Below, one piece after another: positions 1 through 64,000 of a DNA stretch of 64,000 nt. The notes under the pieces are model-generated. The model was given only the letters and a program-made list of their open reading frames with translations, was not told where the DNA came from and made no database searches. The DNA is taken from positions 1 to 64,000 of the forward strand of contig NZ_BBOX01000001.1 of assembly GCF_001553455.1 (NCBI RefSeq). The letters run 5' to 3'. This DNA is from Streptomyces hygroscopicus subsp. hygroscopicus (GTDB taxonomy: Bacteria; Actinomycetota; Actinomycetes; Streptomycetales; Streptomycetaceae). A program made the translations under genes and the position numbers. Each line of letters begins with the position of its first letter. Positions within the stretch are counted from its first letter, which is position 1.

Positions 1-3
1 CTG

Positions 4-561
4 CTAGAGGTCGAATTGCAGGTGCTCGATGTCCGTGAAGCGGACCTCCTCCAGCTGGCCGGCGCGGCGGCCGTTGTCCTGGAAGTAGACCTCCTTGAGC
101 GCTTCGGCGGCGATCTCCTTGAGCTGCTGGTCGCCGGCTCCGGCTTCCTGGGCGTCGAAAAGACGGGCGGCATAGTGGGGTGGCAGGGCGACGGTCAGGT
201 GCCGGATGCGGTCCTGGTCCGTCGACCCGATCGGTGCGGTGTAGCCCATGCGGGCGCGGGTGTCGATGACGATGCCGCCCGTCGTCGCCGCCTTCTGCCG
301 GGCCCTGGCGCGGATCTGCGGCTGCCAACGCTTCTTCACCTCGCGCTCCAGGCGTGCGGCGAGGTCGGGGCGGGGCTTTTTGATCTGGCCCTTCACATAG
401 CGCTCCACGGTGCGCTGGGATACCCGCAGCAGCTGGGCCACCGGCCTGGTGCCCTTGAGCTGCTTGACCAGGTAGCGCATCTGCGCGGGCGCGCTCTTGG
501 GTGCCGGGCGGGTGAACGCCTTGTGCACCGCGGCGTCCAGGCCGTCCCCGAACAGGCTCAT
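4..561 (-). CDS. tpg: Telomere terminal protein Tpg
   Basis: Tpg caps and primes the ends of linear Streptomyces replicons: it becomes covalently bound to the 5' telomere end and acts with Tap. The 185-residue product has the family's usual length. A helix-turn-helix lies at about residues 38-58 (SQRTVERYVKG), then the conserved block TTGGIVID at 93-100; Thr114 follows it, at the position I recall as the priming threonine in S. coelicolor Tpg. I chose ATG at 561 over the GTG at 567 because GGGGAGG stands about six bases upstream of it. The gene starts 12 bp after tap, so the two form an operon. All family hallmarks are intact, so it is probably functional. Confidence 0.95.
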   Translation of the reverse strand: MSLFGDGLDAAVHKAFTRPAPKSAPAQMRYLVKQLKGTRPVAQLLRVSQRTVERYVKGQIKKPRPDLAARLEREVKKRWQPQIRARARQKAATTGGIVIDTRARMGYTAPIGSTDQDRIRHLTVALPPHYAARLFDAQEAGAGDQQLKEIAAEALKEVYFQDNGRRAGQLEEVRFTDIEHLQFDL

Positions 562-573
562 CGTCACCCTCCC

Positions 574-2808
574 CTACTCTCCGTTGTCGGCATCGGTGAC
601 GGTGCCGTCCTTGATGTACCGGGCGAGGTTGAGCTCCGGGGCGTCGAACTGCTCCCGCACACCCTCGCCCCACAGGACCGTCTGGGTGCCCTCGTGCTTG
701 ACCAGGCCGGGGTTGATGCCGAGTTTGAAGCCGCCGGGCAGCGGCTTGCCGTCCCGATAGGGCAGGAAGTCCAGCGGCGACTCGCCGTTGGCCGCGTACA
801 CGACGCAGTCGGACAGGATCGCGACCGGGTACTGGCCGGTGAACGCCGCATGCTTGACGATCTTACGGTGCAGGTTGATCCGGGTGCGGGAGATGACCGC
901 CGCGCGGATGTCCGGCCGCCAGGTGGGCCGGGCAAGGGCCCGCCACGGCTCGCCCGGTCGCCAGCCTTCGCCCCGGGGGCGTTCGCGCAGCTTGCCCAGG
1001 CCGCCCTTGACCGTCGCCTTGATCGCCGAGACGACGATCGCCAGCTGAGGGTCGCGCTCCTGGTAGCCGTCCATCGCCGCCAGGAAGTCCGCCGGTGCCA
1101 GGTCCGCGTCGACGCCGAGGTCGGCCATCGTGGCCAGGTAGGCGTCGCGCAGCCGCTGGTACCAGGCGTCCAGGTAGCGGCCGTTGTCGTAGCGGACGTA
1201 CGCCTCGATCGGCGCGACGTCATAGCCCAGCTCGACCGCGTAGGCGACGGTGGGCGTGGCGTACCAGGCCGGGCCGTCGGGGCGCTCGCCCTTCGGCGTG
1301 AACGGGCTGGGCAGCAGACCGGCGTCCAGGTCCGCCCACATGTCCTTGCCGACCTTCACCCGGGACAGGTCGACGTGGGACAGGTCGACCAGCCAGGAGC
1401 CGGGCAGCTTCGGGTCGAACACCGGCGCCTTGACGTGCGTGGGCGCGCCGAGGCCGACGATCAGGCCGTTGGCGCCGGCGGCGAAGGCCATGTTCACGTC
1501 GATGCCGACCAGGTGCCGCAGGGTGCATTCGGCGTCGGTCATCGGCCGGGCCCAGTCGTACGCCTCCTCCAGCAGCTTCTCGCCGGGGCCGCGGATGTGG
1601 AACCGTGGCAGGTCCGCCAGGAGCGGGTGACCGTCGGGGGCCTCGCACGGCGCCGGGTCGACCGGGTCCTTCCCCAGGCTGCCGGGGTTGTGCTCGGAGT
1701 GCCGCGTGCCGTCGGCGTGCGGTGCGGAGGCGCGGGTCGGCGGGTGCAGGGCGGTCATCAGCTCCAGGCCGGTCACGGCCGTGGAGCCGCAGGGCGTCAT
1801 CACGCGGGAGGCGTACGCGCCCAGGACCCGGGCGAGTTCCGCGGGTGGAAGCTGGGCGGCGGTGCCCCAGTGGCGGGAGTCCAGCGCGTGCCAGGAGGGG
1901 ATGCACAGCTGGACGCAGGCACGTTCCGAGCCCTTCGCCGGGCGGTAGATCCGCGCCCACGGGCCGAACCCGCGCTTGGTCAGCTTCCACTCCGCGCGGG
2001 CCAGCTGCTTGATGACCTTGTGGCCCTCCGGCAGGCGCCCGGCGAGCCGCTCCTCCTCCGTGAGCGTCGTCGGGAGGCCGTAGCGCTCGAGGGCGGACTC
2101 GGTGAGTACGAGCAGCGGGTCGGCGTCCTTGCCCGGCCCGGACAGCTTCGGCTGCCCGAGCTTGGCCTCCTGGAGCGTCCAGTCCACCAGGGCCGGGATG
2201 GACTTGGCGGGCACGTCCAGGACCAGGCCGCCGGTGCAGTACGCCACGACTTTGCGGTCGGCGCCGACATCGATGACGGCGAGCGGACCGTGAGCGAACC
2301 GCGGATCGACAGCCACCGCCGCGGTGGTCTTCCCCGGGGTCGCGGTCTTCGCCCCCGGGCGCCGGGACGTCGACGCCGGCCTGGAGGTGGCCGCCGGGCG
2401 GGGCGCGGCGGCCGGAGCGGGCGCGGTGTGCGGGGCGGGCGCGGTGTGCGGGGCGGGCGCGGTGTGCGGGGCGCTGGTCTGCGAAGCCGCTTCTCGGGCG
2501 GGCGTGGCGGTGGGGCCGGCGCTCGCGGTCGAGGTGTTGCCGGCCGCCCCGGGGGCGGGGAAGCGGGCAGCGAGGCCCTCGAGGAGCCGTGCGTATGCGG
2601 CACGCTTCGGTGGCCGCGGCTCCGTACGGCCGGCTTCCCAGTTCCCCACCGCCTCGCGCCGGGTCTGCAGCGCCCCCGCAACCTGGTCCTGCGTCAGCCC
2701 GGCCGCTTCGCGCAGACGCTTACGCTCCGCAGGTTCCGGCAACGGATCCCGCACAGCCTGCTCCAGCAGCGCGTCAACGGCACTGAACAACTCTTCCTCG
2801 TCGGACAA
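574..2808 (-). CDS. tap: Telomere-associated protein Tap
   Basis: Tap binds the single-stranded telomere 3' overhang and recruits Tpg for end patching. The product is about 744 aa, close to known Tap lengths. Residues 28-66 form an XRE-type helix-turn-helix (LTQDQVAGALQTRREAVGNW). A Pro/Ala-rich linker follows at about 85-170, including a six-residue HTAPAP repeat, and then the long conserved Tap body. The start is TTG at 2808, preceded at seven bases by GGAGG; an ATG 11 codons upstream has no such site. It is the first gene of the tap-tpg operon. Degenerate repeats 43-90 bp upstream could be the site of autoregulation by the helix-turn-helix (inference). Confidence 0.95.
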   Translation of the reverse strand: MSDEEELFSAVDALLEQAVRDPLPEPAERKRLREAAGLTQDQVAGALQTRREAVGNWEAGRTEPRPPKRAAYARLLEGLAARFPAPGAAGNTSTASAGPTATPAREAASQTSAPHTAPAPHTAPAPHTAPAPAAAPRPAATSRPASTSRRPGAKTATPGKTTAAVAVDPRFAHGPLAVIDVGADRKVVAYCTGGLVLDVPAKSIPALVDWTLQEAKLGQPKLSGPGKDADPLLVLTESALERYGLPTTLTEEERLAGRLPEGHKVIKQLARAEWKLTKRGFGPWARIYRPAKGSERACVQLCIPSWHALDSRHWGTAAQLPPAELARVLGAYASRVMTPCGSTAVTGLELMTALHPPTRASAPHADGTRHSEHNPGSLGKDPVDPAPCEAPDGHPLLADLPRFHIRGPGEKLLEEAYDWARPMTDAECTLRHLVGIDVNMAFAAGANGLIVGLGAPTHVKAPVFDPKLPGSWLVDLSHVDLSRVKVGKDMWADLDAGLLPSPFTPKGERPDGPAWYATPTVAYAVELGYDVAPIEAYVRYDNGRYLDAWYQRLRDAYLATMADLGVDADLAPADFLAAMDGYQERDPQLAIVVSAIKATVKGGLGKLRERPRGEGWRPGEPWRALARPTWRPDIRAAVISRTRINLHRKIVKHAAFTGQYPVAILSDCVVYAANGESPLDFLPYRDGKPLPGGFKLGINPGLVKHEGTQTVLWGEGVREQFDAPELNLARYIKDGTVTDADNGE
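2423..2472. repeat. 18-bp tandem repeat in tap linker
   Basis: The unit GCGGTGTGCGGGGCGGGC occurs at 2423-2440 and 2441-2458, with a partial third copy to 2472. On the coding strand it encodes the HTAPAP repeats of the disordered linker between Tap's helix-turn-helix and its body, so copy number could vary between strains without frameshift. Confidence 0.85.
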
Positions 2809-2850
2809 GACCTCACCTCCCCACCACACCCTACCGCACATCGCGCGCTG

Positions 2851-2897
2851 ATCGCTCGTGAATCGCTTGCCAAACGCTCATGTGAAACGCTTATGTG
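2851..2897. promoter_or_regulatory. Direct repeats upstream of tap
   Basis: Read on the minus strand there are four successive units: TCACATAAGCGTT, TCACATGAGCGTT, TGGCAAGCGAT and TCACGAGCGAT. The first two match at 12 of 13 positions and all share AGCG-A/T-T. Their phasing (11-13 bp) puts them on one face of the helix, just ahead of the tap start. They are candidate operators for tap-tpg, possibly for Tap's own helix-turn-helix; that link is inferred. Confidence 0.5.
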
Positions 2898-3137
2898 AAC
2901 GGAGGCAGGGCGCCCCGCCGCTACAGAGGCCGTGACGATTCGTGTTCCGTCGCAGCGAAGGCCGGGTGTTCCCCACCTGAGGTTGGTTGGCGGGCGCGAC
3001 TGCCGTCGGCAGAGCCCTGCCGTGAGGAGGAGTGGGGGCGGGCACCGCTCGACGGCGGCACCGTGCGCCGCAGCGCCGGAAGCGGGGCCCGCCCGGCCCA
3101 ACCCGCCGACATGCGGCTCAGCCGCCGGACCTTCCCC

Positions 3138-3171
3138 TTGGAGGGCGGGGCCTGTTGGAGGGCGGGGCCTG
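3138..3171. repeat. Perfect 17-bp tandem duplication
   Basis: TTGGAGGGCGGGGCCTG occurs twice back to back (3138-3154 and 3155-3171). It sits in the 2898-3290 stretch between tap and the rhodanese remnant, where I see no credible gene. No function is evident. Confidence 0.8.
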
Positions 3172-3290
3172 AGCCATCGGCGGTGTCCGGCAGCCGTGCC
3201 GACAGCACAGCCGCACGGCCGACGTGGCATTCTCGCGGCGGGCGCGCGACGCCGGGAGCGGCGGAGTCAGCAGCCGTCCGGGAACGGGGG

Positions 3291-3480
3291 TCAGCAGCCG
3301 CAGGCGCCCGCGACCGGGGCGGTCAGGGGGTCGGCGGCGCGGCGCTCCGGGCCCTGCCGGGTCTCGTACGCAAAGCCCTCGCGCACCCAGTACTCGAACC
3401 CGCCGAGCATTTCCTTGACCTGGTAGCCGAGTTCGGCGAGGGCGAGGGCGGCACGGGTGGCACCGTTGCAGCCGGGCCGT
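3291..3480 (-). pseudogene. 3' fragment of rhodanese-domain gene
   Basis: The minus strand encodes the C-terminal end of a rhodanese-like protein: GCNGATRAALALAELGYQ, then VKEMLGGFEYWVREGFAYET and a cysteine-containing tail ending GACGC. Family members carry the catalytic cysteine in a CSGPGCNGA-like loop; here everything upstream of PGCNG is gone and is replaced by the start of the Lrp gene at 3483. The junction lies at about 3480. The adjoining, oppositely oriented regulator is a usual neighbour of this rhodanese type, so this is probably a local deletion rather than an insertion. Confidence 0.75.
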
Positions 3481-3482
3481 CG

Positions 3483-3926
3483 ATGGCCGAGTTTTCCCCT
3501 GACGCCATCGACTGGCGCATTCTCGACGTCCTCCAGCGCGAGGGCCGGGCCAGCTTCGCCGACCTCGCGCGCTCCGTCTCCATGTCGGCGCCGGTCACCG
3601 AGCGCGTGCGCCGGCTGGAGGAGGCGGGCATCATCAGCGGCTACGCGGCGGTCGTGGACCCGGAGAAAGTCGGGCTGACCATCATGGCGTTCGTGCGGCT
3701 GCGCTACCCGAACAGCAACTACAAGCCCTTCCACGACCTGGTCGAGGCGATGCCGGAGATCCTGGAAGCCCACCACGTGACCGGGGACGACTGCTTCATC
3801 ATCAAGGTCGCGGCACGTTCCATGCGCCACCTGGAAGAGGTCTCCGGCCGAATCGGCGCGCTGGGCTCCGTCACGACCAGCGTCGTGTACTCCTCCCCAC
3901 TGCCCCGGCGCACTGTCGGCCACTGA
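3483..3926 (+). CDS. Lrp/AsnC-family regulator
   Basis: This is a 147-residue feast/famine regulator of typical length. An N-terminal AsnC helix-turn-helix spans about residues 8-50 (DWRILDVLQREGRASFADLA) and a RAM ligand-binding/oligomerisation domain spans about 65-140. The ATG at 3483 gives the family's normal N-terminus; upstream codons belong to the decayed rhodanese gene. The recognition helix reads SMSAPVTERVRRLEEAGI, apparently one residue shorter than the usual S-x-S-A-V-T-E-R form, which might affect DNA binding. The target is unknown; the neighbouring rhodanese gene would be the expected one. Confidence 0.88.
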   Translation: MAEFSPDAIDWRILDVLQREGRASFADLARSVSMSAPVTERVRRLEEAGIISGYAAVVDPEKVGLTIMAFVRLRYPNSNYKPFHDLVEAMPEILEAHHVTGDDCFIIKVAARSMRHLEEVSGRIGALGSVTTSVVYSSPLPRRTVGH

Positions 3927-4124
3927 AACCGGACGATCCGCCGGAGCAGCCGGAAACACTCGCGCAGGCAACCGCTCCACGGTTCAGCGACCACTCCCCG
4001 GCCCGCCGCCAGAACCGGCCTTCCCGACACCTTCGGCGCCGACCACCCCGGGACGGCGCCCGCCGCACCGAAGCCGCCCAATCCGCGACGAAGGACACTC
4101 GACCTTCCCCCGACAGAACGCCTG

Positions 4125-4340
4125 ATGATTCCCCGCCGCCGCGCGAAAGGCCGAGCCGAACTGCCGGGCTGGCAGCAAGAGCACAACCGCTCCCACGAAC
4201 AGGTCAGGGCCCGTGTCGAGCACGCCTTCGCCCGCATGAAGGGGTGGAAGATCCTGCGCGACTGCCGCATCGAGGGCGACGGCGTGCACCACGCGATGCT
4301 CGGCATCGCGCGGCTGCACAACCTGGCCCTTGTGGGCTGA
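4125..4340 (+). mobile_element. IS transposase C-terminal fragment
   Basis: The 71-residue frame contains HEQVRARVEHAFARMKGWKI and ends GVHHAMLGIARLHNLALVG. This is the C-terminal end of a DDE-type (IS5-superfamily) transposase, including the region around the final catalytic glutamate. The first roughly 200 residues are missing and I see no terminal inverted repeats, so it is an inactive remnant. Confidence 0.8.
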
Positions 4341-4491
4341 GAGGGCGTTCTCTCTCCGATCCCCATGCGCGGTTTTCGCTGGTCAGGCATGAGGTCGAAG
4401 CTGGAGGCCCATCGGGGCGATGCCCCGGGCGTGAAGCGTTGCCGATGGACTACCAGGCGTTGGTGAGGAGCAGAGTGGTTGCCGCGACGGT

Positions 4492-5307
4492 TCAGGAGGT
4501 GAGGGCGTACTCGGTGAAGTGGCCGCAGGCGGTGAAACCGAGGCGGCGGTAGACGGGTTCTCCGTCGGCGGATGCCTGCAGCACCGCGGTCTCGTAGCCC
4601 GCGTCGCGGGCCGTGTGCAGGGTGGCCGCGGTGATGGCGCCGCCATAGCCGCGGCGGCGGTCGGCGGCGAGTGTGGCGATGTTGTAGATGCCGGCGACGC
4701 CCGCGTGCAGGAAGACCTCGGCCGAGCAGACGGGGCGGCCGTCGACATAGCCGATCAGGTAGCGGGCGGGGCTGTCCGCGGTAAGAGCCGCATCAGCGGC
4801 CTCGGCGAAGAATTGGCGCACCGTGGCCGCGGGCGGGTTCCAGTTCGCAGCGAGGACCGTGGCGTAGTCGGCGAGCTGTTCCGGGGTGCTGGCCGGGCGG
4901 ATCTCCAGGCCGTCGACGTGCGCCTCGGGGAGGGAGCCGCGCAGGTCCTTCCACATGCCCGCCTCGGTTTCCGACGCCTCCAGGCCGGCGGCCTGAAGAT
5001 GCTCGGCGAGATTGTCCGGCGTGGAGGCGGGGCCCACCCACCAGGAGAAGGGGCGGCCGGTGGCGGCCAAGGTCCGGGCCGTCTCCGCGGCGCGGGTCGG
5101 GGCGGTGCCCGGGGTGAAGCGGGCCGCCGCGACGATGTTGAAGGTGTCATCGGCGAGACCGCTGTCGGCGATCAGTAGGTCGCCGGTCTCGGTGACGGAC
5201 GCGCCTTTCAGGGTTCGGTGCAGGTGGCAGGCGTGCTCGGCGAGATTCCGCTCCATCGCGAGCGGAAGGTCGGATGCATTGATCGACTGGATGTCCATTG
5301 GCTTCAT
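4492..5307 (-). CDS. GNAT-family N-acetyltransferase
   Basis: About 271 residues. The C-terminal half carries the GNAT fold: the acetyl-CoA loop RRRGYGGAI (about 217-225), preceded by a beta strand [11 protein letters not shown] and followed by [15 protein letters not shown], the usual motif-B end. The N-terminal half is a degenerate GNAT-like extension, as in many two-domain members. The substrate is unknown. Start choice is uncertain: no strong ribosome site is visible, and in-frame ATGs occur at 5379, 5325, 5307 and 5298. It stands alone; 5308-5625 upstream holds no gene that I can recognise. Confidence 0.85.
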
Positions 5308-5625
5308 GATGATGCATCCCAGCATGTCGGCTGGGGTGCTCGCAGGTGCTTTTCCGGTGCCGGTGAACGGGCCGTCCAAGAGCTTTCCGCTGGATCAGCG
5401 GTGATCATGTCGGCAGCGACGGCGCGGTGTGGCGGGTTGCACGGTCAGTGCGCCGGCCTCGTGGCTGAGGTGCCTCGGACGCAGCCCTCCCCCAGGACGC
5501 CACCGTGGCCGCACGACCCGTTCCGGGAGCAGGTACGGCGGACAGCGTCGTCCCGTTCCGGCCGCCCACCAGCCAGTTCGTCGCTACCCGTCGGATCGGC
5601 TCTGACAGGCCGCCTGGGCGGCGGT

Positions 5626-6519
5626 TCAGGCGGTCGACGTGATCGCCTGGGTGACGGCGGTGATCGCCGGGGTGGGGTGGCCGGAGAGGCGTGCCACGAG
5701 CACCCGGCGGATCTCGGGGGGTGCGCCATCGACGCGCAGCAGGCTCACCCCGGCCGGCAGCACGGTTGAGAGCCGGGACGGCACCGTGGTCACGCCGAAG
5801 CCGCCGGCGACCAGCTGGAGCTTCGTCAGCCAGTCACGCGCGGAGTGGACGACGCGCGGCCGTCCGGGCAGGCCGGGCCAGACGCCGAGCAGTGGTTCGG
5901 CGTTCGACGACGGGGTGGCGATCCACGCGGCGTCGGCCAGTTCGTCGAGGTGCACCGTGGTGCGTCCGGCGAAGTCTCCGGTCGACGACGCGGCCACGAC
6001 CAAGTCGATGTCCGCGACGGTCTCGAGGTGCAGGCGCGGCACCTCGCTGTCGAAGGGCCGGTGGGGTGGGCGGGACGTCAGCACGGCGAGGTCGAGCGAG
6101 CCCGCGCGCAACGCCCGGATCAGGGCGGGCGTGGTGCCCTCGCGGGTGGTGACCGTGATCTGCGGGTCGGCCGCCGCGAGGTGTGCGAGTGCGGCGGGCA
6201 GCGTCACCGAGCCCGCGCTCTGGACTGCCCCGAGCCGCACCACCTCGGTCCGCGGGACGGTGCCGGTGAGTTCCCGCTCGGCCGCCGCGAGCGAGGCGAG
6301 GATCGTGTGGGCGTGCCGCAGCAGGGTCAAGCCGGCGGGAGTGAGCCGTACCCCGTCCGGGCGGCGCTCGAACAGGGTGGTGCCGGCGCTGTGTTCCAGG
6401 GCGGCGGCCTGGCGTGAGACGGCCGACTGTGTGTAGCCGAGCCGGGCGGCCGCCGCGGTGAAGCTGCCGGACTCGGCGATCTGCCGCAGGACCCGCAGTC
6501 CCGTGCTGGAGATGTCCAT
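5626..6519 (-). CDS. LysR-family transcriptional regulator
   Basis: A 297-residue LysR protein: winged helix at residues 1-60 (LRVLRQIAESGSFTAAAARL and YTQSAVSRQAAALE) and a periplasmic-binding-fold effector domain from about 85 to the end. It is transcribed divergently from the dehydrogenase at 6621, the classic arrangement for a LysR regulator and its target. A palindrome lies just upstream of its ATG at 6519, which suggests autoregulation together with control of the dehydrogenase. Confidence 0.92.
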   Translation of the reverse strand: MDISSTGLRVLRQIAESGSFTAAAARLGYTQSAVSRQAAALEHSAGTTLFERRPDGVRLTPAGLTLLRHAHTILASLAAAERELTGTVPRTEVVRLGAVQSAGSVTLPAALAHLAAADPQITVTTREGTTPALIRALRAGSLDLAVLTSRPPHRPFDSEVPRLHLETVADIDLVVAASSTGDFAGRTTVHLDELADAAWIATPSSNAEPLLGVWPGLPGRPRVVHSARDWLTKLQLVAGGFGVTTVPSRLSTVLPAGVSLLRVDGAPPEIRRVLVARLSGHPTPAITAVTQAITSTA

Positions 6520-6527
6520 GCGCCCTA

Positions 6528-6544
6528 CGCATACCACATATGCG
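6528..6544. promoter_or_regulatory. Palindrome in LysR/dehydrogenase spacer
   Basis: CGCATA-CCACA-TATGCG is a perfect six-base inverted repeat with a five-base spacer, eight bases from the LysR start codon. A further CGCATACC half-site occurs at about 6559. Size and position fit a LysR recognition site; binding is inferred. Confidence 0.5.
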
Positions 6545-6620
6545 AGATCATCGCTTCCCGCATACCCGCCCCGCTCCTAGGGTTGATCTCACGAGCACGG
6601 ACGAACACGGAGGTCATCAC

Positions 6621-7709
6621 GTGCGAGCAGCAGTTCTGACGCGGTTCGGCGCCCCACTCGCGGTGCGGGAGGTGCCGGACCCCGAGGCCGGGGGCGGTGA
6701 GGTGGTGGTCGAGGTCCTCGCCGCCGGCGTGGCGCCCTACGCGGCCGAAGTCTTCAGCGGCAAGCGGAAATACCCCCTCATCCCTCCTGTCGTGCCCGGT
6801 GTCGGCGCGGTGGGGCGGATCGTCCACGTCGGCCCTGACGCCACCCGGCTGCGGGTCGGCGACCTGGTGTGGTGCGATGCGACGGTGCGCTCGCGGGACG
6901 ATGCGCTGACACCCGACATCACCCTCCAGGGCTGGAGCTCGCGCGGCGAGGGCGGCGCGCGGCTCGCCGAGTACCTGCACGACGGCGCGTTCGCCGAGCT
7001 CATGCGGGTCCCGACGGAGAACGTCTTCCCGCTGCCCGCCGCGGCCGGGGAGGATCCGGCCCGCTGGGCCGCGCTCACCGTGCACACCATCTCCTACGGC
7101 GGGCTGCTGGCAGGCGGGCTCGCGGCCGGCGAAACGCTGCTCGTCAGCGGGGCCACCGGCAACCTCGGCAGCAGCGCGGTCGCGGTCGCACTCGCGATGG
7201 GCGCGGGCCGCGTGGTCGCCCCCGGCCGCAACAAGGCTGCGCTCGACCTCCTCGCCGACCGGTTCGGTCCGCGTCTGCGTCCCATCCCGCTGACCGGGGA
7301 CGAGTCCACCGACCGCGCGGCGATGTCCGTGGCGGCCGACGGCCCGATTGACATGGTGATCGACATGCTCCCGCCGAGCGCACCCAGCTCGGCCTCGCGC
7401 GCAGCGGCCATGACCGTGCGCGAGTACGGCCGGGTCGTCCTCATGGGCGGCGTCGGCATGCTCGGCGGCGACGACCTCGCACTCCCGTACCCATGGATCA
7501 TGCGCAACTCCATCACCGTGCGCGGGCAGTGGATGTACCCGCGCACAGCCAACGTCGGCATCATCCGGCTCCTTGCCTCCGGCGCCTTGGACCTCGCCCC
7601 CGAACGGGTCCGGTCGTTCCCCCTCGCCAACGTCAACGACGCCATCACATACGCCGCCGCGCACGGTGGCCCGTTCGACCGCACCAGCCTCACCCCATCA
7701 GCCGGCTGA
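6621..7709 (+). CDS. Zinc-type alcohol dehydrogenase / quinone reductase
   Basis: A 362-residue medium-chain dehydrogenase/reductase with a GroES-like N-terminal domain (to about residue 160) and a Rossmann domain beginning at LLVSGATGNLGSSAVAVALA. The NAD(P) loop GATGNLGS is clear, but the usual GHE catalytic-zinc motif is replaced by PGVGAVGRIV, so it is probably zinc-independent. The start is GTG at 6621 with GGAGG ten bases upstream; upstream in-frame ATGs lack a ribosome site. It is divergent from the LysR gene and probably under its control. The substrate is unknown. Confidence 0.88.
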   Translation: MRAAVLTRFGAPLAVREVPDPEAGGGEVVVEVLAAGVAPYAAEVFSGKRKYPLIPPVVPGVGAVGRIVHVGPDATRLRVGDLVWCDATVRSRDDALTPDITLQGWSSRGEGGARLAEYLHDGAFAELMRVPTENVFPLPAAAGEDPARWAALTVHTISYGGLLAGGLAAGETLLVSGATGNLGSSAVAVALAMGAGRVVAPGRNKAALDLLADRFGPRLRPIPLTGDESTDRAAMSVAADGPIDMVIDMLPPSAPSSASRAAAMTVREYGRVVLMGGVGMLGGDDLALPYPWIMRNSITVRGQWMYPRTANVGIIRLLASGALDLAPERVRSFPLANVNDAITYAAAHGGPFDRTSLTPSAG

Positions 7710-7894
7710 CCAGCCCCCCTGACCACCTCCCCCACTACCCGCACCACCCGCCACTTCCACGCACCGCTCAAACCGACCCCCGGCCCCACCAGAGCGAACG
7801 AACCCCCTCCGAACCCACCACCCACCGCCGCGGCACGCATTCCGCCTGAGCGCCGAGAAACGAACGTCTGCCGACAGAACGAGTCGGCGGACGG

Positions 7895-8080
7895 GTGGGC
7901 AACCCGTCCATCGCCTCCCTGATACCCGGGGCCCGCGCGGTACTGCGACGGATCACCGACCTGGGCGGCACCGCCTCGTCCGACGAAGTGCAGCAGTACT
8001 TCGCCGACCACCCGACCGCCCCGATCACGAAGGCGAAGATCGGCGGAACCCTCACCAGCATCCCGGCGTTGAAGCAATAG
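7895..8080 (+). CDS. Small protein, probably truncated
   Basis: A 61-residue frame starting at GTG (SLIPGARAVLRRITDLGGTA, then SSDEVQQYFADHPTAPITKAK). The sequence resembles the middle of a small actinobacterial protein of unknown function that normally continues past the point where this one stops (TLTSIPALKQ). I therefore suspect a C-terminal truncation. No clear ribosome site is visible. Function unknown. Confidence 0.35.
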   Translation: MGNPSIASLIPGARAVLRRITDLGGTASSDEVQQYFADHPTAPITKAKIGGTLTSIPALKQ

Positions 8081-8183
8081 CGTTCCTCAGCCGTCACCCG
8101 CTTCGGCCCCGCGCCGGGCAGGCGACTCGGAGCACGCCGCTCCGGATACTTCCCCCGCCCGACCGGGTCTCGTAGCGGAGCGG

Positions 8184-8753
8184 TTAGCCATCGTCGGCCA
8201 CCGCCTCCCGCTTTCGGTACTCGGCCGCCTTGCGGGCGATGGCGACACCGGCGGGGTTGTTGGTGTTGATCCGGGTCAGCGGGAGGCCGTCTGGGCGATG
8301 CAGGTACAGCCAGTGGACGGTGGCGCCGTGGCTGTTCTGGCCGTAGCTGGAGGTCTCCGTCCGCTCGGTGACACGCACCTCTGGCCAGGTCATAGCATGG
8401 GTTTCGGTCCGACCCCGGGTGACGACGACGCCCCGGTCGAAGACGTACAGGCGCAGGTCGCGGTGGGTTAACCGCCCCTCGGTCCACAGTGCGGCTGTCG
8501 GGATGGCGACGACCAGGGCGAGCAGGACCCCGGCCAGGGCTGTCAGGCCGGCGCCGTGCGTGGCGCCGAGCAGGCCGAGGCCGGCGATCAGGCAGCCCAG
8601 GGCGGGAAACATCGACACACAGCCGAGCCCGGTGAGGCGGCTGCCGATGTGTACCGCGTGCGTCCTCTCCCCCAATCCGCGTTCCGTGGCCGCCCTTTCG
8701 GCCCTGTGCAGAGCCTCCACGTGTGCCTCTGAGCTGAGCGTGCCCCAGACCAT
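8184..8753 (-). CDS. Two-helix membrane protein, unknown function
   Basis: A 189-residue protein with two predicted membrane helices at about residues 42-64 and 68-90, and a soluble C-terminal domain of about 100 residues that looks like a beta-rich PH-like fold (RLYVFDRGVVVTRGRTETHA, then WPEVRVTERTETSSYG). This layout is common among uncharacterised actinobacterial membrane proteins. Leu95 is encoded by the rare codon TTA (plus-strand 8469-8471), so translation may depend on the bldA tRNA if the host is a streptomycete. It has no obvious operon partner. Confidence 0.7.
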   Translation of the reverse strand: MVWGTLSSEAHVEALHRAERAATERGLGERTHAVHIGSRLTGLGCVSMFPALGCLIAGLGLLGATHGAGLTALAGVLLALVVAIPTAALWTEGRLTHRDLRLYVFDRGVVVTRGRTETHAMTWPEVRVTERTETSSYGQNSHGATVHWLYLHRPDGLPLTRINTNNPAGVAIARKAAEYRKREAVADDG

Positions 8754-8814
8754 CGCCCGCCTCCCCTGCCCCCTACCGGTCCTGTGCCAGTTTCTTTTCC
8801 ACCGCGGACGTCGC

Positions 8815-9048
8815 TCAACCGGAGGGCACGCTCGGCGGGGCGGCCGGACGGACCAGGTGCGTAGGCCGCGTCATGCTGGTCACCCGGAACGGTGCGATGC
8901 GGACGGACGCCATGCGCCGGTGCCCGGGACAGCGCGCGTGGGTTGCGCAGGACCGGGGTCGCACCGCGGTTTGCGACGACAGGGCGATGAGGGCCTTGCA
9001 GACGGCCGGGTGGCGCTTGCCGATGTTGACGCGCTGGAAGTCGGTCAT
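8815..9048 (-). pseudogene. CMD/AhpD-family gene, 5' fragment
   Basis: The first 26 or so codons from ATG 9048 (MTDFQRVNIGKRHPAVCKAL) match the start of carboxymuconolactone-decarboxylase-family proteins. After ALIALSS the frame turns into unrelated Arg/Pro-rich sequence and stops, without the CxxC catalytic region. It is therefore a truncated gene. Confidence 0.45.
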
Positions 9049-9181
9049 GGTTCTTCGATGCGTTCGTGTGGCCTGCGCCGCGCCCTTCGGGCGCGGCTTG
9101 GTGGCCGGCGGACGAGCAGGCCGTGGCCGCGGTCAGCGTGGTGACGGCCAGCAGGCCACCGGCGATCCGCATTCCGATCAC
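9049..9181 (-). pseudogene. Lipoprotein signal-peptide fragment
   Basis: A GTG at 9181, six bases after AGGAGA and only 15 bp behind the oxidoreductase stop, opens a lipoprotein signal peptide: MRIAGGLLAVTTLTAATACS with the lipobox TATAC-like TAATAC and Cys acceptor. After about 45 codons the frame runs into the CMD-gene start without a stop. The mature protein has been lost, apparently by a deletion that joined this leader to the next gene. Confidence 0.4.
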
Positions 9182-9195
9182 GATCGGTCTCCTGT

Positions 9196-10116
9196 TCAGT
9201 CCTGCGTAACGCGGATGATCGTCTTGCCCGGGGTGTGCTTGCCGGGGGCGAACGCGGCAGGTGCTTCGGCAAGCGGCCGCACAGCACCGACGACCGGCTT
9301 GAGCCGGCCGTCCCTCAGCCGCGCGGCGAGATCGGTGAGCCGAGCGCGGTCGGGTTCGACGACGAAGAAGACTGCCCGCCCGTCTTTGGGCTGGACCTGG
9401 GGCGGCATGGTGATGGTGACGAGCGTGCCGCCGGCCCGGACCAGGGCGGCCGAGCGGTCGAGGATGTCGCCGCCGATCACATCGAACACGACGTCGGCCT
9501 CGCCGGCGTCCTCCAGCTCCTCGGTCTGCAGGTCCAGGAAGGTGTCGACGCCCAGGGCGAGAGCCCTGTCCCGGTCGGCGGACCGGCCGGTGCCGATGAC
9601 CCGGGCGCCGGCCTCGCGGGCGAGCTGTACCGCGATCGACCCGACGCCGCCCGCGGCACCGTGGATCAGGACGGTCTGGCCGGTGGTAAGGCGGCCGTGG
9701 TCGAACAGGCCCTGCCAGGCGGTCAGCCCGGAGATCGGCAGGGCGGCGGCCAGGGTGTGGTCGATGTCCGCGGGCAGCGGCGCGAGGTTGCGGGCCTCCA
9801 CCGCGGCGTACTCGGCGAGCGAGCCGTTGCGCGTCCAGTCGGCGAGGCCGAACACCCGCTGGCCGACCCGCAGGCCGGTGGTGCCGTACCCCAGCTCTGC
9901 GACGACACCGGACAGCTCGTGCCCGGGCACGCTCGGCGTCCGGTCGCGGCCGGCACGATCGGTCCACGTGCCCGGCCAGTCCAGCTCTCCGGGGGTGAAG
10001 CCCGCCGCGTGCACCCGCACGATGACGTCGTTCTCGGCCGCGTGGGGGTAGGGCACGTCCGTCAGGGACATCCCGGCGAAACCTGCGTCACGGTCTCGCA
10101 CAGTGATGGCTTGCAT
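9196..10116 (-). CDS. NADP-dependent oxidoreductase (QOR-like)
   Basis: A 306-residue zinc-independent MDR enzyme. The N-terminal GroES-like domain runs to about residue 125, followed by the nucleotide-binding loop HGAAGGVGSIAVQLAREAGA at 152-171. The C-terminal end has the family's PGKTIIRV. It is predicted to reduce quinones or enones with NADPH in the cytosol. The ATG at 10116 has AAGGA nearby; an alternative ATG at 10161 lacks one. Downstream, a truncated lipoprotein and a CMD fragment follow on the same strand, remnants of a former operon. Confidence 0.9.
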   Translation of the reverse strand: MQAITVRDRDAGFAGMSLTDVPYPHAAENDVIVRVHAAGFTPGELDWPGTWTDRAGRDRTPSVPGHELSGVVAELGYGTTGLRVGQRVFGLADWTRNGSLAEYAAVEARNLAPLPADIDHTLAAALPISGLTAWQGLFDHGRLTTGQTVLIHGAAGGVGSIAVQLAREAGARVIGTGRSADRDRALALGVDTFLDLQTEELEDAGEADVVFDVIGGDILDRSAALVRAGGTLVTITMPPQVQPKDGRAVFFVVEPDRARLTDLAARLRDGRLKPVVGAVRPLAEAPAAFAPGKHTPGKTIIRVTQD

Positions 10117-10157
10117 ACAGGTCCTTACTGGGAGGGGTGACTCAAGCGCGCAGCCGT

Positions 10158-10665
10158 TCACGCACAGAGCTCGTCGTCGTGAAAGACACAGGCAGGTGGA
10201 TGTATGCCACTTCGCACGATCGATCTCACCTGCTCTCGCACTTCTTCGTCAGCCCGTCGTGCGTTCTCATCAGGGAGACGAGGCAGCCCCTCCGGTGTGA
10301 CAGTTCGCACGCGCACGAGTTTGTCGGGATGGATGACCCGGCGGTAAGCGGTGATCAGACCGTCTGTGATCTGGACCGTGTCGACGGAGCAGACCCGGCC
10401 TTCGCGGTAGAACACCAGGGCGAGCTCGCCGCCGACCTCGGCGAAGTCGATGCGGTCCGGGTGCCGCCGGCGCCCCGCACGCACCATGACCTCGGCGACG
10501 CGCTCGCCGCCGTGGATGAGTTTGCGCGCCGCGGAGACCTTGCCGCCCCCGTCAGTGACGTGGACGGCGTCCGGGTGCAGTAGCCTGACCAGGCCGGCCA
10601 GGTCCCCGGCCTCGTAGGCGGCGCGGAAGACCGCTCGGACGCGCTCGCGTTCCGCCTTCCACCGT
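10158..10665 (-). pseudogene. SigJ-like sigma factor, C-terminal domain only
   Basis: From about 10665 downward the minus strand reads through FRAAYEAGDLAGLVRLLHPD, AVHVTDGGGKVSAARKLIHG and DTVQITDGLITAYRRVIHPD. This is the SnoaL-like C-terminal domain of ECF41/SigJ-type sigma factors. The sigma-2 and sigma-4 domains that should precede it are absent, replaced by unrelated sequence. It cannot act as a sigma factor. Confidence 0.7.
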
Positions 10666-11043
10666 CACCTGTCGTTCCGGTTCCCGAAGGCGTCCTGGGA
10701 GTGGACGAGGTCGTCACCTGGCCCGAGATGCTGGTGCTGCGCGGCGGGCTGGGCTGCTGGTCGTTCACCCGCGTCGACGACATGCTCGACTTCTTCCGCC
10801 CCAGCCCGGACAGTCCGCGAATCGAGCCGGTGTACTGGTCGGAGAAGCTGGCCTTGGGCTCCGGCAGCGAGGTCGAGCAGTACCGCCGGGCGCGGCCTGG
10901 CCTACGTGCGGCAGGCTGTGGCCGACGTGGTCGAGGCCGGCCCATGCGGAGCGAAGCCGCCCGTGGTGCCGATACGGGCGCTTCGAGGGGCACGATGGCT
11001 GTCGCGCTCCTCGAAACGCCTGGGGTGTGGCCTTTCGCGACTG
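10666..11043. other. Gap with unrecognised plus-strand frame
   Basis: An open plus-strand frame from about 10684 (VDEVVTWPEMLVLRGGLGCW, then SEKLALGSGSEVEQYRRA) has protein-like composition but no family that I recognise. It loses coherence after about 10890. It is probably the scrap of a gene lost at the sigma-factor/amidase junction. Confidence 0.3.
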
Positions 11044-12095
11044 TCAGATGGTGGGGTGCTGGTCACGGACGGGGCTGAGCGACTCCAGCAGCGACACGAT
11101 GTGCAGGATCGTCGACTCACAGTGCCAGTTGGCTGCCAGCTGCACACCGATCGGCATGCCGTCGCTGCTCGTGCCGAACCGCATGGACAGGGCCGGGAGT
11201 CCGGTCAGGTTGAACGGGATGGTCGCCGTCTGTATGTGGGCGGCGTCCACCGTCTGACCGTTGATGGTGAACTGGGTGAGTCCGTGTTCGTGGGCAGGGA
11301 TGGGCAGGACCGGGAGCAGGAGGACGTCGTACTGCTGGAAGTACTCGGTGCATGCGTCCCGGAGACGTTCGATGCCCTGCTCGGCCAGGAGGTAGTCCTC
11401 TACGGATGTGCCGGGGCTGGCGAGCATGGACTTGGAGACCTTGGCCATCTGGTCCTCGTGACCGGCGGTGACATCCTGGAAGGCCGGCTGCACCTCCATG
11501 ACGTGCTGCCGGTAGAAGAGGTCGAGAGGGTTGTCCCGCTCGAGCGCCGGGATGCTCACAGCCTCGGCCTGAACCCCGGCGCCCTCCAGCGCTTCGGCGG
11601 CCTTCTGCACGGTGGCAGCGACCTCCGAGTCGAGCGGGCCGAGTCCCGAGCCAGTCAGCCAGCCGACGCGGACGGGCCGGTCCGGCGACGCGCCCAGGCC
11701 TGCGTCGAACTCGGGCGGAACGGTGGCGAAGCCGTCGACACCGTCCGGGCCGGACAGCACCGAGTACGCCAGTGCGAGGTCGCGGATGGTGCGGGCCATC
11801 GGGCCGACGTGCCAGTCACGGCGCGGCACCCGCGGCCAGACCCCGGTCATCGGGATGCGCGTGTGCGTTGCCTCGAGGGCGACGATGCCGGTGTGAGCGG
11901 CCGGCCCGCGCACCGAGATGGCCAGGTCGCTTCCGAGCCCGAGCGGCGACATCCCGGCCGCGATCGCCGCCGATTCCCCGCCACTGGAACCGCCGGACGT
12001 GCGGTCGAGGTTCCAGGGGTTGTTCGCCCTGCCCGTGAGGAGGTTGTCGGACTCGGTCGAGTACGAGAACTCCGGGAGGTTGGTCTTCCCCTGCT
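11044..12095 (-). pseudogene. Amidase, 5'-truncated
   Basis: The minus strand encodes the amidase-signature core TSGGSSGGESAAIAAGMSPL (at 11941-12000), preceded by KTNLPEFSYSTESDN, and runs intact to a normal C-terminus at 11044. The nucleophile Ser is present in DLAISVR, and the cis-Ser in the GSSGG run. The N-terminal part, including the catalytic lysine region, is missing: the frame breaks at about 12095, right after the flavin reductase stop. Residues surviving: about 350 of a typical 460-500. It is inactive without the lysine. Confidence 0.8.
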
Positions 12096-12124
12096 GCCGC
12101 CGACTTCGGCCAGGCCGCCTCGTC

Positions 12125-12820
12125 TCAGTTGGGCGCTATGTCGGCGAGTGCAGGCTCTGCGGCCGGCCCCTCGAAGTTGCGGGGTGTCTGGGTGCGGTAG
12201 GAGTGGCCGAGTTCCGGGCCGAGTCCGAAGTAGTGGCGGAAGTTGTAAATGAGGGGGCTCCAGGCGGCGGGGTCGATGTGGTCGGTGCCCGGAACGACGA
12301 TGCGGGAGTCGGCGTGCACCTTGCACACGACGGCCTCGACGATGACGAACTCCCCGGAGACGTCCTGCTGCACCCGCTCGGCACGGGCCTCCAACTGGAT
12401 CGGGCATCCGGCGGCGCGAGGCGGCCTGACCAGGTGGGAGGGCTCGCTGGTCATGCCCGCGGCGGCGAACTTGTCCGGCTCGAAGCGGCAGCCATTGGGC
12501 TTGCTGGAGGGCACTGGATCCCGGCCGGTCAGTGGCGCCAGCCGCTCCACGGCCGGCCACTGGGCGGGGGCCGGCAGGCTGATGACCAGGTCGGGGCGGC
12601 TGCCAAGGTTGTACGCGGTCTGCCCCTCACGGCCCAGCCCGATCACCACCGTCTTCCCGAGAGCCCATGCGGATGATATCGGGGCGAGGTTGAACGAGCC
12701 GTCCTGATTCTCTGTCGACAGGAGCACCACTGGCGTCCCGAAGTACAGAATGCTCGGTTCGATCTCCAGGTGGGTGGCGACTGTCTGTGCGGGCAGGGTT
12801 CTGGGAGGTGCCGTGTTCAT
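12125..12820 (-). CDS. Flavin reductase family protein
   Basis: A 231-residue member of the flavin-reductase/FMN-binding split-barrel family (LEIEPSILYFGTPVVLLST, NLAPISSAWALGKTVVIGLG). It is predicted to bind FMN and reduce flavin or a quinone-like substrate. It is a longer variant than HpaC-type reductases and typically stands alone with an ArsR regulator; a decayed ArsR gene faces it at 12886, with a palindrome between them. The ATG at 12820 lies just after the palindrome region. Confidence 0.88.
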   Translation of the reverse strand: MNTAPPRTLPAQTVATHLEIEPSILYFGTPVVLLSTENQDGSFNLAPISSAWALGKTVVIGLGREGQTAYNLGSRPDLVISLPAPAQWPAVERLAPLTGRDPVPSSKPNGCRFEPDKFAAAGMTSEPSHLVRPPRAAGCPIQLEARAERVQQDVSGEFVIVEAVVCKVHADSRIVVPGTDHIDPAAWSPLIYNFRHYFGLGPELGHSYRTQTPRNFEGPAAEPALADIAPN

Positions 12821-12845
12821 GGTGAGAAGCCTAGGGTCCGGTTAT

Positions 12846-12861
12846 TTCGGCCGGGGCCGAA
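12846..12861. promoter_or_regulatory. Palindrome between flavin reductase and ArsR remnant
   Basis: TTCGGCC-GG-GGCCGAA is a perfect seven-base inverted repeat lying 26 bp upstream of the flavin-reductase start and 25 bp from the ArsR start. It is a plausible operator of the ArsR regulator that once stood here. Binding is inferred. Confidence 0.45.
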
Positions 12862-12885
12862 GTATCGCAGGGGACAACGGACGGC

Positions 12886-13140
12886 ATGGACATGCAGCGC
12901 CCACATGCAGCCGGTCCTGACCTGGCTGCCGTGGTGAAGCTTCTGGCCGATGGTACGCCGGGCGGGCTTCTGTCCGGCCCTCCTCGACGGCCGGGCTTGG
13001 ACAGCGACGGAATTGGCGCGTCATGTGGGGGGCGCCCTCGACCGCGACTGAGCACTTGCACACGCTCGTCCGCGGAAACCTGCTGGCCAAGGAACGGCAG
13101 CTACGTGCGTCTGGCCGGTCGGCCGCGCCTCATGCTCGTC
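12886..13140 (+). pseudogene. ArsR-family regulator with frameshifts
   Basis: Three plus-strand frames must be joined to recover one winged-helix protein: PDLAAVVKLLADGT from ATG 12886, then FCPALLDGRAWTATELARHV in a second frame, then STATEHLHTLVRGNLLAKER in a third, and finally YVRLAG-like sequence. The order and content match an ArsR regulator of the kind found divergent from flavin-reductase genes. At least three single-base changes would be needed to restore it. Confidence 0.6.
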
Positions 13141-13666
13141 CCCCCGGTCCCGAGGGTGCTGACGCGGTTCTCGACTCGCGGCGGGCCATGCGCTGGGCCC
13201 AGATTGCCGAGGAAGCGTCGAACGGCCAGCAGCGGCCGAGGAGTTGGCGGCGGACCGAGGGCACCGCGGAGACACGGGGTGTGCAGCCCTGGCCGCGCCG
13301 TACGGTCACGCCCTGGTCGAGCGCGGCCCGCTCGGAGGGCTCCAGTTCGGCCGCGCGCTGGAAGTCGGCGACCTTGCCCGGCATGCCGAGGGTGACCGCG
13401 GTCTGCGGTGCTGGGGTGTCCTGGCGATCGTCGGTGTGCTTCGGCATGAGGCCGGCGACGGCGGTGCGGATGGCGCCGCGACTGACGTGGTGGTCGCGGG
13501 CCAGGCCGGCGATGGACTGGCCGCCCAGGTACCCGGCGCGCACGGCGGCGGCCTTCGCGGCCGTGACGGCCGGGCAGCGTCCGCCCTTGCTGCCCTCGGC
13601 CGCGGCGGCCCGCGGTCCGTGGGCGGTCAGCTTGCGCTGGAGGCCGCCGGCGGCGACGGTCTGCAA
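13130..13666 (-). pseudogene. HTH protein (recombinase-like), N-terminally truncated
   Basis: The frame contains a resolvase-type helix-turn-helix (GGQSIAGLARDHHVSRGAIR, about 13465-13525) and a downstream block MPGKVADFQRAAELEPSERA with VTVRRGQG. I take this to be the C-terminal part of a streptomycete recombinase-like HTH protein. Codons before about 13666 look unrelated, and the opposite-strand operon starts at 13718, so the N-terminal part has been lost. Confidence 0.45.
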
Positions 13667-13717
13667 CGAATCGCGGCTAAAATGGCGCTCGTCCTGATAG
13701 AAGGAGGTCACGACACT

Positions 13718-15526
13718 TTGACAGTTCCTTCTCAATTATCCTCCTGCCCGCCCCCTCCTGACGGACCGCCGCGATCTCCCGGCTCATGCCCCGATACCGA
13801 GACCACCCGTCTGCTCTGCGCAGGGTCCTATCTCTCCGCTCGCTTCCGGCGTCGTGTCGTGAACCTGCTCGTCAGGCACGATGAAAGGGCGCTTGCGCCA
13901 GCGGCCGGTGTCGATGTCTTCGCGGTGCTGGCCAACGCCAGGCGGGCCGGCAGGCTCGAGCGGACAACGGGCATCTGGGCCGCCGTGGTGTGGGCGCTCT
14001 TCGCACTGGCAGATCTACTCCTCCCGCATGCGCCTTTCATCTGCAATGCGAAGAACGGGACAGGCAGAGAAGGCGGGGATTCGAGCTGGGACTTCCCGAG
14101 CATCTTCGCATTCGTCTTCGACCTTCCCTACGATTTGATCGAAGCAATGGCGGATCACCCCGTATGTGAAATCGACCATGTTTTCTGGGTGTTCAACTAC
14201 GCCTTCGTGTGCTTGCTGCTGTGGTTGACAGGGAGTGTCCCGGGCTGCGGCAGGAACGCGTACGAGCCGAGTGGCCCAGCGCCCAGACGGCGAGGTGGGT
14301 TCTTGTTCGCCGTGGTCGGCGCTGGCGCGCTGGCCTCCTACTGGGCGACAGCGTTCGTCGCCGTGTTGAGAAACCCCGCCCACTGGGTGGCGGTGGTATT
14401 CCCGTTGTTGCTGGCCGTCCCCGTGTGGGTACACCGCCGCACCGTCGAGCGGACCATGCGTGATCAGTTCCGCCCCAATGCCTTCGAGCAACGGTCCCCG
14501 GAGAGGCTGACGGGGCCCGCGTGGCTCCGGGCTGTCGGGGAGGTCATCAAGAGGGAACAGGACTCGAAGATCGTCCTGTACGACACGGTCGGGGGGTTCG
14601 CCGGGCTGGGCCGGGCGGTGCTGGACCCCACGCCCGTCGTGATGGACCTGAAGCGCGAGCCGGACGCCGATTCCGAGCCGCTCACCACCGCCGACGTGCT
14701 GGGCCGCCTTCGGGACGAGCTGGAGGGATTCCGCGAGGACACCGGTCCCCGATCGAAGGTGGACCGTCTCAAGGAGGTGCAGATCGACGAACTGGTCTAC
14801 CTGCCGGCGGGGCCGCCGAGGGACTCGGTCGACCATGGGCAGGCGGCTGCGGAAGGGCACCTCCGCGAGGCGGTCGAAGAAGGCGGCGAGGCCCGGCGGC
14901 ACTACTTGTGGGCCCGGATCAGCGGGTGGGAACAGCAGGTGGTGGTCACTGCTCTGGTGCGGGTCTACACCCAGGGCAAGTCACTGACGCTGGAGGTCTG
15001 CCTCTACGTCATGGACCCGTTGCAGCCGGAGTTCGAGCTCGTCGACGCGATCGCCGAACGGGGCCCCGACCTTCCGGCGACCTCGGTGGTACGAGCCCTG
15101 CTGGCCGCTCCGGCCGCCGCAGTCGCCGCTATCTTCTCCGCCGCGGGCTCAGCGGGTGACGCGACGATCTCGGTGAAGCGACGGTTCGAGCGCCAGAACG
15201 GCTGGGACACCCCGTCCAAGGGGGCCTCGGGCTCCGTACGCGAACTCGCGTCCGCGTACCAGAAGTCACCGATCCGGGAGACGGATGTCAACCGCTATCT
15301 CAACGCGCTCGTGGAGCGCATCGGCACCGGGGCGGTCCAAGCGCTGCGGGAAAAGGGCTACGACACCGGGCAACTGGAGCAGCAAGTCATCCAGGTGAGC
15401 AACGGGGGGATCCTCATCGGGGCGATGAGCGGGGGCGCGGTGGCGGCGGGGCGGGGCGCCCAAGCACGAACCGCGGGTGGACCGCGCCAGGCGAGGGGCC
15501 GTGTCCTTGGACGGCAGCGGTTCTGA
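13718..15526 (+). CDS. Membrane protein with C-terminal glycine-rich motif
   Basis: First gene of a three-gene operon; function unknown. From TTG 13718 (AAGGAGG ten bases upstream) the protein has about 602 residues. Predicted membrane helices lie at about 86-103, 154-171, 195-215 and 222-238, followed by a cytosolic region of about 360 residues with no domain that I can name (DSKIVLYDTVGGFAGLGRAV, then YLWARISGWEQQVVVTALVR). Residues 563-578 read GGILIGAMSGGAVAAG, a motif that recurs twice in the next protein. Leu7 is TTA (13736-13738). A sensor or signalling membrane protein that pairs with its neighbour through the motif is my inference. An upstream start is unlikely because it would run into the HTH remnant. 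Confidence 0.75.
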   Translation: MTVPSQLSSCPPPPDGPPRSPGSCPDTETTRLLCAGSYLSARFRRRVVNLLVRHDERALAPAAGVDVFAVLANARRAGRLERTTGIWAAVVWALFALADLLLPHAPFICNAKNGTGREGGDSSWDFPSIFAFVFDLPYDLIEAMADHPVCEIDHVFWVFNYAFVCLLLWLTGSVPGCGRNAYEPSGPAPRRRGGFLFAVVGAGALASYWATAFVAVLRNPAHWVAVVFPLLLAVPVWVHRRTVERTMRDQFRPNAFEQRSPERLTGPAWLRAVGEVIKREQDSKIVLYDTVGGFAGLGRAVLDPTPVVMDLKREPDADSEPLTTADVLGRLRDELEGFREDTGPRSKVDRLKEVQIDELVYLPAGPPRDSVDHGQAAAEGHLREAVEEGGEARRHYLWARISGWEQQVVVTALVRVYTQGKSLTLEVCLYVMDPLQPEFELVDAIAERGPDLPATSVVRALLAAPAAAVAAIFSAAGSAGDATISVKRRFERQNGWDTPSKGASGSVRELASAYQKSPIRETDVNRYLNALVERIGTGAVQALREKGYDTGQLEQQVIQVSNGGILIGAMSGGAVAAGRGAQARTAGGPRQARGRVLGRQRF

Positions 15527-15847
15527 AGAGGCGACGAGGCATGTGGCAGGCACACAGAACAGGGAGGCAGCGTGAGCGAGCATACGGACGGACGTGACGG
15601 TGCGGCGGGCGCCCACCGCGACGCGGGCGCCGACGAGTGCCCGTCGGGTGCGGAGTCGCCGGGCGGCCTCGTCATCGGTGAGCTCAACGGAGGAGTCGTT
15701 GCCGCAGGGCCGCGGGCGGAGGCCGAGGAATCCGGCAGACGGATCGGTCGGCCCGCCGACGCGAGTGCACTGCCCTCCCCCGTCGTGACACCGCTCCCGG
15801 GCGGCATCGTCATCGGACGGATGACCGGGGGTGCGGCGGCTTCAGGC
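15404..15847 (+). repeat. Shared GG-x-x-IG..GG..A.G protein motif (3 copies)
   Basis: Three 16-residue copies are encoded across two genes: GGILIGAMSGGAVAAG (15404-15451, end of the membrane protein), GGLVIGELNGGVVAAG (15662-15709) and GGIVIGRMTGGAAASG (15800-15847), both in the 179-residue protein. Each is followed by a short R/P-x-A-x-A stretch. The pattern of alternating hydrophobics and glycines suggests a short beta-arcade or amyloid-like interaction motif; this is inference. Confidence 0.8.
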
Positions 15848-16111
15848 CCTGAAGCCCGGGCCACCCACCGGTCGGAGCGGTTCTTCGAGGCCACGCCTGA
15901 ACTGATCGAGGCGCTCGTGCTGTTGCGCGGTGAGCCAGGTGAACTGCGCACGGAAGCTGCCCTGGCCGAAGAGGAGATCCAGGCCACCAAGAGGGTGGAG
16001 CAGGGACGGCCGCGAAGGCTCGCTTCGCTCGCGGCCCAGGCTGCCGGGTCCGTGAGTGGGCAGACCGCGGCCGGGGTGACCGCCCAGACGATCACCGGCA
16101 TGCCGGCATGA
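15572..16111 (+). CDS. 179-aa protein with two glycine-rich motifs
   Basis: Second gene of the operon, 45 bp after the membrane protein; GTG start with GGGAGG four bases away. The N-terminal half is low-complexity and carries two copies of the shared motif at residues 31-46 and 77-92. The C-terminal half is helical and charged (TPELIEALVLLRGEPGELRT, then EAALAEEEIQATKRVEQGRP) and ends in an Ala/Gly/Thr-rich tail with a weak third motif-like stretch. No catalytic domain or membrane helix is seen. It probably binds the membrane protein, or itself, through the motif (inference). Its stop overlaps the next start by ATGA. Confidence 0.75.
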   Translation: MSEHTDGRDGAAGAHRDAGADECPSGAESPGGLVIGELNGGVVAAGPRAEAEESGRRIGRPADASALPSPVVTPLPGGIVIGRMTGGAAASGPEARATHRSERFFEATPELIEALVLLRGEPGELRTEAALAEEEIQATKRVEQGRPRRLASLAAQAAGSVSGQTAAGVTAQTITGMPA

Positions 16112-16275
16112 GCAGTTGGGATGCGGAGAAACAGCGGTGGGACCCCTCAGTGGATCTGCATCTCCGCCAAAGGCGCGCCAGGGCCCTGGAGCGGAGATTG
16201 CGCATCACGGCCGTCGTACTAGCGGTGCTGGCCGTAGTCACGATCGGGGGCGCACAGCTGGCCGACTTCTCCTGA
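16108..16275 (+). CDS. 55-aa single-helix membrane protein
   Basis: Third gene of the operon, translationally coupled to the second by an ATGA overlap (16108-16111). The product has a charged N-terminus rich in Arg (LRQRRARALERRLR at about 19-32) and one hydrophobic helix (ITAVVLAVLAVVTIGGAQLA, 33-52) running to the C-terminus, so it should be tail-anchored with the N-terminus in the cytosol. Function unknown; holin- or adaptor-like roles are possible but unsupported. It would be missed by length-limited gene finders. Confidence 0.65.
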   Translation: MSSWDAEKQRWDPSVDLHLRQRRARALERRLRITAVVLAVLAVVTIGGAQLADFS

Positions 16276-16575
16276 CAGTCGCGGCCGGGAAGCGGGCCGC
16301 CACGGCCAGCTTGATCCGGAAGTTCCGTCATGTCATTCAGGTCGCACGTCAGCCGTCCCACCGATCCGGTACGGACTGCCACAGCTCCCGGATCCGACCG
16401 ACAGCCAGCCCCCACCCGGAACGAAACGACCTGGTCGGACAGCCCGGGGCTGAGGTGCCCCGGGCTCGGCTTTCACGGTGTCGCTGAGGGTAGGTACTGA
16501 GCGTCACTCGGATGCGGAAACGGTGCCCCGACCTTCAATTATCTGCGGTGTCCAGTCCCTGATCAGGCGCTTGCG

Positions 16576-16890
16576 ATGCGCCTGCCCGGGTCCCCTCCGG
16601 TGCACCCGCGCGGGCGGGTGCTGGTGGACCTGGCCTGCGCGATCGTCCTGGGTGCCGAGGCGATCGGCGACATCGCGCTGCTGGAGCACCAGCGTGCGGT
16701 CCTCGGCCAGGTCGCCTCCCTCGCGACCGTGTGGCGGGTGCTGGACGAGATGGGCGCACGGCAACGGCGCCGGATCGCCCGGGCCCGCGCCGCGGTCCGC
16801 CGCCGGATGTGGAAGCTGCTCGAGCAGCGCGAGGACGGGTTCTGCTGGATCGCCGTGGACGGCAGGCCGCTTGCAGGCGGGACCGCGGAC
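16576..16890 (+). mobile_element. IS1380-type transposase, N-terminal fragment
   Basis: The frame reads GRVLVDLACAIVLGAEAIGD, LEHQRAVLGQVASLATVWRV, LDEMGARQRRRIARARAAV, matching the N-terminal region of IS1380-family transposases. After DGFCWIAVDGRPLAG the similarity ends, before the DDE catalytic residues. No terminal repeats were found. It is an inactive scrap. Confidence 0.7.
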
Positions 16891-17088
16891 CAGCGCCGGT
16901 CGCCTCGCCGGATCTCTCTGCTCCCTTTTCCCGAGCGCGGCAAAACATCACCGGCATCCAAGGGCGGGCTCGCCCATACGGCAGGCGGGCATCGGGAGCG
17001 CAATGAGCGATATACGGAACGGCGGAACGCATGATACGGAATACGGTCAGCCGTCATGGATTCAGTCGTGGGACATAGTTTCGACAGG

Positions 17089-17107
17089 TAAGTCAAGGCT
17101 TACCTTT
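17089..17107. promoter_or_regulatory. Iron-box-like palindrome upstream of helicase gene
   Basis: TAAGTCAAGGCTTACCTTT agrees with the actinobacterial DmdR/IdeR iron-box consensus (TWAGGTWAGSCTWACCTWA) at 16 of 19 positions. The same stretch also forms a seven-base inverted repeat, AGGTAAG-TCAAGG-CTTACCT (17086-17105). It lies about 50 bp ahead of the helicase start. Confidence 0.4.
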
Positions 17108-17155
17108 AGGGAACTTTTGACCGTATGGTGTGGCTCGAATCGAAGGAGCCCCCTG

Positions 17156-19237
17156 TTGTCGAAAATGAACGATCCCGCTGTGCGTGCGGTTGAATCGGAG
17201 CAGGATTATGTGTCCTCCTTGTATGCGTTGCTCACCGAGCGGCTTTCCGAAGCGCGCGTGCACCGGGCGAGTGTGCTGAAGGCCCCGGCGGACAACGCCA
17301 ATGAGGCCTACGAGAGAGAAATCGCCGCCGAGCGTCTGGCCAAGGAAATCGGCCGGCTGGAGGGCGCCGAAAAGGGGCTGGTCTTCGGGCGCATCGACCG
17401 GACGGACGGCACGGCCCTGCGCATCGGGCGGATCGGATTGCACAGGGAGGAGGATGACCTGCCGCTGCTCGTGGACTGGCGCGCGAACGCGGCGCGGCCC
17501 TTCTACGAGGCGACACCGGTCCACCCGATGGACCTGCGGCGGCGCCGGCACCTGCGCCTCGAGGAGCGCACGGTCATCTCGGTGAGCGACGAACTGCTGG
17601 ACGGGACCGCCCCGACCGACGAGGACGTCGTGGGGGACGGCCCGTTGACCGAGGCCCTGTCGGCACGGCGTACCGGCAGGATGCAGGCGGCCGTCGCGAC
17701 GCTGCAGGCCGAGCAGGACGAGATCGTCCGCTCCGCCCACCGCGGGGTGACCGTGGTGCAGGGCGGGCCCGGCACCGGCAAGACAGTGGTCGCCCTGCAC
17801 CGTGCGGCCTATGTGCTGTACGCGTTCCCGCGCGCCGCGCAGGAGGGTGTCCTGGTGGTGGGCCCGAACGCCCGGTTCCTCGACTACATCTCCCAGGTCC
17901 TTCCCTCGCTCGGAGAGAACGACGTCGTCCTGGCGACCTGCCAGGAACTGGCCGGAGTGCCCACGGACACGGTGGACCCGTTCGATACGGCGCGGCTCAA
18001 GGGCAGCTCCGACCTCGCCGACGCCTTGGCCGGCCTGCTGTGCGCCCACCAAGCCCCCGCCGGTGACTTCACCGTGCGGGTCGGACAGGAACGGGTTCAC
18101 CTCTCCGGCGAGGAAGTCGCCACGGCACGCGACGCCGCCGTGACGGCCACGACGGGGCACAACCCCGCGCGCCAGGTGTTCAAAGAGCTCTTGGTCGACG
18201 CCGTCACCGACGCGATGCAACGCGACATGGGGGACCTCCTGGAGCAGATCGACGCCGATACCGAAAGGATGACGGGCATCGACCTCGACCGGTTCACGGG
18301 AGCCGCCCAGCGCCGTGCCGAAGGTGCGGCCGGCTCAGGTCCGGTCCACGAGCTGGACCTGGACGCCATCCGAGCCGATCTCCTCGACGACACCGGCGTC
18401 GACCGAGCGGTCGAGGTGTTGTGGCCGCGGCTGGTACCCGGTGACCTCGTGAAGGCGCTCCTGACGAACGCCGACGCGCTCGCCGAGCGCCTGCTCCGTC
18501 TGACCGCGCAGGAGCGGTCCCTTCTGCTGCGCGGTCCGGACGACCCGTGGACCGATGCCGATGTGCCGTTGCTGGACGAGGCGGCGAGCCTGGTCGACGG
18601 TCCCCCCGAGCGGACGTACGGGCACGTCGTCGTCGACGAGGCGCAGGAACTGACCGCCATGCAGTGGCGGATGATCGTCCGCCGCTGCCCGTCGCGGTCG
18701 ATGACGCTGGTGGGTGACTTCGCCCAGGCAGGCCCGGTCGCGACCGCACGCGACTGGAAGGAAGCACTGAGCCCCCACGTCGGGCCACGGTTCACACTGC
18801 ACGAGCTGACCGTCAGCTACCGCACAACGCAGCAGATCCTGGGAAGTGTCCGGGACCTGCTCACGCGGATCGCTCCGGACCAGAAGCCCACACGGTCACT
18901 GCGAAGCGGTGAGAGCCCTCGCACCGTGACCACACCTCCGGACGGGTTGGTCGCCGCCGTCGTTCAGGAACTCCGCGCCCAGCGCACCGCGCACCCGGGC
19001 GAGCTGCTGGGGGTGATCTGCGCGGACACCAGGGTGAGCGAGCTGACGGCTCAGGGCGCCGCTCACCACGCACGCATCGTGCCGGCGTCCGAAGCACGCG
19101 GCCTGGAATTCGACGGAATCGTCGTCATGAACCCGGAGGAAATCATCACGAACCGCCCCGGTGGGGAACGGGACTTGTACGTAGCCCTGACCCGGGCCAC
19201 CAAGCGCCTGTGCACCATCACCGTCCGGCCCGCCTGA
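17156..19237 (+). CDS. HelD/HelR-type RNA-polymerase recycling helicase
   Basis: About 693 residues of a UvrD/Rep-like superfamily-1 ATPase. An N-terminal coiled coil (10-75) precedes Walker A GGPGTGKT at 203-210; the Walker B VVVDEAQEL and the C-terminal motifs SEARGLEFDGIVV and LYVALTRATKRL are intact. HelD-family proteins remove stalled RNA polymerase from DNA, and the HelR branch confers rifamycin tolerance by displacing the drug (established for the family). The start is TTG 17156 with AAGGAG seven bases upstream; longer frames upstream run through the IS1380 remnant. I do not see a GC-rich rifamycin-associated element before it, but an iron-box-like site is present. Confidence 0.88.
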   Translation: MSKMNDPAVRAVESEQDYVSSLYALLTERLSEARVHRASVLKAPADNANEAYEREIAAERLAKEIGRLEGAEKGLVFGRIDRTDGTALRIGRIGLHREEDDLPLLVDWRANAARPFYEATPVHPMDLRRRRHLRLEERTVISVSDELLDGTAPTDEDVVGDGPLTEALSARRTGRMQAAVATLQAEQDEIVRSAHRGVTVVQGGPGTGKTVVALHRAAYVLYAFPRAAQEGVLVVGPNARFLDYISQVLPSLGENDVVLATCQELAGVPTDTVDPFDTARLKGSSDLADALAGLLCAHQAPAGDFTVRVGQERVHLSGEEVATARDAAVTATTGHNPARQVFKELLVDAVTDAMQRDMGDLLEQIDADTERMTGIDLDRFTGAAQRRAEGAAGSGPVHELDLDAIRADLLDDTGVDRAVEVLWPRLVPGDLVKALLTNADALAERLLRLTAQERSLLLRGPDDPWTDADVPLLDEAASLVDGPPERTYGHVVVDEAQELTAMQWRMIVRRCPSRSMTLVGDFAQAGPVATARDWKEALSPHVGPRFTLHELTVSYRTTQQILGSVRDLLTRIAPDQKPTRSLRSGESPRTVTTPPDGLVAAVVQELRAQRTAHPGELLGVICADTRVSELTAQGAAHHARIVPASEARGLEFDGIVVMNPEEIITNRPGGERDLYVALTRATKRLCTITVRPA

Positions 19238-19435
19238 CGACTCGGCACCCGCGTCCGTCGCCGCGGGCGCACCCGGCGCGGTGCAGGCACCGACCCGCGC
19301 GCACGGGGCTGCTCGCCGCCTCACCGCTCCTGGCCGCGCCCGGCATCGCGCGGCCTGGTCTTTGCTGCGGGGCGCGGCGGCACGACTGAGGGCGGCCCCG
19401 GTCGGACCGGATCGGCGACCGCCCTCACGCCGCGG

Positions 19436-19585
19436 TCACCGAGCGAGCGGAGAGCTGGGACAGCGGGGCCCGACCCCCGCGTGCGGCCGGCCGGTCGGCC
19501 AGGGTGAGCCTGCGGCGTCTGCGGGGCTGACGCCACTGCCGGCACCGGTGACCACGGCGGTCGCGCTGCGCAGGACAGCGGTCAC
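19436..19585 (-). pseudogene. Short-chain dehydrogenase, N-terminal fragment
   Basis: A GTG overlapping the OYE stop (GTGA) starts VTAVLRSATAVVTGAGSGV, the nucleotide-binding beginning of an SDR with the TGxxxGxG-like loop. Similarity ends at once and the frame stops after 49 codons. It was once translationally coupled to the OYE gene. Confidence 0.5.
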
Positions 19586-20679
19586 GCGAGGACTTCCCCC
19601 AGGCAGGGGTAGTCGGTGTAGCCGCGGTGGTCGCCGCGGTAGAACGTGGTCTTGTCGGCCTCGGCGAGCGGCGCGCCGAGGCGGAGGCGGTGCACGAGGT
19701 CGGGGTTGGAGATGAACAGCGTCCCGAACGAGAGGATGTCCGCCAGCCCGTCGTCGACCAGGCGCAGTTGCCCAGGGCCGGCGGGCCAGTCGTGGTGGGT
19801 CTCGTGCGGATTGAGCATAAACACTCCCGCCCAGTGCTCCCGCAGTTTCACCGTGAGGTCGCGGTGGCCCGGAAACTCGAATACGTGCAGGTAGGCCAGG
19901 TCGCGTGGCAGACCGTCGAGCAGGGTCAGATAGAGCTCGTGCAGGTCCGGCTCGTCGAGGCCGAAGGCGGTGCAGCCAGGGGAGATCCGCAGTGCGAGCC
20001 GCTCGGGTCCGATGCGCGCGGCGACGGCGTCGACGAGGTCGAGCGGGAACCTGACGCGCCCGGCGACGCTGCCGCCGTAGCGGTCGGTGCGGCGGTTGGC
20101 GTTGCCGGAGAGGAACTGCTGAATGAGGTAACCGTAGGCTCCATGCAGTTCGACACCGTCGAACCCGGCGTCGATCGCGTTCGCGGCCGCATCGGCGAAG
20201 TCGGCGATGGTATCCGCGATGCCCTGCCTGGTCAGGGCCTGCGGTATCGGGTACGGCTTGCGCACGGCCGGTTCGCCGCCGTGGACGCGCACGACGCCTT
20301 CGGCGGCACACGCGGACGGCGCGAGCGGGTGCAGCCCGCCGCCGAGGAGTTCGGGGTGGCTGTTACGGCCGGCGTGCATGAGCTGTGAGTAGATCCGGCC
20401 GCCCGCCTCGTGCACGGCGTCGGTGACCGGGCGCCAGGACGCGACCTGCGCCGCGTCGTGCAGGCCGGGGGTGTCGGTGTAGCCCTGGCCGACACGACTG
20501 GGCTGGGCGGCTTCGGAGACGATCAGCCCGGCGGTCGCGCGCTGCCGGTAGTACTCGGCCATGAGCGGGGTCGCCGACAGGCCGTCGCCGTAGGCGCGGC
20601 GGCGGGCCAGCGGGGCCATGGCGACGCGGTTGGGCAGGGTGAGCGGTCCGATGGTGATCGGGTCGAATGCGTTGGGCAT
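19582..20679 (-). CDS. Old yellow enzyme-family ene-reductase
   Basis: A 365-residue FMN-dependent TIM barrel that reduces activated C=C bonds with NAD(P)H. Visible signatures are LTLPNRVAMAPLARRRA at 14-30, SQLMHAGRNSHP at 98-109, HGAYGYLIQQFLSG at 179-192 and RYGGS at 200-204. The start ATG 20679 gives the canonical N-terminus (FDPITIGPLTLPNR). A truncated SDR is coupled behind it and a double-AsnC regulator lies upstream on the same strand, so the three were probably one unit. The substrate is unknown. Confidence 0.92.
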   Translation of the reverse strand: MPNAFDPITIGPLTLPNRVAMAPLARRRAYGDGLSATPLMAEYYRQRATAGLIVSEAAQPSRVGQGYTDTPGLHDAAQVASWRPVTDAVHEAGGRIYSQLMHAGRNSHPELLGGGLHPLAPSACAAEGVVRVHGGEPAVRKPYPIPQALTRQGIADTIADFADAAANAIDAGFDGVELHGAYGYLIQQFLSGNANRRTDRYGGSVAGRVRFPLDLVDAVAARIGPERLALRISPGCTAFGLDEPDLHELYLTLLDGLPRDLAYLHVFEFPGHRDLTVKLREHWAGVFMLNPHETHHDWPAGPGQLRLVDDGLADILSFGTLFISNPDLVHRLRLGAPLAEADKTTFYRGDHRGYTDYPCLGEVLA

Positions 20680-20801
20680 CGGGAGTTCCCTCTCGCAGCG
20701 GTGTGTTTTCGTGCCCCGCCACCATCCCCTCGCGCTGAGCCCCGCGGCAGGAACACCGTCCCCGTGGGCGCTATCCGACGCCAAGGGCCTCGTACGCGGC
20801 G

Positions 20802-21764
20802 CTATCCGACGATCGGAGACGCCCCCTTGACCACCCGCATACTCGGCGCGGTCTCCACCGACAGCAGCCCGGGCAATGCCGCCACCGGGCCCGTCAGGTA
20901 CTCGTACAGCGCCGTGCCCGTGGCGCACTGCACGCTCGCGTACAGGTTGGACACACCGGTGGTGGCAGCCGCGAAGCTCACCTGCGGATGCTCCGCCAGC
21001 GCCTCACCCGCTGCCGCCAGCTCACCCGGCGCGACCGTCAGCCACAGCCCCGCCGACGTCCACGCCCCCAGCAACGCCGGGTCGACATCGACGTCGAAGT
21101 ACACCACCCCGCCCGAGCGCAGCTCCGCCAGCCGCCGCCGCACGGTCGTCTGCGACCAGCCCGTCGCCGCGGCCAGCGACCGGAACCCGGCCCGCCCGTC
21201 CAGCGCGAGCGCCTCCAGCAACGCGTTGTCCTCCGCCGACAGTTCCACCGGCCCGGTCACGCGTTCCGCCGCCGGCGGCGACAGCCGCGCGCACTGCTCC
21301 GCTGTGAGCGGCCCGTTCTTCGTCAGCGGACTCTCACTTCCACCGAAGAACGGGTGCAGCACGCGGTGCGCACTCACCCCGGTGACCCGGGGCGTGCGGG
21401 GCAGGCGGGACAGCACGGTCGACTCCGCGGCCGGCGTGTCCGTCACCGCCTGCACCATGCACAGGACCTCCGCGCCGCCCGAGGCGATCTGCACCCACGA
21501 CGTCTCCGCCTGCTTCGCCAGCGCTCGCGCGAGCCCCGCCACCGCCTCCGGTACGCACCGCACCCGCACCAGCCACAGCTGCCGCCCCACCGCCTCCGGC
21601 CACACCGCACCGATCACCCGAACGCCCGCCTCGTTCCGCAGCCGCGCGTACCGGCGCGCCACCGTCTGGTCCGAAACCCCCAGCACCGCACCGACCAGCG
21701 AGAACGCGACCCGCCCATCGATCTGGAGCGCCTGCAGCAGCCCACGTTCGACCGCGTCCAACAT
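20802..21764 (-). CDS. AsnC-type regulator with two HTH modules
   Basis: About 320 residues built as a tandem duplication: HTH (VERGLLQALQIDGRVAFSLV, about 4-45) plus RAM-like region, then a second HTH (DNALLEALALDGRAGFRSLA, about 178-220) plus a second RAM-like region. Such double-length Lrp/AsnC proteins are common in Streptomyces. It lies directly upstream of the OYE gene on the same strand and is probably its regulator. Start ATG 21764 is preferred; the upstream extension is Arg/Gly-rich and not family-like. Confidence 0.88.
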   Translation of the reverse strand: MLDAVERGLLQALQIDGRVAFSLVGAVLGVSDQTVARRYARLRNEAGVRVIGAVWPEAVGRQLWLVRVRCVPEAVAGLARALAKQAETSWVQIASGGAEVLCMVQAVTDTPAAESTVLSRLPRTPRVTGVSAHRVLHPFFGGSESPLTKNGPLTAEQCARLSPPAAERVTGPVELSAEDNALLEALALDGRAGFRSLAAATGWSQTTVRRRLAELRSGGVVYFDVDVDPALLGAWTSAGLWLTVAPGELAAAGEALAEHPQVSFAAATTGVSNLYASVQCATGTALYEYLTGPVAALPGLLSVETAPSMRVVKGASPIVG

Positions 21765-22033
21765 GTGTCCCGTCCTACCGATCCCACTCATCCGGCGCGC
21801 CCCGGTGTGCTCCCCGTACCGGCCACGCCCGATGGGCTCCGCCACCTACGTATCCGGGTCAATGCTCCCGTCTCAACACCGCTCCCCCGTCTGACGATAC
21901 GTGCGGACAGGCGTGGCCGGCGGTCCGGGATCGGGTGTCGTCGGCCCGGCCGGGTCCGCGGCAACGACGTGTTTGGCCCGTCCGCTGGGCGGTGCGGGGA
22001 GTACGGGCCTGCGTGACGGGATGAAGCGGCGGG

Positions 22034-22861
22034 TCAGTACGGCGTGGCGGGGCTCGTGTTGTGCTCGTGAATCAGCCGGAGCGCCTCGTCGCGATCGCGG
22101 CGGTCGAGGGCGTCGACGAGTGCGCGGTGCAGTTCGTGGCGCTGGGCGATGTATTCGGTGAGCGGCTGCTCACCGTTGGGCAGCACCGAGAGCGTGTGGC
22201 CTTCGATGAGGTCCAGAAGGCTGGTGTAGAGCGAGCTGAGCAGGCTGTTCGGGCTGATCGCCGCGATGGCGGCGTGCAGGCGCCAGTTGGCGTGGACGAA
22301 GGCGACGGGGTCGGTGTCGTCGACGGCCCGTTCCATGGCGGTGATGTGGTCGCGCAGGGTGGCGATGTCGGCCGGTGAGGCGTGCCAGAGCGCGTCCTCG
22401 ATGAGCAGCGGGTCGAGGGCGTCGCGGATGCGTACGGCGTCGGCGACGTCGTTCTGCTGCGTGTCCAGGGCCAGGACGGAGTTACCGAGGCGGACCATCG
22501 GGGACTGTTCGGCGCTGAAGAGGCCGCCGCCGGGGCCCGGCTTGACGGTGACCAGTCCGCGGGACTGCAGCAGCCGCAGTGCCTCGTTGAACGTGCCGAC
22601 CGAGACCCCGCACAGGGTGCGCATCTCCTCCTTGGTGCCCAGGCGGGAGCCGGGCGGCAGGCTCTCGATCAGCTCCGTGACCCGCTGCGCCGCCCCCTCG
22701 GCCCGCCCTGAGGCCGTCCCGCGCCCGCCCCCCTCGGGGCCGCGTCCGCCGGGGGAGACGCCGGCGGACGGCGACGCGGCACCGCCACGCCGCTGATCAG
22801 GACGGACCCCGCCAGAGGCGGTAGCTCCCGCGGACGCGGTTCCTTCGGGCGTGACGGTCAC
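22034..22861 (-). CDS. GntR-family regulator (FadR/FCD type)
   Basis: 275 residues: a low-complexity Gly/Ala-rich leader (1-55), a winged helix at about 56-115 (LGTKEEMRTLCGVSVGTFNE, ALRLLQSRGLVTVKPGPGGG) and an all-helical FCD effector domain at about 125-265 with metal-binding-type histidines (HANWRLHAAI, HRALVDALD). GTG 22861 follows GAGGAG at five bases. It is divergent from the FAH-VOC-hydroxylase operon and probably represses it until an aromatic intermediate binds. The extended leader is unusual, and a later start inside it cannot be excluded. Confidence 0.9.
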   Translation of the reverse strand: MTVTPEGTASAGATASGGVRPDQRRGGAASPSAGVSPGGRGPEGGGRGTASGRAEGAAQRVTELIESLPPGSRLGTKEEMRTLCGVSVGTFNEALRLLQSRGLVTVKPGPGGGLFSAEQSPMVRLGNSVLALDTQQNDVADAVRIRDALDPLLIEDALWHASPADIATLRDHITAMERAVDDTDPVAFVHANWRLHAAIAAISPNSLLSSLYTSLLDLIEGHTLSVLPNGEQPLTEYIAQRHELHRALVDALDRRDRDEALRLIHEHNTSPATPY

Positions 22862-22872
22862 AACAACTCCTC

Positions 22873-22896
22873 AAGACTCATATTCATCATAGTCTT
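22873..22896. promoter_or_regulatory. Inverted repeat upstream of GntR gene
   Basis: AAGACT at 22873-22878 and AGTCTT at 22891-22896 are a six-base inverted repeat around an AT-rich 12-base centre, 12 bp upstream of the GntR start. The AT-richness is conspicuous in this genome. It may be the GntR operator or a promoter element for the divergent pair. Confidence 0.4.
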
Positions 22897-23089
22897 TTTT
22901 GGCTTCGGCCTCTTGACGCCCGGGACACGTCGGCGCACCATCAAGCCTAATCATCATGCTGAATTGCTGGCGGATGAGCAAGGACCCCGTCGTCGCCGGC
23001 GGCGGGTCCCGCATCGCCCCAGCGGTCGAGCGGCCGCGACCCACGCGGTTCCGGGCGGCCCCGTTCCCACCCCTCTCGGGAGACACATC

Positions 23090-23932
23090 GTGCGTATCGC
23101 CAACCTCTCCGGCCGACTGGCCCTGATCATCGATGGCAAGGCCGTCGACGTCGAGAAGGCCAGTGCCGGCAGCTTCTCCGCCGACCCCCAGGCCGTCTAC
23201 GAGCGCTGGGAGGTGTTCCGGTCCTGGGCCGCCGCCGCAGACCTGCCCGAGGGCGTGGCGTTCGACCCGGCCGAGCTGGGCTCGCCGGTCCCGGCTCCCC
23301 GGCAGACGCTGGCGATCGGCCTCAACTACCGCGATCACGCATCGGAGTCCGGGTTCGAGGTGCCCGAGGGACTGCCGCCCGTGTTCACCAAGTTCGTCAC
23401 CAGCATCAGCGGCCCGGTCACCGAGGTGAAGCTGCCCGAGGGCGGCAACACCGACTGGGAGGTCGAGCTGGTCGCCGTCATCGGCCACCGCGCCGAGAAC
23501 GTGGCCGAGGGGGACGCCTGGAGCCACGTCGCCGGGCTGACCGTCGGCCAGGACATCTCCGAGCGGGTGTCCCAGCTGGCGGGTCCCGCGCCCCAGTTCA
23601 GCCTCGGCAAGTCCTACCCCGGGTTCGCCCCCATCGGGCCGTGGCTGGTCACGCCGGACGAGTTCGAGGACCCCGGCGACCTCGAACTGCGCTGTGCGAT
23701 CAACGGCGAGGAGGTCCAGAAGGGCCGCACCCGCGACCTGATTTTCTCCGTGCCCGCCCTGATCGCCAAGCTGTCCGCGGTGCTGCCGCTGCTGCCCGGG
23801 GACGTCATCTTCACCGGCACCCCCGCCGGCGTGGGCCTCGGTCGCGACCCGCAGCGCTGGCTGGCGGCCGGTGACGAACTCGTCAGCACCATCGAGGGCA
23901 TCGGCGAACTGCGCCAGACCTTCGTCGTCTGA
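23090..23932 (+). CDS. Fumarylacetoacetate hydrolase family protein
   Basis: A 280-residue FAH-fold enzyme. The N-terminal about 70 residues are a small cap; the core starts at TLAIGLNYRDHASESG and holds the metal-binding pattern: PPVFTKFVTSISGP, DWEVELVAVIGHRAENV, then GDVIFTGTPAGVGLG. FAH-family enzymes hydrolyse or decarboxylate ring-cleavage products (acylpyruvates, 2-hydroxyhexadienedioates). GTG 23090 with GGGAG eight bases upstream gives the usual start (VRIANLSGRLAL). First gene of the catabolic operon; 41 bp separate it from the dioxygenase gene. Confidence 0.93.
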   Translation: MRIANLSGRLALIIDGKAVDVEKASAGSFSADPQAVYERWEVFRSWAAAADLPEGVAFDPAELGSPVPAPRQTLAIGLNYRDHASESGFEVPEGLPPVFTKFVTSISGPVTEVKLPEGGNTDWEVELVAVIGHRAENVAEGDAWSHVAGLTVGQDISERVSQLAGPAPQFSLGKSYPGFAPIGPWLVTPDEFEDPGDLELRCAINGEEVQKGRTRDLIFSVPALIAKLSAVLPLLPGDVIFTGTPAGVGLGRDPQRWLAAGDELVSTIEGIGELRQTFVV

Positions 23933-23973
23933 CCCGGCCGGACCCTTCGGACAAAGGAGTCAAGGAGTCCCCC

Positions 23974-24900
23974 ATGGCACTGCACCGTCTGACCTCCATC
24001 ACCATGGGGGTCCCCCATGTCGCCGAAACGGCGGCCTACTACACGGACTTCGGTCTCGTCCCGGACGGCGACGGCTGGTTCACCACCCAGGACGGCGGAC
24101 GGCAGCTGCGTATCGTCCACGCGCCGGCCCGCCGCCTGGTGGAGGTCCGCGTCGGCGCGGACACGCCCGACGACCTCGCAGCGGCCGCCTCCCGGCTGAA
24201 GCGGCTCGGCATCGAGAGCGTCACGGAGGGCGAGACCCTGTCCGCCTACGACCAGGCCACCGCCGTACGCGCTGTCCTCGAGGTCCTCCCCCGCCTCGCC
24301 CAGGACCCGGTGCCGGCCACCGCCTACAACGGCCCCGGCCGGCCCGAGCGCACCGGCGCCCGCGCCCCCGGCATCCTGCGCACCGGCCGGGTACGGCCGC
24401 GCAAGCTCGGCCACGCCGTCGTGGGCACCACCGACTTCGACACCACCACCGCGTTCTTCCGCGACGGGCTCGGCTTCAAGGCGTCCGACTACATCAAGGA
24501 CCACGGGGCGTTCCTGCGCTGTTCCACCGACCACCACAACATTCTGGTCCTGGCCGCGCCCGTCACCTTCCTGCACCACTCCTCCTGGCAGGTCGACGAC
24601 ATCGACGAGGTCGGCCGCGGCGCCACCGCGATGCTGGAGGACCACCCCGAGCGGCACGTCTGGGGCCTGGGCCGCCACCACGCCGGCTCCAACTTCTTCT
24701 GGTACCTCAAGGACCCGGCCGGCAACTTCAGCGAGTACTACTCCGACATGGACTGCATCGTCGACGACCAGCTCTGGTCGCCGGAGGCCCTGGAAGGCGC
24801 CAAGGGCCTGTTCACCTGGGGGCCGCCGCCCCCGCCGTCCTTCCTCGCCCCCGACGATCTCGCCGCCCTGATGACCGGCACCCACAGCCCGACGAGGTAG
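23974..24900 (+). CDS. Extradiol ring-cleavage dioxygenase (VOC fold)
   Basis: A 308-residue type-I extradiol dioxygenase with two VOC modules. Probable Fe(II) ligands are His147 (KLGHAVVGTTD), His201 or 202 (LHHSSW) and Glu254 (NFSEYY); His188, His236 and Tyr256 fit the catalytic second-shell residues of the family. It should cleave a catechol-type ring next to the hydroxyls (meta-cleavage). A perfect ribosome site AAAGGAG precedes ATG 23974. The next gene starts seven bases after its stop, so it is tightly linked to the FAD hydroxylase that would make its catechol. Confidence 0.92.
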   Translation: MALHRLTSITMGVPHVAETAAYYTDFGLVPDGDGWFTTQDGGRQLRIVHAPARRLVEVRVGADTPDDLAAAASRLKRLGIESVTEGETLSAYDQATAVRAVLEVLPRLAQDPVPATAYNGPGRPERTGARAPGILRTGRVRPRKLGHAVVGTTDFDTTTAFFRDGLGFKASDYIKDHGAFLRCSTDHHNILVLAAPVTFLHHSSWQVDDIDEVGRGATAMLEDHPERHVWGLGRHHAGSNFFWYLKDPAGNFSEYYSDMDCIVDDQLWSPEALEGAKGLFTWGPPPPPSFLAPDDLAALMTGTHSPTR

Positions 24901-24907
24901 AGCCACC

Positions 24908-26536
24908 ATGACAGGCACCTCCACGCCGACGCACGACGTCGCCATCGTGGGCTTCGGTCCCGTCGGCCAGATGCTGGCCCTGCTGCTGGGCCGGCAGGGG
25001 CACGACGTCATCGCCGTCGAGCGCTGGCCCAGCCCCTACGACCTGCCCCGGGCGGTGCACTTCGACCACGAGATCGGCCGGATCTTCCAGGCCGCCGGGG
25101 TCGGTGAGCAGGTCCGCGCGGTCACCGACCCCGTGCCCGACCACTACGAATGGCGCAACCACGCCGGCGAGGCGCTCGTCCGCATCGACTGGTCGGGCCT
25201 GGGCCCGTCCGGCTGGCCGACCGCGAGCTTCTTCTGCCAGCCCCAGCTGGAGGCCGTCCTCGCCGAGGCCGCCGAGCACCTGCCCACGGTCACGGTTCGC
25301 CGCGGCTGCGAAGCCGTCGGCCTCGTTCACGACGAGGATCACGTCCGGCTGACCACGAACGGACCCGACGGGCCGGGCACGATCCGCGCCCGCTACGTCA
25401 TCGGCGCCGACGGCGCCAACAGCTTCGTCCGCTCAGCGATGGCCACCACCGTCACCGACCTCGGCTTCTTCTACGACTGGCTGATCGTCGACACCCTTCC
25501 GCACGAGCAGAGGACGTGGTCGCCGATGAACTGGCAGCTGTGCGACCCGCGGCGCCCCACCACCATCGTCTCCGGCGGCCCCGGGCGGCGCCGCTGGGAG
25601 TTCCTTCGCCTGCCGCATGAGAGCATCGAGGAACTCAACACCCTCAAGGCCGCCTGGCGGCTGCTGGAACCCTGGGGCCGCACCCCGGAGAACACCACGA
25701 TCGAGCGGCACACCGTCTACACCTTCCAGGCCCGCTGGGTGAACCGCTGGCGCGAGGGCCGGCTGATCCTCGCCGGGGACGCCGCCCACCAGATGCCGCC
25801 CTTCGCCGGCCAGGGCATGTGCTCCGGCATGCGCGACGCCGTCAACCTCGCGTGGAAGCTCGGCCTCGTCCTGACCGGCCGGGCCGACGCCGGCCTGCTC
25901 AACACCTACACCTCCGAGCGCAGCGAGCACGTCCAGCACGCCATCGGCATGTCGATGGCCCTCGGCCAGGTCATCTGCGTCCTCGACCCTGACGACGCCG
26001 CGGCCCGCGACGCCCGCATGATCGCCGCCGGCGCCGACCCGCAGCACGCCCTGCCGCCCACACCACCGCCGGTCCTCGGCGACGGTGTGCTCCAGCGGAC
26101 CCCGGACGGCAACCGGGCGCCCGGCGCCGGGCATCTCGCCCCGCAGTACGAACTCACCCACCAGGGCCGCACCGCCCTGCTGGACGACCTCACCGGCGGC
26201 GGCTTCACCGTCCTGACCGACGGCGACGCCCCGCTGGCCGCCCTCGACGACACCGACCGCGCCTTCCTCACCGACATAGGCGCCCACATCGTCGCCCTGT
26301 TCGAGAACAGCGCACCGCCCGAGGGCTACCTCGACGCCCCCGACGGCTACCTCCCCCACCTGCGCGAACACGGCCACGCCGCCGCCATCGTACGGCCTGA
26401 CTTCTACCTGTTCGGTGCCGCGGGCGACGGGGCCGGGCTGCACGACCTGGTCAGGCAGCTGCGCGAGCACCTGCGGCGGCCCGCAGCCCGGGCAGCCGGC
26501 GTGCCGCAGCCGCTGCTGACCGCCGCCGAACAGTAG
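24908..26536 (+). CDS. FAD-dependent aromatic hydroxylase (MhpA-like)
   Basis: 542 residues of a class-A flavoprotein monooxygenase. The FAD loop GFGPVG lies at 15-20, the DG motif in VIGADGANSFVRSA at about 165-178, and the GD motif in LILAGDAAHQMPPFAGQGMC at about 288-307. A C-terminal thioredoxin-like domain is present, as in MhpA-type enzymes. These hydroxylate phenolic acids with NAD(P)H and O2, giving the ring-diol used by the extradiol dioxygenase just upstream. Substrate not determinable. The regulator and order of genes resemble 3-hydroxyphenylpropionate-like routes, but MhpC/MhpD/MhpE are not here. Confidence 0.92.
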   Translation: MTGTSTPTHDVAIVGFGPVGQMLALLLGRQGHDVIAVERWPSPYDLPRAVHFDHEIGRIFQAAGVGEQVRAVTDPVPDHYEWRNHAGEALVRIDWSGLGPSGWPTASFFCQPQLEAVLAEAAEHLPTVTVRRGCEAVGLVHDEDHVRLTTNGPDGPGTIRARYVIGADGANSFVRSAMATTVTDLGFFYDWLIVDTLPHEQRTWSPMNWQLCDPRRPTTIVSGGPGRRRWEFLRLPHESIEELNTLKAAWRLLEPWGRTPENTTIERHTVYTFQARWVNRWREGRLILAGDAAHQMPPFAGQGMCSGMRDAVNLAWKLGLVLTGRADAGLLNTYTSERSEHVQHAIGMSMALGQVICVLDPDDAAARDARMIAAGADPQHALPPTPPPVLGDGVLQRTPDGNRAPGAGHLAPQYELTHQGRTALLDDLTGGGFTVLTDGDAPLAALDDTDRAFLTDIGAHIVALFENSAPPEGYLDAPDGYLPHLREHGHAAAIVRPDFYLFGAAGDGAGLHDLVRQLREHLRRPAARAAGVPQPLLTAAEQ

Positions 26537-26912
26537 CCAGGCGACCGTGTGGCCGCCACGGCCCCCGGCGTGCGCACCGAGCGGATCCGGCCGCCACCGC
26601 CGACCGGTACACATCCCCGGGGCCGCGGCACAGGGGGTGCAACCACTTCCGCCGGTGCGGTGGTCCCGGACAGCCACCGGACACGGCGGACCGGCAGTCA
26701 CACCCGCCGCCCCCGAGCACCGCCCCGGCCGTACCCTGTCCGAGGTTGCCCTGCCTCGCGGCCGGGACGGATCCTGCCCCCGGACAGACCCGGCGCCATA
26801 CGGCTGGAACGTCAGCCACGACCGACGGCCGGGCGCGATCACCTGCGCACGACGGGTCACGTGAGGACCCGCCCCGTCCACCCGGGCACGAGCACGCACC
26901 GGGAGAGCAGCG
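26537..26912. other. Non-coding gap inside catabolic operon
   Basis: 376 bp between the hydroxylase and the first amidohydrolase. No frame on either strand looks like a protein. It may hold a secondary promoter or mark a lost gene; no repeat or hairpin stands out. Confidence 0.4.
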
Positions 26913-28016
26913 TTGACCGACCAGCCACCCCCCGCTCCCACCGCATCCCGCACGGCGCTCACCCACGTCCGGGTATGCGACGGCGACCGGCTCACCGAAC
27001 CACGCACCGTCGTGATCGACGGTGCGGCCATCAGCGCCGACACCTCCACCCACGGCGCGCAGGTGATCGACGGTCACGGCATGGTCCTGCTGCCCGGCCT
27101 CATCGACGCCCACGTCCATCTGCACGGCCCCGGCACGCTGGAACAGCTGTGCTCCCACGGCGTCACCACCGCGCTCGACATGGCCACCTGGCCACCCCAG
27201 TTCCTCACCTCTCTGCGGGGCACCCCTGGCGTCACCGACATCCGCGGCGCCGGGACCCCCGCCATCGGGCCGGGCGGCCCCCACGCCCGCATTCCGGGCA
27301 TGGCCAACGACGCCATCGTGCGCACCCCACAGCAGGCCGGTGAGTTCGTCGCGGCACAGGTGTCCGCCGGATCCGACTACATCAAGATCGTGGCGGAAGC
27401 CCCCGGAGACGGCGGTCCTGACCAGGAAACGATGAACGCGCTCGTCGCCGCAGCCCGCACCCACGGCAAACGCACCGTGGCCCACGCCGTCACCTCCGGC
27501 GCCTGCACGATGGCCCTGAACGCCGACGTCGACCTCGTCACCCACATCCCCCTCGACCGACCACTGGACCAGGCCGACATCGCCCGCATGGCCGAGGGGA
27601 AAAAGGCGGTCATCCCCACGCTGACCATGATGGAGGGCACCGCCGCAGCACGCGGCGTCCCCCACGCCTACCGGACCGCCCGCCGCAACCTCGCCGCCCT
27701 GCACCGGGCCGGCATCCCCATCCTCGCCGGAACCGACGCCAACACCCAGCCCGGCGTCCCCCACCACGTTCCACACGGCACGAGCCTGCACCACGAACTG
27801 GAACTTCTCGTCGACGCGGGACTCACCCCCGCCGAGGCCCTGCGATCGGCCACCACCGTGCCTGCCCGCGTCTTCGGCCTGACCGACCGAGGCGCCATCG
27901 CCGCGGGAGGGCGCGCCGATCTCGTGCTCGTCGACGGCGATCCCCTCACGGACATCCACGCAACTCGTGCCATCCACCGCATCTGGTGCGGTGGCGCCGA
28001 ACACCGACCCGCCTGA
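26913..28016 (+). CDS. Amidohydrolase family metal-dependent hydrolase
   Basis: A 367-residue amidohydrolase of the imidazolonepropionase/prolidase-like branch. The metal motif HVHLHG sits at 67-72, a candidate carboxylated lysine in YIKIVAEAP, further ligands in KRTVAHAVTSG and LVTHIPLDRP, and the catalytic Asp in ILAGTDAN. TTG 26913 follows GGGAGAG by five bases. It probably hydrolyses a cyclic or amide bond in the pathway substrate or intermediate, in the cytosol. It is followed 24 bp later by the ACMSD-like gene. Confidence 0.88.
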   Translation: MTDQPPPAPTASRTALTHVRVCDGDRLTEPRTVVIDGAAISADTSTHGAQVIDGHGMVLLPGLIDAHVHLHGPGTLEQLCSHGVTTALDMATWPPQFLTSLRGTPGVTDIRGAGTPAIGPGGPHARIPGMANDAIVRTPQQAGEFVAAQVSAGSDYIKIVAEAPGDGGPDQETMNALVAAARTHGKRTVAHAVTSGACTMALNADVDLVTHIPLDRPLDQADIARMAEGKKAVIPTLTMMEGTAAARGVPHAYRTARRNLAALHRAGIPILAGTDANTQPGVPHHVPHGTSLHHELELLVDAGLTPAEALRSATTVPARVFGLTDRGAIAAGGRADLVLVDGDPLTDIHATRAIHRIWCGGAEHRPA

Positions 28017-28040
28017 GCCCGCACCACGAGAAGGCCGACT

Positions 28041-29024
28041 GTGATGAACACCAGCCGCACCCCTTTGATCGACGTGCACGCCCACTTCCTCACCCCGCGC
28101 TACGTGGAGGCCGCGCAGGACGCCGGGCACACCCGCCCCGACGGCATGGCCGCCTGGCCCACCTGGCATCCCGAGCGCCACCTGGAACTCATGGACGAGT
28201 GGGGCATCGCCACCTCACTGCTGTCCATTTCCTCTCCCGGCACCCACTTCGGTGACGACCGGGCAGCCCGCACCCTCAGCCGGCATGTGAACGAGACGGG
28301 TGCCGACCTCAAACGCCGGCACCCGGCCCGCTTCGGGCACTTCGCCTCGCTTCCCCTGCCAGATGTCGATGCCGCCCTTGACGAACTCGCCTACGCCATG
28401 GACCAGCTCGGCAGCGACGGCGTCACTCTGAAAACCAACGCACACGGGGTCTACCTCGGTGACGCCCGCTTCGAGCCCCTGCTCGCCGAACTCCACCGTC
28501 GCCGTACACCCGTCTTCGTCCATCCCACCTCCCCGCCCCACTTCGAAGCCGTATCCCTCGGGCGCCCGCGGCCCATGCTGGAATTCATCTTCGACTCCAC
28601 CCGCACCGTCAGCGACCTCGTGTTCAACCACCGCCTGGAGCAGTACCCCGACATCGAGTGGATCTTCACGCACGGAGCCGGCGCCCTGCCCCTGCTCACC
28701 CAGCGGATGGAACTTTTCCGCAACGTGTTCGCCACCGACACCCAGACGACATCTGCCGACACCGAGACCGAGCCGGTACCCCAGCAGGTGAGCTGCCTCT
28801 GGTTCGACATTGCCGGAACCCCGTTCCCCCACCAACTCCCCGCTCTGAGCGCCGCCTTCGGCACCGATCGGATCCTCTACGGCAGCGACTACTGCTTCAC
28901 CCCGGCCGCCGGCACTGCCGCCCAGGTCGCATCCCTCGACGAAGCACCGCAGCCGGCAGGCAGCACCTGGCGGGCCCTGACCACCTGCAATGCCCGACGG
29001 CTCTTCCCCCGTCTGGGGGCATGA
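28041..29024 (+). CDS. ACMSD-like amidohydrolase (decarboxylase type)
   Basis: A 327-residue TIM-barrel amidohydrolase_2 protein. His13 and His15 (DVHAHF) bind metal; other ligands lie in RTPVFVHPTSPP, WIFTHGAGALP and RILYGSDYCF. Relatives decarboxylate aromatic or muconate acids (aminocarboxymuconate semialdehyde, gamma-resorcylate, 5-carboxyvanillate), so a non-oxidative decarboxylation of a pathway acid is likely. GTG 28041 has GAGAAGG six bases upstream. It ends the plus-strand operon, whose end abuts a decayed minus-strand gene. Confidence 0.9.
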   Translation: MMNTSRTPLIDVHAHFLTPRYVEAAQDAGHTRPDGMAAWPTWHPERHLELMDEWGIATSLLSISSPGTHFGDDRAARTLSRHVNETGADLKRRHPARFGHFASLPLPDVDAALDELAYAMDQLGSDGVTLKTNAHGVYLGDARFEPLLAELHRRRTPVFVHPTSPPHFEAVSLGRPRPMLEFIFDSTRTVSDLVFNHRLEQYPDIEWIFTHGAGALPLLTQRMELFRNVFATDTQTTSADTETEPVPQQVSCLWFDIAGTPFPHQLPALSAAFGTDRILYGSDYCFTPAAGTAAQVASLDEAPQPAGSTWRALTTCNARRLFPRLGA

Positions 29025-29029
29025 CGGGG

Positions 29030-29566
29030 TCGTACTCCCTGAGGTTCTGCGGCGGCTCCTCCCGCCTCCCGGAAAGCTGCGCGGCGAAAGATCCGAATCG
29101 GTCGCGCGCACGGCGTCGCCGCCCTGCCGCCCCGCCAGGGTGCCGAGCGAGGGCGCCGGGGACGTAGTCGTAGCCGACAGCGGGCAGCAGCACCGATCCC
29201 GTCCCGCGGCCACGGTCATGGACGCGGTCGCGCAGGGCGCGGACGAAGCCGACCTCACCGGTGGAGTCGATGGAGTGCGCGCCGCTGTCCGGCGGCCGCC
29301 TGTGCCACGGGATGTCCGTAGCGTTTGAAGGGGCCGACCGTGGTGACGAGGACATCGCCGGGGCGCAGCAGTGTGCGTACGCTCATGGGATCGCCTGCGT
29401 CGGCGGTCGCGGGCGCGAGTCCGCCGTGCCGCGCGGTGAGGGCGGCCATGGCGGCGGGGTTGCGTCCGGCCAGGACCGGTCCGAGACCGCGGCACAGCAG
29501 CATGGCGTCGAGGTTGAGGGAGCCGGTGCAGCCGGTGGCGCCGAGGAGGATGATGCGGCTGGTCAT
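29030..29566 (-). pseudogene. Saccharopine-dehydrogenase-like enoyl reductase, frameshifted
   Basis: From ATG 29566: SRIILLGATGCTGSLNLDAM is the NADP-binding start of a trans-acting-enoyl-reductase/saccharopine-dehydrogenase-like protein. At about 29291 the frame shifts: the continuation GAHSIDSTGEVGFVRALRDR and VGYDYVPGALA is in a second frame, and LAGRQGGDAVRATDSDL in a third. The C-terminal two-thirds are absent. The gene is dead, and its end abuts the amidohydrolase. Confidence 0.75.
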
Positions 29567-29746
29567 GTCCGGGTCCTCGCCCCGACAGCGGCCACGGGGA
29601 CATGGCGGTGCGCAAAGTTGGGCGCCGGCACGCTCGTGCCCGCCCCGGCGCTCTTCGCCCCGGGCCGCCTCGTCGAAGCCGATGTCACCGCCGCCGCCCT
29701 CCCCTGGCCGCCTGCAGCGGCCGGGCGGGGTGGCGGCGGTGGCCCG

Positions 29747-30238
29747 TCACGAACCCAGCCGGTGAAAATCGCGGTTGTGGTAGACGAGTCCGTCGGCGTC
29801 ACCCCGCACGTGGATCTCTTCCACACGGATGAAGAGAACGCTGTGCGAACCCATCGGCGTGCGCCCGGACAGAGTGCCGGTCATGGTCACCGGCGCGTCG
29901 CGCAGCACCGGCACCGGGTAGGCCGGCGCCCAGATGTTCCAGGCGAAGCGCTCGTCCATCGCCACGTTCGTTGCTCCGGAGAAGTGCCGCGCCAGTTCCG
30001 CCTGGTCCCCGCCGAGGACGTTCAGCGCGACCCGGCCATTGCTGACGAAGACGTCGTGCATGGCGCTGCTCCGGTTGACGCACGCCAGGACGGTCGGCGG
30101 GGAGTCCGTGACCGAGCAGACGGCACTCAGTGTGATTCCGCACCGGCCGCCGGGGCCGTCGGTGGTGAGAATGCTGACAGCCGCCGCCAGGTGTGCCATG
30201 GCGTCCCGGAATTCGGCGCGAGTCGCTGTGATGGTCAT
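29747..30238 (-). CDS. Flavin reductase (HpaC/HsaB-like)
   Basis: A 163-residue flavin:NAD(P)H oxidoreductase that would supply reduced flavin to the monooxygenase just upstream. Family blocks seen: FRDAMAHLAAAVSILTTDGP, GRCGITLSAVCSVTDSPPTV and ARHFSGATNVAMDERF. ATG 30238 after a GGGGCGG is the best family fit; an in-frame ATG at 30280 is possible. It lies directly behind the oxygenase gene on the same strand, as in HsaAB-type pairs. Confidence 0.9.
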   Translation of the reverse strand: MTITATRAEFRDAMAHLAAAVSILTTDGPGGRCGITLSAVCSVTDSPPTVLACVNRSSAMHDVFVSNGRVALNVLGGDQAELARHFSGATNVAMDERFAWNIWAPAYPVPVLRDAPVTMTGTLSGRTPMGSHSVLFIRVEEIHVRGDADGLVYHNRDFHRLGS

Positions 30239-30293
30239 GTTGTTTCCGCCCCTGTCCCACTCGTTCGGGTTCGTGCTCATGCGGCGTTCGGCG

Positions 30294-31472
30294 TCAGATG
30301 TTCGTGGCGATGGGCTCGTCGTCACCGGTCAGTGCCCGCCCGTAGGCCTCGCGGGCCAACTGCGTGTTGAGGAAGCCATGGCGGCCGGCCGCCTCCAGGT
30401 CACGCCAGGCGCGCTGCAGCGGGTTGGCCTCGGCGAACCCGCTCGCGCCGTGGATGTCGAGCAGCCGTGACATCGCCTGCCGGCAGTTCTCCACCGCGGT
30501 GGAGACGTCCATGCGCGCGCGGGCCCGCTCCACCAGACTCATGGCGCTGCCGGACGCGACCGCCCCGTCGATCGCGTCGGTCGCGCGGCGGGTGTGCAGC
30601 CGGGCGGTGTCCAGATGCTGCGTTGCCTCGGCCAGCCAGAGCTGGGTCACCACCGCCTCCGGAGCGGAGGGGTACCGGCTGTAGACGATTTTCTTCTTCG
30701 CCGCCAACGTCTGGTGCACGATGTCCAGCGCCCCGTGCGTGGCGCCGAGCAGCGGGCCCGCCATCATGGCCGATCCGCCGATCCCGCTCAGGATCACCTG
30801 CTCCGCGGTCCGGGGGCCCTTGGGGGTGAGGACCCGTTCGGCCGGTACGAAGACGTCCGAAGCGACGATCGTGTGGCTGCCGCTGCCGCGCATACCGGCG
30901 ACCCACCAGTCCTCGTCGATGGTCAGGTCACTCATCGGGACGGCGAGGCCGTGCACGGTCGGGCCGCCTTCCTCGACGGTGCCGGTGGCCAGGACCATCG
31001 CCCACCGCGCATGGGTGCAGCCCGAGGCGTACCCCCACCGCCCGGTCAGCCGGACTCCTCCGTCGACAGGTTCCACCCGGCCGGCAGTCGGATTGAGCGA
31101 ACCGCACAGCCAGGAGTCCGGACCCTCGCCGTACAGGACGGAATTGAGGGCGGGGCTCTTCGGAGTAACGGCGATCTGCCCACTCACTCCCACCACCCAG
31201 GCGGTGGAGGCACAGCCGCGTCCCAGTTCGGCCGTCACCTCGGTCAGCGTCCCGATGCCCTGGCCGTAGCCACCGTACTCGACGGGTACGCACAGTCGCG
31301 CGAACCCGGCCTCGGTGATCAGCGCGAGGCTCACGTCGCTCAGCCGCCGCCGCTCCTCGGTCTCGGCGGCGTGCTGCCTGAGCAGCGGCACAAGTGCGGC
31401 GGCGCGCGCCACGAGCTCCTCGCGTGCGGGCACCGCGCTGGTTTCGTCGTGTCCGACGGCCGTCATCGTCAT
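30294..31472 (-). CDS. Flavin-dependent monooxygenase (HsaA/acyl-CoA-DH fold)
   Basis: A 392-residue member of the acyl-CoA-dehydrogenase fold group D monooxygenases (HsaA/HpaB-like oxygenase components). It has the N-terminal helical domain, the beta domain with RWGYASGCTHARWAMVLATG, and the C-terminal helical bundle ending with HGASGFAEANPLQRAWRDLE. It uses FMNH2/FADH2 from its partner to hydroxylate an aromatic ring. AAGGAAG precedes ATG 31472. A PucR regulator lies upstream on the same strand. Confidence 0.9.
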   Translation of the reverse strand: MTMTAVGHDETSAVPAREELVARAAALVPLLRQHAAETEERRRLSDVSLALITEAGFARLCVPVEYGGYGQGIGTLTEVTAELGRGCASTAWVVGVSGQIAVTPKSPALNSVLYGEGPDSWLCGSLNPTAGRVEPVDGGVRLTGRWGYASGCTHARWAMVLATGTVEEGGPTVHGLAVPMSDLTIDEDWWVAGMRGSGSHTIVASDVFVPAERVLTPKGPRTAEQVILSGIGGSAMMAGPLLGATHGALDIVHQTLAAKKKIVYSRYPSAPEAVVTQLWLAEATQHLDTARLHTRRATDAIDGAVASGSAMSLVERARARMDVSTAVENCRQAMSRLLDIHGASGFAEANPLQRAWRDLEAAGRHGFLNTQLAREAYGRALTGDDEPIATNI

Positions 31473-31568
31473 GATCGCTTCCTTGGATGTCTCGGTCCGG
31501 GCTCACGCCCCGATGCGACCGAGTCAAGCCGAGCGACGCGACGCGTCTCTTGTGACGGCGACCAGAGT

Positions 31569-32891
31569 TCAGTCCGCTCTTTGCGACGGCGGCCCGAAGA
31601 CCTCGACGAAGTTGAGGGCCGCGTGCACCGCCAGCCGGTCCTCCTTCACCGGACGCCCGCGCAGTTGCTCGGCCTTCTTCACCCGGTACAGCACGGTGTT
31701 CTTGGCGATGTGCAGCCGTTCGGCGACAGCCGAGACGGCTCGGTCGTCGTCGAGGTAGGCGCTCAGCGTGCTCCGCAGCTCCGCCATCGCCGGGTCGTCG
31801 GCCGCAAGCGGCCCCAGCACCCGGGTCACGAACTCCGCCGCCGCGATCGGGTCGGCGTTCAGGAGGATCGGCAGCTCCAGCCGCTCGTAGTCGTACACGG
31901 GCCCCGGAGACCGTCCCACCCGGCCGGCCCGTTCGGCCGCCAGCGCCTGCTCGTGGGAGCGGCGGAAGCCGGCGAGGGCGTGTCCGGGGCGCCCCAGCGC
32001 CACGCGCAGATGTGGCGGGAGCCCTTGGTTCTGCGACGCGGACTGCCGGTCCGGGCCGGGCGTGGGCGGACCGCTGACCCTGCCTCCCCACGCCCACAAC
32101 TTGGCCGTGCCGGTGGGTACCAGCAGGACCGAGGAGCATCCGGCAGCCGTCAGCAGCCGCGTCGCGGCGTCGGCGAGTTCATCGGCGCCGCCGTCCACTT
32201 CGGTGTCGGACCAGGCGATGAGCGCCAGATGGTGCACGGTCAGATCGTAGGAGAGTCGGCTCATGGCCGCGTCACGGCTGGTCTCCCGGCCCGCGAGGAT
32301 GTCCCGTACCATCTCCTGCCGGGCCGCCGCCGCACCGGCGAGCCAGCGGTCACGGGTGACGGCGAACTCCTGTGCCATCAGAGCGCTCAGCGCGGCCATC
32401 CCCTCGAACAGGTCCGCGGACATCTGCCGCATGACCTCCGCCTGACTCTCCGCGGGCAGATGGGCACCGCACCAGTCGAAGAGTCTGCCGAGGAAGTCCG
32501 AGTGGAACAGTTGGACGCCCTGGAGCCCCACGTCCACCGACACACCCCTCGGTACGGCTTCCCTGACCAGGGCGGAGACCTCGCTGCGCAGAGCAGCGGG
32601 CGGAGTGTGGTCCCCCGACAGGGAGACGACGGCGGACAGAGCCAGAGCCTCGTAGGAACGGCGCGGCCGGAAGTGGACGTACCGGACATCGGAGAGACCG
32701 TGGACGTTCCGTCTGGCCGCCATGGCCTGACCGGCCTCGATGGCCCACCCCGCCGCGTCGCGGCCGACCCGGGCGACCACCTCGGCGACCAGCATGGGAT
32801 CGGACACGGCGGAGCCGATGACCGCCTCGTCCTCGGGCCGGAGCCGTGCCAGCCATCCCCGCTCCCGGGCCCTGAGCCCGTCCGCGCTCAC
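31569..32891 (-). CDS. PucR-family transcriptional regulator
   Basis: 440 residues: an N-terminal RsbR-like/helical sensory region, a GGDEF-like middle, and the typical C-terminal PucR helix-turn-helix (LSAYLDDDRAVSAVAERLHI, AKNTVLYRVKKAEQLRGRP). It lies 96 bp upstream of the monooxygenase gene on the same strand and probably activates it. GTG 32891 has GGAG six bases upstream. Effector unknown, likely the aromatic substrate. Confidence 0.9.
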   Translation of the reverse strand: MSADGLRARERGWLARLRPEDEAVIGSAVSDPMLVAEVVARVGRDAAGWAIEAGQAMAARRNVHGLSDVRYVHFRPRRSYEALALSAVVSLSGDHTPPAALRSEVSALVREAVPRGVSVDVGLQGVQLFHSDFLGRLFDWCGAHLPAESQAEVMRQMSADLFEGMAALSALMAQEFAVTRDRWLAGAAAARQEMVRDILAGRETSRDAAMSRLSYDLTVHHLALIAWSDTEVDGGADELADAATRLLTAAGCSSVLLVPTGTAKLWAWGGRVSGPPTPGPDRQSASQNQGLPPHLRVALGRPGHALAGFRRSHEQALAAERAGRVGRSPGPVYDYERLELPILLNADPIAAAEFVTRVLGPLAADDPAMAELRSTLSAYLDDDRAVSAVAERLHIAKNTVLYRVKKAEQLRGRPVKEDRLAVHAALNFVEVFGPPSQRAD

Positions 32892-32993
32892 CAGGCGCTC
32901 CGGCGCATGGGCCGACTGTGACTCATCTGCTGTTCCGTGTCCCCTCGTTGGTGCAGGAGAAAATTTGCTCTTGTGTGTTTTTGCGGCGTGCCG

Positions 32994-33224
32994 TCAGTGC
33001 CGTGCCCTCAGTCCGCCGATGAGCAGGCCGAGTCGGTACTCGAAGAGGCGGCCGAAGTCCGTCGCGGCGGGCGAGCAGGGCGGCGCGCGGAGCGCGGGCG
33101 CGGGCGGCCGACCGCTCCGCTCCACACCCCGCTTCCGGCCCTGCCCCCGGCCATGGCGGCGGCCTCGGCAACCCTGCGGTGGCCGGCCGCGGGACCGGGT
33201 TGACGAGGAGGACATGCGGCTCAT
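32994..33224 (-). pseudogene. TetR regulator with in-frame internal deletion
   Basis: The frame joins a TetR-like N-terminus (MSRMSSSSTRSRGRPPQG) straight to a TetR-like C-terminal helix (TDFGRLFEYRLGLLIGGLRA) with only about 30 residues of Arg/Gly-rich sequence between them. The whole helix-turn-helix and most of the ligand domain (about 120 residues) are missing. A perfect palindrome remains directly upstream. Confidence 0.4.
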
Positions 33225-33236
33225 TGTAACGGCATT

Positions 33237-33253
33237 AATGAACAACGTTCATT
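33237..33253. promoter_or_regulatory. Palindrome upstream of TetR remnant
   Basis: AATGAAC-AAC-GTTCATT is a perfect seven-base inverted repeat with a three-base centre, 13 bp upstream of the ATG at 33224. Its AT-rich content and size are typical of a TetR autoregulatory operator. The regulator itself is now broken. Confidence 0.55.
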
Positions 33254-33299
33254 TGCATCAGCGGGCTGTTTTCCGGTGATCGATGACGTGATCGTCACG

Positions 33300-33712
33300 G
33301 GTGCCGGACCGCATCTCTTCACCGTCTCCATCGACGCTGTCGAGAACTCGGCCTTCCGCGGACGGGTGCACCTCATCGACCCGGCTGCCCGGCAGGTCCC
33401 GGGAGGCAGGAGCAGGCGGGGCCGGCCGGGCAGGTCGCCGTATCCCGGGCTGGGGCGACGGCGGCCGGTCCGGTCGATGTCGTAGGTCACGCTGGTGGGG
33501 TTGAACCGGTTGCCGATGGCGTCGAGCACGCCCATGCGCTCCGCGGTGGCACGGCCGGTCTCGAACAGTCCGACGAAGTATCCGGCGGGGCGGCGCCGGG
33601 CGGCGCGCTCGACCAGCAGTGGCTCCCAGCCGGTCTCGCGCAGACGCACGGCCGCGGCCAGACCGGCGATACCTGTACCCACGATCAGGGCGCGTGGGCT
33701 TCGGGTGTCCAT
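33300..33712 (-). pseudogene. FAD-dependent monooxygenase, 5' fragment
   Basis: ATG 33712 opens a clear FAD-binding N-terminus (RALIVGTGIAGLAAAVRLRE, GWEPLLVERA) with the GxGxxG loop at about residues 12-17. After about 95 residues (PSPGYGDLPGRPRLLL) the frame changes and the sequence degrades; no GD motif or substrate domain remains. The divergent TetR gene at 33837 would have been its regulator. Confidence 0.75.
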
Positions 33713-33799
33713 GTCGTTCTCACTCTCCGAGTGCGTGCACCGAGACGAAGACCAAGCGGAGATGCCATCTCCACTTCCGTCCTCACCGTAGCACTATCC

Positions 33800-33814
33800 G
33801 GAGGAGCAACCTCC
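33800..33814. promoter_or_regulatory. Palindrome before TetR gene
   Basis: GGAGG-AGCAA-CCTCC, a five-base inverted repeat in the spacer between the monooxygenase remnant and the TetR gene, 22 bp from the TetR ATG. Candidate operator; one arm resembles a ribosome site, so chance is possible. Confidence 0.3.
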
Positions 33815-33836
33815 AGTCAGTGGGTACAGTGGAGCC

Positions 33837-34523
33837 ATGCGCCGTCGGACCGCCCCCACCCCGCCCGCCGAAAGCGCCCCCGGGACCCGCCCCCTGCGAG
33901 CCGACGCGGAACGCAACCGGCAACGCCTCATCGCCGCCGCCCGGGAGCTCTTCGCCCGCAGAGGGCTGGGGGTCACCCTCGACGACATCGCCCACCACGC
34001 GGGCGTCGGGGTCGGCACCGCCTACCGCCGCTTCGCCAACCGCGAGGCACTCGTCGAGGCGGTCTTCGAGGACCAGGCACAGGCCCTGATCGCACGCGCG
34101 GAACACGCCCTCGACCACGCGGACCCCTGGGACGGGCTCGCAGAGTTCTTCCAGGCCAGCGCCCGCCACTTCGCCGAGGACCGCGGGCTCCGCGAAGTTC
34201 TGCTGCACGGTACGCACGGCAGGACCCGCATGGCGGCCCTACGGGAACGCCTCACACCCGCGGTCGGCGCCCTGCTCGTACGCGCCCAGGAGGACGGCCG
34301 GCTCCGCGACGACGTCGAAGCGACGGACTTCCCCCTCATCCAGCTCATGCTCGGAGTCGTCACCGAGCACAGCCGGGAGGTCGCGCCGGAGCTGTGGCAG
34401 CGCTATTCAACCCTCATCCTGGACGGCCTACGCGCCGAGCGGGCCGCCCCGACTCCTCTGCCCCATCGTGCACTGGACCTGGACGAGTTCGACCAGACCA
34501 TGGCGCGGCACCACTCGTCCTGA
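33837..34523 (+). CDS. TetR-family regulator
   Basis: A 228-residue TetR protein: an N-terminal arm of about 25 residues, a helix-turn-helix at about 28-72 (RLIAAARELFARRGLGVTLD, DIAHHAGVGVGTAYRRFANR), then a helical ligand domain. It is divergent from the FAD-monooxygenase remnant, the usual arrangement for autoregulation and control of the oxygenase. The gene looks intact although its presumed target is broken. Confidence 0.9.
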   Translation: MRRRTAPTPPAESAPGTRPLRADAERNRQRLIAAARELFARRGLGVTLDDIAHHAGVGVGTAYRRFANREALVEAVFEDQAQALIARAEHALDHADPWDGLAEFFQASARHFAEDRGLREVLLHGTHGRTRMAALRERLTPAVGALLVRAQEDGRLRDDVEATDFPLIQLMLGVVTEHSREVAPELWQRYSTLILDGLRAERAAPTPLPHRALDLDEFDQTMARHHSS

Positions 34524-35107
34524 CGGCCGGGCCCAGGGCCAACGCTTCAGCATCCCGGCCGGCCAACGGTTGCACCATCTGCGGCGACAAGGGGTGTGAC
34601 GTCACGGATGCAGAGGCCATCCCGTTCGAGCTCGGGTGTGTGCGGTCCGATCCCGTAGCGGCCGCCAGCGCGGCCGGTTCGGGCCCCGCGGGCATCTGCC
34701 GTACTGCCCTCCAGGGGTCCGCGCCGGCGCCGTCCGGCCACAGGCGCTCGCACAACACGGCCAGGCCCCATGTCCCGGCGGGGCTGCCAGGTCGGCCGGA
34801 ACCGCGCCCGGCCGGCCCTCGACGGCGGCGCACAACGGCTCGCCCAGCGCGAGCAGACCGGTGCGTAAGCGGCGGGCGCCCCCGGCCAGGTCCGCGAGCG
34901 CAGAAAGCTCGGTTCCCACGTGGGGCGCCCACCGATGTTCGACAAGGCTGACTCCAGGCAACGCCATGCGGTGGAGTGCGGAGACGGATCGGGCGAGACG
35001 CCACAGGTCTGTAGCCCGGGGTACGACGAGCTCGCGGTCCGCTACGGAGCGGCCGTGCTGCTCGCACTCCTCAAAGGCCGGCTGTGAGCAGCACTTTCGC
35101 AGCAGAC
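34524..35107. other. Gap with unrecognised minus-strand frame
   Basis: 584 bp between the TetR and cyclase genes. A minus-strand frame from about 35070 to 34700 has protein-like composition (VADRELVVPRATDLWRLARS, SLVEHRWAPHVGTELSALAD), but I do not recognise a family and its ends look scrambled. It is probably a gene remnant. Confidence 0.3.
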
Positions 35108-36004
35108 CTAAAAGACGGCGAGGGGATTGACCGGGAGTCCGGTGGCGCCGTGCACGGGAATCGTCCCGAGCGCGAACAGGAAGCTGTATCGATCGATTTC
35201 GGCGCACACCCGCGCCAGCTCAGCCACATTGGCGCAGTCGATCAACGGCATCCCCAGCTGGGCGAGGGCAATGTTGTGCAGCACAGGCGATCCGCCCGAC
35301 GGTCCGGGGAGCTTGTCGCCGATATCGCCGGCGTACAGGCACACTTCACGCTCCGCCATCCACTCGACGGCACTCAGCGAGGTGGTGGGCAGGGGGTCGA
35401 AAGGATCGTCGGCGGCGACCCACCCCCCGCGCACGACCAGCGCGTCACCGGACTCGACTCGCACTCCCTGACGCTCCTCGGCCGCCGCCAGGTCGTCCGC
35501 CGTCACGACATGGTTCTCGGCGAGCCGCTCTCCCGGCGCCAGGTCGAGAAACACCCCCCGGGTAACGATCCCGTCGACGAACGCCGACGACGAACTCCGG
35601 CTGACCGTCGCTCCGGCGGTCGCTTCGGCGAGTGAGACACCGGGGTAGACGGTGTTGTCGACCGGTATGTGCGCCAAGGCGTCGATGTGCGTCGAACGCG
35701 CGTGGTGGACGTTGATCAGCAGCACATCGGTCAACGCCGGGGTGGGCGAACCGGAAAACGTCATGGTTTGCAGTACGGCGGACGGCATGCTGTGCTCGGC
35801 GAAAGCGACCGGCGCGGCCATGGGTACCGGCGTGATCGAGTGAGCCAGGGAGACAACACGACCCGTCATGGCTTGGGCCACGCCACGGACGCGCGCTGCG
35901 GGCGTAATGAAATTCAGGGTGCCTCGGTCGTCGTCAGCGCCCCAGCGGCCCCGGTTGGTCAGCGGCCCTTTCCCTCGCGGCCAGGAAACTTCGTCCGTGT
36001 CCAT
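35108..36004 (-). CDS. Cyclase-family (kynurenine-formamidase-like) hydrolase
   Basis: A 298-residue member of the cyclase/KynB family of metal-dependent hydrolases. The family motif HxGTHxDxxxH appears as HARSTHIDALAH (101-112): the Gly is replaced by Arg-Ser, but the three His and the Asp that bind metal remain. The C-terminal VHGATGLPVNPLAVF is typical. It could hydrolyse an amide, lactone or ester intermediate of an aromatic pathway. GAGGAAAG precedes ATG 36004. The neighbouring esterase and LLM genes are on the same strand. Confidence 0.88.
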   Translation of the reverse strand: MDTDEVSWPRGKGPLTNRGRWGADDDRGTLNFITPAARVRGVAQAMTGRVVSLAHSITPVPMAAPVAFAEHSMPSAVLQTMTFSGSPTPALTDVLLINVHHARSTHIDALAHIPVDNTVYPGVSLAEATAGATVSRSSSSAFVDGIVTRGVFLDLAPGERLAENHVVTADDLAAAEERQGVRVESGDALVVRGGWVAADDPFDPLPTTSLSAVEWMAEREVCLYAGDIGDKLPGPSGGSPVLHNIALAQLGMPLIDCANVAELARVCAEIDRYSFLFALGTIPVHGATGLPVNPLAVF

Positions 36005-36217
36005 CTTTCCTCGCAGTTCATGGTTGGTTTGGTAGAGGTGCTGGCTCAGTGCGGCTCGGCCGACGTCGTGAAGGTCGGGACATCAGTCGGCCCACCGAGG
36101 ACGGTGGTCGGTCTTCCCGCTCCAGGCAGGCAGTCCTGGGCTCGTCTCGACGAGTCGGCCGCGGGTTCGGCCCGCGAGTTCCCTCGCGTGCAGATCACGT
36201 CGGCTCCGCTCTGCTTG

Positions 36218-37186
36218 TCAGCCCGCGGTCAAGAGTCGCCGGACCCAGGCGGTTCGGGTCGCCGATGCGGTCCGCGACAGCGCGGCTTGTGGCGCGATGC
36301 CGTCGAAGCCGTGGAAACCGCCCGGCCAGACGTGCAGTTCGGTCTGGACGCCGGCCTGCAGCAGCCGAGCGGCGTAATGGATGTCCTCGTCGCGGAAGGT
36401 CTCGACAGAGCCGACGTCGACGAAGGAGGTGGGCAAGCCGGTCAGGTCGGTCGCTCTCGCGGGCGCCGTGTAGATGCTGACGTCGCTGCCGCCTCTGCGT
36501 TCGCCGAGCAGCGCGTTCCATCCGGTCATGTTGCTGGTGGTGTCCCAGATGCCCGCACCGTCGAGTTCTCGGCTGCTGCGGGTGATGAAGCGGTCGTCGA
36601 GCATCGGGCACATGAGCAACTGGCCCAGCGGCTGAGGGCCGCCGCGGTCGCGTGCGAGAAGCGCCACGCCGGCCGCGAGCCCGCCGCCGGCGCTCGCTCC
36701 GGTGACGACGATGCGGTTCGGGTCACCACCTATCTCCGTGGCGAGGCGGTGGGTGCCCAGCAGACCCGCGTAGCAGTCCTCGATCGGCGCCGGGTCGGGG
36801 TGCTCAGGTGCCAGGCGGTACTCCACCGACACCACGATGGCGCCGATGTCGACGGCCCAGTCCAGCACGGCGCCGACTCCGGTGCGGTTGTTGCCGATGA
36901 TCATGCCGCCGCCGTGCATGTAGTAGAAGATGGGCGCTCCTGCTGCCAGGCCCACCGGCCTGAGGACGAGCAGCGAAACCTCGGAAGCGCCCGCCGGACC
37001 GGGTACGGACCTGTTCCGCAGGTGGATGGTCCCGTCGCGCGTCAGATCCTCGTCCGGGACGGCGAACAGGGGGTTCACCCGCAGTTCCTCGATGTCCTCG
37101 GCGGTGATGGTGGGTGACAGATGTCGGTGTACGACCGTCAGCGCTGCGGCGAGCTCCGGGTCGAGCGGTGGGTGTGTCCTGGGCAT
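36218..37186 (-). CDS. Alpha/beta hydrolase (HSL-type esterase)
   Basis: A 322-residue hormone-sensitive-lipase-like esterase. The oxyanion motif HGGG lies at 91-94, the nucleophile Ser165 in GASAGGG, and the catalytic His in WPGGFHGFDG near the C-terminus; the Asp is in the FVDVGSVETFRDEDI region. It hydrolyses short-chain acyl esters. It starts 15 bp after the LLM monooxygenase gene and is therefore in the same operon, suggesting that the ester is made by a Baeyer-Villiger or similar oxidation (inference). Confidence 0.92.
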   Translation of the reverse strand: MPRTHPPLDPELAAALTVVHRHLSPTITAEDIEELRVNPLFAVPDEDLTRDGTIHLRNRSVPGPAGASEVSLLVLRPVGLAAGAPIFYYMHGGGMIIGNNRTGVGAVLDWAVDIGAIVVSVEYRLAPEHPDPAPIEDCYAGLLGTHRLATEIGGDPNRIVVTGASAGGGLAAGVALLARDRGGPQPLGQLLMCPMLDDRFITRSSRELDGAGIWDTTSNMTGWNALLGERRGGSDVSIYTAPARATDLTGLPTSFVDVGSVETFRDEDIHYAARLLQAGVQTELHVWPGGFHGFDGIAPQAALSRTASATRTAWVRRLLTAG

Positions 37187-37201
37187 CTGTGATTCCTCGG
37201 C

Positions 37202-38107
37202 TCAGGGGGCGGTGATCGTGCCGGAGAGGGGGGCGATGACGGTGTCGGCGACCCAGCGTGCGACGCCGGTCGGGTAGGGCGCGCCCAGTCCGAGCACGAT
37301 GTGATTGAACCCGCCGTCGAGCGCTGCGCGGATGGTGCGGCGGGTGCCGTCGGGCCGGTCGTATGAGACGGGCAGGACGATGGATCGAGTGATCTCGGCC
37401 GGGTTCCGGCCGATCTCGTCGCACAGCCGGTCCAGGGTGGCGCTGCGCTCGATGGCCTTGTCGATGCCGCCGCCGGGCATGTTCCACCGGTCCGCGTGCT
37501 TGGCGACCACGCGCAGCGTCGGCGTGGCCTGGCCGCCGACCAGGATCGGCGGATGGGGGCGCTGGACGGGTTTGGGACCGCAGAACGCGCCCGTCAGCCG
37601 GTGGTAGTCGCCCTGGAAGTCGAACGGTGCGGTTTCGGTCCATAGTCTGCGGATGATCGTGCACGCCTCGGCGAGGCTTCCGACCGCGTGGGCGGCGTCG
37701 TGGAAGGGGAGGCCGTGCGCTGCGTACTCACGCCGGGCCAGCGGCACGTCGGGGCGAGAGCCCGCGCCGATGCCGAACTCGAGTCGGCCGCCGGAGACGG
37801 CATCGACCGTGGCGGCGATCTTGGCCAGCATGGCCGGTGGCCGGAACCTGTTGCTCGTGACCATCACCCCGAGCCGCAACCGCTCGGTTCGGGCCGCGAG
37901 AGCGGACAGCAGGGTCCAGCCCTCGAAGGTGGGCCCGTTCGGGTCGCCGCCGAGCGGCATGAGGTGGTCGAACAGCCAGGCGTGCTCGATCTGTGTGATG
38001 CCGTCCGCTTCGTCCCAGACCCGCAGGACGTCGTCATAGGCGACCTGCGCCGGGGCGGTCATGATTCCGAAACTGGGCTTGCGGGCCGGCACGAGGGGGT
38101 TGATCAC
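37202..38107 (-). CDS. LLM-class flavin-dependent oxidoreductase
   Basis: About 301 residues of a luciferase-like TIM barrel (FMN or F420 dependent). Seen: KPSFGIMTAPAQVAYDDVLR at the start, RLRLGVMVTSNRFRPPAMLA, VDAVSGGRLEFGIGAGSRPD and PPILVGGQATPTLRVVAKHA. GTG 38107 overlaps the stop of the upstream hydrolase remnant by GTGA, so translation is coupled, which decides the start. It probably oxidises or reduces a pathway intermediate upstream of the esterase. Confidence 0.9.
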   Translation of the reverse strand: MINPLVPARKPSFGIMTAPAQVAYDDVLRVWDEADGITQIEHAWLFDHLMPLGGDPNGPTFEGWTLLSALAARTERLRLGVMVTSNRFRPPAMLAKIAATVDAVSGGRLEFGIGAGSRPDVPLARREYAAHGLPFHDAAHAVGSLAEACTIIRRLWTETAPFDFQGDYHRLTGAFCGPKPVQRPHPPILVGGQATPTLRVVAKHADRWNMPGGGIDKAIERSATLDRLCDEIGRNPAEITRSIVLPVSYDRPDGTRRTIRAALDGGFNHIVLGLGAPYPTGVARWVADTVIAPLSGTITAP

Positions 38108-38487
38108 TTCGAGCCGACGCTTCCCAGCGGGGCGTCGGCCGCGGCCGGCGCCCGACGGGCGGTAGGCCACGCGTCATGGTCGAGACCCAGCGCGGTAGGC
38201 GGATACGCCAAAGTGGCCTGCTGGACGAGCGCGACACGCTCGGGGCTCCCGTCGATGGTGCGCGTGTCGTTGGCTCCCTGGATGCCGCCGACTCCGTGTT
38301 CCGCCCCGAACGGGGCCCGCGGATCGGTGGCGCCCGGGCTGAGGCGGTAGCCGTCGGTGATCGTGGACGCCGTGACCCGTACCCGCCGGTCCCGGCCGCG
38401 GTCCGGGGCGGCCAGAGCGATCGGGCCGACGGAGATGACCGGGGCGGTGAAGTCGTTGCCGCCGTCGGCGGACGTGTTGTCGCTCAC
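38104..38487 (-). pseudogene. Alpha/beta hydrolase with large in-frame deletion
   Basis: From GTG 38487 the frame begins as an alpha/beta hydrolase (TAPVISVGPIALAAPDRGRD, RRVRVTA) and ends like the family C-terminus (SPERVALVQQATLAYPPTAL, ending PLGSVGSK), but only about 127 residues remain of about 300. The nucleophile elbow and most of the core are missing, and the two ends are joined without frameshift. The open frame still carries the LLM gene by GTGA coupling, which may explain why it has stayed in frame. Confidence 0.65.
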
Positions 38488-38552
38488 GAGGTGAATGCCT
38501 TTCTCGAACGAGCCCAGCGGGCTCCTGCTGCGCGGTGTCCGGCAGAATCGAA

Positions 38553-38595
38553 ATCCGGAGCGCCGCTCCGGATCACAATACGGAGCAGCGCTCCG
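38553..38595. promoter_or_regulatory. Two tandem CGGAGC palindromes
   Basis: Site 1: ATCCGGAGC (38553-38561) and GCTCCGGAT (38565-38573) around GCC. Site 2: CGGAGC-AGC-GCTCCG at 38581-38595. Centres are 25 bp apart. They lie 66-108 bp upstream of the hydrolase/LLM/esterase operon, and look like paired TetR-type operators. No TetR gene adjoins them now. Confidence 0.6.
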
Positions 38596-38898
38596 CTTTG
38601 CAAGCGGGAGATGCCCACGATTCGGAGCCGGAACCTTCCCCCGCACTTCCACGCCCGCCACATGGTCGATGTGCCCCTCGCGAGACGTGCGCACCGCGCC
38701 CTCGAGGCGACGGAGGGCGGCAGGTGCTGGAGCGCATCCTCCCAGTGCGGTTCACCGCGGAACGGCGACACCAGCCAACTCACCCGCACCCCCGGATCGC
38801 ACCCGTACCCGTGTCCGGTGACACCCGTACCCGTGACCGGTGGCGGGTGTCCCTCCTCCCCCGGGACGAACCCGCGGGAAGGAGGGGAGACCGCGAAG
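38596..38898. other. Non-coding stretch
   Basis: About 300 bp between the tandem palindromes and the secreted hydrolase. No protein-like frame on either strand. A regulator for the palindromes may have been lost from here. A short direct repeat of CACCCGTACCCGTG type occurs at about 38805-38838. Confidence 0.35.
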
Positions 38899-40170
38899 TC
38901 AGCGACGGTCGGCCGTCACGTCGACGGAGGCGATGTCCGCCAGGGGGTGCTGCTTGCCGGTCAGCATCGCGTCGAACCGCTTGTCCCCGGTGAGGTGGCG
39001 CCGGAAGAAGGCGTCGATGTAGGCCGCGGCGACCTGGCGTTGGCCGGTTTCGGTCAGCTGGGTCTCGTAGGCGGAGTCACCGGGGGTGGTGCACTGGCCG
39101 GGGTGGTCGCCGTCGTGGCCGGCGTCGTCGGCGGCGGCGACCTGTCCGCTGTCCGGGGACCACTGTGTGTTGAAGTAGTTGTGATTCGCGCCGTGTACCT
39201 CGAACCGGTAGAACCCGGCGGAGCTCTTGGCCGTCGCGTCGGCGGCGAAGGAGAAGGCCTCAAGACCGACTTGACCGTCGCAGGTCCCGCGCATCACGGC
39301 CACGGGCGTCTCCGTGATGCCGTACGCGGTCATGTCCTCGGTCATGACGTTGTAGGCGGGGGCCAGCGCCATGACCGCCCTGACCTTGACGCCGGCGGGC
39401 CACTGGGCCTTGTGGCGATCGGCCGCCTGCCAGGTCACGCCCGCGCCGCCGCGCGAGTGGCCCATGGTGCCGACCTTGTTCAGGTCGACGCGATGCCTGA
39501 AGTCGACGCGTTGCGGCTTGCCCGTGACCGGGTCACGGAACGCACCGACGAGACCGCCACGGCCCGAGGCGTTGAGCTGCTGCCACAGGGCGAGGTGCTT
39601 GTTGATCAGGTCGGCCCGCGCGGAGGCGTTCTCGTCGCCCCACACCGATGAGGCGTTGATGCCGTTGGCGCGGATGGACACCACGATGAAGCCGTGGCCG
39701 GCCAGTTCCTCGCCGAGGTAGTCGTAGCCGCGTTCGTTGGCGATGGGAGGTGTGCCGGGGGCGCAGGGCCAACTGAACAGTTTCTGGCCGGCGGCCGCGT
39801 ACGCGTCCCAGTCCCCGGCCTGTTCGGCGGCGTCACGGGAAGCCGCTGCCGCCCGGTCCGCGCAGGTCTCGTGCCAGCCGTGCAGCTGGACGATGAGGGG
39901 CCGCGGCGTGGTGCCGAGATCCTTCGGGTAGTGCACGGTCGCGGCGATCTCGACCGGTTCCCCGGTTCCCGGCAGCCGATAGGCCTGGTCACCCAGGTTG
40001 TAGGTGACGGTGGTGACGCCCCCCGGCCCATGGGGCAGAGCGTCGGAGGCCGCGGCGGACGCGGGGCTTGCCACCAGGGCCTGCGACAGGAAGAGGGCGG
40101 CCGTGGACACGGCGAGTGTGCGGGCGCGAAACAGGCGGCGAGAAGCCGTGGATGTGTCGTTGTGTGTCAA
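38899..40170 (-). CDS. Secreted alpha/beta hydrolase (lipase/cutinase-like)
   Basis: 423 residues with an N-terminal Sec-type signal peptide (Arg-rich n-region, hydrophobic LAVSTAALFLSQALVA, cleavage near ASA-A at about 38-41). The core has an alpha/beta hydrolase fold with oxyanion-side RPLIVQLHGWHETC, nucleophile Ser in GTMGHSRGG and a catalytic His in FEVHGANHNYF. It probably cleaves esters outside the cell. It stands alone, with about 100 bp of non-coding leader. Confidence 0.9.
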   Translation of the reverse strand: MTHNDTSTASRRLFRARTLAVSTAALFLSQALVASPASAAASDALPHGPGGVTTVTYNLGDQAYRLPGTGEPVEIAATVHYPKDLGTTPRPLIVQLHGWHETCADRAAAASRDAAEQAGDWDAYAAAGQKLFSWPCAPGTPPIANERGYDYLGEELAGHGFIVVSIRANGINASSVWGDENASARADLINKHLALWQQLNASGRGGLVGAFRDPVTGKPQRVDFRHRVDLNKVGTMGHSRGGAGVTWQAADRHKAQWPAGVKVRAVMALAPAYNVMTEDMTAYGITETPVAVMRGTCDGQVGLEAFSFAADATAKSSAGFYRFEVHGANHNYFNTQWSPDSGQVAAADDAGHDGDHPGQCTTPGDSAYETQLTETGQRQVAAAYIDAFFRRHLTGDKRFDAMLTGKQHPLADIASVDVTADRR

Positions 40171-40389
40171 GGACGGTCTCCGTGAATAGTGAGCAGTGAG
40201 CGTGACTCCGGCAGGCAGTCGCCAGGCCGGATGATGGCTTCACTCCGACAGACGCCCGGCGAGGTCCTGGGTTGCGCGGCCCGGGGGTTCCGGCGTGTAC
40301 GGGTTCTCGCCTTCCCGTCCGCATGCGGCACACCGTGGGGTGTGCCGGTGTGCCGGTGTGCCGCGTGAGCGACGCCACATTCTTCCCGG

Positions 40390-40800
40390 CACCCGCAACC
40401 CTCGTGGACGACCTTCCCACCGCGGAGGACGTCGTCCAGGATGCGTTCACGGCCCTGTTCCGCCGTCATGGCGGCACACTCGCCGGCCTGGCCGACCCCG
40501 AGGCGTATCTGCGGACCAGCGTGGTGAACGGCGCGCGCTCGGTCCTGCGCAGGCGCCGGACCGCCCGCGCCCACGTGCGGGACCGCCCGCGCACACGTTA
40601 CGTGCCGGAGCGGCCCGTCGACGTTGCGCCGGCCGACGAGGACGTGCTGCCGAAGGAGGAACACCGGGCGGCGCTGCGGTCGCTCACCCGACGGCAGTCC
40701 GGTCCTTCGGTCTCCCCGGCCGGTGGCTCCGGCCCGACGGCGTCACCGAATGCGGGGACCGTGGCACCCGCTCCCGCACCGCCGCCCTCCGGCTGCCCGG
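40390..40800 (+). pseudogene. ECF sigma factor, broken
   Basis: The plus strand keeps sigma region 2 (LVDDLPTAEDVVQDAFTALF, LADPEAYLRTSVVNGARSVL, RRRRTARAHVRDRP), but region 4 is lost: after EEHRAALRSLTRRQ the frame becomes Pro/Gly-rich, while traces of region 4 (VTECGDRGTRSRTAAL) appear in another frame. The N-terminus is also abnormal (SDATFFPAPAT). The gene looks inactivated by small indels. Confidence 0.65.
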
Positions 40801-40911
40801 CCGGGCGTTCTGGTCCCGGGCCCACGGGGGTCGCCCCGAGGTGGCTCCTCGCGGAGGCCCTGCCGGGTGGATAGCACCGGGCCTGTCACGCCGTTACGGA
40901 CGGGGCTCCCG

Positions 40912-41829
40912 TCACCGCGGGCGGGCGAAGGCGGACTCGATGAAGCGGATCACCCGGTCGTGCAGTGCGGCGCCCTGGGGACTCCTGCGGATCATGTCGG
41001 TCCCGTGGAATCCACTCCGATCGATGACGAGCTTCTTGTCCTTCGAGGCGGAGGCCGCGTACAGCTCACGGACCTGCTTCTCCACGGCGCCGTTCATGTC
41101 GCCGGGCGAGACGACGAACAAGGAAGGAGCGTCGATCGTCCTCACCGCGGCCACGCCATCGCCGCCGCAACGGGCAGGGGAGGACATGATGAGCAGCCCC
41201 ACCACCGGCAAGCGGCCCTCGGCGCCGGCGATCGCCGCGGTGGTCCCGCCGCACGACGCTCCTCCGAGGAAGACACGCTGGGCGCCCAGGCGCTTGAGTT
41301 CGGCGAGTGCGGCACGGGCGTCCCGAGCGATGTGCTCGTTGTCGGGCACCTCTTCCGAGGCGCCGTGGTTGCGGTATTCCGGGATCATCACGTGGTAGCC
41401 GCGGGACGCGAGTTCCTTTCCGATGTCGAGGAACGAGCAGATGCTGTAGCCCTGCTCGTGGCCGAGCAGCACCCCATCGGGACCGTCACCGAGTTCGAGG
41501 GCGGACACGTGCACGCCGTCGCTTGTGGTGAGTGTGGTGGCCTTGTCCCGCAGGGCCCTGGGTACGCAGGCGTTGACGAGGTGGCCCGTGCTGTTGCGGA
41601 CCGTTTCGTGGGGCCAGCCGGGGGTGTAGGAGACGGGTGGTCGGGGGGTGGGCCGGGCGGTGTGCGGTGTGGCCCGGTCCTGCGCCGAGTGTCCGCCGGT
41701 CGACGGCTCGGCCGCCGCCGACGTGTGGGCGGACCTCGGCGCACGGGCCGTATCCGGCCCGGAGGAGCACGCCGCCAGCGCACCAAAGCACAGCAGCGCG
41801 ACCAGGATCGCGCGGGGATCTCTTCTCAC
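40912..41829 (-). CDS. Alpha/beta hydrolase lipoprotein
   Basis: From GTG 41829 (AAGGA just upstream): a lipoprotein signal VRRDPRAILVALLCFGALAA with Cys21 as the lipid-anchor residue (LAAC). The mature 285 residues form an alpha/beta hydrolase with VLLGHEQGYSICSFL, nucleophile Ser in GGASCGGTT and FVVSPGDMNGAV, and a catalytic His in DRSGFHGTDM. It should be tethered outside the membrane and cleave esters or amides. Longer upstream frames lack family sequence. Confidence 0.85.
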   Translation of the reverse strand: MRRDPRAILVALLCFGALAACSSGPDTARAPRSAHTSAAAEPSTGGHSAQDRATPHTARPTPRPPVSYTPGWPHETVRNSTGHLVNACVPRALRDKATTLTTSDGVHVSALELGDGPDGVLLGHEQGYSICSFLDIGKELASRGYHVMIPEYRNHGASEEVPDNEHIARDARAALAELKRLGAQRVFLGGASCGGTTAAIAGAEGRLPVVGLLIMSSPARCGGDGVAAVRTIDAPSLFVVSPGDMNGAVEKQVRELYAASASKDKKLVIDRSGFHGTDMIRRSPQGAALHDRVIRFIESAFARPR

Positions 41830-42229
41830 TGTTCGTCCTTGCTCTTCTCTCCCGGGTGCTCGAAGTGCCCTGGGACGGCACGGAGGGTGGCGCCGGGTAC
41901 GACGCGTGGTCCCGCCCCGAGGGCGGGTACGGCGCGCCCGGGGCCGCCACCTTCGAGCTGTTCGCATGCGCTGCCCCGCAGTGAGCGAGCACCGCACATC
42001 CCTACGTCATGACAGACGCGCGTCCCCTGGCGAGGTTGCAGGTGCCGTCGCGCGTCTCCGCAATGCGCGGTGCGTCGGTACGTGCATCGGGCAGCGCCAC
42101 GAGACGCTGTGGTGCGCGCGGAGGCCAGAGGCCACCGCGTCCGGCCTGTCGCGGCGGTAACTGAGGGCGGCCTGTGGGTGTTTCCCGCCGACGTCCCGCG
42201 CGCTGCGACGACCGCGAGCGACGCCGCGG
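41830..42229. other. Non-coding stretch
   Basis: 400 bp upstream of the lipoprotein gene. I see no frame with family similarity. It is likely the promoter region plus debris adjoining the MBL-fold remnant. Confidence 0.35.
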
Positions 42230-42600
42230 GCAGGGCAGGCTGCTCATCTGCGCCGACGGCATCGCGCCCGTCCTCGGCCGTGTCGTGCTGTGGGAAAGCG
42301 CCACCGGATCGACGGCAACCTCAGCCTGGATCCCGTGCCGAGCCACAGCTTCTACGTCGGCCATCCGTCCTCGGGCTCTGATCACGCCGTGTTCGCAGGT
42401 GATGTGGTACACAGCCCGGTACGGCATCGCACCGGGCTGCAGCGGTTGCTTCCGCGAGGCCCGCGCCAGGCCACCGCGACTGGCCTCGCCCTGCTCGAAC
42501 GCGCCGCCGACTCGGGCGGACTCGTGGTGCCCGCACCTCACCGGAGCGGGCGCGGCCGAGGTCCGGCGCGAGGGCAGCCGGTTCCCCTCACTCGGCGGGC
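42230..42600 (+). pseudogene. MBL-fold metallohydrolase, C-terminal remnant
   Basis: A plus-strand frame keeps GSDHAVFAGDVVHSPVRHRT, then GPRQATATGLALLERAADSG and GLVVPA, typical of the C-terminal half of an MBL-fold hydrolase (the Asp ligand in FAGD). At about 42540 the end continues in a second frame (HLTGAGAAEVRREGSRF). The upstream HxHxDH motif is absent. Dead fragment. Confidence 0.6.
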
Positions 42601-42639
42601 ACCCTCGGCAAGCTGACGGACCGTGGCGACGACCGCTGG

Positions 42640-42984
42640 AGTGCGGCGAACACCGTGGGGAACCGGTGCAGGTTCGCCGCGACCGTGCCCGCCCTGTCAC
42701 CGGCGGCATCCGCACGGGCCTGGATCTGCCGCAGAGCCCGGGTGAGGACTTTGTCGAGCGCATAGCGGCCGAAGCGGGGTGTACGCGGTCTTCCACGGCC
42801 CGTGGCGTTCCGGCAGGTCACGCCAGGAGATCCCGGTACGGATCTCGCCGACCATCCCGTTGACGACCTGCCGGTCCTCCACACGAGGCCGCCCCGTTAC
42901 GGCCCGGGGCATCAGCGGAGCGAGCAACTCCCGTTCCAAGCCAGGGAGTTCATGACGACGTACCACCACACCAGATACCACCAC
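42640..42984 (-). mobile_element. IS5-family transposase remnant, frameshifted
   Basis: The minus strand gives RRHELPGLERELLAPLMPRA, RPRVEDRQVVNGMVGEIRTG and ISWRDLPERHGPW, then after a frameshift near 42770 RFGRYALDKVLTRALRQIQA. This is the N-terminal part of a streptomycete IS5-group transposase. The catalytic DDE part is missing. Confidence 0.8.
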
Positions 42985-43008
42985 CAGGAGGATCTGTGAG
43001 GCCAGACC

Positions 43009-43578
43009 CTAGCGCACGACTCCGGCCGCGCGTACGTCGGCGAGCGCTTGCCGTGCCAGCGGGCCGAAGCCCTCGCGGTTGTTGGTGTCGACCCACTGAT
43101 CGTAGGCGATCTCCCAGACGAGCGCACCCAGTTTCGCGGCCACGCGAGCGGTCAGGCTCGGGACTCCGCGGCGTTCGAGGGCCTCGATCATCGAGGCGGT
43201 GAGGTCGATCCTTTTCAGGGCTTCGCGTTCACGCAGTTCCGTGTGGGCGTTCAGCACGGCCTGGCGCCGGCCGCTGAACTCGCGGCGGTCGGCGGTGAAG
43301 AACGTCCGGCCGAGCGCGTCGAGGCCGTGGGCCACCGCGTCGAGCGGCCCGGCCGTCGGCGGCGCCGAGGCGATCCCCTCGACGAGCAGACCGGCCACCG
43401 TGCCCCCGCCGAAGAGCACCTCACGCTTGTCCGGGAAGTACCGGAAGAACGTGCTCTTGGTGAGCCCCGCACGCTCCGCGATCTCGATCACGGTCGTGCT
43501 CTCGTAACCGCGCTCCTCGAAGAGGTCGAGGGCGGCAGCGGCGAGTCGTCCTGGTGCGTCAGGTTGCCAGCGAGCCAT
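43009..43578 (-). CDS. TetR-family regulator
   Basis: A 189-residue TetR protein with a helix-turn-helix at about 10-55 (RLAAAALDLFEERGYESTTV, IEIAERAGLTKSTFFRYFPD) and a helical C-terminal ligand domain. It is divergent from the oxidoreductase at 43662, with two operator-like repeats in the 83-bp spacer. It probably represses itself and the oxidoreductase. Confidence 0.92.
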   Translation of the reverse strand: MARWQPDAPGRLAAAALDLFEERGYESTTVIEIAERAGLTKSTFFRYFPDKREVLFGGGTVAGLLVEGIASAPPTAGPLDAVAHGLDALGRTFFTADRREFSGRRQAVLNAHTELREREALKRIDLTASMIEALERRGVPSLTARVAAKLGALVWEIAYDQWVDTNNREGFGPLARQALADVRAAGVVR

Positions 43579-43591
43579 GGGAGCAGTGTAC

Positions 43592-43645
43592 GGGACTTGG
43601 TCCCATCACTGGTGTAGGGTCGATGAGACCAAGTCCCATCACTGG
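43592..43645. promoter_or_regulatory. Tandem TetR-type operators
   Basis: Site 1 is GGGAC-TTG-GTCCC (43592-43604). Site 2 is GAGAC-CAA-GTCCC (43625-43637). Both are followed by ATCACTGG, so GTCCCATCACTGG repeats exactly at 43600-43612 and 43633-43645, 33 bp (three helical turns) apart. They fill the spacer between the divergent TetR and oxidoreductase genes. Confidence 0.65.
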
Positions 43646-43661
43646 CCAGGAGAGGTCACCG

Positions 43662-44582
43662 ATGAGTAAAGCTGTCCGTTATCAGCGATTCGGCGGTCCC
43701 GAAGTACTCGAAGTGCAGGAGATACCCGAGCCGCACGCCGCACCGGACGAGGTCCGCGTCCGGGTCACGGCCGCCGGGCTGAATCCAATGGACTGGCAAA
43801 TCACCACACAGCCCGATATGGCGGCGCGGTTCGGCATCACCTTGCCCGCCGGGTTCGGCAGCGACTTCGCTGGAGTGGTGGACGAGGTGGGCGCCGAAGC
43901 CACGGGATTCGCGACCGGCGACCGGGTGTACGGGGCTGCGATTGGGCGGTCCGTCGCCGATTTCGTGCTGGTCAAGACCCCCACGGCAACACTATGGCCC
44001 ACCCCGGAGGGCATCAGCGACGAGGTGGCGGGCGTGCTTCCGGTGTCCGGTCTGACGGCCTCCGCCGCGCTCGCCGCGATCGGACTCCGCCCCGGGGACA
44101 CCGTCCTGATCGGTGGGGCGGCGGGTGGCGTGGGCATCTTCGCCGTGCAGCTGGCGAAGCTCGCGGGTGCCCGGGTGCTCGGCACCTCCTCCGAGGGCAC
44201 GTTCGGATTCCTGCGCGGGCTCGGCGCCGAACCCGTGGCGTACGGCCCTGGTCTGGCGGACCGGGTGCGGGCCCTGGTGCCCGAGGGGATCACCGCCGCA
44301 GCCGACCTGTTCGGAAGGGAGGCGGCCGAGACCGCGCTCAAGCTCGGCGTGGCACCCGAGCGGATCTCCGTCGTAGCCGACGGCCCCGCCCCGCCGCCCG
44401 GTGTGCGCAAGATGGGCGCCCTCGATGCGGGTCCGGGCTCCCTGGAACGGATCGCCGACGCGATCCATTCCGGCGAGATCACGGTGCCGATCGCGGCGAC
44501 CTTCCCGGTCGAGCAGATTCGCGAAGCCGTGACGATGCAGGCCGACAGGCATGTCCACGGCAAGATCGTGATCACACTCTGA
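43662..44582 (+). CDS. NADP-dependent oxidoreductase (QOR-like)
   Basis: A 306-residue zinc-independent MDR protein. N-terminal GroES-like domain with NPMDWQITTQPDMAARFG, then the nucleotide loop LIGGAAGGVGIFAVQLAKLA and the C-terminal HGKIVITL. It likely reduces a quinone, enone or electrophilic toxin with NADPH; TetR-controlled members often answer such stress. AGGAGAGG stands six bases before ATG 43662. Confidence 0.92.
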   Translation: MSKAVRYQRFGGPEVLEVQEIPEPHAAPDEVRVRVTAAGLNPMDWQITTQPDMAARFGITLPAGFGSDFAGVVDEVGAEATGFATGDRVYGAAIGRSVADFVLVKTPTATLWPTPEGISDEVAGVLPVSGLTASAALAAIGLRPGDTVLIGGAAGGVGIFAVQLAKLAGARVLGTSSEGTFGFLRGLGAEPVAYGPGLADRVRALVPEGITAAADLFGREAAETALKLGVAPERISVVADGPAPPPGVRKMGALDAGPGSLERIADAIHSGEITVPIAATFPVEQIREAVTMQADRHVHGKIVITL

Positions 44583-44711
44583 ATTGGCACCAGGGGGACT
44601 CAGCTCGTCCCCCGCACCGGGCCTGGCCGGCCGCGTCACAGGCCCGGCCGGGCCCGGTGCGGAACACAAGGCTTACAGCTCCCGAGGTTTCCGCGCCTAC
44701 CTGCGGCGCAC

Positions 44712-44796
44712 ACGCTGCTCATTGCGGGCACCGCCAACCCCGCCCATATGAAGGAGAACATCGCGGCGGGTGATGTCCGCCTCGACCGGGGACCCA
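44712..44796 (+). pseudogene. Aldo-keto reductase, C-terminal scrap
   Basis: HTLLIAGTANPAHMKENIAA followed by GDVRLD matches the C-terminal end of an aldo-keto reductase (IPGT-S-x-x-H-x-x-E-N-x-A-A). Nothing of the barrel precedes it. Confidence 0.5.
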
Positions 44797-44857
44797 TGCC
44801 GCCCTCGACGGCATCGCCGCATCCGCCGGGTAAGGACCCGCGCGGACGGATGCCGGT

Positions 44858-45095
44858 CTGCGTGCCGCTCTGAAGGCCCGGCGGACCGGCTACGTCCTCG
44901 CGGTCGCCTGCGACCCGAGTAGCGGCAGCAGAAGGCCAGTTCGCCGGTGCGGCGGTTGCGGCGGAGCAGCAGCTGGTGACGACCTGGGCCGGAGCCGATG
45001 AGATCGGTCATGGCCCAGTCGTAGAACCGCAGTCCTCTGGCTTCGTTGTCGGCGGAGCGTTGCTGCCAGGCCCGCTTGGGCAGCTTCTTCGCCAT
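44858..45095. mobile_element. IS701-family transposase pieces in opposite orientation
   Basis: The plus strand at 44858-44925 reads LRAALKARRTGYVLAVACDP; the minus strand from 45095 down to about 44917 reads LPKRAWQQRSADNEARGLRF, YDWAMTDLIGSGPGRHQLLL and RRNRRTGELAF. In IS701-type transposases these two blocks are neighbours on one strand, so one piece has been inverted. No terminal repeats seen; inactive. Confidence 0.7.
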
Positions 45096-45237
45096 GATGT
45101 CCGCCCGATCTTCCCGGCCTTGGTGAGCACCTGGCGTAGTCGGCGGTGCGGCCGATACGTCACGTCTTCTGTGGCCGGCCAGCCACAACCCATCCCTGGC
45201 CGGCGAAGGCTGATCATCCGGACGTGGGCAGACACAT

Positions 45238-45798
45238 TCACTCCCGGCCGCGGCGTTTCACAAGATCACGGAGGCGGTCCCACCGTCCCCACACCTGTGC
45301 GGTGGCCTTGGTCATGACGGCCGATCCGGGTGCTCCCGGCCGGGGACGGGTGGGTGCCGAAGCCTCCGTCTCGCGGGCCTTTCTTCCGAGCTCCCGCAGG
45401 ACATCGGCGGGACACACGGCTTGCAGGCGCGGGAAGAGGAGCTCTTCCTCCTCGATGACGTGTTCCGTCACACGGGCGACCACGGACAGCAGGAGGTCTC
45501 CGAACTCCTCACTTTTCACCTCCTGAACTTCCAGGGAGTTCAGGAGTTTCTCGATACTCCGCTGCTCGCTGAGTAAGCGGTCCGCCCAGGTGCCGCCGTC
45601 CGGCAGGTATCGGCGCACCGCTGGATACAAATACGCCCTCTCCGCCACTGAATGGCGGACCAGGCTGATGCTGAGCTGCTCAACGTGAGACTTCCGTTCG
45701 TCGCTGCCGGGCGCCGAGGAGCGGATACGGTCGAAAAGACGCTGGAACTTTCGGTGGTTTGCCGTCAGTACCTCGATAATGCCGCTTCCGCTGTCCAC
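45238..45798 (-). CDS. Hemerythrin-domain protein
   Basis: About 186 residues from GTG 45798 (GGGAG five bases upstream). The HHE domain covers about 8-140, with likely diiron ligands in TANHRKFQRLFDR, SLVRHSVAERAYLYPAVRR and VTEHVIEEEELLFPRLQ. Such proteins bind O2 or NO, or sense redox state, in the cytosol. It sits back to back with qcrB (about 230 bp apart), which suggests a link to respiration. The gene carries one TTA codon (plus-strand 45574-45576), so it may be bldA-dependent. Confidence 0.88.
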   Translation of the reverse strand: MDSGSGIIEVLTANHRKFQRLFDRIRSSAPGSDERKSHVEQLSISLVRHSVAERAYLYPAVRRYLPDGGTWADRLLSEQRSIEKLLNSLEVQEVKSEEFGDLLLSVVARVTEHVIEEEELLFPRLQAVCPADVLRELGRKARETEASAPTRPRPGAPGSAVMTKATAQVWGRWDRLRDLVKRRGRE

Positions 45799-46025
45799 TC
45801 CTACTCCCTGGTGGTGTCCGGCCCCGCTCGGCGTCGTCTGCCGGGGGCGGAGGCACCCGATCGCCGCACGAAACCGTGTGCCCTCGGTATGCCTGCGCAA
45901 CGCGCCTCGGGATCACGATCAAGATTGCATCACGCGGCACCCGAAATCTCGTCGGCGTGCCGCGCGGCCGACCGAGCTGCGCGGTACGGCGGTGTGGAGC
46001 AGGACGTGGAGGAGTGTGGTGCGGC

Positions 46026-47666
46026 GTGCTGATGCGGCGGCATAAGGCGAGAGCGGAGGCGAAGGCGCGACAGGCGGCGTTCCAGGCATACCTGGTGATG
46101 GACCGGCGTGCGCCGGTCTCGGAGCTGGCCGGGCAGTTGTTGCGCAAGGCTTTCCCCGACCACTGGTCGTTTCTGCTCGGCGAGATCGCTCTCTACAGTT
46201 TCGTCCTTCTGGTGCTCACCGGCAGTTACCTGACACTTTACTTCGATCCGAGCCTGGCCCAGGTGACCTACACCGGCTCCTACAAACCGTTGCAGGGGCT
46301 ACTCGTTTCGAAGGCATTCGATACGACGCTTCAGCTGAGCTTCGATGTGCGCGGTGGTTTGCTGATCCGTCAGATGCACCACTGGGCCGCCCTCGTCTTT
46401 GTCGCGGCTATCGGCGTCCATATGCTGAGGGTCTTCTTCACCGGCGCCTTCCGCAGACCCAGGGAGCTCAACTGGGCCATTGGGGTGACGCTGTTCTTGC
46501 TGGCCATCCTGGAGGGGTTCTGCGGTTACTCGCTCCCGGACGATTTGCTGTCCGGCACGGGCCTGCGCACCGCCAACACCATCGTGATGTCGATCCCGGT
46601 CGTCGGCACGTATCTGGCCTTCTTCGCATGGGGTGGCTCCTACCCCGGCACGATGCTCAGCCAGCGGCTCTACATCGTGCATGTGCTGTTCGTGCCCGGC
46701 CTGCTGATCGGCCTGATCACAGTGCACCTGCTCATGGTGGTGTATCTGAAGCACACGCAATGGGCGGCACCGGGGAAGACCAACCGGAACGCGGTGGGGC
46801 AGCCGATGTATCCCGCGTTCACCGCCAGGTCGACCGGACTGTCCCTGATGGTGTTCGGCGTCACCGCGCTGCTGGCCGCGGTCATACAGATCAATCCCGT
46901 GTGGAACTACGGCCCGTATGTCCCCGACCGGGTCTCGACCAACGCCCAGCCCGACTGGTACGTCGGATTCCTGGAAGGAGCGTTGCGGCTGATGCCGGGC
47001 ATCGAGACCAACATCGCCGGCCACACCCTCATGTGGAACGTCCTGCTGCCCACCGTCGTCCTCCCCGCGCTGCTGTTCGCCGTGCTGTACCTGTATCCGG
47101 TCTTCGAGCGGTGGGTGACCGGGGATCTGGTGGAACACCATCTGTGCGACCGGCCCCGGGACCGCCCGGTGCGGACGGGGCTCGGCGTGGCGGGCATCGT
47201 CTGCTACGCCCTGCTGCTCATGGCGGGCGGCAACGATGTGACGGCCTATGTGTTCAAGGTTCCGGTCAACGCCCTCACCTGGACCCTGCGCATCGCAGTC
47301 ATCATCGGCCCTGTCATCGCTTACCTCCTCACCCGGCGTATTTGTCTCGCGCTGCAACTGCACGAGCGGGACCTGTACCGGGAAGGCGAGGAGACGGGAA
47401 TGGTGCGCCAGGACCTTGCGGGCGGTATGGGGGAACGTCGTGCCGGTCTCGACCGCAGGCGGCGTTACCGCCTGTTGGTCAGGGAACTTCCCCGACCGAT
47501 CGCAGACCCCGGGCGTCAGGCGCCGCTGCGTCACCGCCTCAGGGCATCACTGAGCTCGTGGTACTACCGCGACAGGGTCCAGATGCCCACGACAGCGGAG
47601 GAGCGTCTGCAGATCGAGGGCCGCACAGCGGATCCGGTCGCGGGCGGCGTCGACAGCGAGGAGTGA
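46026..47666 (+). CDS. qcrB: Cytochrome bc1 complex cytochrome b subunit
   Basis: About 546 residues, the usual size of actinobacterial QcrB. The four b-haem histidines are present: MHHWAALVFVAAIGVH (14 apart) and VHVLFVPGLLIGLITVH (15 apart). The quinol-site motif is PDWY (QPDWYVGFLEGALRLMPG), the actinobacterial form of PEWY. At least eight membrane helices are visible. It passes electrons from menaquinol to cytochrome c within the bc1-aa3 supercomplex. GTG 46026 has GGAGGAG 11 bases upstream. No qcrA or qcrC adjoins it, so it must use chromosomal partners or work alone. It converges with ctaF/ctaD. Confidence 0.93.
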   Translation: MLMRRHKARAEAKARQAAFQAYLVMDRRAPVSELAGQLLRKAFPDHWSFLLGEIALYSFVLLVLTGSYLTLYFDPSLAQVTYTGSYKPLQGLLVSKAFDTTLQLSFDVRGGLLIRQMHHWAALVFVAAIGVHMLRVFFTGAFRRPRELNWAIGVTLFLLAILEGFCGYSLPDDLLSGTGLRTANTIVMSIPVVGTYLAFFAWGGSYPGTMLSQRLYIVHVLFVPGLLIGLITVHLLMVVYLKHTQWAAPGKTNRNAVGQPMYPAFTARSTGLSLMVFGVTALLAAVIQINPVWNYGPYVPDRVSTNAQPDWYVGFLEGALRLMPGIETNIAGHTLMWNVLLPTVVLPALLFAVLYLYPVFERWVTGDLVEHHLCDRPRDRPVRTGLGVAGIVCYALLLMAGGNDVTAYVFKVPVNALTWTLRIAVIIGPVIAYLLTRRICLALQLHERDLYREGEETGMVRQDLAGGMGERRAGLDRRRRYRLLVRELPRPIADPGRQAPLRHRLRASLSSWYYRDRVQMPTTAEERLQIEGRTADPVAGGVDSEE

Positions 47667-47776
47667 ACGGCCCGGCTGATAAGCGCCCGCGGGTAGATCC
47701 CGGAACGCCCATCGCGCCGCAGGCATCCGCAATTACTGAGGACGGCGCAAAAGCGCAGGTGGGACCCGGAACTGCT

Positions 47777-48169
47777 TCACTGGCTCTCCCGGTTTCCGAA
47801 CTGGAAGACCATGCCGAAAATACTGGGCCAGAGAAGACCGAACCCGATGATGATGATCCATACGCCGTACACGATACCGACGGCGGTCACAGCGGCGCCC
47901 AGCGCGATGATCACCGGGTAGCCGCTCTGCGGTGGGAAGAAGTCGATGATGCCGCCGCGCTCACGGATGTCGGAATCCGCGCGGTCCTCGGGGCGCAGAC
48001 CTTTGCGCCGGTAGTTGACCAAACAGAAGAACGAGATCACCGACGACATGCCGAAGGACACGCTCAGCGCGGCGATGCCGGCGGGTTCGCGGGCGAACCA
48101 GATGTAGGCAGCATCGGAAACGAGGAAGAACAGCGCCACGCCCGCGAAAAGGTACGCCTCGGATTTCAT
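47777..48169 (-). CDS. ctaF: Cytochrome c oxidase subunit IV
   Basis: A 130-residue actinobacterial subunit-IV protein with four membrane helices: paired segments at about 5-25 and 32-53, then 83-103 and 105-125 ([20 protein letters not shown]). It stabilises the aa3 oxidase. The start ATG 48169 overlaps the ctaD stop by ATGA, so both are translationally coupled and made together. Confidence 0.92.
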
Positions 48170-49884
48170 TCGCTCTGTTCTCCCAGGGTGTCGGGGGTCG
48201 GCTCGGTCCTTCCGTGACCCGACGGAGCCACCTTCTCCCGCACCTCGGGGTGGTGCAGATCGAACGCGGGTGAGTCGGACCGTACGCGGGGCAGCGCGGT
48301 GAAGTTGTGCCGCGGAGGGGGAGACGCGGTCGCCCATTCGAGGGAGCGGCCCCAGCCCCAGGGATCGTCCTCGTCGGTCTTGGGAGCGTACTGTGCGGTC
48401 TTCCACACGTTGTAGAGGAAGGGCAGGGTGGACAGGCCGATCAGGAAGGCGCCGGCCGTCGCGATGGTGTTCAGGACGGTGAATCCGTCGGAAGGCAGAT
48501 AGTCCGCGTAACGGCGGGGCATCCCGATCTCGCCGAGCCAGTGCTGGACGAGGAAGGTGGCCTGGAATCCGATGAACAATGTCCAGAACTGGAGCTTCCC
48601 CAGGCGTTCGTCGAGCATTTTGCCCGTCAGTTTGGGCCACCAGAAGTAGAAGCCGCCGAACATGGCGAAGACGATGGTCCCGAAAAGCACGTAGTGCAGG
48701 TGGGCGACGATGAAGTAGCTGTCGGTCAGGTGGAAGTCCAGCGGGGGTGAGGCGATGATGACGCCGCTGAGCCCGCCGAGCAGGAAGGTCACCAGGAACC
48801 CGGCCGACCACAGCATCGGTGTCTCGAAGGAGACGCTTCCCTGCCACATGGTGCCAATCCAGTTGAAGAACTTCACTCCCGTCGGAACGGCGATAAGGAA
48901 CGACATCAGAGAGAAGAACGGCAGCAGTACCGCGCCCGTGGCGAACATGTGGTGAGCCCATACGGCGGCCGAGAGCATCGTGATCGCGATGGTCGCGCCC
49001 ACCATCCCGGCATACCCGAAGACCGGTTTACGGCTGAATACCGGGATAATTTCCGTGACGACGCCGAAGAACGGCAGCGCCACGATGTAGACCTCCGGAT
49101 GGCCGAAAAACCAGAACAGATGCTGCCACAGCAGCGCCCCGCCGGTGGCGGAGTCGAAAATGTGAGCACCATAGACACGATCGGCCACCAGGGCCAGCAG
49201 GATCGCGGTGAAGACCGGAAATGCCAGCAGCACGAGAATCGAAGTGAACAGGATGTTCCAGGTGAAAATCGGCATCCGGAACATGGTCATCCCCGGGACA
49301 CGCAGACACAGGATCGTGGCGATGAAATTGACGGCGCCCAGCGTGGTACTCACTCCCGCGACCGCCAGCCCGATGGCCCACAGGTCTCGTCCGTGCCCGG
49401 GGGAATGAACCCCGTTGTTCAGCGGTGAGTAGGCGAACCAGCCGAACGGAGCCGGTCCCTGATCGACGAGGAAGCCGGAGAGGACGATCAACCCACCGAA
49501 AAGGAAGAGCCAGTACGACAGTGCGTTCAAGCGCGGGAAGGCGACATCGGGGGCACCGATCTGTAGCGGCATGACGGCGTTGGCGAAACCGGCAAACGTG
49601 GGGGTCGCGAACAGCAGCATCATGATCGTGCCATGGATCGTGAACAGCTCGTTGTACTGCTCATTGGTGACGACCTGTAGTCCCGGACGCGCCAGCTCGG
49701 CGCGCATGACCATAGCCAGCATGCCGGCGAACAAGAAGAACCCGAACGAAGTGATCAAATACAGGTGGGCGATTTTCTTGTGATCGGTGGTGGTCAGGTA
49801 GTCCCTGATGAGCTGCCCTGCGAGAACACGAGGCTCACGGGTGGGGACCTGCGACTCGCCCGGTCCCGGACGTGTCTGTGACAT
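48166..49884 (-). CDS. ctaD: Cytochrome c oxidase subunit I
   Basis: A 572-residue haem-copper oxidase catalytic subunit with twelve membrane helices. Ligands are intact: low-spin haem a His in FTIHGTIMM, CuB/Tyr crosslink loop [13 protein letters not shown], CuB pair in WAHHMFATG, and haem a3/a His in [12 protein letters not shown]. The Glu of GHPE shows it is an A-type pump. It reduces O2 to water. Subunits II (ctaC) and III (ctaE) are not nearby, so it is probably an alternative catalytic subunit used with the housekeeping set. Confidence 0.95.
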
Positions 49885-50312
49885 GGGCGACCTCCACGCG
49901 CTGAACCAATCGAAGCCACCTCCGCAGCGGGGTGAGCGCAGCGACGCCTGCCGTCCGGTGCTGAATCCGCATCGCCTCCCTCGTGCCCGCCCGCTGGCAT
50001 TCCCGGTCAGACGAGGATCAGCACCGGGCCTGGCGTGGAACCAGCTCCGACGGCGGCGGACTGTGCAGGAGCGGGCCGACCGTCAACGGACGGTGGGTGT
50101 GGTCGGCGAGCCGGCGCTCGGGGAGACCTATGCGATTGCGTTGGCAGCGGAACACCGGGCACCCGCACGTGTTCCTTGTCTGTGGAGGACATGCTTCAGC
50201 ATGCCAGAGATGATCGCTGGTGGCGCGTGACGCGGCGGCGACATCCGGGTACACCCAGCACCCTTCGATTGCTCCTGGTCACCGAGGTTCCCAGCCCGGC
50301 GTGGAGCGTGTT
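49885..50312. other. Non-coding stretch upstream of ctaD
   Basis: 428 bp that should contain the ctaD-ctaF promoter. I see no protein-like frame and no convincing operator. Confidence 0.35.
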
Positions 50313-50612
50313 TCAGGGCCGGGTGTCCGGTCCCTCAGCCTGGTTGGCGCTGCCGGGGTGAGTCGCGTACGGACGACGGCGCTGGTGGCGGCGATGGGTG
50401 GCTGCGCTTGCCGCCGCGCTCAGGCCCATGCAGAACAGGAGCGCCAAAGCCAGACCCGAGCAGAAAATGGCCAGCGAGTTCATGGTCGCGATGTTCTGAC
50501 CGAGCACGGACACGGTGTACTCGGGGCCGCCGAGGTTGTCGGCGATCAACAGACCGGTGAAGGCGCCCGCAGCGGCGAGGAGGAGCAGTCCGAGGAAGAG
50601 CATCCGGGTCAT
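50313..50612 (-). CDS. Small two-helix membrane protein
   Basis: A 99-residue protein with hydrophobic helices at about 3-26 (LFLGLLLLAAAGAFTGLLIA) and 44-68 (LAIFCSGLALALLFCMGLSA), and a charged C-terminal tail (HRRHQRRRP). This layout is common in small streptomycete membrane proteins of unknown function. The ATG has GAGG nearby. No clear partner. Confidence 0.6.
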   Translation of the reverse strand: MTRMLFLGLLLLAAAGAFTGLLIADNLGGPEYTVSVLGQNIATMNSLAIFCSGLALALLFCMGLSAAASAATHRRHQRRRPYATHPGSANQAEGPDTRP

Positions 50613-51072
50613 CTCCTCGAAGGAGTTGTGTGACTGGTTCGGGATTGACGCTGACCGGATACCTGACGATCTACCGCAGGGGCCGGCCTACGTCCGAGTC
50701 GCGAGTCGCGCGCCCGTGCCATAACACAGGACGTGTGAGCGATGAAAGCGGAAAGGTCCATCGTCCGGGGGAGGTCGTGCAGGGGGCGGGCATCTACCAG
50801 GGTGACTGCGGCCGACCGCATCGGTACAGCACGGACGTCAAGGGTCACCGGGTCCCTCCCCTTCCGGGCGACTCCACCGGCAGCGGCTGGACGCTCAGGA
50901 CTGCCGCGCAGCACCGGATTCTCGCGGATACGACATGACCCCCAATCTCCTCTCCATGAGTTTTGCGGCTTTCGTCGCGAGTTCCTCCTTTTGACCTGTT
51001 TATTCGACTCGGTCTGCCCAGATTTGAAGAGCCTGACCCCCACCGCAAGATCGCGTGCGCCGCTGCCTCGTC
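50613..51072. other. Non-coding stretch
   Basis: 460 bp between the small membrane protein and the IS256 remnant. A fragment resembling the transposase catalytic region's approach (TTGEVRARLAEVYG, minus strand, about 51080-51115) lies at its edge. Nothing else recognisable. Confidence 0.3.
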
Positions 51073-51320
51073 CGCCATAGACCTCGGCCAGGCGGGCCCG
51101 GACCTCGCCGGTGGTCAGGCTCCAGGGCGGACTCCGGCAACCGCTTGGTCAGCTGCTGCGGCAGCCCGCCCTCGCCGGTCAGCGGCAGACCCTCGGCCTG
51201 GACGGGGCCCACCAGCTCGTCGATTAACTGATCGTCCACGGCTTTCGCCGACGCAGCCTGCGCGGGCTCGACGGCCTTGGAATCGGACACGTTCTCCCTG
51301 CTCGTCGATGCGTCTTCCAT
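51073..51320 (-). mobile_element. IS256-family transposase, N-terminal fragment
   Basis: The minus strand encodes AKAVDDQLIDELVGPVQAEG, LPLTGEGGLPQQLTKRLPES and ALE, the start of a Mutator/IS256 transposase, then jumps frame to TTGEVRARLAEVYG, a segment that belongs about 60 residues later. The DDE core is missing. Inactive. Confidence 0.75.
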
Positions 51321-51407
51321 GATCGGGAGTTACACCGAACGTCTTACCGTCCCAAGACCGCTGGGGGGTGATGCACGAGCTGCCGTGCAGGGAGGTGAGG
51401 CGGTCGG

Positions 51408-52679
51408 TCAGGCGTGCGCGAAGTCGGTCCGCAGCTCTTCGGGCCGCTGGGGTGCCCAGAGCACGGCTGCGATGGCGACGACGGCGCCGAAGATGAGGAA
51501 GGCGAAGGCCGCGGCGAAGGAGACGTGGTCCGCCAGCAGGCCCATGATGAACGGTGCGACAGCACCGGCGAGCTGGCCGCCCATGTTGATGAGTGCGCTG
51601 GCGCGGCCGACGACGTTACGGGGCAGCATCCGCAACGGCAGTCCGAAGATCGGCATGAAACTCAGGAAGAGGACGAGCATGGCGAGCGACTGATAGGTGA
51701 TGAACGTGGTCGTGGACGTCGCGTATGCCATGAACAGCAGCAGCACGCCGCCGATCGCGCAGGACGGAATAATCAGCAGCCGGTGTCGTCCGTAGAAGTA
51801 GCGGTCGAAGAGGACGCCTCCAGCGATCATGCTGAGGGTTGCGCAGAAGTTCGGAATCGAGGCGAGAGCTCCAGAAGCCGTGATGGATACTCCGCGTTCC
51901 GTCTGCAGGTAGCTGGGCACCCAGGAGAGCAGCCCCCAGACCACCAGGTCGAAGCCGCCGAACAGGAGGGTGAAGCGCCACAGCGCTCCGCTGCGCAGAA
52001 GCTGCGCCGTGCTGACGTCTGTGGTGGCGGATGTCGTCAGGACGCGCTCGCCGTCGCCTTCCGCGACGGTCGGCTCGGGGAGTGGGGCGGGCAGTGCCCA
52101 CCAGATGACCACGGCCATGAGGAACCCGGCTCCGGCCACGGCGAGGAAGGTGTGCCTCCAGCCGACGGCGGTGATCACTGGAGCGGCGATGAGCGGGGCG
52201 AGCGCGGCTCCAAGCGTATTGGCACTGGTGACGATTCCGTTCGCGGTCATCCGGTTGTGCGGCTGTGTGCGTTCGGCGACTGCCTTCATAGAGGCTCCGG
52301 GGTACAACCCCTCAGTGACGCCGAACAGTGCCCGGACTATCAGAAGCATGCCGAAAGAGGACACCAGCCCGGTCAATCCGGTGAAGAGGGACCAGGAGAC
52401 CATCGCGGCGATCATGGTTCTCTTTGCCCCGATCCGGTCTGCCAGGAACCCGCCGGGCAGCTGGAAGAGGGCATATATGGCGAAGAAGACCGTCAGGATC
52501 AGGCCCTGCTGCGTGTGGTCAAGATCGAACTCTTTGGCCAGGCTGGGGAGAGCGGTAGTGATCGCGAGCCTGTCGACGTAATTGACGATCCAGGCGACGA
52601 ACAGGATCGTGACAGAGACGGTGGTGACGCGCTTGGCGTTCAGGGATGGTCTGGCGGCGACTGCGGGGGATGCGGACAT
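51408..52679 (-). CDS. MFS transporter
   Basis: A 423-residue major-facilitator permease with twelve helices. Motif A-like loop GGFLADRIGAKRTMIAA follows helix 2; the early FVAWIVNYVDRLAITTALPS and GVTEGLYPGASM resemble the anion:cation (ACS) family that imports sugar acids and other organic anions. Located 226 bp downstream of the D-aminoacylase gene on the same strand, it probably imports the N-acyl amino acid or peptide handled by the cluster. Confidence 0.9.
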   Translation of the reverse strand: MSASPAVAARPSLNAKRVTTVSVTILFVAWIVNYVDRLAITTALPSLAKEFDLDHTQQGLILTVFFAIYALFQLPGGFLADRIGAKRTMIAAMVSWSLFTGLTGLVSSFGMLLIVRALFGVTEGLYPGASMKAVAERTQPHNRMTANGIVTSANTLGAALAPLIAAPVITAVGWRHTFLAVAGAGFLMAVVIWWALPAPLPEPTVAEGDGERVLTTSATTDVSTAQLLRSGALWRFTLLFGGFDLVVWGLLSWVPSYLQTERGVSITASGALASIPNFCATLSMIAGGVLFDRYFYGRHRLLIIPSCAIGGVLLLFMAYATSTTTFITYQSLAMLVLFLSFMPIFGLPLRMLPRNVVGRASALINMGGQLAGAVAPFIMGLLADHVSFAAAFAFLIFGAVVAIAAVLWAPQRPEELRTDFAHA

Positions 52680-52905
52680 GGCCGTTTCTCCATAGGGCTG
52701 CGGGGACTTGATCGAAGCGGCTCACTGGCGCTTCCGAGGGCTTGGGCCGGCGCGGAAACAGGCGTCCTGGCTCCCGGGAGTGGCGGTGTCGGAGTGGTAC
52801 GCGTGCCGTGTGCCGACCGCACGTCGGCGCCGGGGCCGTGATGCAGGCTTCTGGTGTGTTTCGGTTGGAGCGGTGGCTGGCCCGACCCAGGAAGCGCTGT
52901 CCGGG

Positions 52906-54498
52906 TCAGGCTGCGGGGGTGAGGCGGCGTCCACGCCGCGGACCGAGGTAGGAATTGTCCGCCACGGTCACGTGTCCCTGCTGCATGACCCAGGAGATGC
53001 CGCACGGGGGGCGCACCGGGTCGCGGTAGTTGGTGTCATGGTTGACGGAGTCGGCGTCGAAGGCGACAAGGTCGGCGACGTAGCCGGCACGAATCAGCCC
53101 GCGTTCGGGGATGCCGAACACTTTGCAGGGCAGCGAGGTCATCCGGCGGACCGCCTCGCCGAGTGGAAGCACATGGTGCTTGCGCACGTACTCGCCAAGG
53201 ATCCGTGGGAAGGTTCCGAACATCCGCGGGTGCGGCTTGCCCCCCGTGCCGGGCGGCAGGCCATCGGTGCCCACCATCGTGTCGTGGTCCGCGAAGGCCG
53301 TACGAACGTCGTCCTCGTCCATGGCGAACAGCACCATGGTGGCCTGAAGGCGTTCCTCCCGCAGAATACGCACGTAGGTATCGAGCGGGCTGCACCCCTC
53401 GGCGCGGGCGATCTCCCCGAGGGTGTGGCCGTCGTACCGATGACTCCGAGAGTGGGCAATCATGATCCCGTCCCAGCCGACCGCCTCCGCGTTGCTCTCC
53501 CAGCCGGGCATCCCTGACGTCATGAGTGCGGCCAGCCGCTCGCGCTCCGAGGCGGATTCGAGCCGGGCCAGGACACCTTCGTTGCCGTCGGCGAGGAAAG
53601 GCGGTGGCAGCAGCGCGGTGAGCATCGTCGAACTCGCCGCGTAGGGGTAGATGTCCTTGGTCACCCGTACTCCCCGGTCGGCGGCGTGGTGGATACGCCC
53701 GAGCGCCTCGGACATGCGGCCCCACTGCCGGCGGCCCATGGCCTTCAGATGCGAGATGTGCACGCGGCAGCCGCTCTGTTCACCGATGCCGAGCGTCTCG
53801 TCGATCGAGGAGAACAGAAGGGAACCCTCACCGCGCATATGGGTGGCGTAGGGGCGGTCGGGACCAAGACACCGGGCCAGTTGCACCAGCTCGTCGCTCT
53901 CGCTGAAGACAGCCGGGGGATAGATCAGTCCCGTGGACATCCCGAAGGCTCCGCCTTCGAGCGCCCGCTCCAGTTCCCGGCACAGCGTCCGCATCTGCGC
54001 GGCATCCGGAGTGATGGCGGCCGTGCCGAGGACGGCGATGCGCAGGGTGCCGTGGCCGACGAGCGGGGCCACGTTGGTGACGTAACCACGGGCGTCCGTG
54101 ACGGCGGTGAACTCGTCCCAGTCAGACCAGGTGAAGTCCATCCGTGGGTAGATGCGCCGGGTGAACGACGCAAAATCCTGAGCGGAAGCGGGTCGGACGG
54201 GGGCCAGTGAGAAGCCGCAGTTGCCGGTCACCTCTGTGGTGATGCCTTGAAGGATCTTGCTGGTGTCGTCCTCGGCGAGCAAAGGGGCGTTGTCTGCGTG
54301 AGAGTGGACGTCGATGAAGCCAGGTGCCACCACGAGCCCGGACGCATCCAGTACGGGAACGTGATCAACGGAGATCCTCCCGGGAGCGTCGACAGCCGTG
54401 ATCCGGCCACTGCGTATCAGCACGTCTGCGGGGACCGGCTCAGCGCCCGTTCCATCGGCGACAACCCCTCCCCTGATCAGCACGTCTCTGGCCTGCAT
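52906..54498 (-). CDS. N-acyl-D-amino-acid deacylase (D-aminoacylase)
   Basis: About 530 residues of the amidohydrolase superfamily. The metal motif is HSHAD (His65, His67), the bridging Cys94 lies in GNCGFSLAP, and further ligands are in VHISHLKAMGRRQ, IAHSRSHRYDG and MVGTDGLPPGTGGKPHP; all match zinc-dependent D-aminoacylases, which release free D-amino acids from N-acyl forms. ATG 54498 with GGAGG eight bases upstream is preferred to ATG 54513. It is followed by the transporter and preceded by a PucR regulator. Confidence 0.92.
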   Translation of the reverse strand: MQARDVLIRGGVVADGTGAEPVPADVLIRSGRITAVDAPGRISVDHVPVLDASGLVVAPGFIDVHSHADNAPLLAEDDTSKILQGITTEVTGNCGFSLAPVRPASAQDFASFTRRIYPRMDFTWSDWDEFTAVTDARGYVTNVAPLVGHGTLRIAVLGTAAITPDAAQMRTLCRELERALEGGAFGMSTGLIYPPAVFSESDELVQLARCLGPDRPYATHMRGEGSLLFSSIDETLGIGEQSGCRVHISHLKAMGRRQWGRMSEALGRIHHAADRGVRVTKDIYPYAASSTMLTALLPPPFLADGNEGVLARLESASERERLAALMTSGMPGWESNAEAVGWDGIMIAHSRSHRYDGHTLGEIARAEGCSPLDTYVRILREERLQATMVLFAMDEDDVRTAFADHDTMVGTDGLPPGTGGKPHPRMFGTFPRILGEYVRKHHVLPLGEAVRRMTSLPCKVFGIPERGLIRAGYVADLVAFDADSVNHDTNYRDPVRPPCGISWVMQQGHVTVADNSYLGPRRGRRLTPAA

Positions 54499-54616
54499 GG
54501 TGGGCACCTCCATGGTGCGCGTGGACGGAAGTTACGTGAACAGCCGCTGACAGCGACGTGTCATTCGCAGGTCACGCGAGGTGTGGCCAAGTCTGAGGGC
54601 CCCCGGGCAAGGTGTC

Positions 54617-54634
54617 TTTTGCCGTGCAACAAAA
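54617..54634. promoter_or_regulatory. Imperfect palindrome upstream of D-aminoacylase gene
   Basis: TTTTGC-CGT-GCAA-C-AAAA: a TTGC/GCAA core flanked by T and A runs with one extra base. It lies about 120 bp before the D-aminoacylase start and just behind the PucR gene. Possible PucR site; weak. Confidence 0.25.
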
Positions 54635-54655
54635 AGGACGCGTTGTGATTGTCGC

Positions 54656-56290
54656 TCACACCAAAGGCTGTGCGACTGCCTCGTTCAGCCGCAGCTGCAG
54701 GTGAGCCAGGAGCATCTGGTCCGCGTCCTCAAAATCCAACCCCGACACCTCACGGATCCGCCGCAGCCGGTAGCGCAGTGTGTTGACGTGCACGCGCAGC
54801 TGCAGGGCCGCGTCGTCGGCCACCGATCCCGCGGCCAGAAAGGTGGAGAGAGTCCTGGTGAGGACGCCGTCGGGGCCGTCATGGGCGGCAAGGCGGCGCA
54901 GCGGACCAGTAACCCGCGGGAGATCAAGTGACTGTGCGATGTCGCCGAGGTGCTGGAGCATCACCGGCAGCGCCATGTCCTCCACGGTGGCCACGGAGCG
55001 CGGGGGCTCCGCCTGGCCCAGCGCTCGCAGCACCGCATCAGCCTGAAGCCGTGCGACAGGGATGTCCCCTGGTGCGGCAGCGGGCCAGGCGACGGCCGCC
55101 AGGTAGCCCGGACCGGGTCCGGCAGGGGAGCGTGCGAGGAAGTTCTCCGCCAGGGAACGGGCCGCCGCCAGGGCTTCTTCCGCGCCGAGCCTGGGCCAGG
55201 CGGCCAGCACGTACACAGCCCTGTCGCCCCGTACTGCCAGGGCCGAGGGATGCACGGCGGAGAGATAGAGGGTCAGCACCTCCTCGAGTCTGCGCAGGTT
55301 CGCGGCAGCGGCGGCCTCCTCGGGGGAGGCGGTCTCACCCGCTGTGGGCGAGGCGGTCTTCCGCGGCCGCAGACCCACAGCGAGCACGCAGAACGGACCC
55401 TTCTCCAGCCCTGCCTCGCGTGCCGCGCCGGCCCCGGCCGCGCCGCCCGCGAGCATCGCGGCGGCGAGTTCGCGGCGCTGCTGGCGGGCCCAGGGGGAGC
55501 TGTCCGCGCGCATGTTGGCCAGGTGCAGGGCGACAACCGGTGTGAACAGCTCCAGCCAGCGGGCGTGCTCCGTGGGCAGGGGCCCATGGGTCACCGCCCA
55601 GACATAGCCCAGCACCTCGGAACCCGCGCGCACCGCGACAGCGACCCGCGGCAGCATGGTCGGCTCATACGGTTCGACATACACCGGCGCAGTGGAGGCA
55701 TTGAGCCGCTGGAAGACGCCGCTGTCGGCCAGCTTGCGCACCCGCCACGGTCGCACTGCACGGCCCAGGATGGTTTCCACCCGGGACTCGTCGGCCTTCT
55801 CCTGCCCCGCTGACCAGGCAAGGACGGCAGAGGTAGCGTCCTCGATGGTGACCGGGGCGTGGATCACCATGCTCATGGTGTTGGCTATGGCGAAGAGATC
55901 GCTGGTGGCCCCGGCGGGTTCCCACTGTGCCCGCGCGTAGTCCTGGATGCGCTGGCGGGTGATCGTTGCGACGTGCATCCAGGAGGCGTCCCGGTTCACC
56001 TCCACGACCGGCACGGGGCAGTCGACCGCCTCAGGTGGCAGGGGCGACTTCACCGCCAGCCCGCACACACCGGCACGCCGGGCTTCCCGTCCGAGGCTGA
56101 CAAGCTCACTTCCCGAGGCCAGCCCCACACAGAGCACCAGACAGCCCGCCTCCAACCCCACCGTGTCGGACGGATCGTGGATCAGCACCCCGGTCAGAGG
56201 CTCTGCCGCTGCATCGCGATCGACGGCAAGGCGCAGCAGCGGCTGACCGACGTCCGCTATCAAGCGCTCCAGGGTCAGGTGGTTCTCCAT
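54656..56290 (-). CDS. PucR/CdaR-family regulator
   Basis: About 544 residues: an N-terminal PucR sensory domain (LTLERLIADVGQPLLRLAVD onward), a middle GGDEF-like region and the C-terminal PucR helix-turn-helix (LTRTLSTFLAAGSVADDAAL, QLRVHVNTLRYRLRRIREVS). It is divergent from the gamma-glutamyl-hydrolase/decarboxylase genes and upstream of the D-aminoacylase on its own strand, so it can control both arms. Start ATG 56290 gives the family N-terminus; an ATG 12 codons further up is possible. Confidence 0.9.
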   Translation of the reverse strand: MENHLTLERLIADVGQPLLRLAVDRDAAAEPLTGVLIHDPSDTVGLEAGCLVLCVGLASGSELVSLGREARRAGVCGLAVKSPLPPEAVDCPVPVVEVNRDASWMHVATITRQRIQDYARAQWEPAGATSDLFAIANTMSMVIHAPVTIEDATSAVLAWSAGQEKADESRVETILGRAVRPWRVRKLADSGVFQRLNASTAPVYVEPYEPTMLPRVAVAVRAGSEVLGYVWAVTHGPLPTEHARWLELFTPVVALHLANMRADSSPWARQQRRELAAAMLAGGAAGAGAAREAGLEKGPFCVLAVGLRPRKTASPTAGETASPEEAAAAANLRRLEEVLTLYLSAVHPSALAVRGDRAVYVLAAWPRLGAEEALAAARSLAENFLARSPAGPGPGYLAAVAWPAAAPGDIPVARLQADAVLRALGQAEPPRSVATVEDMALPVMLQHLGDIAQSLDLPRVTGPLRRLAAHDGPDGVLTRTLSTFLAAGSVADDAALQLRVHVNTLRYRLRRIREVSGLDFEDADQMLLAHLQLRLNEAVAQPLV

Positions 56291-56326
56291 GTCCGCAAAG
56301 TACTGCACGTTGTCCCCAGGGCCCAA

Positions 56327-56883
56327 TGGCCGAGGCGAACTTTGATCTGCCCGACAAAAGATCGGACGACTTGGTCCGGCAGGCTACAGAGCATGGTCGT
56401 GAACGTGGACATGCCGGAACAGACCGGCGACGAAAAGCCGCAGGCGACACGTCACCGCTGTCGTGTATGCACCCAACCGAGCCGGAGCCGGGGTCCCGGG
56501 ACGGTGCGCCGGCGATAGGCCAACGGGCGCGATCCCCCAGTTCCTCGGCGTCGTCAGGCGCTGTGCCGCGTCCGCTCGACGCCCGTGCCACGTGCCGGAC
56601 GTCGAAGCCCCTCCGCACCGTCCATCGAATGGACAAAACCCGGGCTCCGCACTCGCCGATCCCCCGCTGCCGCCAGGGCCCCTGCCTGGGATGCCTCTCC
56701 TCATCGGGAGCCGGCAGCTCCACGTCCTGGGGCAACAGCACCCAACGGGCCACGGCGGGACCCCACTGAGATCCTCGGGACGCACGGCCTCGTCGGCAGC
56801 GGCCAACCCCACCCCAGGCTCTCGAGGCCGTTCAGGCATGCGCGACTCCGCGTAACCCCTTGACATACGAATGAAAGGCCACC
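56327..56883. other. Regulatory gap between divergent arms
   Basis: About 560 bp between the PucR and hydrolase genes. No credible frame. It should hold the promoters of both arms. A CCGA-CAAAAGA-TCGG inverted repeat occurs at about 56350-56364. TTGACA at about 56862 is too near the hydrolase ATG to be its promoter. Confidence 0.35.
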
Positions 56884-57627
56884 ATGTCTTCTGCTGCCCT
56901 TCGCCCACTGATCGCCGTCACCTTGGGACACGACCTGCCCGAACAGCCGGCCACCCTGCGACTGCCCAGAAGCTATGTGCGGGCACTGGCGAGAGCGGGT
57001 GCGACACCGATCGCCGTCCCGCCGGGCCTCGACGGCCCGTGTACCCGCCAGGTGCTGGAGCAGGTCGACGGTCTTTTTCTCCCCGGCGGAGTCGATCCGC
57101 ATCCGCGATCATTCGGTGAAGAGGTGCACCCGAAGACCACCATCGACGAAGAGCTCGACGCTCTGGAACTGAATGCGATCACCTGTGCCGTGAGCATGGG
57201 TATGCCCATCCTCGGAGTCTGCCGGGGAAGCCAGATTCTCAATGTCGCCCTGGGCGGCAGCCTGATACAGCACCTGGAACCAGGGACGATCAATCACTAC
57301 CGCCCCGACCTGCCGTTGTCCATGGAGGTGCACGAGGTGCGCCTGGCAGACGACTCGCGCCTGGCCAAACTGTCGGGCACGCAACTGCTGCGCGTGAACA
57401 GCCTCCACCATCAGGCGATTTCCAGGCCGGCACCGGCACTCCGAGTAGTGGCCCAATCGGAAGACGGCCTCGCCGAAGCCGTCGAGGCCCTGGACCCAGC
57501 ACGATGGATGATCGGCGTGCAGTATCACCCGGAAGAACTCCTCAATCACGAGGCGCACAGCAGCCTTTTCGACGACTTCGTCTCAGCCTGCTCCGAGTTC
57601 GCGAGCAAACGCCGCGGAACGGCCTGA
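56884..57627 (+). CDS. Gamma-glutamyl hydrolase, class I GAT (PuuD-like)
   Basis: A 247-residue class-I glutamine-amidotransferase-fold hydrolase. The nucleophile Cys is in ILGVCRGSQILNVALGG, and the His-Glu of the triad in MIGVQYHPEELLN. GGVDPHPRSFGEE is the family's N-terminal loop. PuuD-type enzymes split gamma-glutamyl amides (for example gamma-Glu-GABA). Here the neighbourhood suggests a gamma-glutamyl amino acid or peptide, perhaps with D-configuration (inference). GAAAGG precedes ATG 56884. Confidence 0.9.
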   Translation: MSSAALRPLIAVTLGHDLPEQPATLRLPRSYVRALARAGATPIAVPPGLDGPCTRQVLEQVDGLFLPGGVDPHPRSFGEEVHPKTTIDEELDALELNAITCAVSMGMPILGVCRGSQILNVALGGSLIQHLEPGTINHYRPDLPLSMEVHEVRLADDSRLAKLSGTQLLRVNSLHHQAISRPAPALRVVAQSEDGLAEAVEALDPARWMIGVQYHPEELLNHEAHSSLFDDFVSACSEFASKRRGTA

Positions 57628-57788
57628 CGTCCGTAGTCCGCGCTTTCCGCGGCCTTGGCCACTCTCCAATGAGAGGGAGCGGGTTGCCGATCCGACGCAA
57701 TCGGAACCGTGCCACGCACCCGGTTGGGATCAAGGACTGCCTCCAGCCACACCCACCTCTCCCCCACTGATCACCCTAGGAACTCACC

Positions 57789-59099
57789 ATGACCAGAACA
57801 CAGCCGGCGAAGCGGCGCGAACTCATTCTGCGAAGCGCAGTACAGCAAGGACTCCTCGAGCCCGACCACGCCGTGCTCGCCGGCTTCATCGACCTGGACG
57901 GCGTCCTCGCCAGCATCACCGACCTCCACCGCGCCTTCCCGGCCTCCCTGAACGTCATGCACACCGTCGCCGCGAAGGCGAACTGCCTCGTCCCCGTACT
58001 GGAAGCGTTCTCCCGCAACGGCATGGGCTGCGAAGTGGCGAGCCCAGGTGAGCTCGCCCAGGCGCTTGCCGCCGGCTTCGCCCCGGAACGGATCGTCTAT
58101 GACTCCCCGTCAAAGACGCGCGCCGAACTCGCCCAAGCTCTCGAATTGGGCGTCGCTGTCAACGCGGACAACTTCCAGGAGCTCGAGCGCATGGACAGCA
58201 TCCTTGCCGGCCGGGCCAGCGACTCACGCATCGGCGTACGGATCAATCCGCAGGTCGGTAGCGGAGACATCGCCGCGATGAGCACCGCCACCCTGACCTC
58301 CAAGTTCGGAATCGCCCTGGAAGACGACGGAAACAGGCGACGGCTCATACAGGAATTCCAGGACCGCCCATGGCTCACATGGCTTCACGCCCACGTAGGA
58401 TCACAAGGATGCCCACTGGAGCTGATGGCCGAGGGTATCGCCAAAACGGTGGCCCTGGCCGAGGAGATCAACGCATCCCTGGGGCGGCGTCAAGTCGTCG
58501 GCATCGACATAGGCGGCGGACTGCCCGTCAACTTCACCGGCGACGACACCGCTCCTACCTTTGACGAGTACGTGGAATACCTGCGTGCCTACGCCCCGGC
58601 ACTGTTCAGCGGGGCATACCAGATCGTCACCGAATTCGGGCGGTCCCTGCTCGCCAAGAACGGATTCACCGCTGCGTACGTCGAATACACCAAGACCTCG
58701 GGCGGGCGTCGCATCGTCATCACTCACGCCGGAGCCCAGGTCGCCGCCAGGACCGTCTTCATGCCTGACTCCTGGCCGATCCGGATCACCGCACACAACC
58801 CGTCCGGGCATCTCAAAGAGGGAGCGACAGCACCCCAGGACATCGCAGGACCGTGCTGTTTCGCGGGCGATGTCGTGGCCCAGGCCCGGTCGCTTCCCGT
58901 TCTCGAGCCCGGAGACATTGTGACGCTCCTTGACACAGGCGCCTACTACTTTTCCACTCCTTTCCATTACAACAGCCTTCCCGACCCGGCTGTGTACGCC
59001 GTGCGCACCAATCCAGACGGCGACGTGAAGTTCGATCTCGTCCGACGCGCAGAGAGCATCCAGGAGCTTCTTGACCGAACCGGTGCGCACCAGTTGTAA
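57789..59099 (+). CDS. LysA-like fold-III PLP decarboxylase
   Basis: 436 residues of an alanine-racemase-type PLP enzyme of the diaminopimelate/ornithine decarboxylase group. The PLP Lys63 is in AAKANC; PLP-phosphate loops are HVGSQG and DIGGGLP, followed by VTEFGRSLLAKNG. The active-site Cys motif reads CCFAGD (356-361) where DAP decarboxylase has CESGD, so Phe358 takes the place of the DAP-recognising Glu; GAYYFS is retained. It probably decarboxylates an amino acid other than DAP, conceivably a D-amino acid. It follows the PuuD-like gene by 160 bp on the same strand. Confidence 0.88.
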   Translation: MTRTQPAKRRELILRSAVQQGLLEPDHAVLAGFIDLDGVLASITDLHRAFPASLNVMHTVAAKANCLVPVLEAFSRNGMGCEVASPGELAQALAAGFAPERIVYDSPSKTRAELAQALELGVAVNADNFQELERMDSILAGRASDSRIGVRINPQVGSGDIAAMSTATLTSKFGIALEDDGNRRRLIQEFQDRPWLTWLHAHVGSQGCPLELMAEGIAKTVALAEEINASLGRRQVVGIDIGGGLPVNFTGDDTAPTFDEYVEYLRAYAPALFSGAYQIVTEFGRSLLAKNGFTAAYVEYTKTSGGRRIVITHAGAQVAARTVFMPDSWPIRITAHNPSGHLKEGATAPQDIAGPCCFAGDVVAQARSLPVLEPGDIVTLLDTGAYYFSTPFHYNSLPDPAVYAVRTNPDGDVKFDLVRRAESIQELLDRTGAHQL

Positions 59100-59101
59100 A
59101 G

Positions 59102-59114
59102 GGCTCGCTGAGCC
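59102..59114 (+). terminator. Weak hairpin after decarboxylase gene
   Basis: GGCTC-GCT-GAGCC starts three bases after the stop codon. Short stem, no U-tract; possible transcript end only. Confidence 0.25.
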
Positions 59115-59500
59115 TCGTAGAGGACCCGCGCGATCAGCGCACTGCCCGGCGCGAACCACAGGGCGCCCGGAACGAACACGAAGATGGGCAGGGCCACCGG
59201 TTCGTCCACCAGGGCCGGCCAGCCGATGAGCAGCAGGGGACCACCGACGGCGATGGCCGGACCGGGGCACTGGCCGGACAGCCGGCCGGCGACGGTGACG
59301 CCGACGAGAGAACCGGCACCGAAAAGCACCGGAACGACAGAGGTCACCACTTGTCCAGCCCGGCGGTGTCGGTCACCACGGGACGAGAAAGGTGAAGCTC
59401 GCGAACGTCGCCGCGTTCACCAGCGCACCGAGCAGCAGTATCAGGAGTAACCGCGGCCTTGTGAGGGTGAACAGCTGTGTCCCGGGCGCCGTCAGGTGCT
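59105..59500 (-). pseudogene. MFS efflux permease, C-terminal remnant
   Basis: The minus strand gives TRPRLLLILLLGALVNAATF, ASFTFLVP in one frame, VTDTAGLDKW in another, and TSVVPVLFGAGSLVGVTVAG, RLSG in a third. Together they match the middle of a Cmx/CmrA-type (chloramphenicol-like) MFS exporter. Both ends are missing. Confidence 0.65.
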
Positions 59501-59856
59501 CAGGAACCGGCTGTGTCGGGGTGGTGCACGGACCAGACCTGCGCCAGGGTCGGGTCATAGGTCTGCGCGATGCCCGCGGAGTGCTCCACGTGCCTGCGGA
59601 CCTCCGGACGCTGGAGAGCCGCGGAGTAGCTCGCTTCGTCGGCCCACTGGGCGTAGTTGACGACGCGTGTGCCATCGAGGCTGACGTGCAGGTTGGCCGA
59701 GATGAAGCCGGGAATCTTCGTGAAGATCGATCGAGTGGCCTCGTCGAGGGCCTCCACCAGGTCGTTCTGGCGTTCGGGAGCGACGGTGAACACGTTCACC
59801 AGCGTGATCTGAGGCGTACCCATGGTCACGGAGATGTTTGTCGCAGGGCTGGTCAT
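59500..59856 (-). CDS. ABM-domain monooxygenase
   Basis: A 118-residue antibiotic-biosynthesis-monooxygenase fold protein (ITLVNVFTVAPERQNDLVEA, LDEATRSIFTKIPGFISANL, then RVVNYAQWADEASYSAAL). These small ferredoxin-like dimers oxidise phenols or quinols without cofactor, or degrade haem. AGGAGA precedes ATG 59856. It is divergent from a MarR gene, with a perfect palindrome between, so it is probably MarR-controlled. Confidence 0.9.
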   Translation of the reverse strand: MTSPATNISVTMGTPQITLVNVFTVAPERQNDLVEALDEATRSIFTKIPGFISANLHVSLDGTRVVNYAQWADEASYSAALQRPEVRRHVEHSAGIAQTYDPTLAQVWSVHHPDTAGS

Positions 59857-59915
59857 GGCGTTCTCCTGGCGATTCGTCCTGGGTGTGAGATGCATGCGTC
59901 GGCATGCTATTAGTA

Positions 59916-59933
59916 CCCTAACTTCAGTTAGGG
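59916..59933. promoter_or_regulatory. MarR operator palindrome
   Basis: CCCTAACT-TC-AGTTAGGG is a perfect eight-base inverted repeat with a two-base centre. It lies 30 bp before the MarR ATG and 60 bp from the ABM start; size and symmetry match MarR dimer sites. Confidence 0.7.
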
Positions 59934-59962
59934 GACGAATCAAAACGGGTAGGCTCACGGGT

Positions 59963-60445
59963 ATGGCCTCCCATGCAGACCCGGAAGAATCCCTGGGCTT
60001 CGCGCTCAAGACGTTGCAGCAGACCCTGAGGTCCCGGATGGACGCGGCCCTCGCCCAGGCCGGGCTGACAACGCCCCAGTACCTGGTGCTCGCCCTCCTG
60101 GAGGACCATCCGGGCATCTCCAACTCCGAACTCGCCCGCCGCTCGGCGGTCGCCGCGCCCACCATGCTCAAGATCCTCGATGCTCTCGCCAGGGCCGGTT
60201 ATGTCGAGCGCGCGGATCGCACACCTCAGTTGCGGACCCGGGGCACGACGCTGACCGACAGCGGCCGCAACCGGCTCACCCAGGCGTCGGCGACGGTGGA
60301 GGAGTTCGAGAACCTCTTGCGAGATGCGGCGGGGGCCGACGCACCCGTCATCTCGGCGTGGCTGCGCACGTGCACCGGTCTGCTGATGGAGGCGCGCACG
60401 GCGCGTGAACCGGGCACCTCACCTTCCCCCGGGACGCGTCACTGA
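59963..60445 (+). CDS. MarR-family regulator
   Basis: A 160-residue MarR protein: winged helix at about 35-100 (LTTPQYLVLALLEDHPGISN, SELARRSAVAAPTMLKILDA) flanked by dimerisation helices. Divergent from the ABM monooxygenase; a perfect palindrome lies between them. It probably represses both until a phenolic or quinone ligand binds. Confidence 0.92.
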   Translation: MASHADPEESLGFALKTLQQTLRSRMDAALAQAGLTTPQYLVLALLEDHPGISNSELARRSAVAAPTMLKILDALARAGYVERADRTPQLRTRGTTLTDSGRNRLTQASATVEEFENLLRDAAGADAPVISAWLRTCTGLLMEARTAREPGTSPSPGTRH

Positions 60446-60534
60446 GCACAGCCCTGCTCGCGTCCTGCATTGCGCAACATACGTCTCACGTTGCAGGATT
60501 ACCCGGTGTTGTTCCGGTCGAGAAAGGTACTGCC

Positions 60535-61518
60535 GTGCCGCTGTTGCTGAGCCGCTCAGATCTGAGCCCCCTCGCCGCCGATGATGACGCACTCGACAGC
60601 GCCATCGACGCGGTCGAGGCATCGACCGTCCAGTGCCATTCCGGCGATCGAGCGCAGACCGTCTTCACCGGGCTGGACCTGGCCAATGGCGACGAGCTGG
60701 CAGCACAGCTCGTCTCGCTGGCGAGCGGCCCCGCATCCCTGCGGGTCTTTCCGAACAGAGTGAAGGGCGAACGCCCCGACGCCTGGCTCGGGATCCAGCT
60801 GGACGGCACCACCGGCGCTGTCGACAGCATGATCGCGCTGGACGACTTCAACGTGCTGCGCACCTCGGTCCCGGCCGCTGTCGGTGTGCGCCATCTCGCT
60901 CCGCCCGACGCCACCACGCTGACGGTGCTGGGCAGCGGGCCGCAGGCCCGAAGCCACGCGCGCACCATCCGGCGCGTGATGCCCGGCCTGGAGCACCTGA
61001 AAGTATGGAGCCCGTCGCAGGAGAGCCGGACGGCCTTCGGTGCGGATCTGCGCGCTCGACTGGGCGGCGAGGTCCGCGTGTCGGTGGCGGCCACCCTTGA
61101 CGAGGCGGTCGCCGGAGCCGACGTCATCACCGCGGCGGGCCGCTACTCCCACGGCGAGCCGGCGGTGCCCGATCCCGGGTCCGTGCGTCCGGGTGCGCTG
61201 CTGGTCAGTATGACCGGCGCCGGCGGCAATCTACTCGAACGCGGCGCCCGCTTGGCAGTGCCAACGGCGCGGCGCCCGGAACTGGTTGCCTTCGGCTTCG
61301 CCAGCGGGTTCATCGGTGACCCTCCTCCGCCTGCGCCCGCCGACGCACTGGAACTGGCAGACGTGATCACAGGCGAGGTACCCGCCCGCGCCTCCCGCAC
61401 GGACACCATCGTGTTCGAACTGGCCGCGCCCTACCCATGGGATGTCCCGATCCTGGCGTGGATCCGCGCCTGGGCGGACAAGCAGGGAGTGGGCACTGCG
61501 TTCAGCTTCTCCGGCTGA
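60535..61518 (+). CDS. Ornithine cyclodeaminase / mu-crystallin family
   Basis: A 327-residue OCD-fold NAD(P) enzyme. The dinucleotide loop is LTVLGSGPQARSHARTIRRV at about 126-145, and the substrate side shows NRVKGERPDAWLG and DVITAAGRYSHGEPA. Family members are ornithine or lysine cyclodeaminases, alanine dehydrogenases or imine reductases; the usual substrate residues are altered, so activity cannot be assigned. GAGAAAGG stands seven bases before GTG 60535. An inverted repeat GCAAC/GTTGC (60474-60494) precedes it. Confidence 0.85.
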   Translation: MPLLLSRSDLSPLAADDDALDSAIDAVEASTVQCHSGDRAQTVFTGLDLANGDELAAQLVSLASGPASLRVFPNRVKGERPDAWLGIQLDGTTGAVDSMIALDDFNVLRTSVPAAVGVRHLAPPDATTLTVLGSGPQARSHARTIRRVMPGLEHLKVWSPSQESRTAFGADLRARLGGEVRVSVAATLDEAVAGADVITAAGRYSHGEPAVPDPGSVRPGALLVSMTGAGGNLLERGARLAVPTARRPELVAFGFASGFIGDPPPPAPADALELADVITGEVPARASRTDTIVFELAAPYPWDVPILAWIRAWADKQGVGTAFSFSG

Positions 61519-61739
61519 GGCACGCAGCACGGGATGCGGTACCTGGCGCCGGACCGACAGAGTGGCGATGGGGAGCACCCGAGCGAGGAGGCTCTCGGCG
61601 ATCACCCGGCGCGGGATGCGCCAACACGGACTCGCCGCGTCTCCCACGCCCGCGTCCACCAGGCCGCGCAGATCGGGGACCGCAAGGGCACCGACGCTCT
61701 CGCGACACTCGCGTGGGCCCCGTACTCACCGGCGCGGGC

Positions 61740-61870
61740 GCCCGCACCCCAACCGCCTGTCGCGGGCGAGCAGGGCTGTCGCGGCGGCCGGCCCGCCGGC
61801 CGGCCGCCGTCGCCCATGACGGCGATGCGCGCCGGGTCGACTCCGAGATCGGCCGCGTGCCGGGCCGGCC
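61740..61870 (-). pseudogene. Alpha/beta hydrolase scrap with broken nucleophile
   Basis: The minus strand reads HAADLGVDPARIAVMGD, the approach to the GDSAGG nucleophile elbow of HSL-type esterases, but then GGRPAG instead of SAGG and a frame change to GLAAATALLARDRR. Flanks in 61519-61961 are otherwise unrecognisable. Confidence 0.5.
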
Positions 61871-61961
61871 AAGACCGAATCGGTGAGGTCAGAGGAGTCA
61901 CAGCGAGATGTTCCGGAGAGCGAGAGCCGCTCCGCCTGCCGCTTCGGTACTGTGACGTCGC

Positions 61962-62858
61962 ATGACCGACACCGAGATCGAGATCACCGCAGACCTGATC
62001 CGCGACCTGCTGCAGGAGCAACATCCAGACCTCGCGGGGCTGGCGATCCGCGAGGTGGCGGGCGGCTGGGGCAATCAGATGTGGCGGCTCGGCAACGAGT
62101 TGGCAGTGCGGATGCAGCGCATGGACCCCACCCCGGAGTTCCAGCTCAAGGAGCGGCGGTGGCTGCCCGTGCTGGCTCCGCACCTGCCGCTCCCGGTGCC
62201 GACTCCGGTGCGGTTCGGCGAACCGTCCGAGCGCTTCCCCAAGCACTGGACCGTGATGACGTGGGTTCCCGGCGAGCCGCTGGATCACGGCTCGATCAGC
62301 CGCGGCGCGCACGCGGCCGACACGCTGGCGGGTTTCCTCCGGGCGCTCCATGTGGAGGCGCCCGCGGAGGCGCCGATCGCCACGGACCGCGGTGCCCATC
62401 CCAGGAACTGCACGGACGGCTTCGAGAACTTCTTCCAGGCCGTTGCCCCCGACGACATCGCTGCCGACATCCGGGCCGTCTGGGACGACGCCGTTGCGGC
62501 CCCCGAGTGGGCGGGCCCGCCGGTGTGGGTGCACGGCGACCTCCATCCCGCGAACGTCGTCGTCTCGGACGGAACGCTCTCGGGCATCGTCGACTTCGGT
62601 GACCTGTCCGCCGGCGATCCGGCGTGGGACCTGGCCGCCGCATGGGTGCTGCTCCCCGCGGGCACGGCCTCACGGTTCTTCGACACGTACGCGCATGCGG
62701 ACGAGGCGGCGATCCGGCGCGCCCGCGGGCTGGCCGCTGTGAAGAGCCTCTTCCTGATGCTCATGGGGCAGAACGGAGACCGGGGCCTTCCCGGCGGCAA
62801 GCCGAACTGGGGGCCTGTAGGCCGCGCGGCACTTGATCGTGTGCTGAAGGGCGTTTGA
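61962..62858 (+). CDS. Aminoglycoside-phosphotransferase-fold kinase
   Basis: A 298-residue APH-family protein. The catalytic loop HGDLHPANV is at 191-199 and the Mg-binding DFGD at 211-214; an N-lobe with GGWGNQMWRLGN-ELAVRM provides the nucleotide loop. Family members phosphorylate aminoglycosides, macrolides, sugars or choline; nothing here identifies the substrate. The upstream region carries no strong ribosome site. It may be a resistance gene, but this is not proven. Confidence 0.88.
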   Translation: MTDTEIEITADLIRDLLQEQHPDLAGLAIREVAGGWGNQMWRLGNELAVRMQRMDPTPEFQLKERRWLPVLAPHLPLPVPTPVRFGEPSERFPKHWTVMTWVPGEPLDHGSISRGAHAADTLAGFLRALHVEAPAEAPIATDRGAHPRNCTDGFENFFQAVAPDDIAADIRAVWDDAVAAPEWAGPPVWVHGDLHPANVVVSDGTLSGIVDFGDLSAGDPAWDLAAAWVLLPAGTASRFFDTYAHADEAAIRRARGLAAVKSLFLMLMGQNGDRGLPGGKPNWGPVGRAALDRVLKGV

Positions 62859-62931
62859 CGCGCGCTTCTTCGCACGTGTTCTCGATCTCGGTTGAGGACC
62901 ATGCGACAGTGCACCTCCGTGGGTCCATCGA

Positions 62932-63390
62932 TCACCACGCGTGGCGGGGATGCCTGGGTCCACGGCCGTATGTCTGCCCGTGGCCCCGAACGAGCCGGCG
63001 GAGCTTCTCCTCGGCGCCGGCCAGGCCGGCCTGGAGACCTTCGACCGCGCCGAGCCAGCCTTCCGTCTCGGCTTCGGCGATTCGGGCGATCAAGTTGTCG
63101 CGGATCTCGGCAAGTCGCGCCCGTTGGGCCGGGTCAGGTCGCGGGAGCGAGCATCTGACGCAAGCGTGTTCATGAATGCACGGGGCCCAAAAGCGCGTGC
63201 GCAGGTGCCGATGGACACCTTCCGCGGCGGGACGGACCGCTTTGTATCCGATCGTGGTGTCGATGCTCTTGTGCCCGCGGATCACCTGGGCGATGTGCAG
63301 GGGGCAGGCCGTTCATGATGGCGTCGGTGACGAGGATCCTTCGGAAGCCGGGGTGCTGGTAAGAACGCTGTCACCAGCCGCAAACGAGGA
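62932..63390 (-). pseudogene. Integrase (tyrosine recombinase), C-terminal fragment
   Basis: The minus strand gives FRRILVTDAIMNGLP, then after a frameshift HIAQVIRGHKSIDTTIGYKA (with the active-site Tyr in IGYKAV), and a long tail PCIHEHACVRCSLPRPDPAQ, RARLAEIRDNLIARIAEAET. This matches the end of a large streptomycete phage/plasmid-type integrase. A one-base indel in the CTGCCCCCTGCAC run breaks it, and the N-terminal part is absent. Confidence 0.75.
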
Positions 63391-63393
63391 GTG

Positions 63394-64000
63394 TCACGTG
63401 CGGCGACGTGCAGCGGGGTCGCGCTCGGCGACGTGACGGGCGACGGCGTCGACGCCGGGACGTGCGTACCGCTCCAGGGAGCGGACGGAGGCGTGGCGGG
63501 AGCGGGCCAGCAACATCGGCGTGGACGTGCCGTCCTCGGCGTCGTGTGTGAGGGCGCTGTGGCGGAGCCGGTGGAGGGTCCAGCCGTCCAGGTCCTCGAT
63601 GTCTTCGGGTGAGGCGAGCGGGCTGGCCAGCAGCCGGGTGTTCTCCTCGAAGATCTCCTCGGCCCGGCGGTAGGAAAGCCGGGCGCGGCCAGTCTCCGGG
63701 CACACGTCGAGCGTCGGTGTCCCGGCCGGGGCCTTGCGGTCGGTGAGGAACAGCGGGCCGCGGGTACGGCGGGCGATGAGGCGGGGCAGGAGCTGGGCGG
63801 TGCCGGACTGCCAGTGAATCCACTCCGTGGCCCCGCCCTTGGCGGTGATTTTCCCGCGCTTGTCCTGTGGGTACAGGTCTTCCACGTTCAGGCACAGCAC
63901 CTCGTCGGCCCGCGCCGCGGACTCGTAGAGCATCCTCCAGAACGTCTTCTCCCGCAGGGCGACGTCCAGGCGCCACAGGGCGGCGATCTGGTTCTCGGCC
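63394..64000 (-). CDS. Tyrosine recombinase/integrase, 5' end outside window
   Basis: The minus-strand frame runs from the right edge to a stop at 63394. Visible: WRMLYESAARADEVLCLNVE (first catalytic Arg in ARADE), LHRLRHSALTH (the HxxR box and third motif) and SLERYARPG (Tyr nucleophile). This is the catalytic half of an XerC/D-type recombinase, intact within the window; at least 200 aa more should lie beyond position 64000. It is a different protein from the fragment just downstream. Confidence 0.85.
   Translation of the reverse strand, partial: AENQIAALWRLDVALREKTFWRMLYESAARADEVLCLNVEDLYPQDKRGKITAKGGATEWIHWQSGTAQLLPRLIARRTRGPLFLTDRKAPAGTPTLDVCPETGRARLSYRRAEEIFEENTRLLASPLASPEDIEDLDGWTLHRLRHSALTHDAEDGTSTPMLLARSRHASVRSLERYARPGVDAVARHVAERDPAARRRT

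What the first reader, a model, noticed from the sequence alone, without database searches (positions are those of the whole stretch)
13718..16275. Uncharacterised three-gene membrane operon whose products share a repeated glycine-rich motif
Seen: a four-helix membrane protein ends with GGILIGAMSGGAVAAG; the adjacent 179-aa protein has GGLVIGELNGGVVAAG and GGIVIGRMTGGAAASG; a third, ATGA-coupled gene makes a 55-aa single-helix membrane protein. Known: bacterial amyloid signalling sequences and RHIM-like motifs are short, beta-prone, glycine-spaced and are shared between a receptor-type protein and a neighbouring partner gene. Inference: the motif could be a homotypic assembly signal linking a membrane sensor to a soluble partner, with the small protein as membrane effector. 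Neither the cytosolic domain nor the small protein matches a family I know.
Basis: partly seen in the sequence, partly recalled or inferred. Interest (0 to 1): 0.8.

Follow-up and report, generated by a model that had tools for sequence, protein, structure and literature searches.

The report
Membrane receptor–partner pair with matched motifs
Two neighbouring Streptomyces genes, one for a membrane protein and one for a small helical protein, carry matching short glycine-spaced tags that change together from system to system, as if the tags were a lock-and-key assembly signal, possibly amyloid-like, that works without the usual NLR immune receptor.

Summary
The membrane protein carries a short glycine-spaced motif near its C-terminus and the next protein carries two copies. 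In the whole 9.46-Mb genome a profile of the motif finds only six strong places, three here and three in a paralogous operon; the next match has E 0.028. Related operons are common in the genus (150 ORF1 loci read). Motif sequence differs widely between operons, yet neighbours match: 136 of 143 pairs beat all composition shuffles, against 0 of 143 in each of two controls. Within the motif, the two unrelated proteins of one operon resemble each other more than the same protein does across clusters in 79-91% of comparisons. In genomes with two systems, own beats cross-pairing in 31 of 32 comparisons; the exception is the window itself. A homotypic signal linking a membrane protein to a soluble partner is thus strongly supported; that it is amyloid is plausible and untested. 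The 55-aa protein is a shortened member of a WDxxxQxW single-helix family, not a distinct effector. The arrangement resembles NLR/BASS amyloid signalosomes but has no NLR and the opposite polarity.

The parts
13718..15526 (+). ORF1: membrane protein with a large cytosolic domain and a C-terminal motif (602 aa, TTG start, AAGGAGG at 13701-13707)
   Evidence: family conserved in the genus
13916..14467 (+). membrane part of ORF1 (residues 67-250; helices 67-101, 157-173, 192-218, 224-250); both ends read as cytosolic, loop 102-156 acid-rich and read as outside
   Evidence: AlphaFold2 model; charge and hydropathy counts; the membrane assignment is mine
14519..15352 (+). cytosolic alpha/beta domain of ORF1 (residues 268-545); weak helix-grip (StARkin/Bet v1) or KA1-like resemblance only
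15404..15451 (+). ORF1 C-terminal motif GGILIGAMSGGAVAAG in a tail of low model confidence
15572..16111 (+). ORF2: 179-aa partner, motif-bearing N-terminal part plus a C-terminal helical domain
   Evidence: model made on the L066 relative
15662..15709 (+). ORF2 motif copy 1, GGLVIGELNGGVVAAG
15800..15847 (+). ORF2 motif copy 2, GGIVIGRMTGGAAASG (two copies in 16 of 17 ORF2 partners of ORF1s with this motif class)
15884..16108 (+). ORF2 helical domain (bounds by alignment with relatives); its best C-terminal hydrophobic 17-mer is weaker (0.74) than in the paralogue (1.47)
16108..16275 (+). ORF3: WDAEKQRW signature plus one membrane helix; the rest of the longer relatives is missing

Best explanation
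The operon encodes a membrane-anchored receptor (ORF1, with ORF3 as a likely co-sensor) and a soluble partner (ORF2) that recognise each other through the same short beta-prone motif. SHOWN by computation: the unit, the motif pairing, its co-variation and its insulation between most paralogous systems. INFERRED: a signal at the envelope clusters ORF1; its flexible C-terminal motif then templates ordered assembly of the N-terminal motif of ORF2, probably as a cross-beta (amyloid-type) assembly as in NLR/BASS, RHIM or HET-S signalling; the clustered helical domains of ORF2, most of which end in a fairly hydrophobic helix, then act at the membrane. It works like an amyloid signalosome in which a transmembrane protein takes the place of the NLR. 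Graded: motif-based homotypic recognition about 0.8; cross-beta/amyloid nature about 0.5; membrane-damaging output about 0.3.
For: Own ORF1-tail/ORF2-head scores beat all 200 shuffles in 134 of 145 pairs and 136 of 143; controls 0 of 143, 0 of 143 and 2 of 38. With the motif region of ORF1 isolated, own pairing averages 68-71 against 31-35 for other operons, 0 of 20000 permutations reaching it at each of five clustering levels; own beats ORF1-ORF1 across clusters in 79-91% and ORF2-ORF2 in 83-93% of comparisons; Mantel r 0.75, partial r 0.34 given ORF1 core identity, best of 500 permutations 0.09. Same-genome own beats cross in 31 of 32 comparisons in 16 genomes. Matched motifs of quite different sequence in a second branch and in another class of the phylum (L265). 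Motif regions have low model confidence (read as disorder); an ORF2 relative is a four-helix bundle. Median aligned motif length 27, within the 21-40 given for BASS motifs (PMC12261475, passages).
Against: No test of beta or amyloid structure was possible. The RHIM glutamine is absent in the window motif, and similarity to the published BASS3 peptide is weak overall (p <= 0.05 in 37 and 32 of 143 for the two sides) and not significant for the window (0.07, 0.54). When the 80-residue ORF1 tail is used whole, ORF1s resemble each other more than their partners (own beats ORF1-ORF1 in only 33-49%), because the stretch before the motif is conserved; the 79-91% holds for the 45 residues after an anchor. 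Codons at shared residues are identical more often (0.65) than expected (0.56 from pooled usage; 0.54 within the same genes), so DNA-level duplication or conversion contributes. Some ORF1 genes keep a motif tail without a recognisable ORF2 (L049, L224, L228). The window ORF1 scores higher with its paralogue's ORF2 than with its own (78 against 71), and the window copy looks like a diverging paralogue (weak last helix, short ORF3, 45-bp gap).
Confidence: 0.6

Rival explanations
1. Non-amyloid docking: the matched motifs pair as a discrete beta-hairpin or beta-solenoid interface of fixed stoichiometry between ORF1 and ORF2, with no templated polymer. The system is then an ordinary membrane scaffold with a docked partner.
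For: All pairing evidence fits any homotypic contact; ORF2 of the window class usually holds two copies (16 of 17), which would suit multivalent docking.
Against: Like motifs on both partners, low-confidence flexible tails, wide diversification and 20-40 residue length are recorded habits of amyloid signalling motifs (PMC8086366, passages); ordinary docking pairs are usually complementary rather than alike (general knowledge).
Confidence: 0.25
2. Neutral homogenisation: the motif was duplicated between neighbouring genes and is kept alike by gene conversion, without functional pairing.
For: Codon identity at shared residues is 0.648 (1344 of 2075) against 0.536 expected within the same genes or 0.56 from pooled usage; the genes are adjacent.
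Against: A third of shared residues use different codons and the stretches are short (median 27 aligned residues, 56% identity), a poor substrate for conversion. Pairing holds in 136 of 143 operons with widely different motifs, while the ORF1 stretch upstream and the ORF2 domain show no such similarity (0 of 143 each).
Confidence: 0.1
3. The unit is a developmental or envelope-homeostasis module, not conflict or cell death: the third-gene ectodomain senses envelope state and the assembly localises ORF2 in hyphae. (This concerns the output and does not exclude motif-based assembly.)
For: Malate dehydrogenase lies within 8 kb in 24 of 40 branch-1 regions, a stable chromosomal place unlike mobile defence genes; the third-gene signature occurs in 116 of 116 branch-1 pairs; no PADLOC match for the window proteins.
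Against: The second branch is sporadic (28 of 295 genomes) and lies in changing surroundings (8 regions read); motif insulation between paralogues resembles conflict signalling (inference). The window copy is not near malate dehydrogenase.
Confidence: 0.35

Closest known systems
NLR/Bell gene pairs with bacterial amyloid signalling sequences (BASS1-10)
   Same: Adjacent genes share a 20-40 residue motif, many motif families, small helical-bundle partner, filamentous actinobacteria among the hosts (PMC7889193, PMC8086366, PMC12261475, PMC9815663: passages read)
   Different: No NLR: the receptor-side protein is a membrane protein. Polarity is reversed (motif at the receptor C-terminus and in the partner's N-terminal part). 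No profile of BASS1-10 was at hand to compare.
RHIM / PP / BASS3 motifs
   Same: Short glycine-spaced beta-prone motif shared by two partners; some classes here contain a GDxN core like that of the BASS3 peptide printed in PMC8086366
   Different: The glutamine of the RHIM core (recalled) is not in the window motif; similarity to the BASS3 peptide is weak over the set and not significant in the window
EACC1 membrane-associated two-gene system (PMC7159879, passages)
   Same: Two-gene membrane-linked module of multicellular bacteria
   Different: EACC1 is a single-helix protein upstream of a caspase-fused protein; here a multi-helix membrane protein has a helical partner and a shared motif
DUF5955 (PF19380)
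   Same: ORF2 C-terminal domains give sub-threshold matches (6 of 34 at E <= 0.1, best 1.3e-4)
   Different: The ten canonical DUF5955 loci printed are stand-alone 86-97 aa proteins with no such motif

Membership tests
NLR/BASS amyloid signalosome | similar short motif in products of two adjacent genes | tested here: met
   136 of 143 pairs beat all shuffles, controls 0 of 143 twice
NLR/BASS amyloid signalosome | receptor gene encodes an NLR (NB-ARC/NACHT plus repeats) | tested here: not met
   no NLR domain in Pfam scans of 34 ORF1 members. Of 49 regions, four hold a gene over 350 aa with a P-loop of the chosen pattern; one of these was scanned and is an NB-ARC/TPR gene (L272). The pattern is narrow: it missed a second NB-ARC gene in L272.
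NLR/BASS amyloid signalosome | motif at the C-terminus of the helical effector and N-terminus of the receptor | tested here: not met
   reversed: C-terminus of ORF1, N-terminal part of ORF2
NLR/BASS amyloid signalosome | small alpha-helical bundle partner with a hydrophobic helix (Bell-like) | tested here: inconclusive
   four-helix bundle modelled for one relative; best 17-mer in the last 40 residues >= 1.2 in 139 and >= 1.6 in 77 of 143, window copy 0.74; homology to Bell not tested
NLR/BASS amyloid signalosome | motif matches a BASS1-10 profile | not testable with these tools
   profiles not held; one published BASS3 peptide gave weak similarity
NLR/BASS amyloid signalosome | motif forms amyloid or prion | not testable with these tools
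   needs peptides or a prion assay
RHIM | (I/V)-Q-(I/V/L)-G core (recalled) | tested here: not met
   window motifs read ILIG, LVIG, IVIG
EACC1 two-gene system | single-helix EACC1 protein followed by a caspase-fused gene | tested here: not met
   no caspase domain found in ORF1 or ORF2 by Pfam or NCBIfam; ORF1 has several helices
DUF5955 | Pfam gathering score 27.1 bits | tested here: not met
   window ORF2 no match; best of ten ORF2 relatives scanned singly 22.0 bits

The most novel reading that the evidence does not exclude
Streptomyces carries a large, previously unrecognised class of NLR-independent amyloid signalling systems: a transmembrane receptor nucleates a small helical partner through a matched cross-beta motif, with ten or more motif specificities and, in some genomes, two mutually insulated systems.
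Probability: 0.45. Interest if true: 0.9.

Novelty: new variant of a known kind. Interest (0 to 1): 0.8.

Why it matters
A 2021 review asks whether signalling amyloids exist in fungal and bacterial pathways not dependent on NLRs (PMC7889193, passages). This family is a concrete, common candidate in a tractable genus. It supplies 143 scored natural receptor/partner pairs with diverse, apparently insulated specificities, which makes motif recognition, cross-seeding and transmembrane triggering of assembly directly testable. The published BASS search, as described in the passages read, looked for motifs repeated in adjacent Bell and NLR genes (PMC9815663), so it would be expected to miss it.

Tried and rejected
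Family libraries: Pfam, NCBIfam and PADLOC gave no significant match for the three window proteins. Pfam on relatives gave sub-threshold DUF5955 for ORF2, and PsbP (5 of 28) and DUF3558 (4 of 28) for ORF3, at E <= 0.1.

Folds: ORF1 gave no Foldseek hit at E <= 0.001; VIA rows (KA1 4yom Z 8.0, rmsd 2.3, 89 aligned; StARkin/Bet v1 rows Z about 5.8-7.5 around residues 290-550) are in the range the tool calls a common arrangement. ORF2: no Foldseek hit at E <= 0.001; best VIA Z 11.0 (2fu2, 77 aligned, rmsd 2.1), within what it gives for helical bundles in general. No HeLo or MLKL chain was among the 50 rows shown in each list, which excludes nothing. Weak sequence matches to solved chains were not pursued.

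Fusion: an ORF1-ORF2 fusion seemed present in L073 but was an artefact of a wrong reading frame and is not used.

First version of the concerted test: with whole 80-residue ORF1 tails, own pairing beat ORF1-ORF1 in only 33-49% of comparisons; I then cut ORF1 to the 45 residues after an alignment anchor chosen without reference to ORF2.

Motif elsewhere: the profile search in 41 genomes found strong places (E below 1e-4) only in the two operons of the own genome and one operon of G018, so no link of this motif class to NLR genes was found there.

Hydropathy counts alone give 1 to 5 hydrophobic segments in ORF1 relatives, so the four helices rest on the window model.

Other relatives: L113, L114, L116, L117 and L120 are ORF1-like proteins without motif; L266 (another lineage) ends with a motif-like tail but only 317 bp of contig remain behind it. 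One search's 171 of 295 therefore may include motif-less paralogues, and that call scored few candidates per genome. L209 and L224 seem to lack ORF2 (ORF3 follows), L049 and L228 show none; L146 (ORF1) and L133 (ORF2) look broken.

BASS3 resemblance was tested and is weak. The plasmid collection held two distant ORF1 matches only.

Literature: listings 12, 23, 24, 27, 39, 83, 84, 87, 94 and 97 in the open library showed no description of this operon; passages of six papers were read; the original BASS paper was not found in these listings and was not read.

Rows dropped before counts: of 150 ORF1 loci, L049, L073, L224, L228 and L112 had no usable ORF2 (L112 was completed later as L265, and is not in the counts); L146 and L209 were left out; L149 and L152 were left out as repeats of L043 and L041. 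Loci came from the upper part of the and listings and are not a random sample.
Full report
WHAT IS THERE. The window lies in a 9.46-Mb genome; relatives found in named records are Streptomyces. ORF1 (13718-15526) starts at TTG behind AAGGAGG, ORF2 (15572-16111) follows after 45 bp, and ORF3 (16108-16275) overlaps it by ATGA. ORF1 is modelled (mean pLDDT 78.8) with helices at 67-101, 157-173, 192-218 and 224-250, which I read as membrane helices, a cytosolic domain at 268-545 and a tail of pLDDT under 50 that holds the motif; charges fit both ends inside and an acidic outside loop. An ORF2 relative (L066) is modelled with a low-confidence motif part and a four-helix bundle at residues 51-137.

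THE MOTIF IS SPECIFIC. A 31-position profile built from seven motif stretches (six from the two operons of this genome, one from a relative) was searched through six frames of the own genome. It gives six places at E <= 4.4e-11, the same three in the window operon and three in a paralogous operon on contig C370; the next place has E 0.028, so there is no further copy. The paralogue has the same gene order and a 202-aa third gene.

THE UNIT IS CONSERVED. ORF1 matches 171 of 295 genomes of the genus at E <= 1e-5, which may include motif-less paralogues, and a profile matches 13 of 396 genomes across the phylum (3 of 236 genera). I read 150 ORF1 loci; 145 gave a usable ORF2 next door. In the 143 pairs scored, ORF2 overlaps the end of ORF1 in 125 and begins within 50 bp of it in 141. 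Two branches appear. In branch 1 a third gene with a WDxxxQxW-type signature (a permissive pattern) follows in 116 of 116 pairs, while the same pattern is found in 0 of 24 branch-2 pairs with enough sequence (27 in all). Malate dehydrogenase lies within 8 kb in 24 of 40 branch-1 regions, but not in the window. Branch 2 is a two-gene unit in 28 of 295 genomes (31 matched; three of these only at branch-1 loci), in changing surroundings. A pair in another class of the phylum (L265; 1 of 3 genomes of that class) has its own matched motif.

THE MOTIF CO-VARIES. Motif sequence differs widely between operons, yet neighbours match. Examples (ORF1 / ORF2): window GGILIGAMSGGAVAAG / GGLVIGELNGGVVAAG; L185 NSAVNFGANGTANNTN / NSAVNFGAHGTANNVN; L175 GAFAFGEHGVANNQEAA / GAFAFGAHGVANNYEAA; L168 GNVTVGHHNTVTS / GNVTIGDHNTVTS; L132 NSGVINYGEMGSVQNQPGAVGS / SSGVVNYGAMGNVQNQPGATNS; L141 GDNNAPIQNVAGSDI / GNNNAPNQNVVGQNI; L153 GDNNQVNTGVLGGAMKQ / GDSNQINTGTVKGSMSQ. 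Weak cases exist, such as L182 (8 of 28 identical) and L143 (12 of 30). ORF1 motifs fall into 10 to 24 clusters depending on the cut. Own scores exceed all 200 composition shuffles in 134 of 145 pairs and 136 of 143. The ORF1 stretch just upstream against ORF2 heads gives 0 of 143, ORF1 tails against the ORF2 helical domain 0 of 143, and ORF1 tails against ORF3 2 of 38.

DESCENT ALONE DOES NOT EXPLAIN IT. With one operon per ORF1-core cluster (12 to 100 clusters), own ORF1-ORF2 motif scores average 68-71 against 31-35 for mismatched operons; 0 of 20000 permutations reach the own mean at each of five thresholds. Own similarity between these two unrelated proteins exceeds ORF1-ORF1 similarity across clusters in 79-91% of comparisons and ORF2-ORF2 in 83-93%. 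The own partner is the single best ORF2 for an ORF1 in only 27-66% of cases, as related operons share motif classes. Motif similarity of ORF1s predicts that of ORF2s (r 0.75), also with ORF1 core identity held constant (partial r 0.34, best of 500 permutations 0.09). A first version with whole 80-residue ORF1 tails gave the same permutation result, but own pairing beat ORF1-ORF1 in only 33-49% of comparisons, because the stretch before the motif is conserved in ORF1s. In 16 genomes with two scored pairs, own beats cross in 31 of 32 comparisons. The one exception is the window ORF1, which scores 78 with its paralogue's ORF2 and 71 with its own, so these two systems may cross-talk. Codon identity at shared residues (0.648, 1344 of 2075) exceeds the expectation within the same genes (0.536) and from pooled usage (0.56), so duplication or conversion contributes something, though a third of the codons differ.

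THE THIRD GENE. At E <= 0.1, PsbP matches 5 of 28 members (best 1.5e-7) and DUF3558 4 of 28 (best 1.1e-10), so different ectodomains sit on one signature and helix. The window ORF3 keeps signature and helix and ends there. Among the called relatives, L045 (90 aa) and L050 (116 aa) are also short, the others longer. A co-sensor role is inference.

HOW IT MOST LIKELY WORKS. Shown by computation: operon, motif pairing, co-variation, insulation. Inferred: clustering of ORF1 exposes or concentrates its tail, which templates the N-terminal motif of ORF2, and the clustered ORF2 bundles act at the membrane. The best hydrophobic 17-mer in the last 40 residues of ORF2 reaches 1.2 or more in 139 and 1.6 or more in 77 of 143. 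The window copy is weaker (0.74 against 1.47 in the paralogue), so the window operon may be a diverging copy and the paralogue the better one to test.

WHAT IT WORKS LIKE AND WHETHER IT IS ONE. BASS systems pair an NLR N-terminus with the C-terminus of a helical Bell protein encoded by an adjacent gene, in ten families (PMC7889193, PMC8086366: passages). Here two defining features are not met: no NLR and reversed polarity. So it works like a BASS signalosome but is not filed as a member. Amyloid formation is untested. Similarity to a published amyloid-forming BASS3 peptide is modest over the set and not significant in the window.

NOVELTY. No description was found in the searches listed under Tried and rejected; the original BASS paper was not read. 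I rate it a new variant of a known kind.

Noticed in passing
L272:2269-4374 and L272:5-2026 (minus strand): Two NB-ARC/TPR (NLR-type) genes (Pfam) lie just downstream of a branch-2 motif-matched pair; the second begins with a GRVFQAERDQHIT stretch and a small gene between ends with GRVYQAGRDQQIT, which look RHIM-like (resemblance recalled).
   Followed up: partly
L113, L114, L116, L117, L120: A paralogous single-gene family shares the ORF1 cytosolic domain (profile positions about 133-385) but has no visible motif tail and no ORF2 in the stretches read.
   Followed up: partly
L075-L084: DUF5955 is a stand-alone helical protein found in 36 of 37 genus genomes searched; it may be the motif-less relative of the ORF2 domain.
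   Followed up: partly
window 16576-17034: ORF downstream of the operon looks like the N-terminal fragment of an insertion-sequence transposase (recalled); no Pfam match.
   Followed up: partly
window 17210-19237: UvrD/SF1-type helicase gene about 900 bp downstream of the operon (Pfam AAA_19 1.2e-10, UvrD-helicase 3.8e-9).
   Followed up: no
L064, L069, L070: These branch-1 loci carry two third-gene-like proteins in a row, both with FCPTAYC near the end, suggesting duplication of the sensor gene.
   Followed up: no
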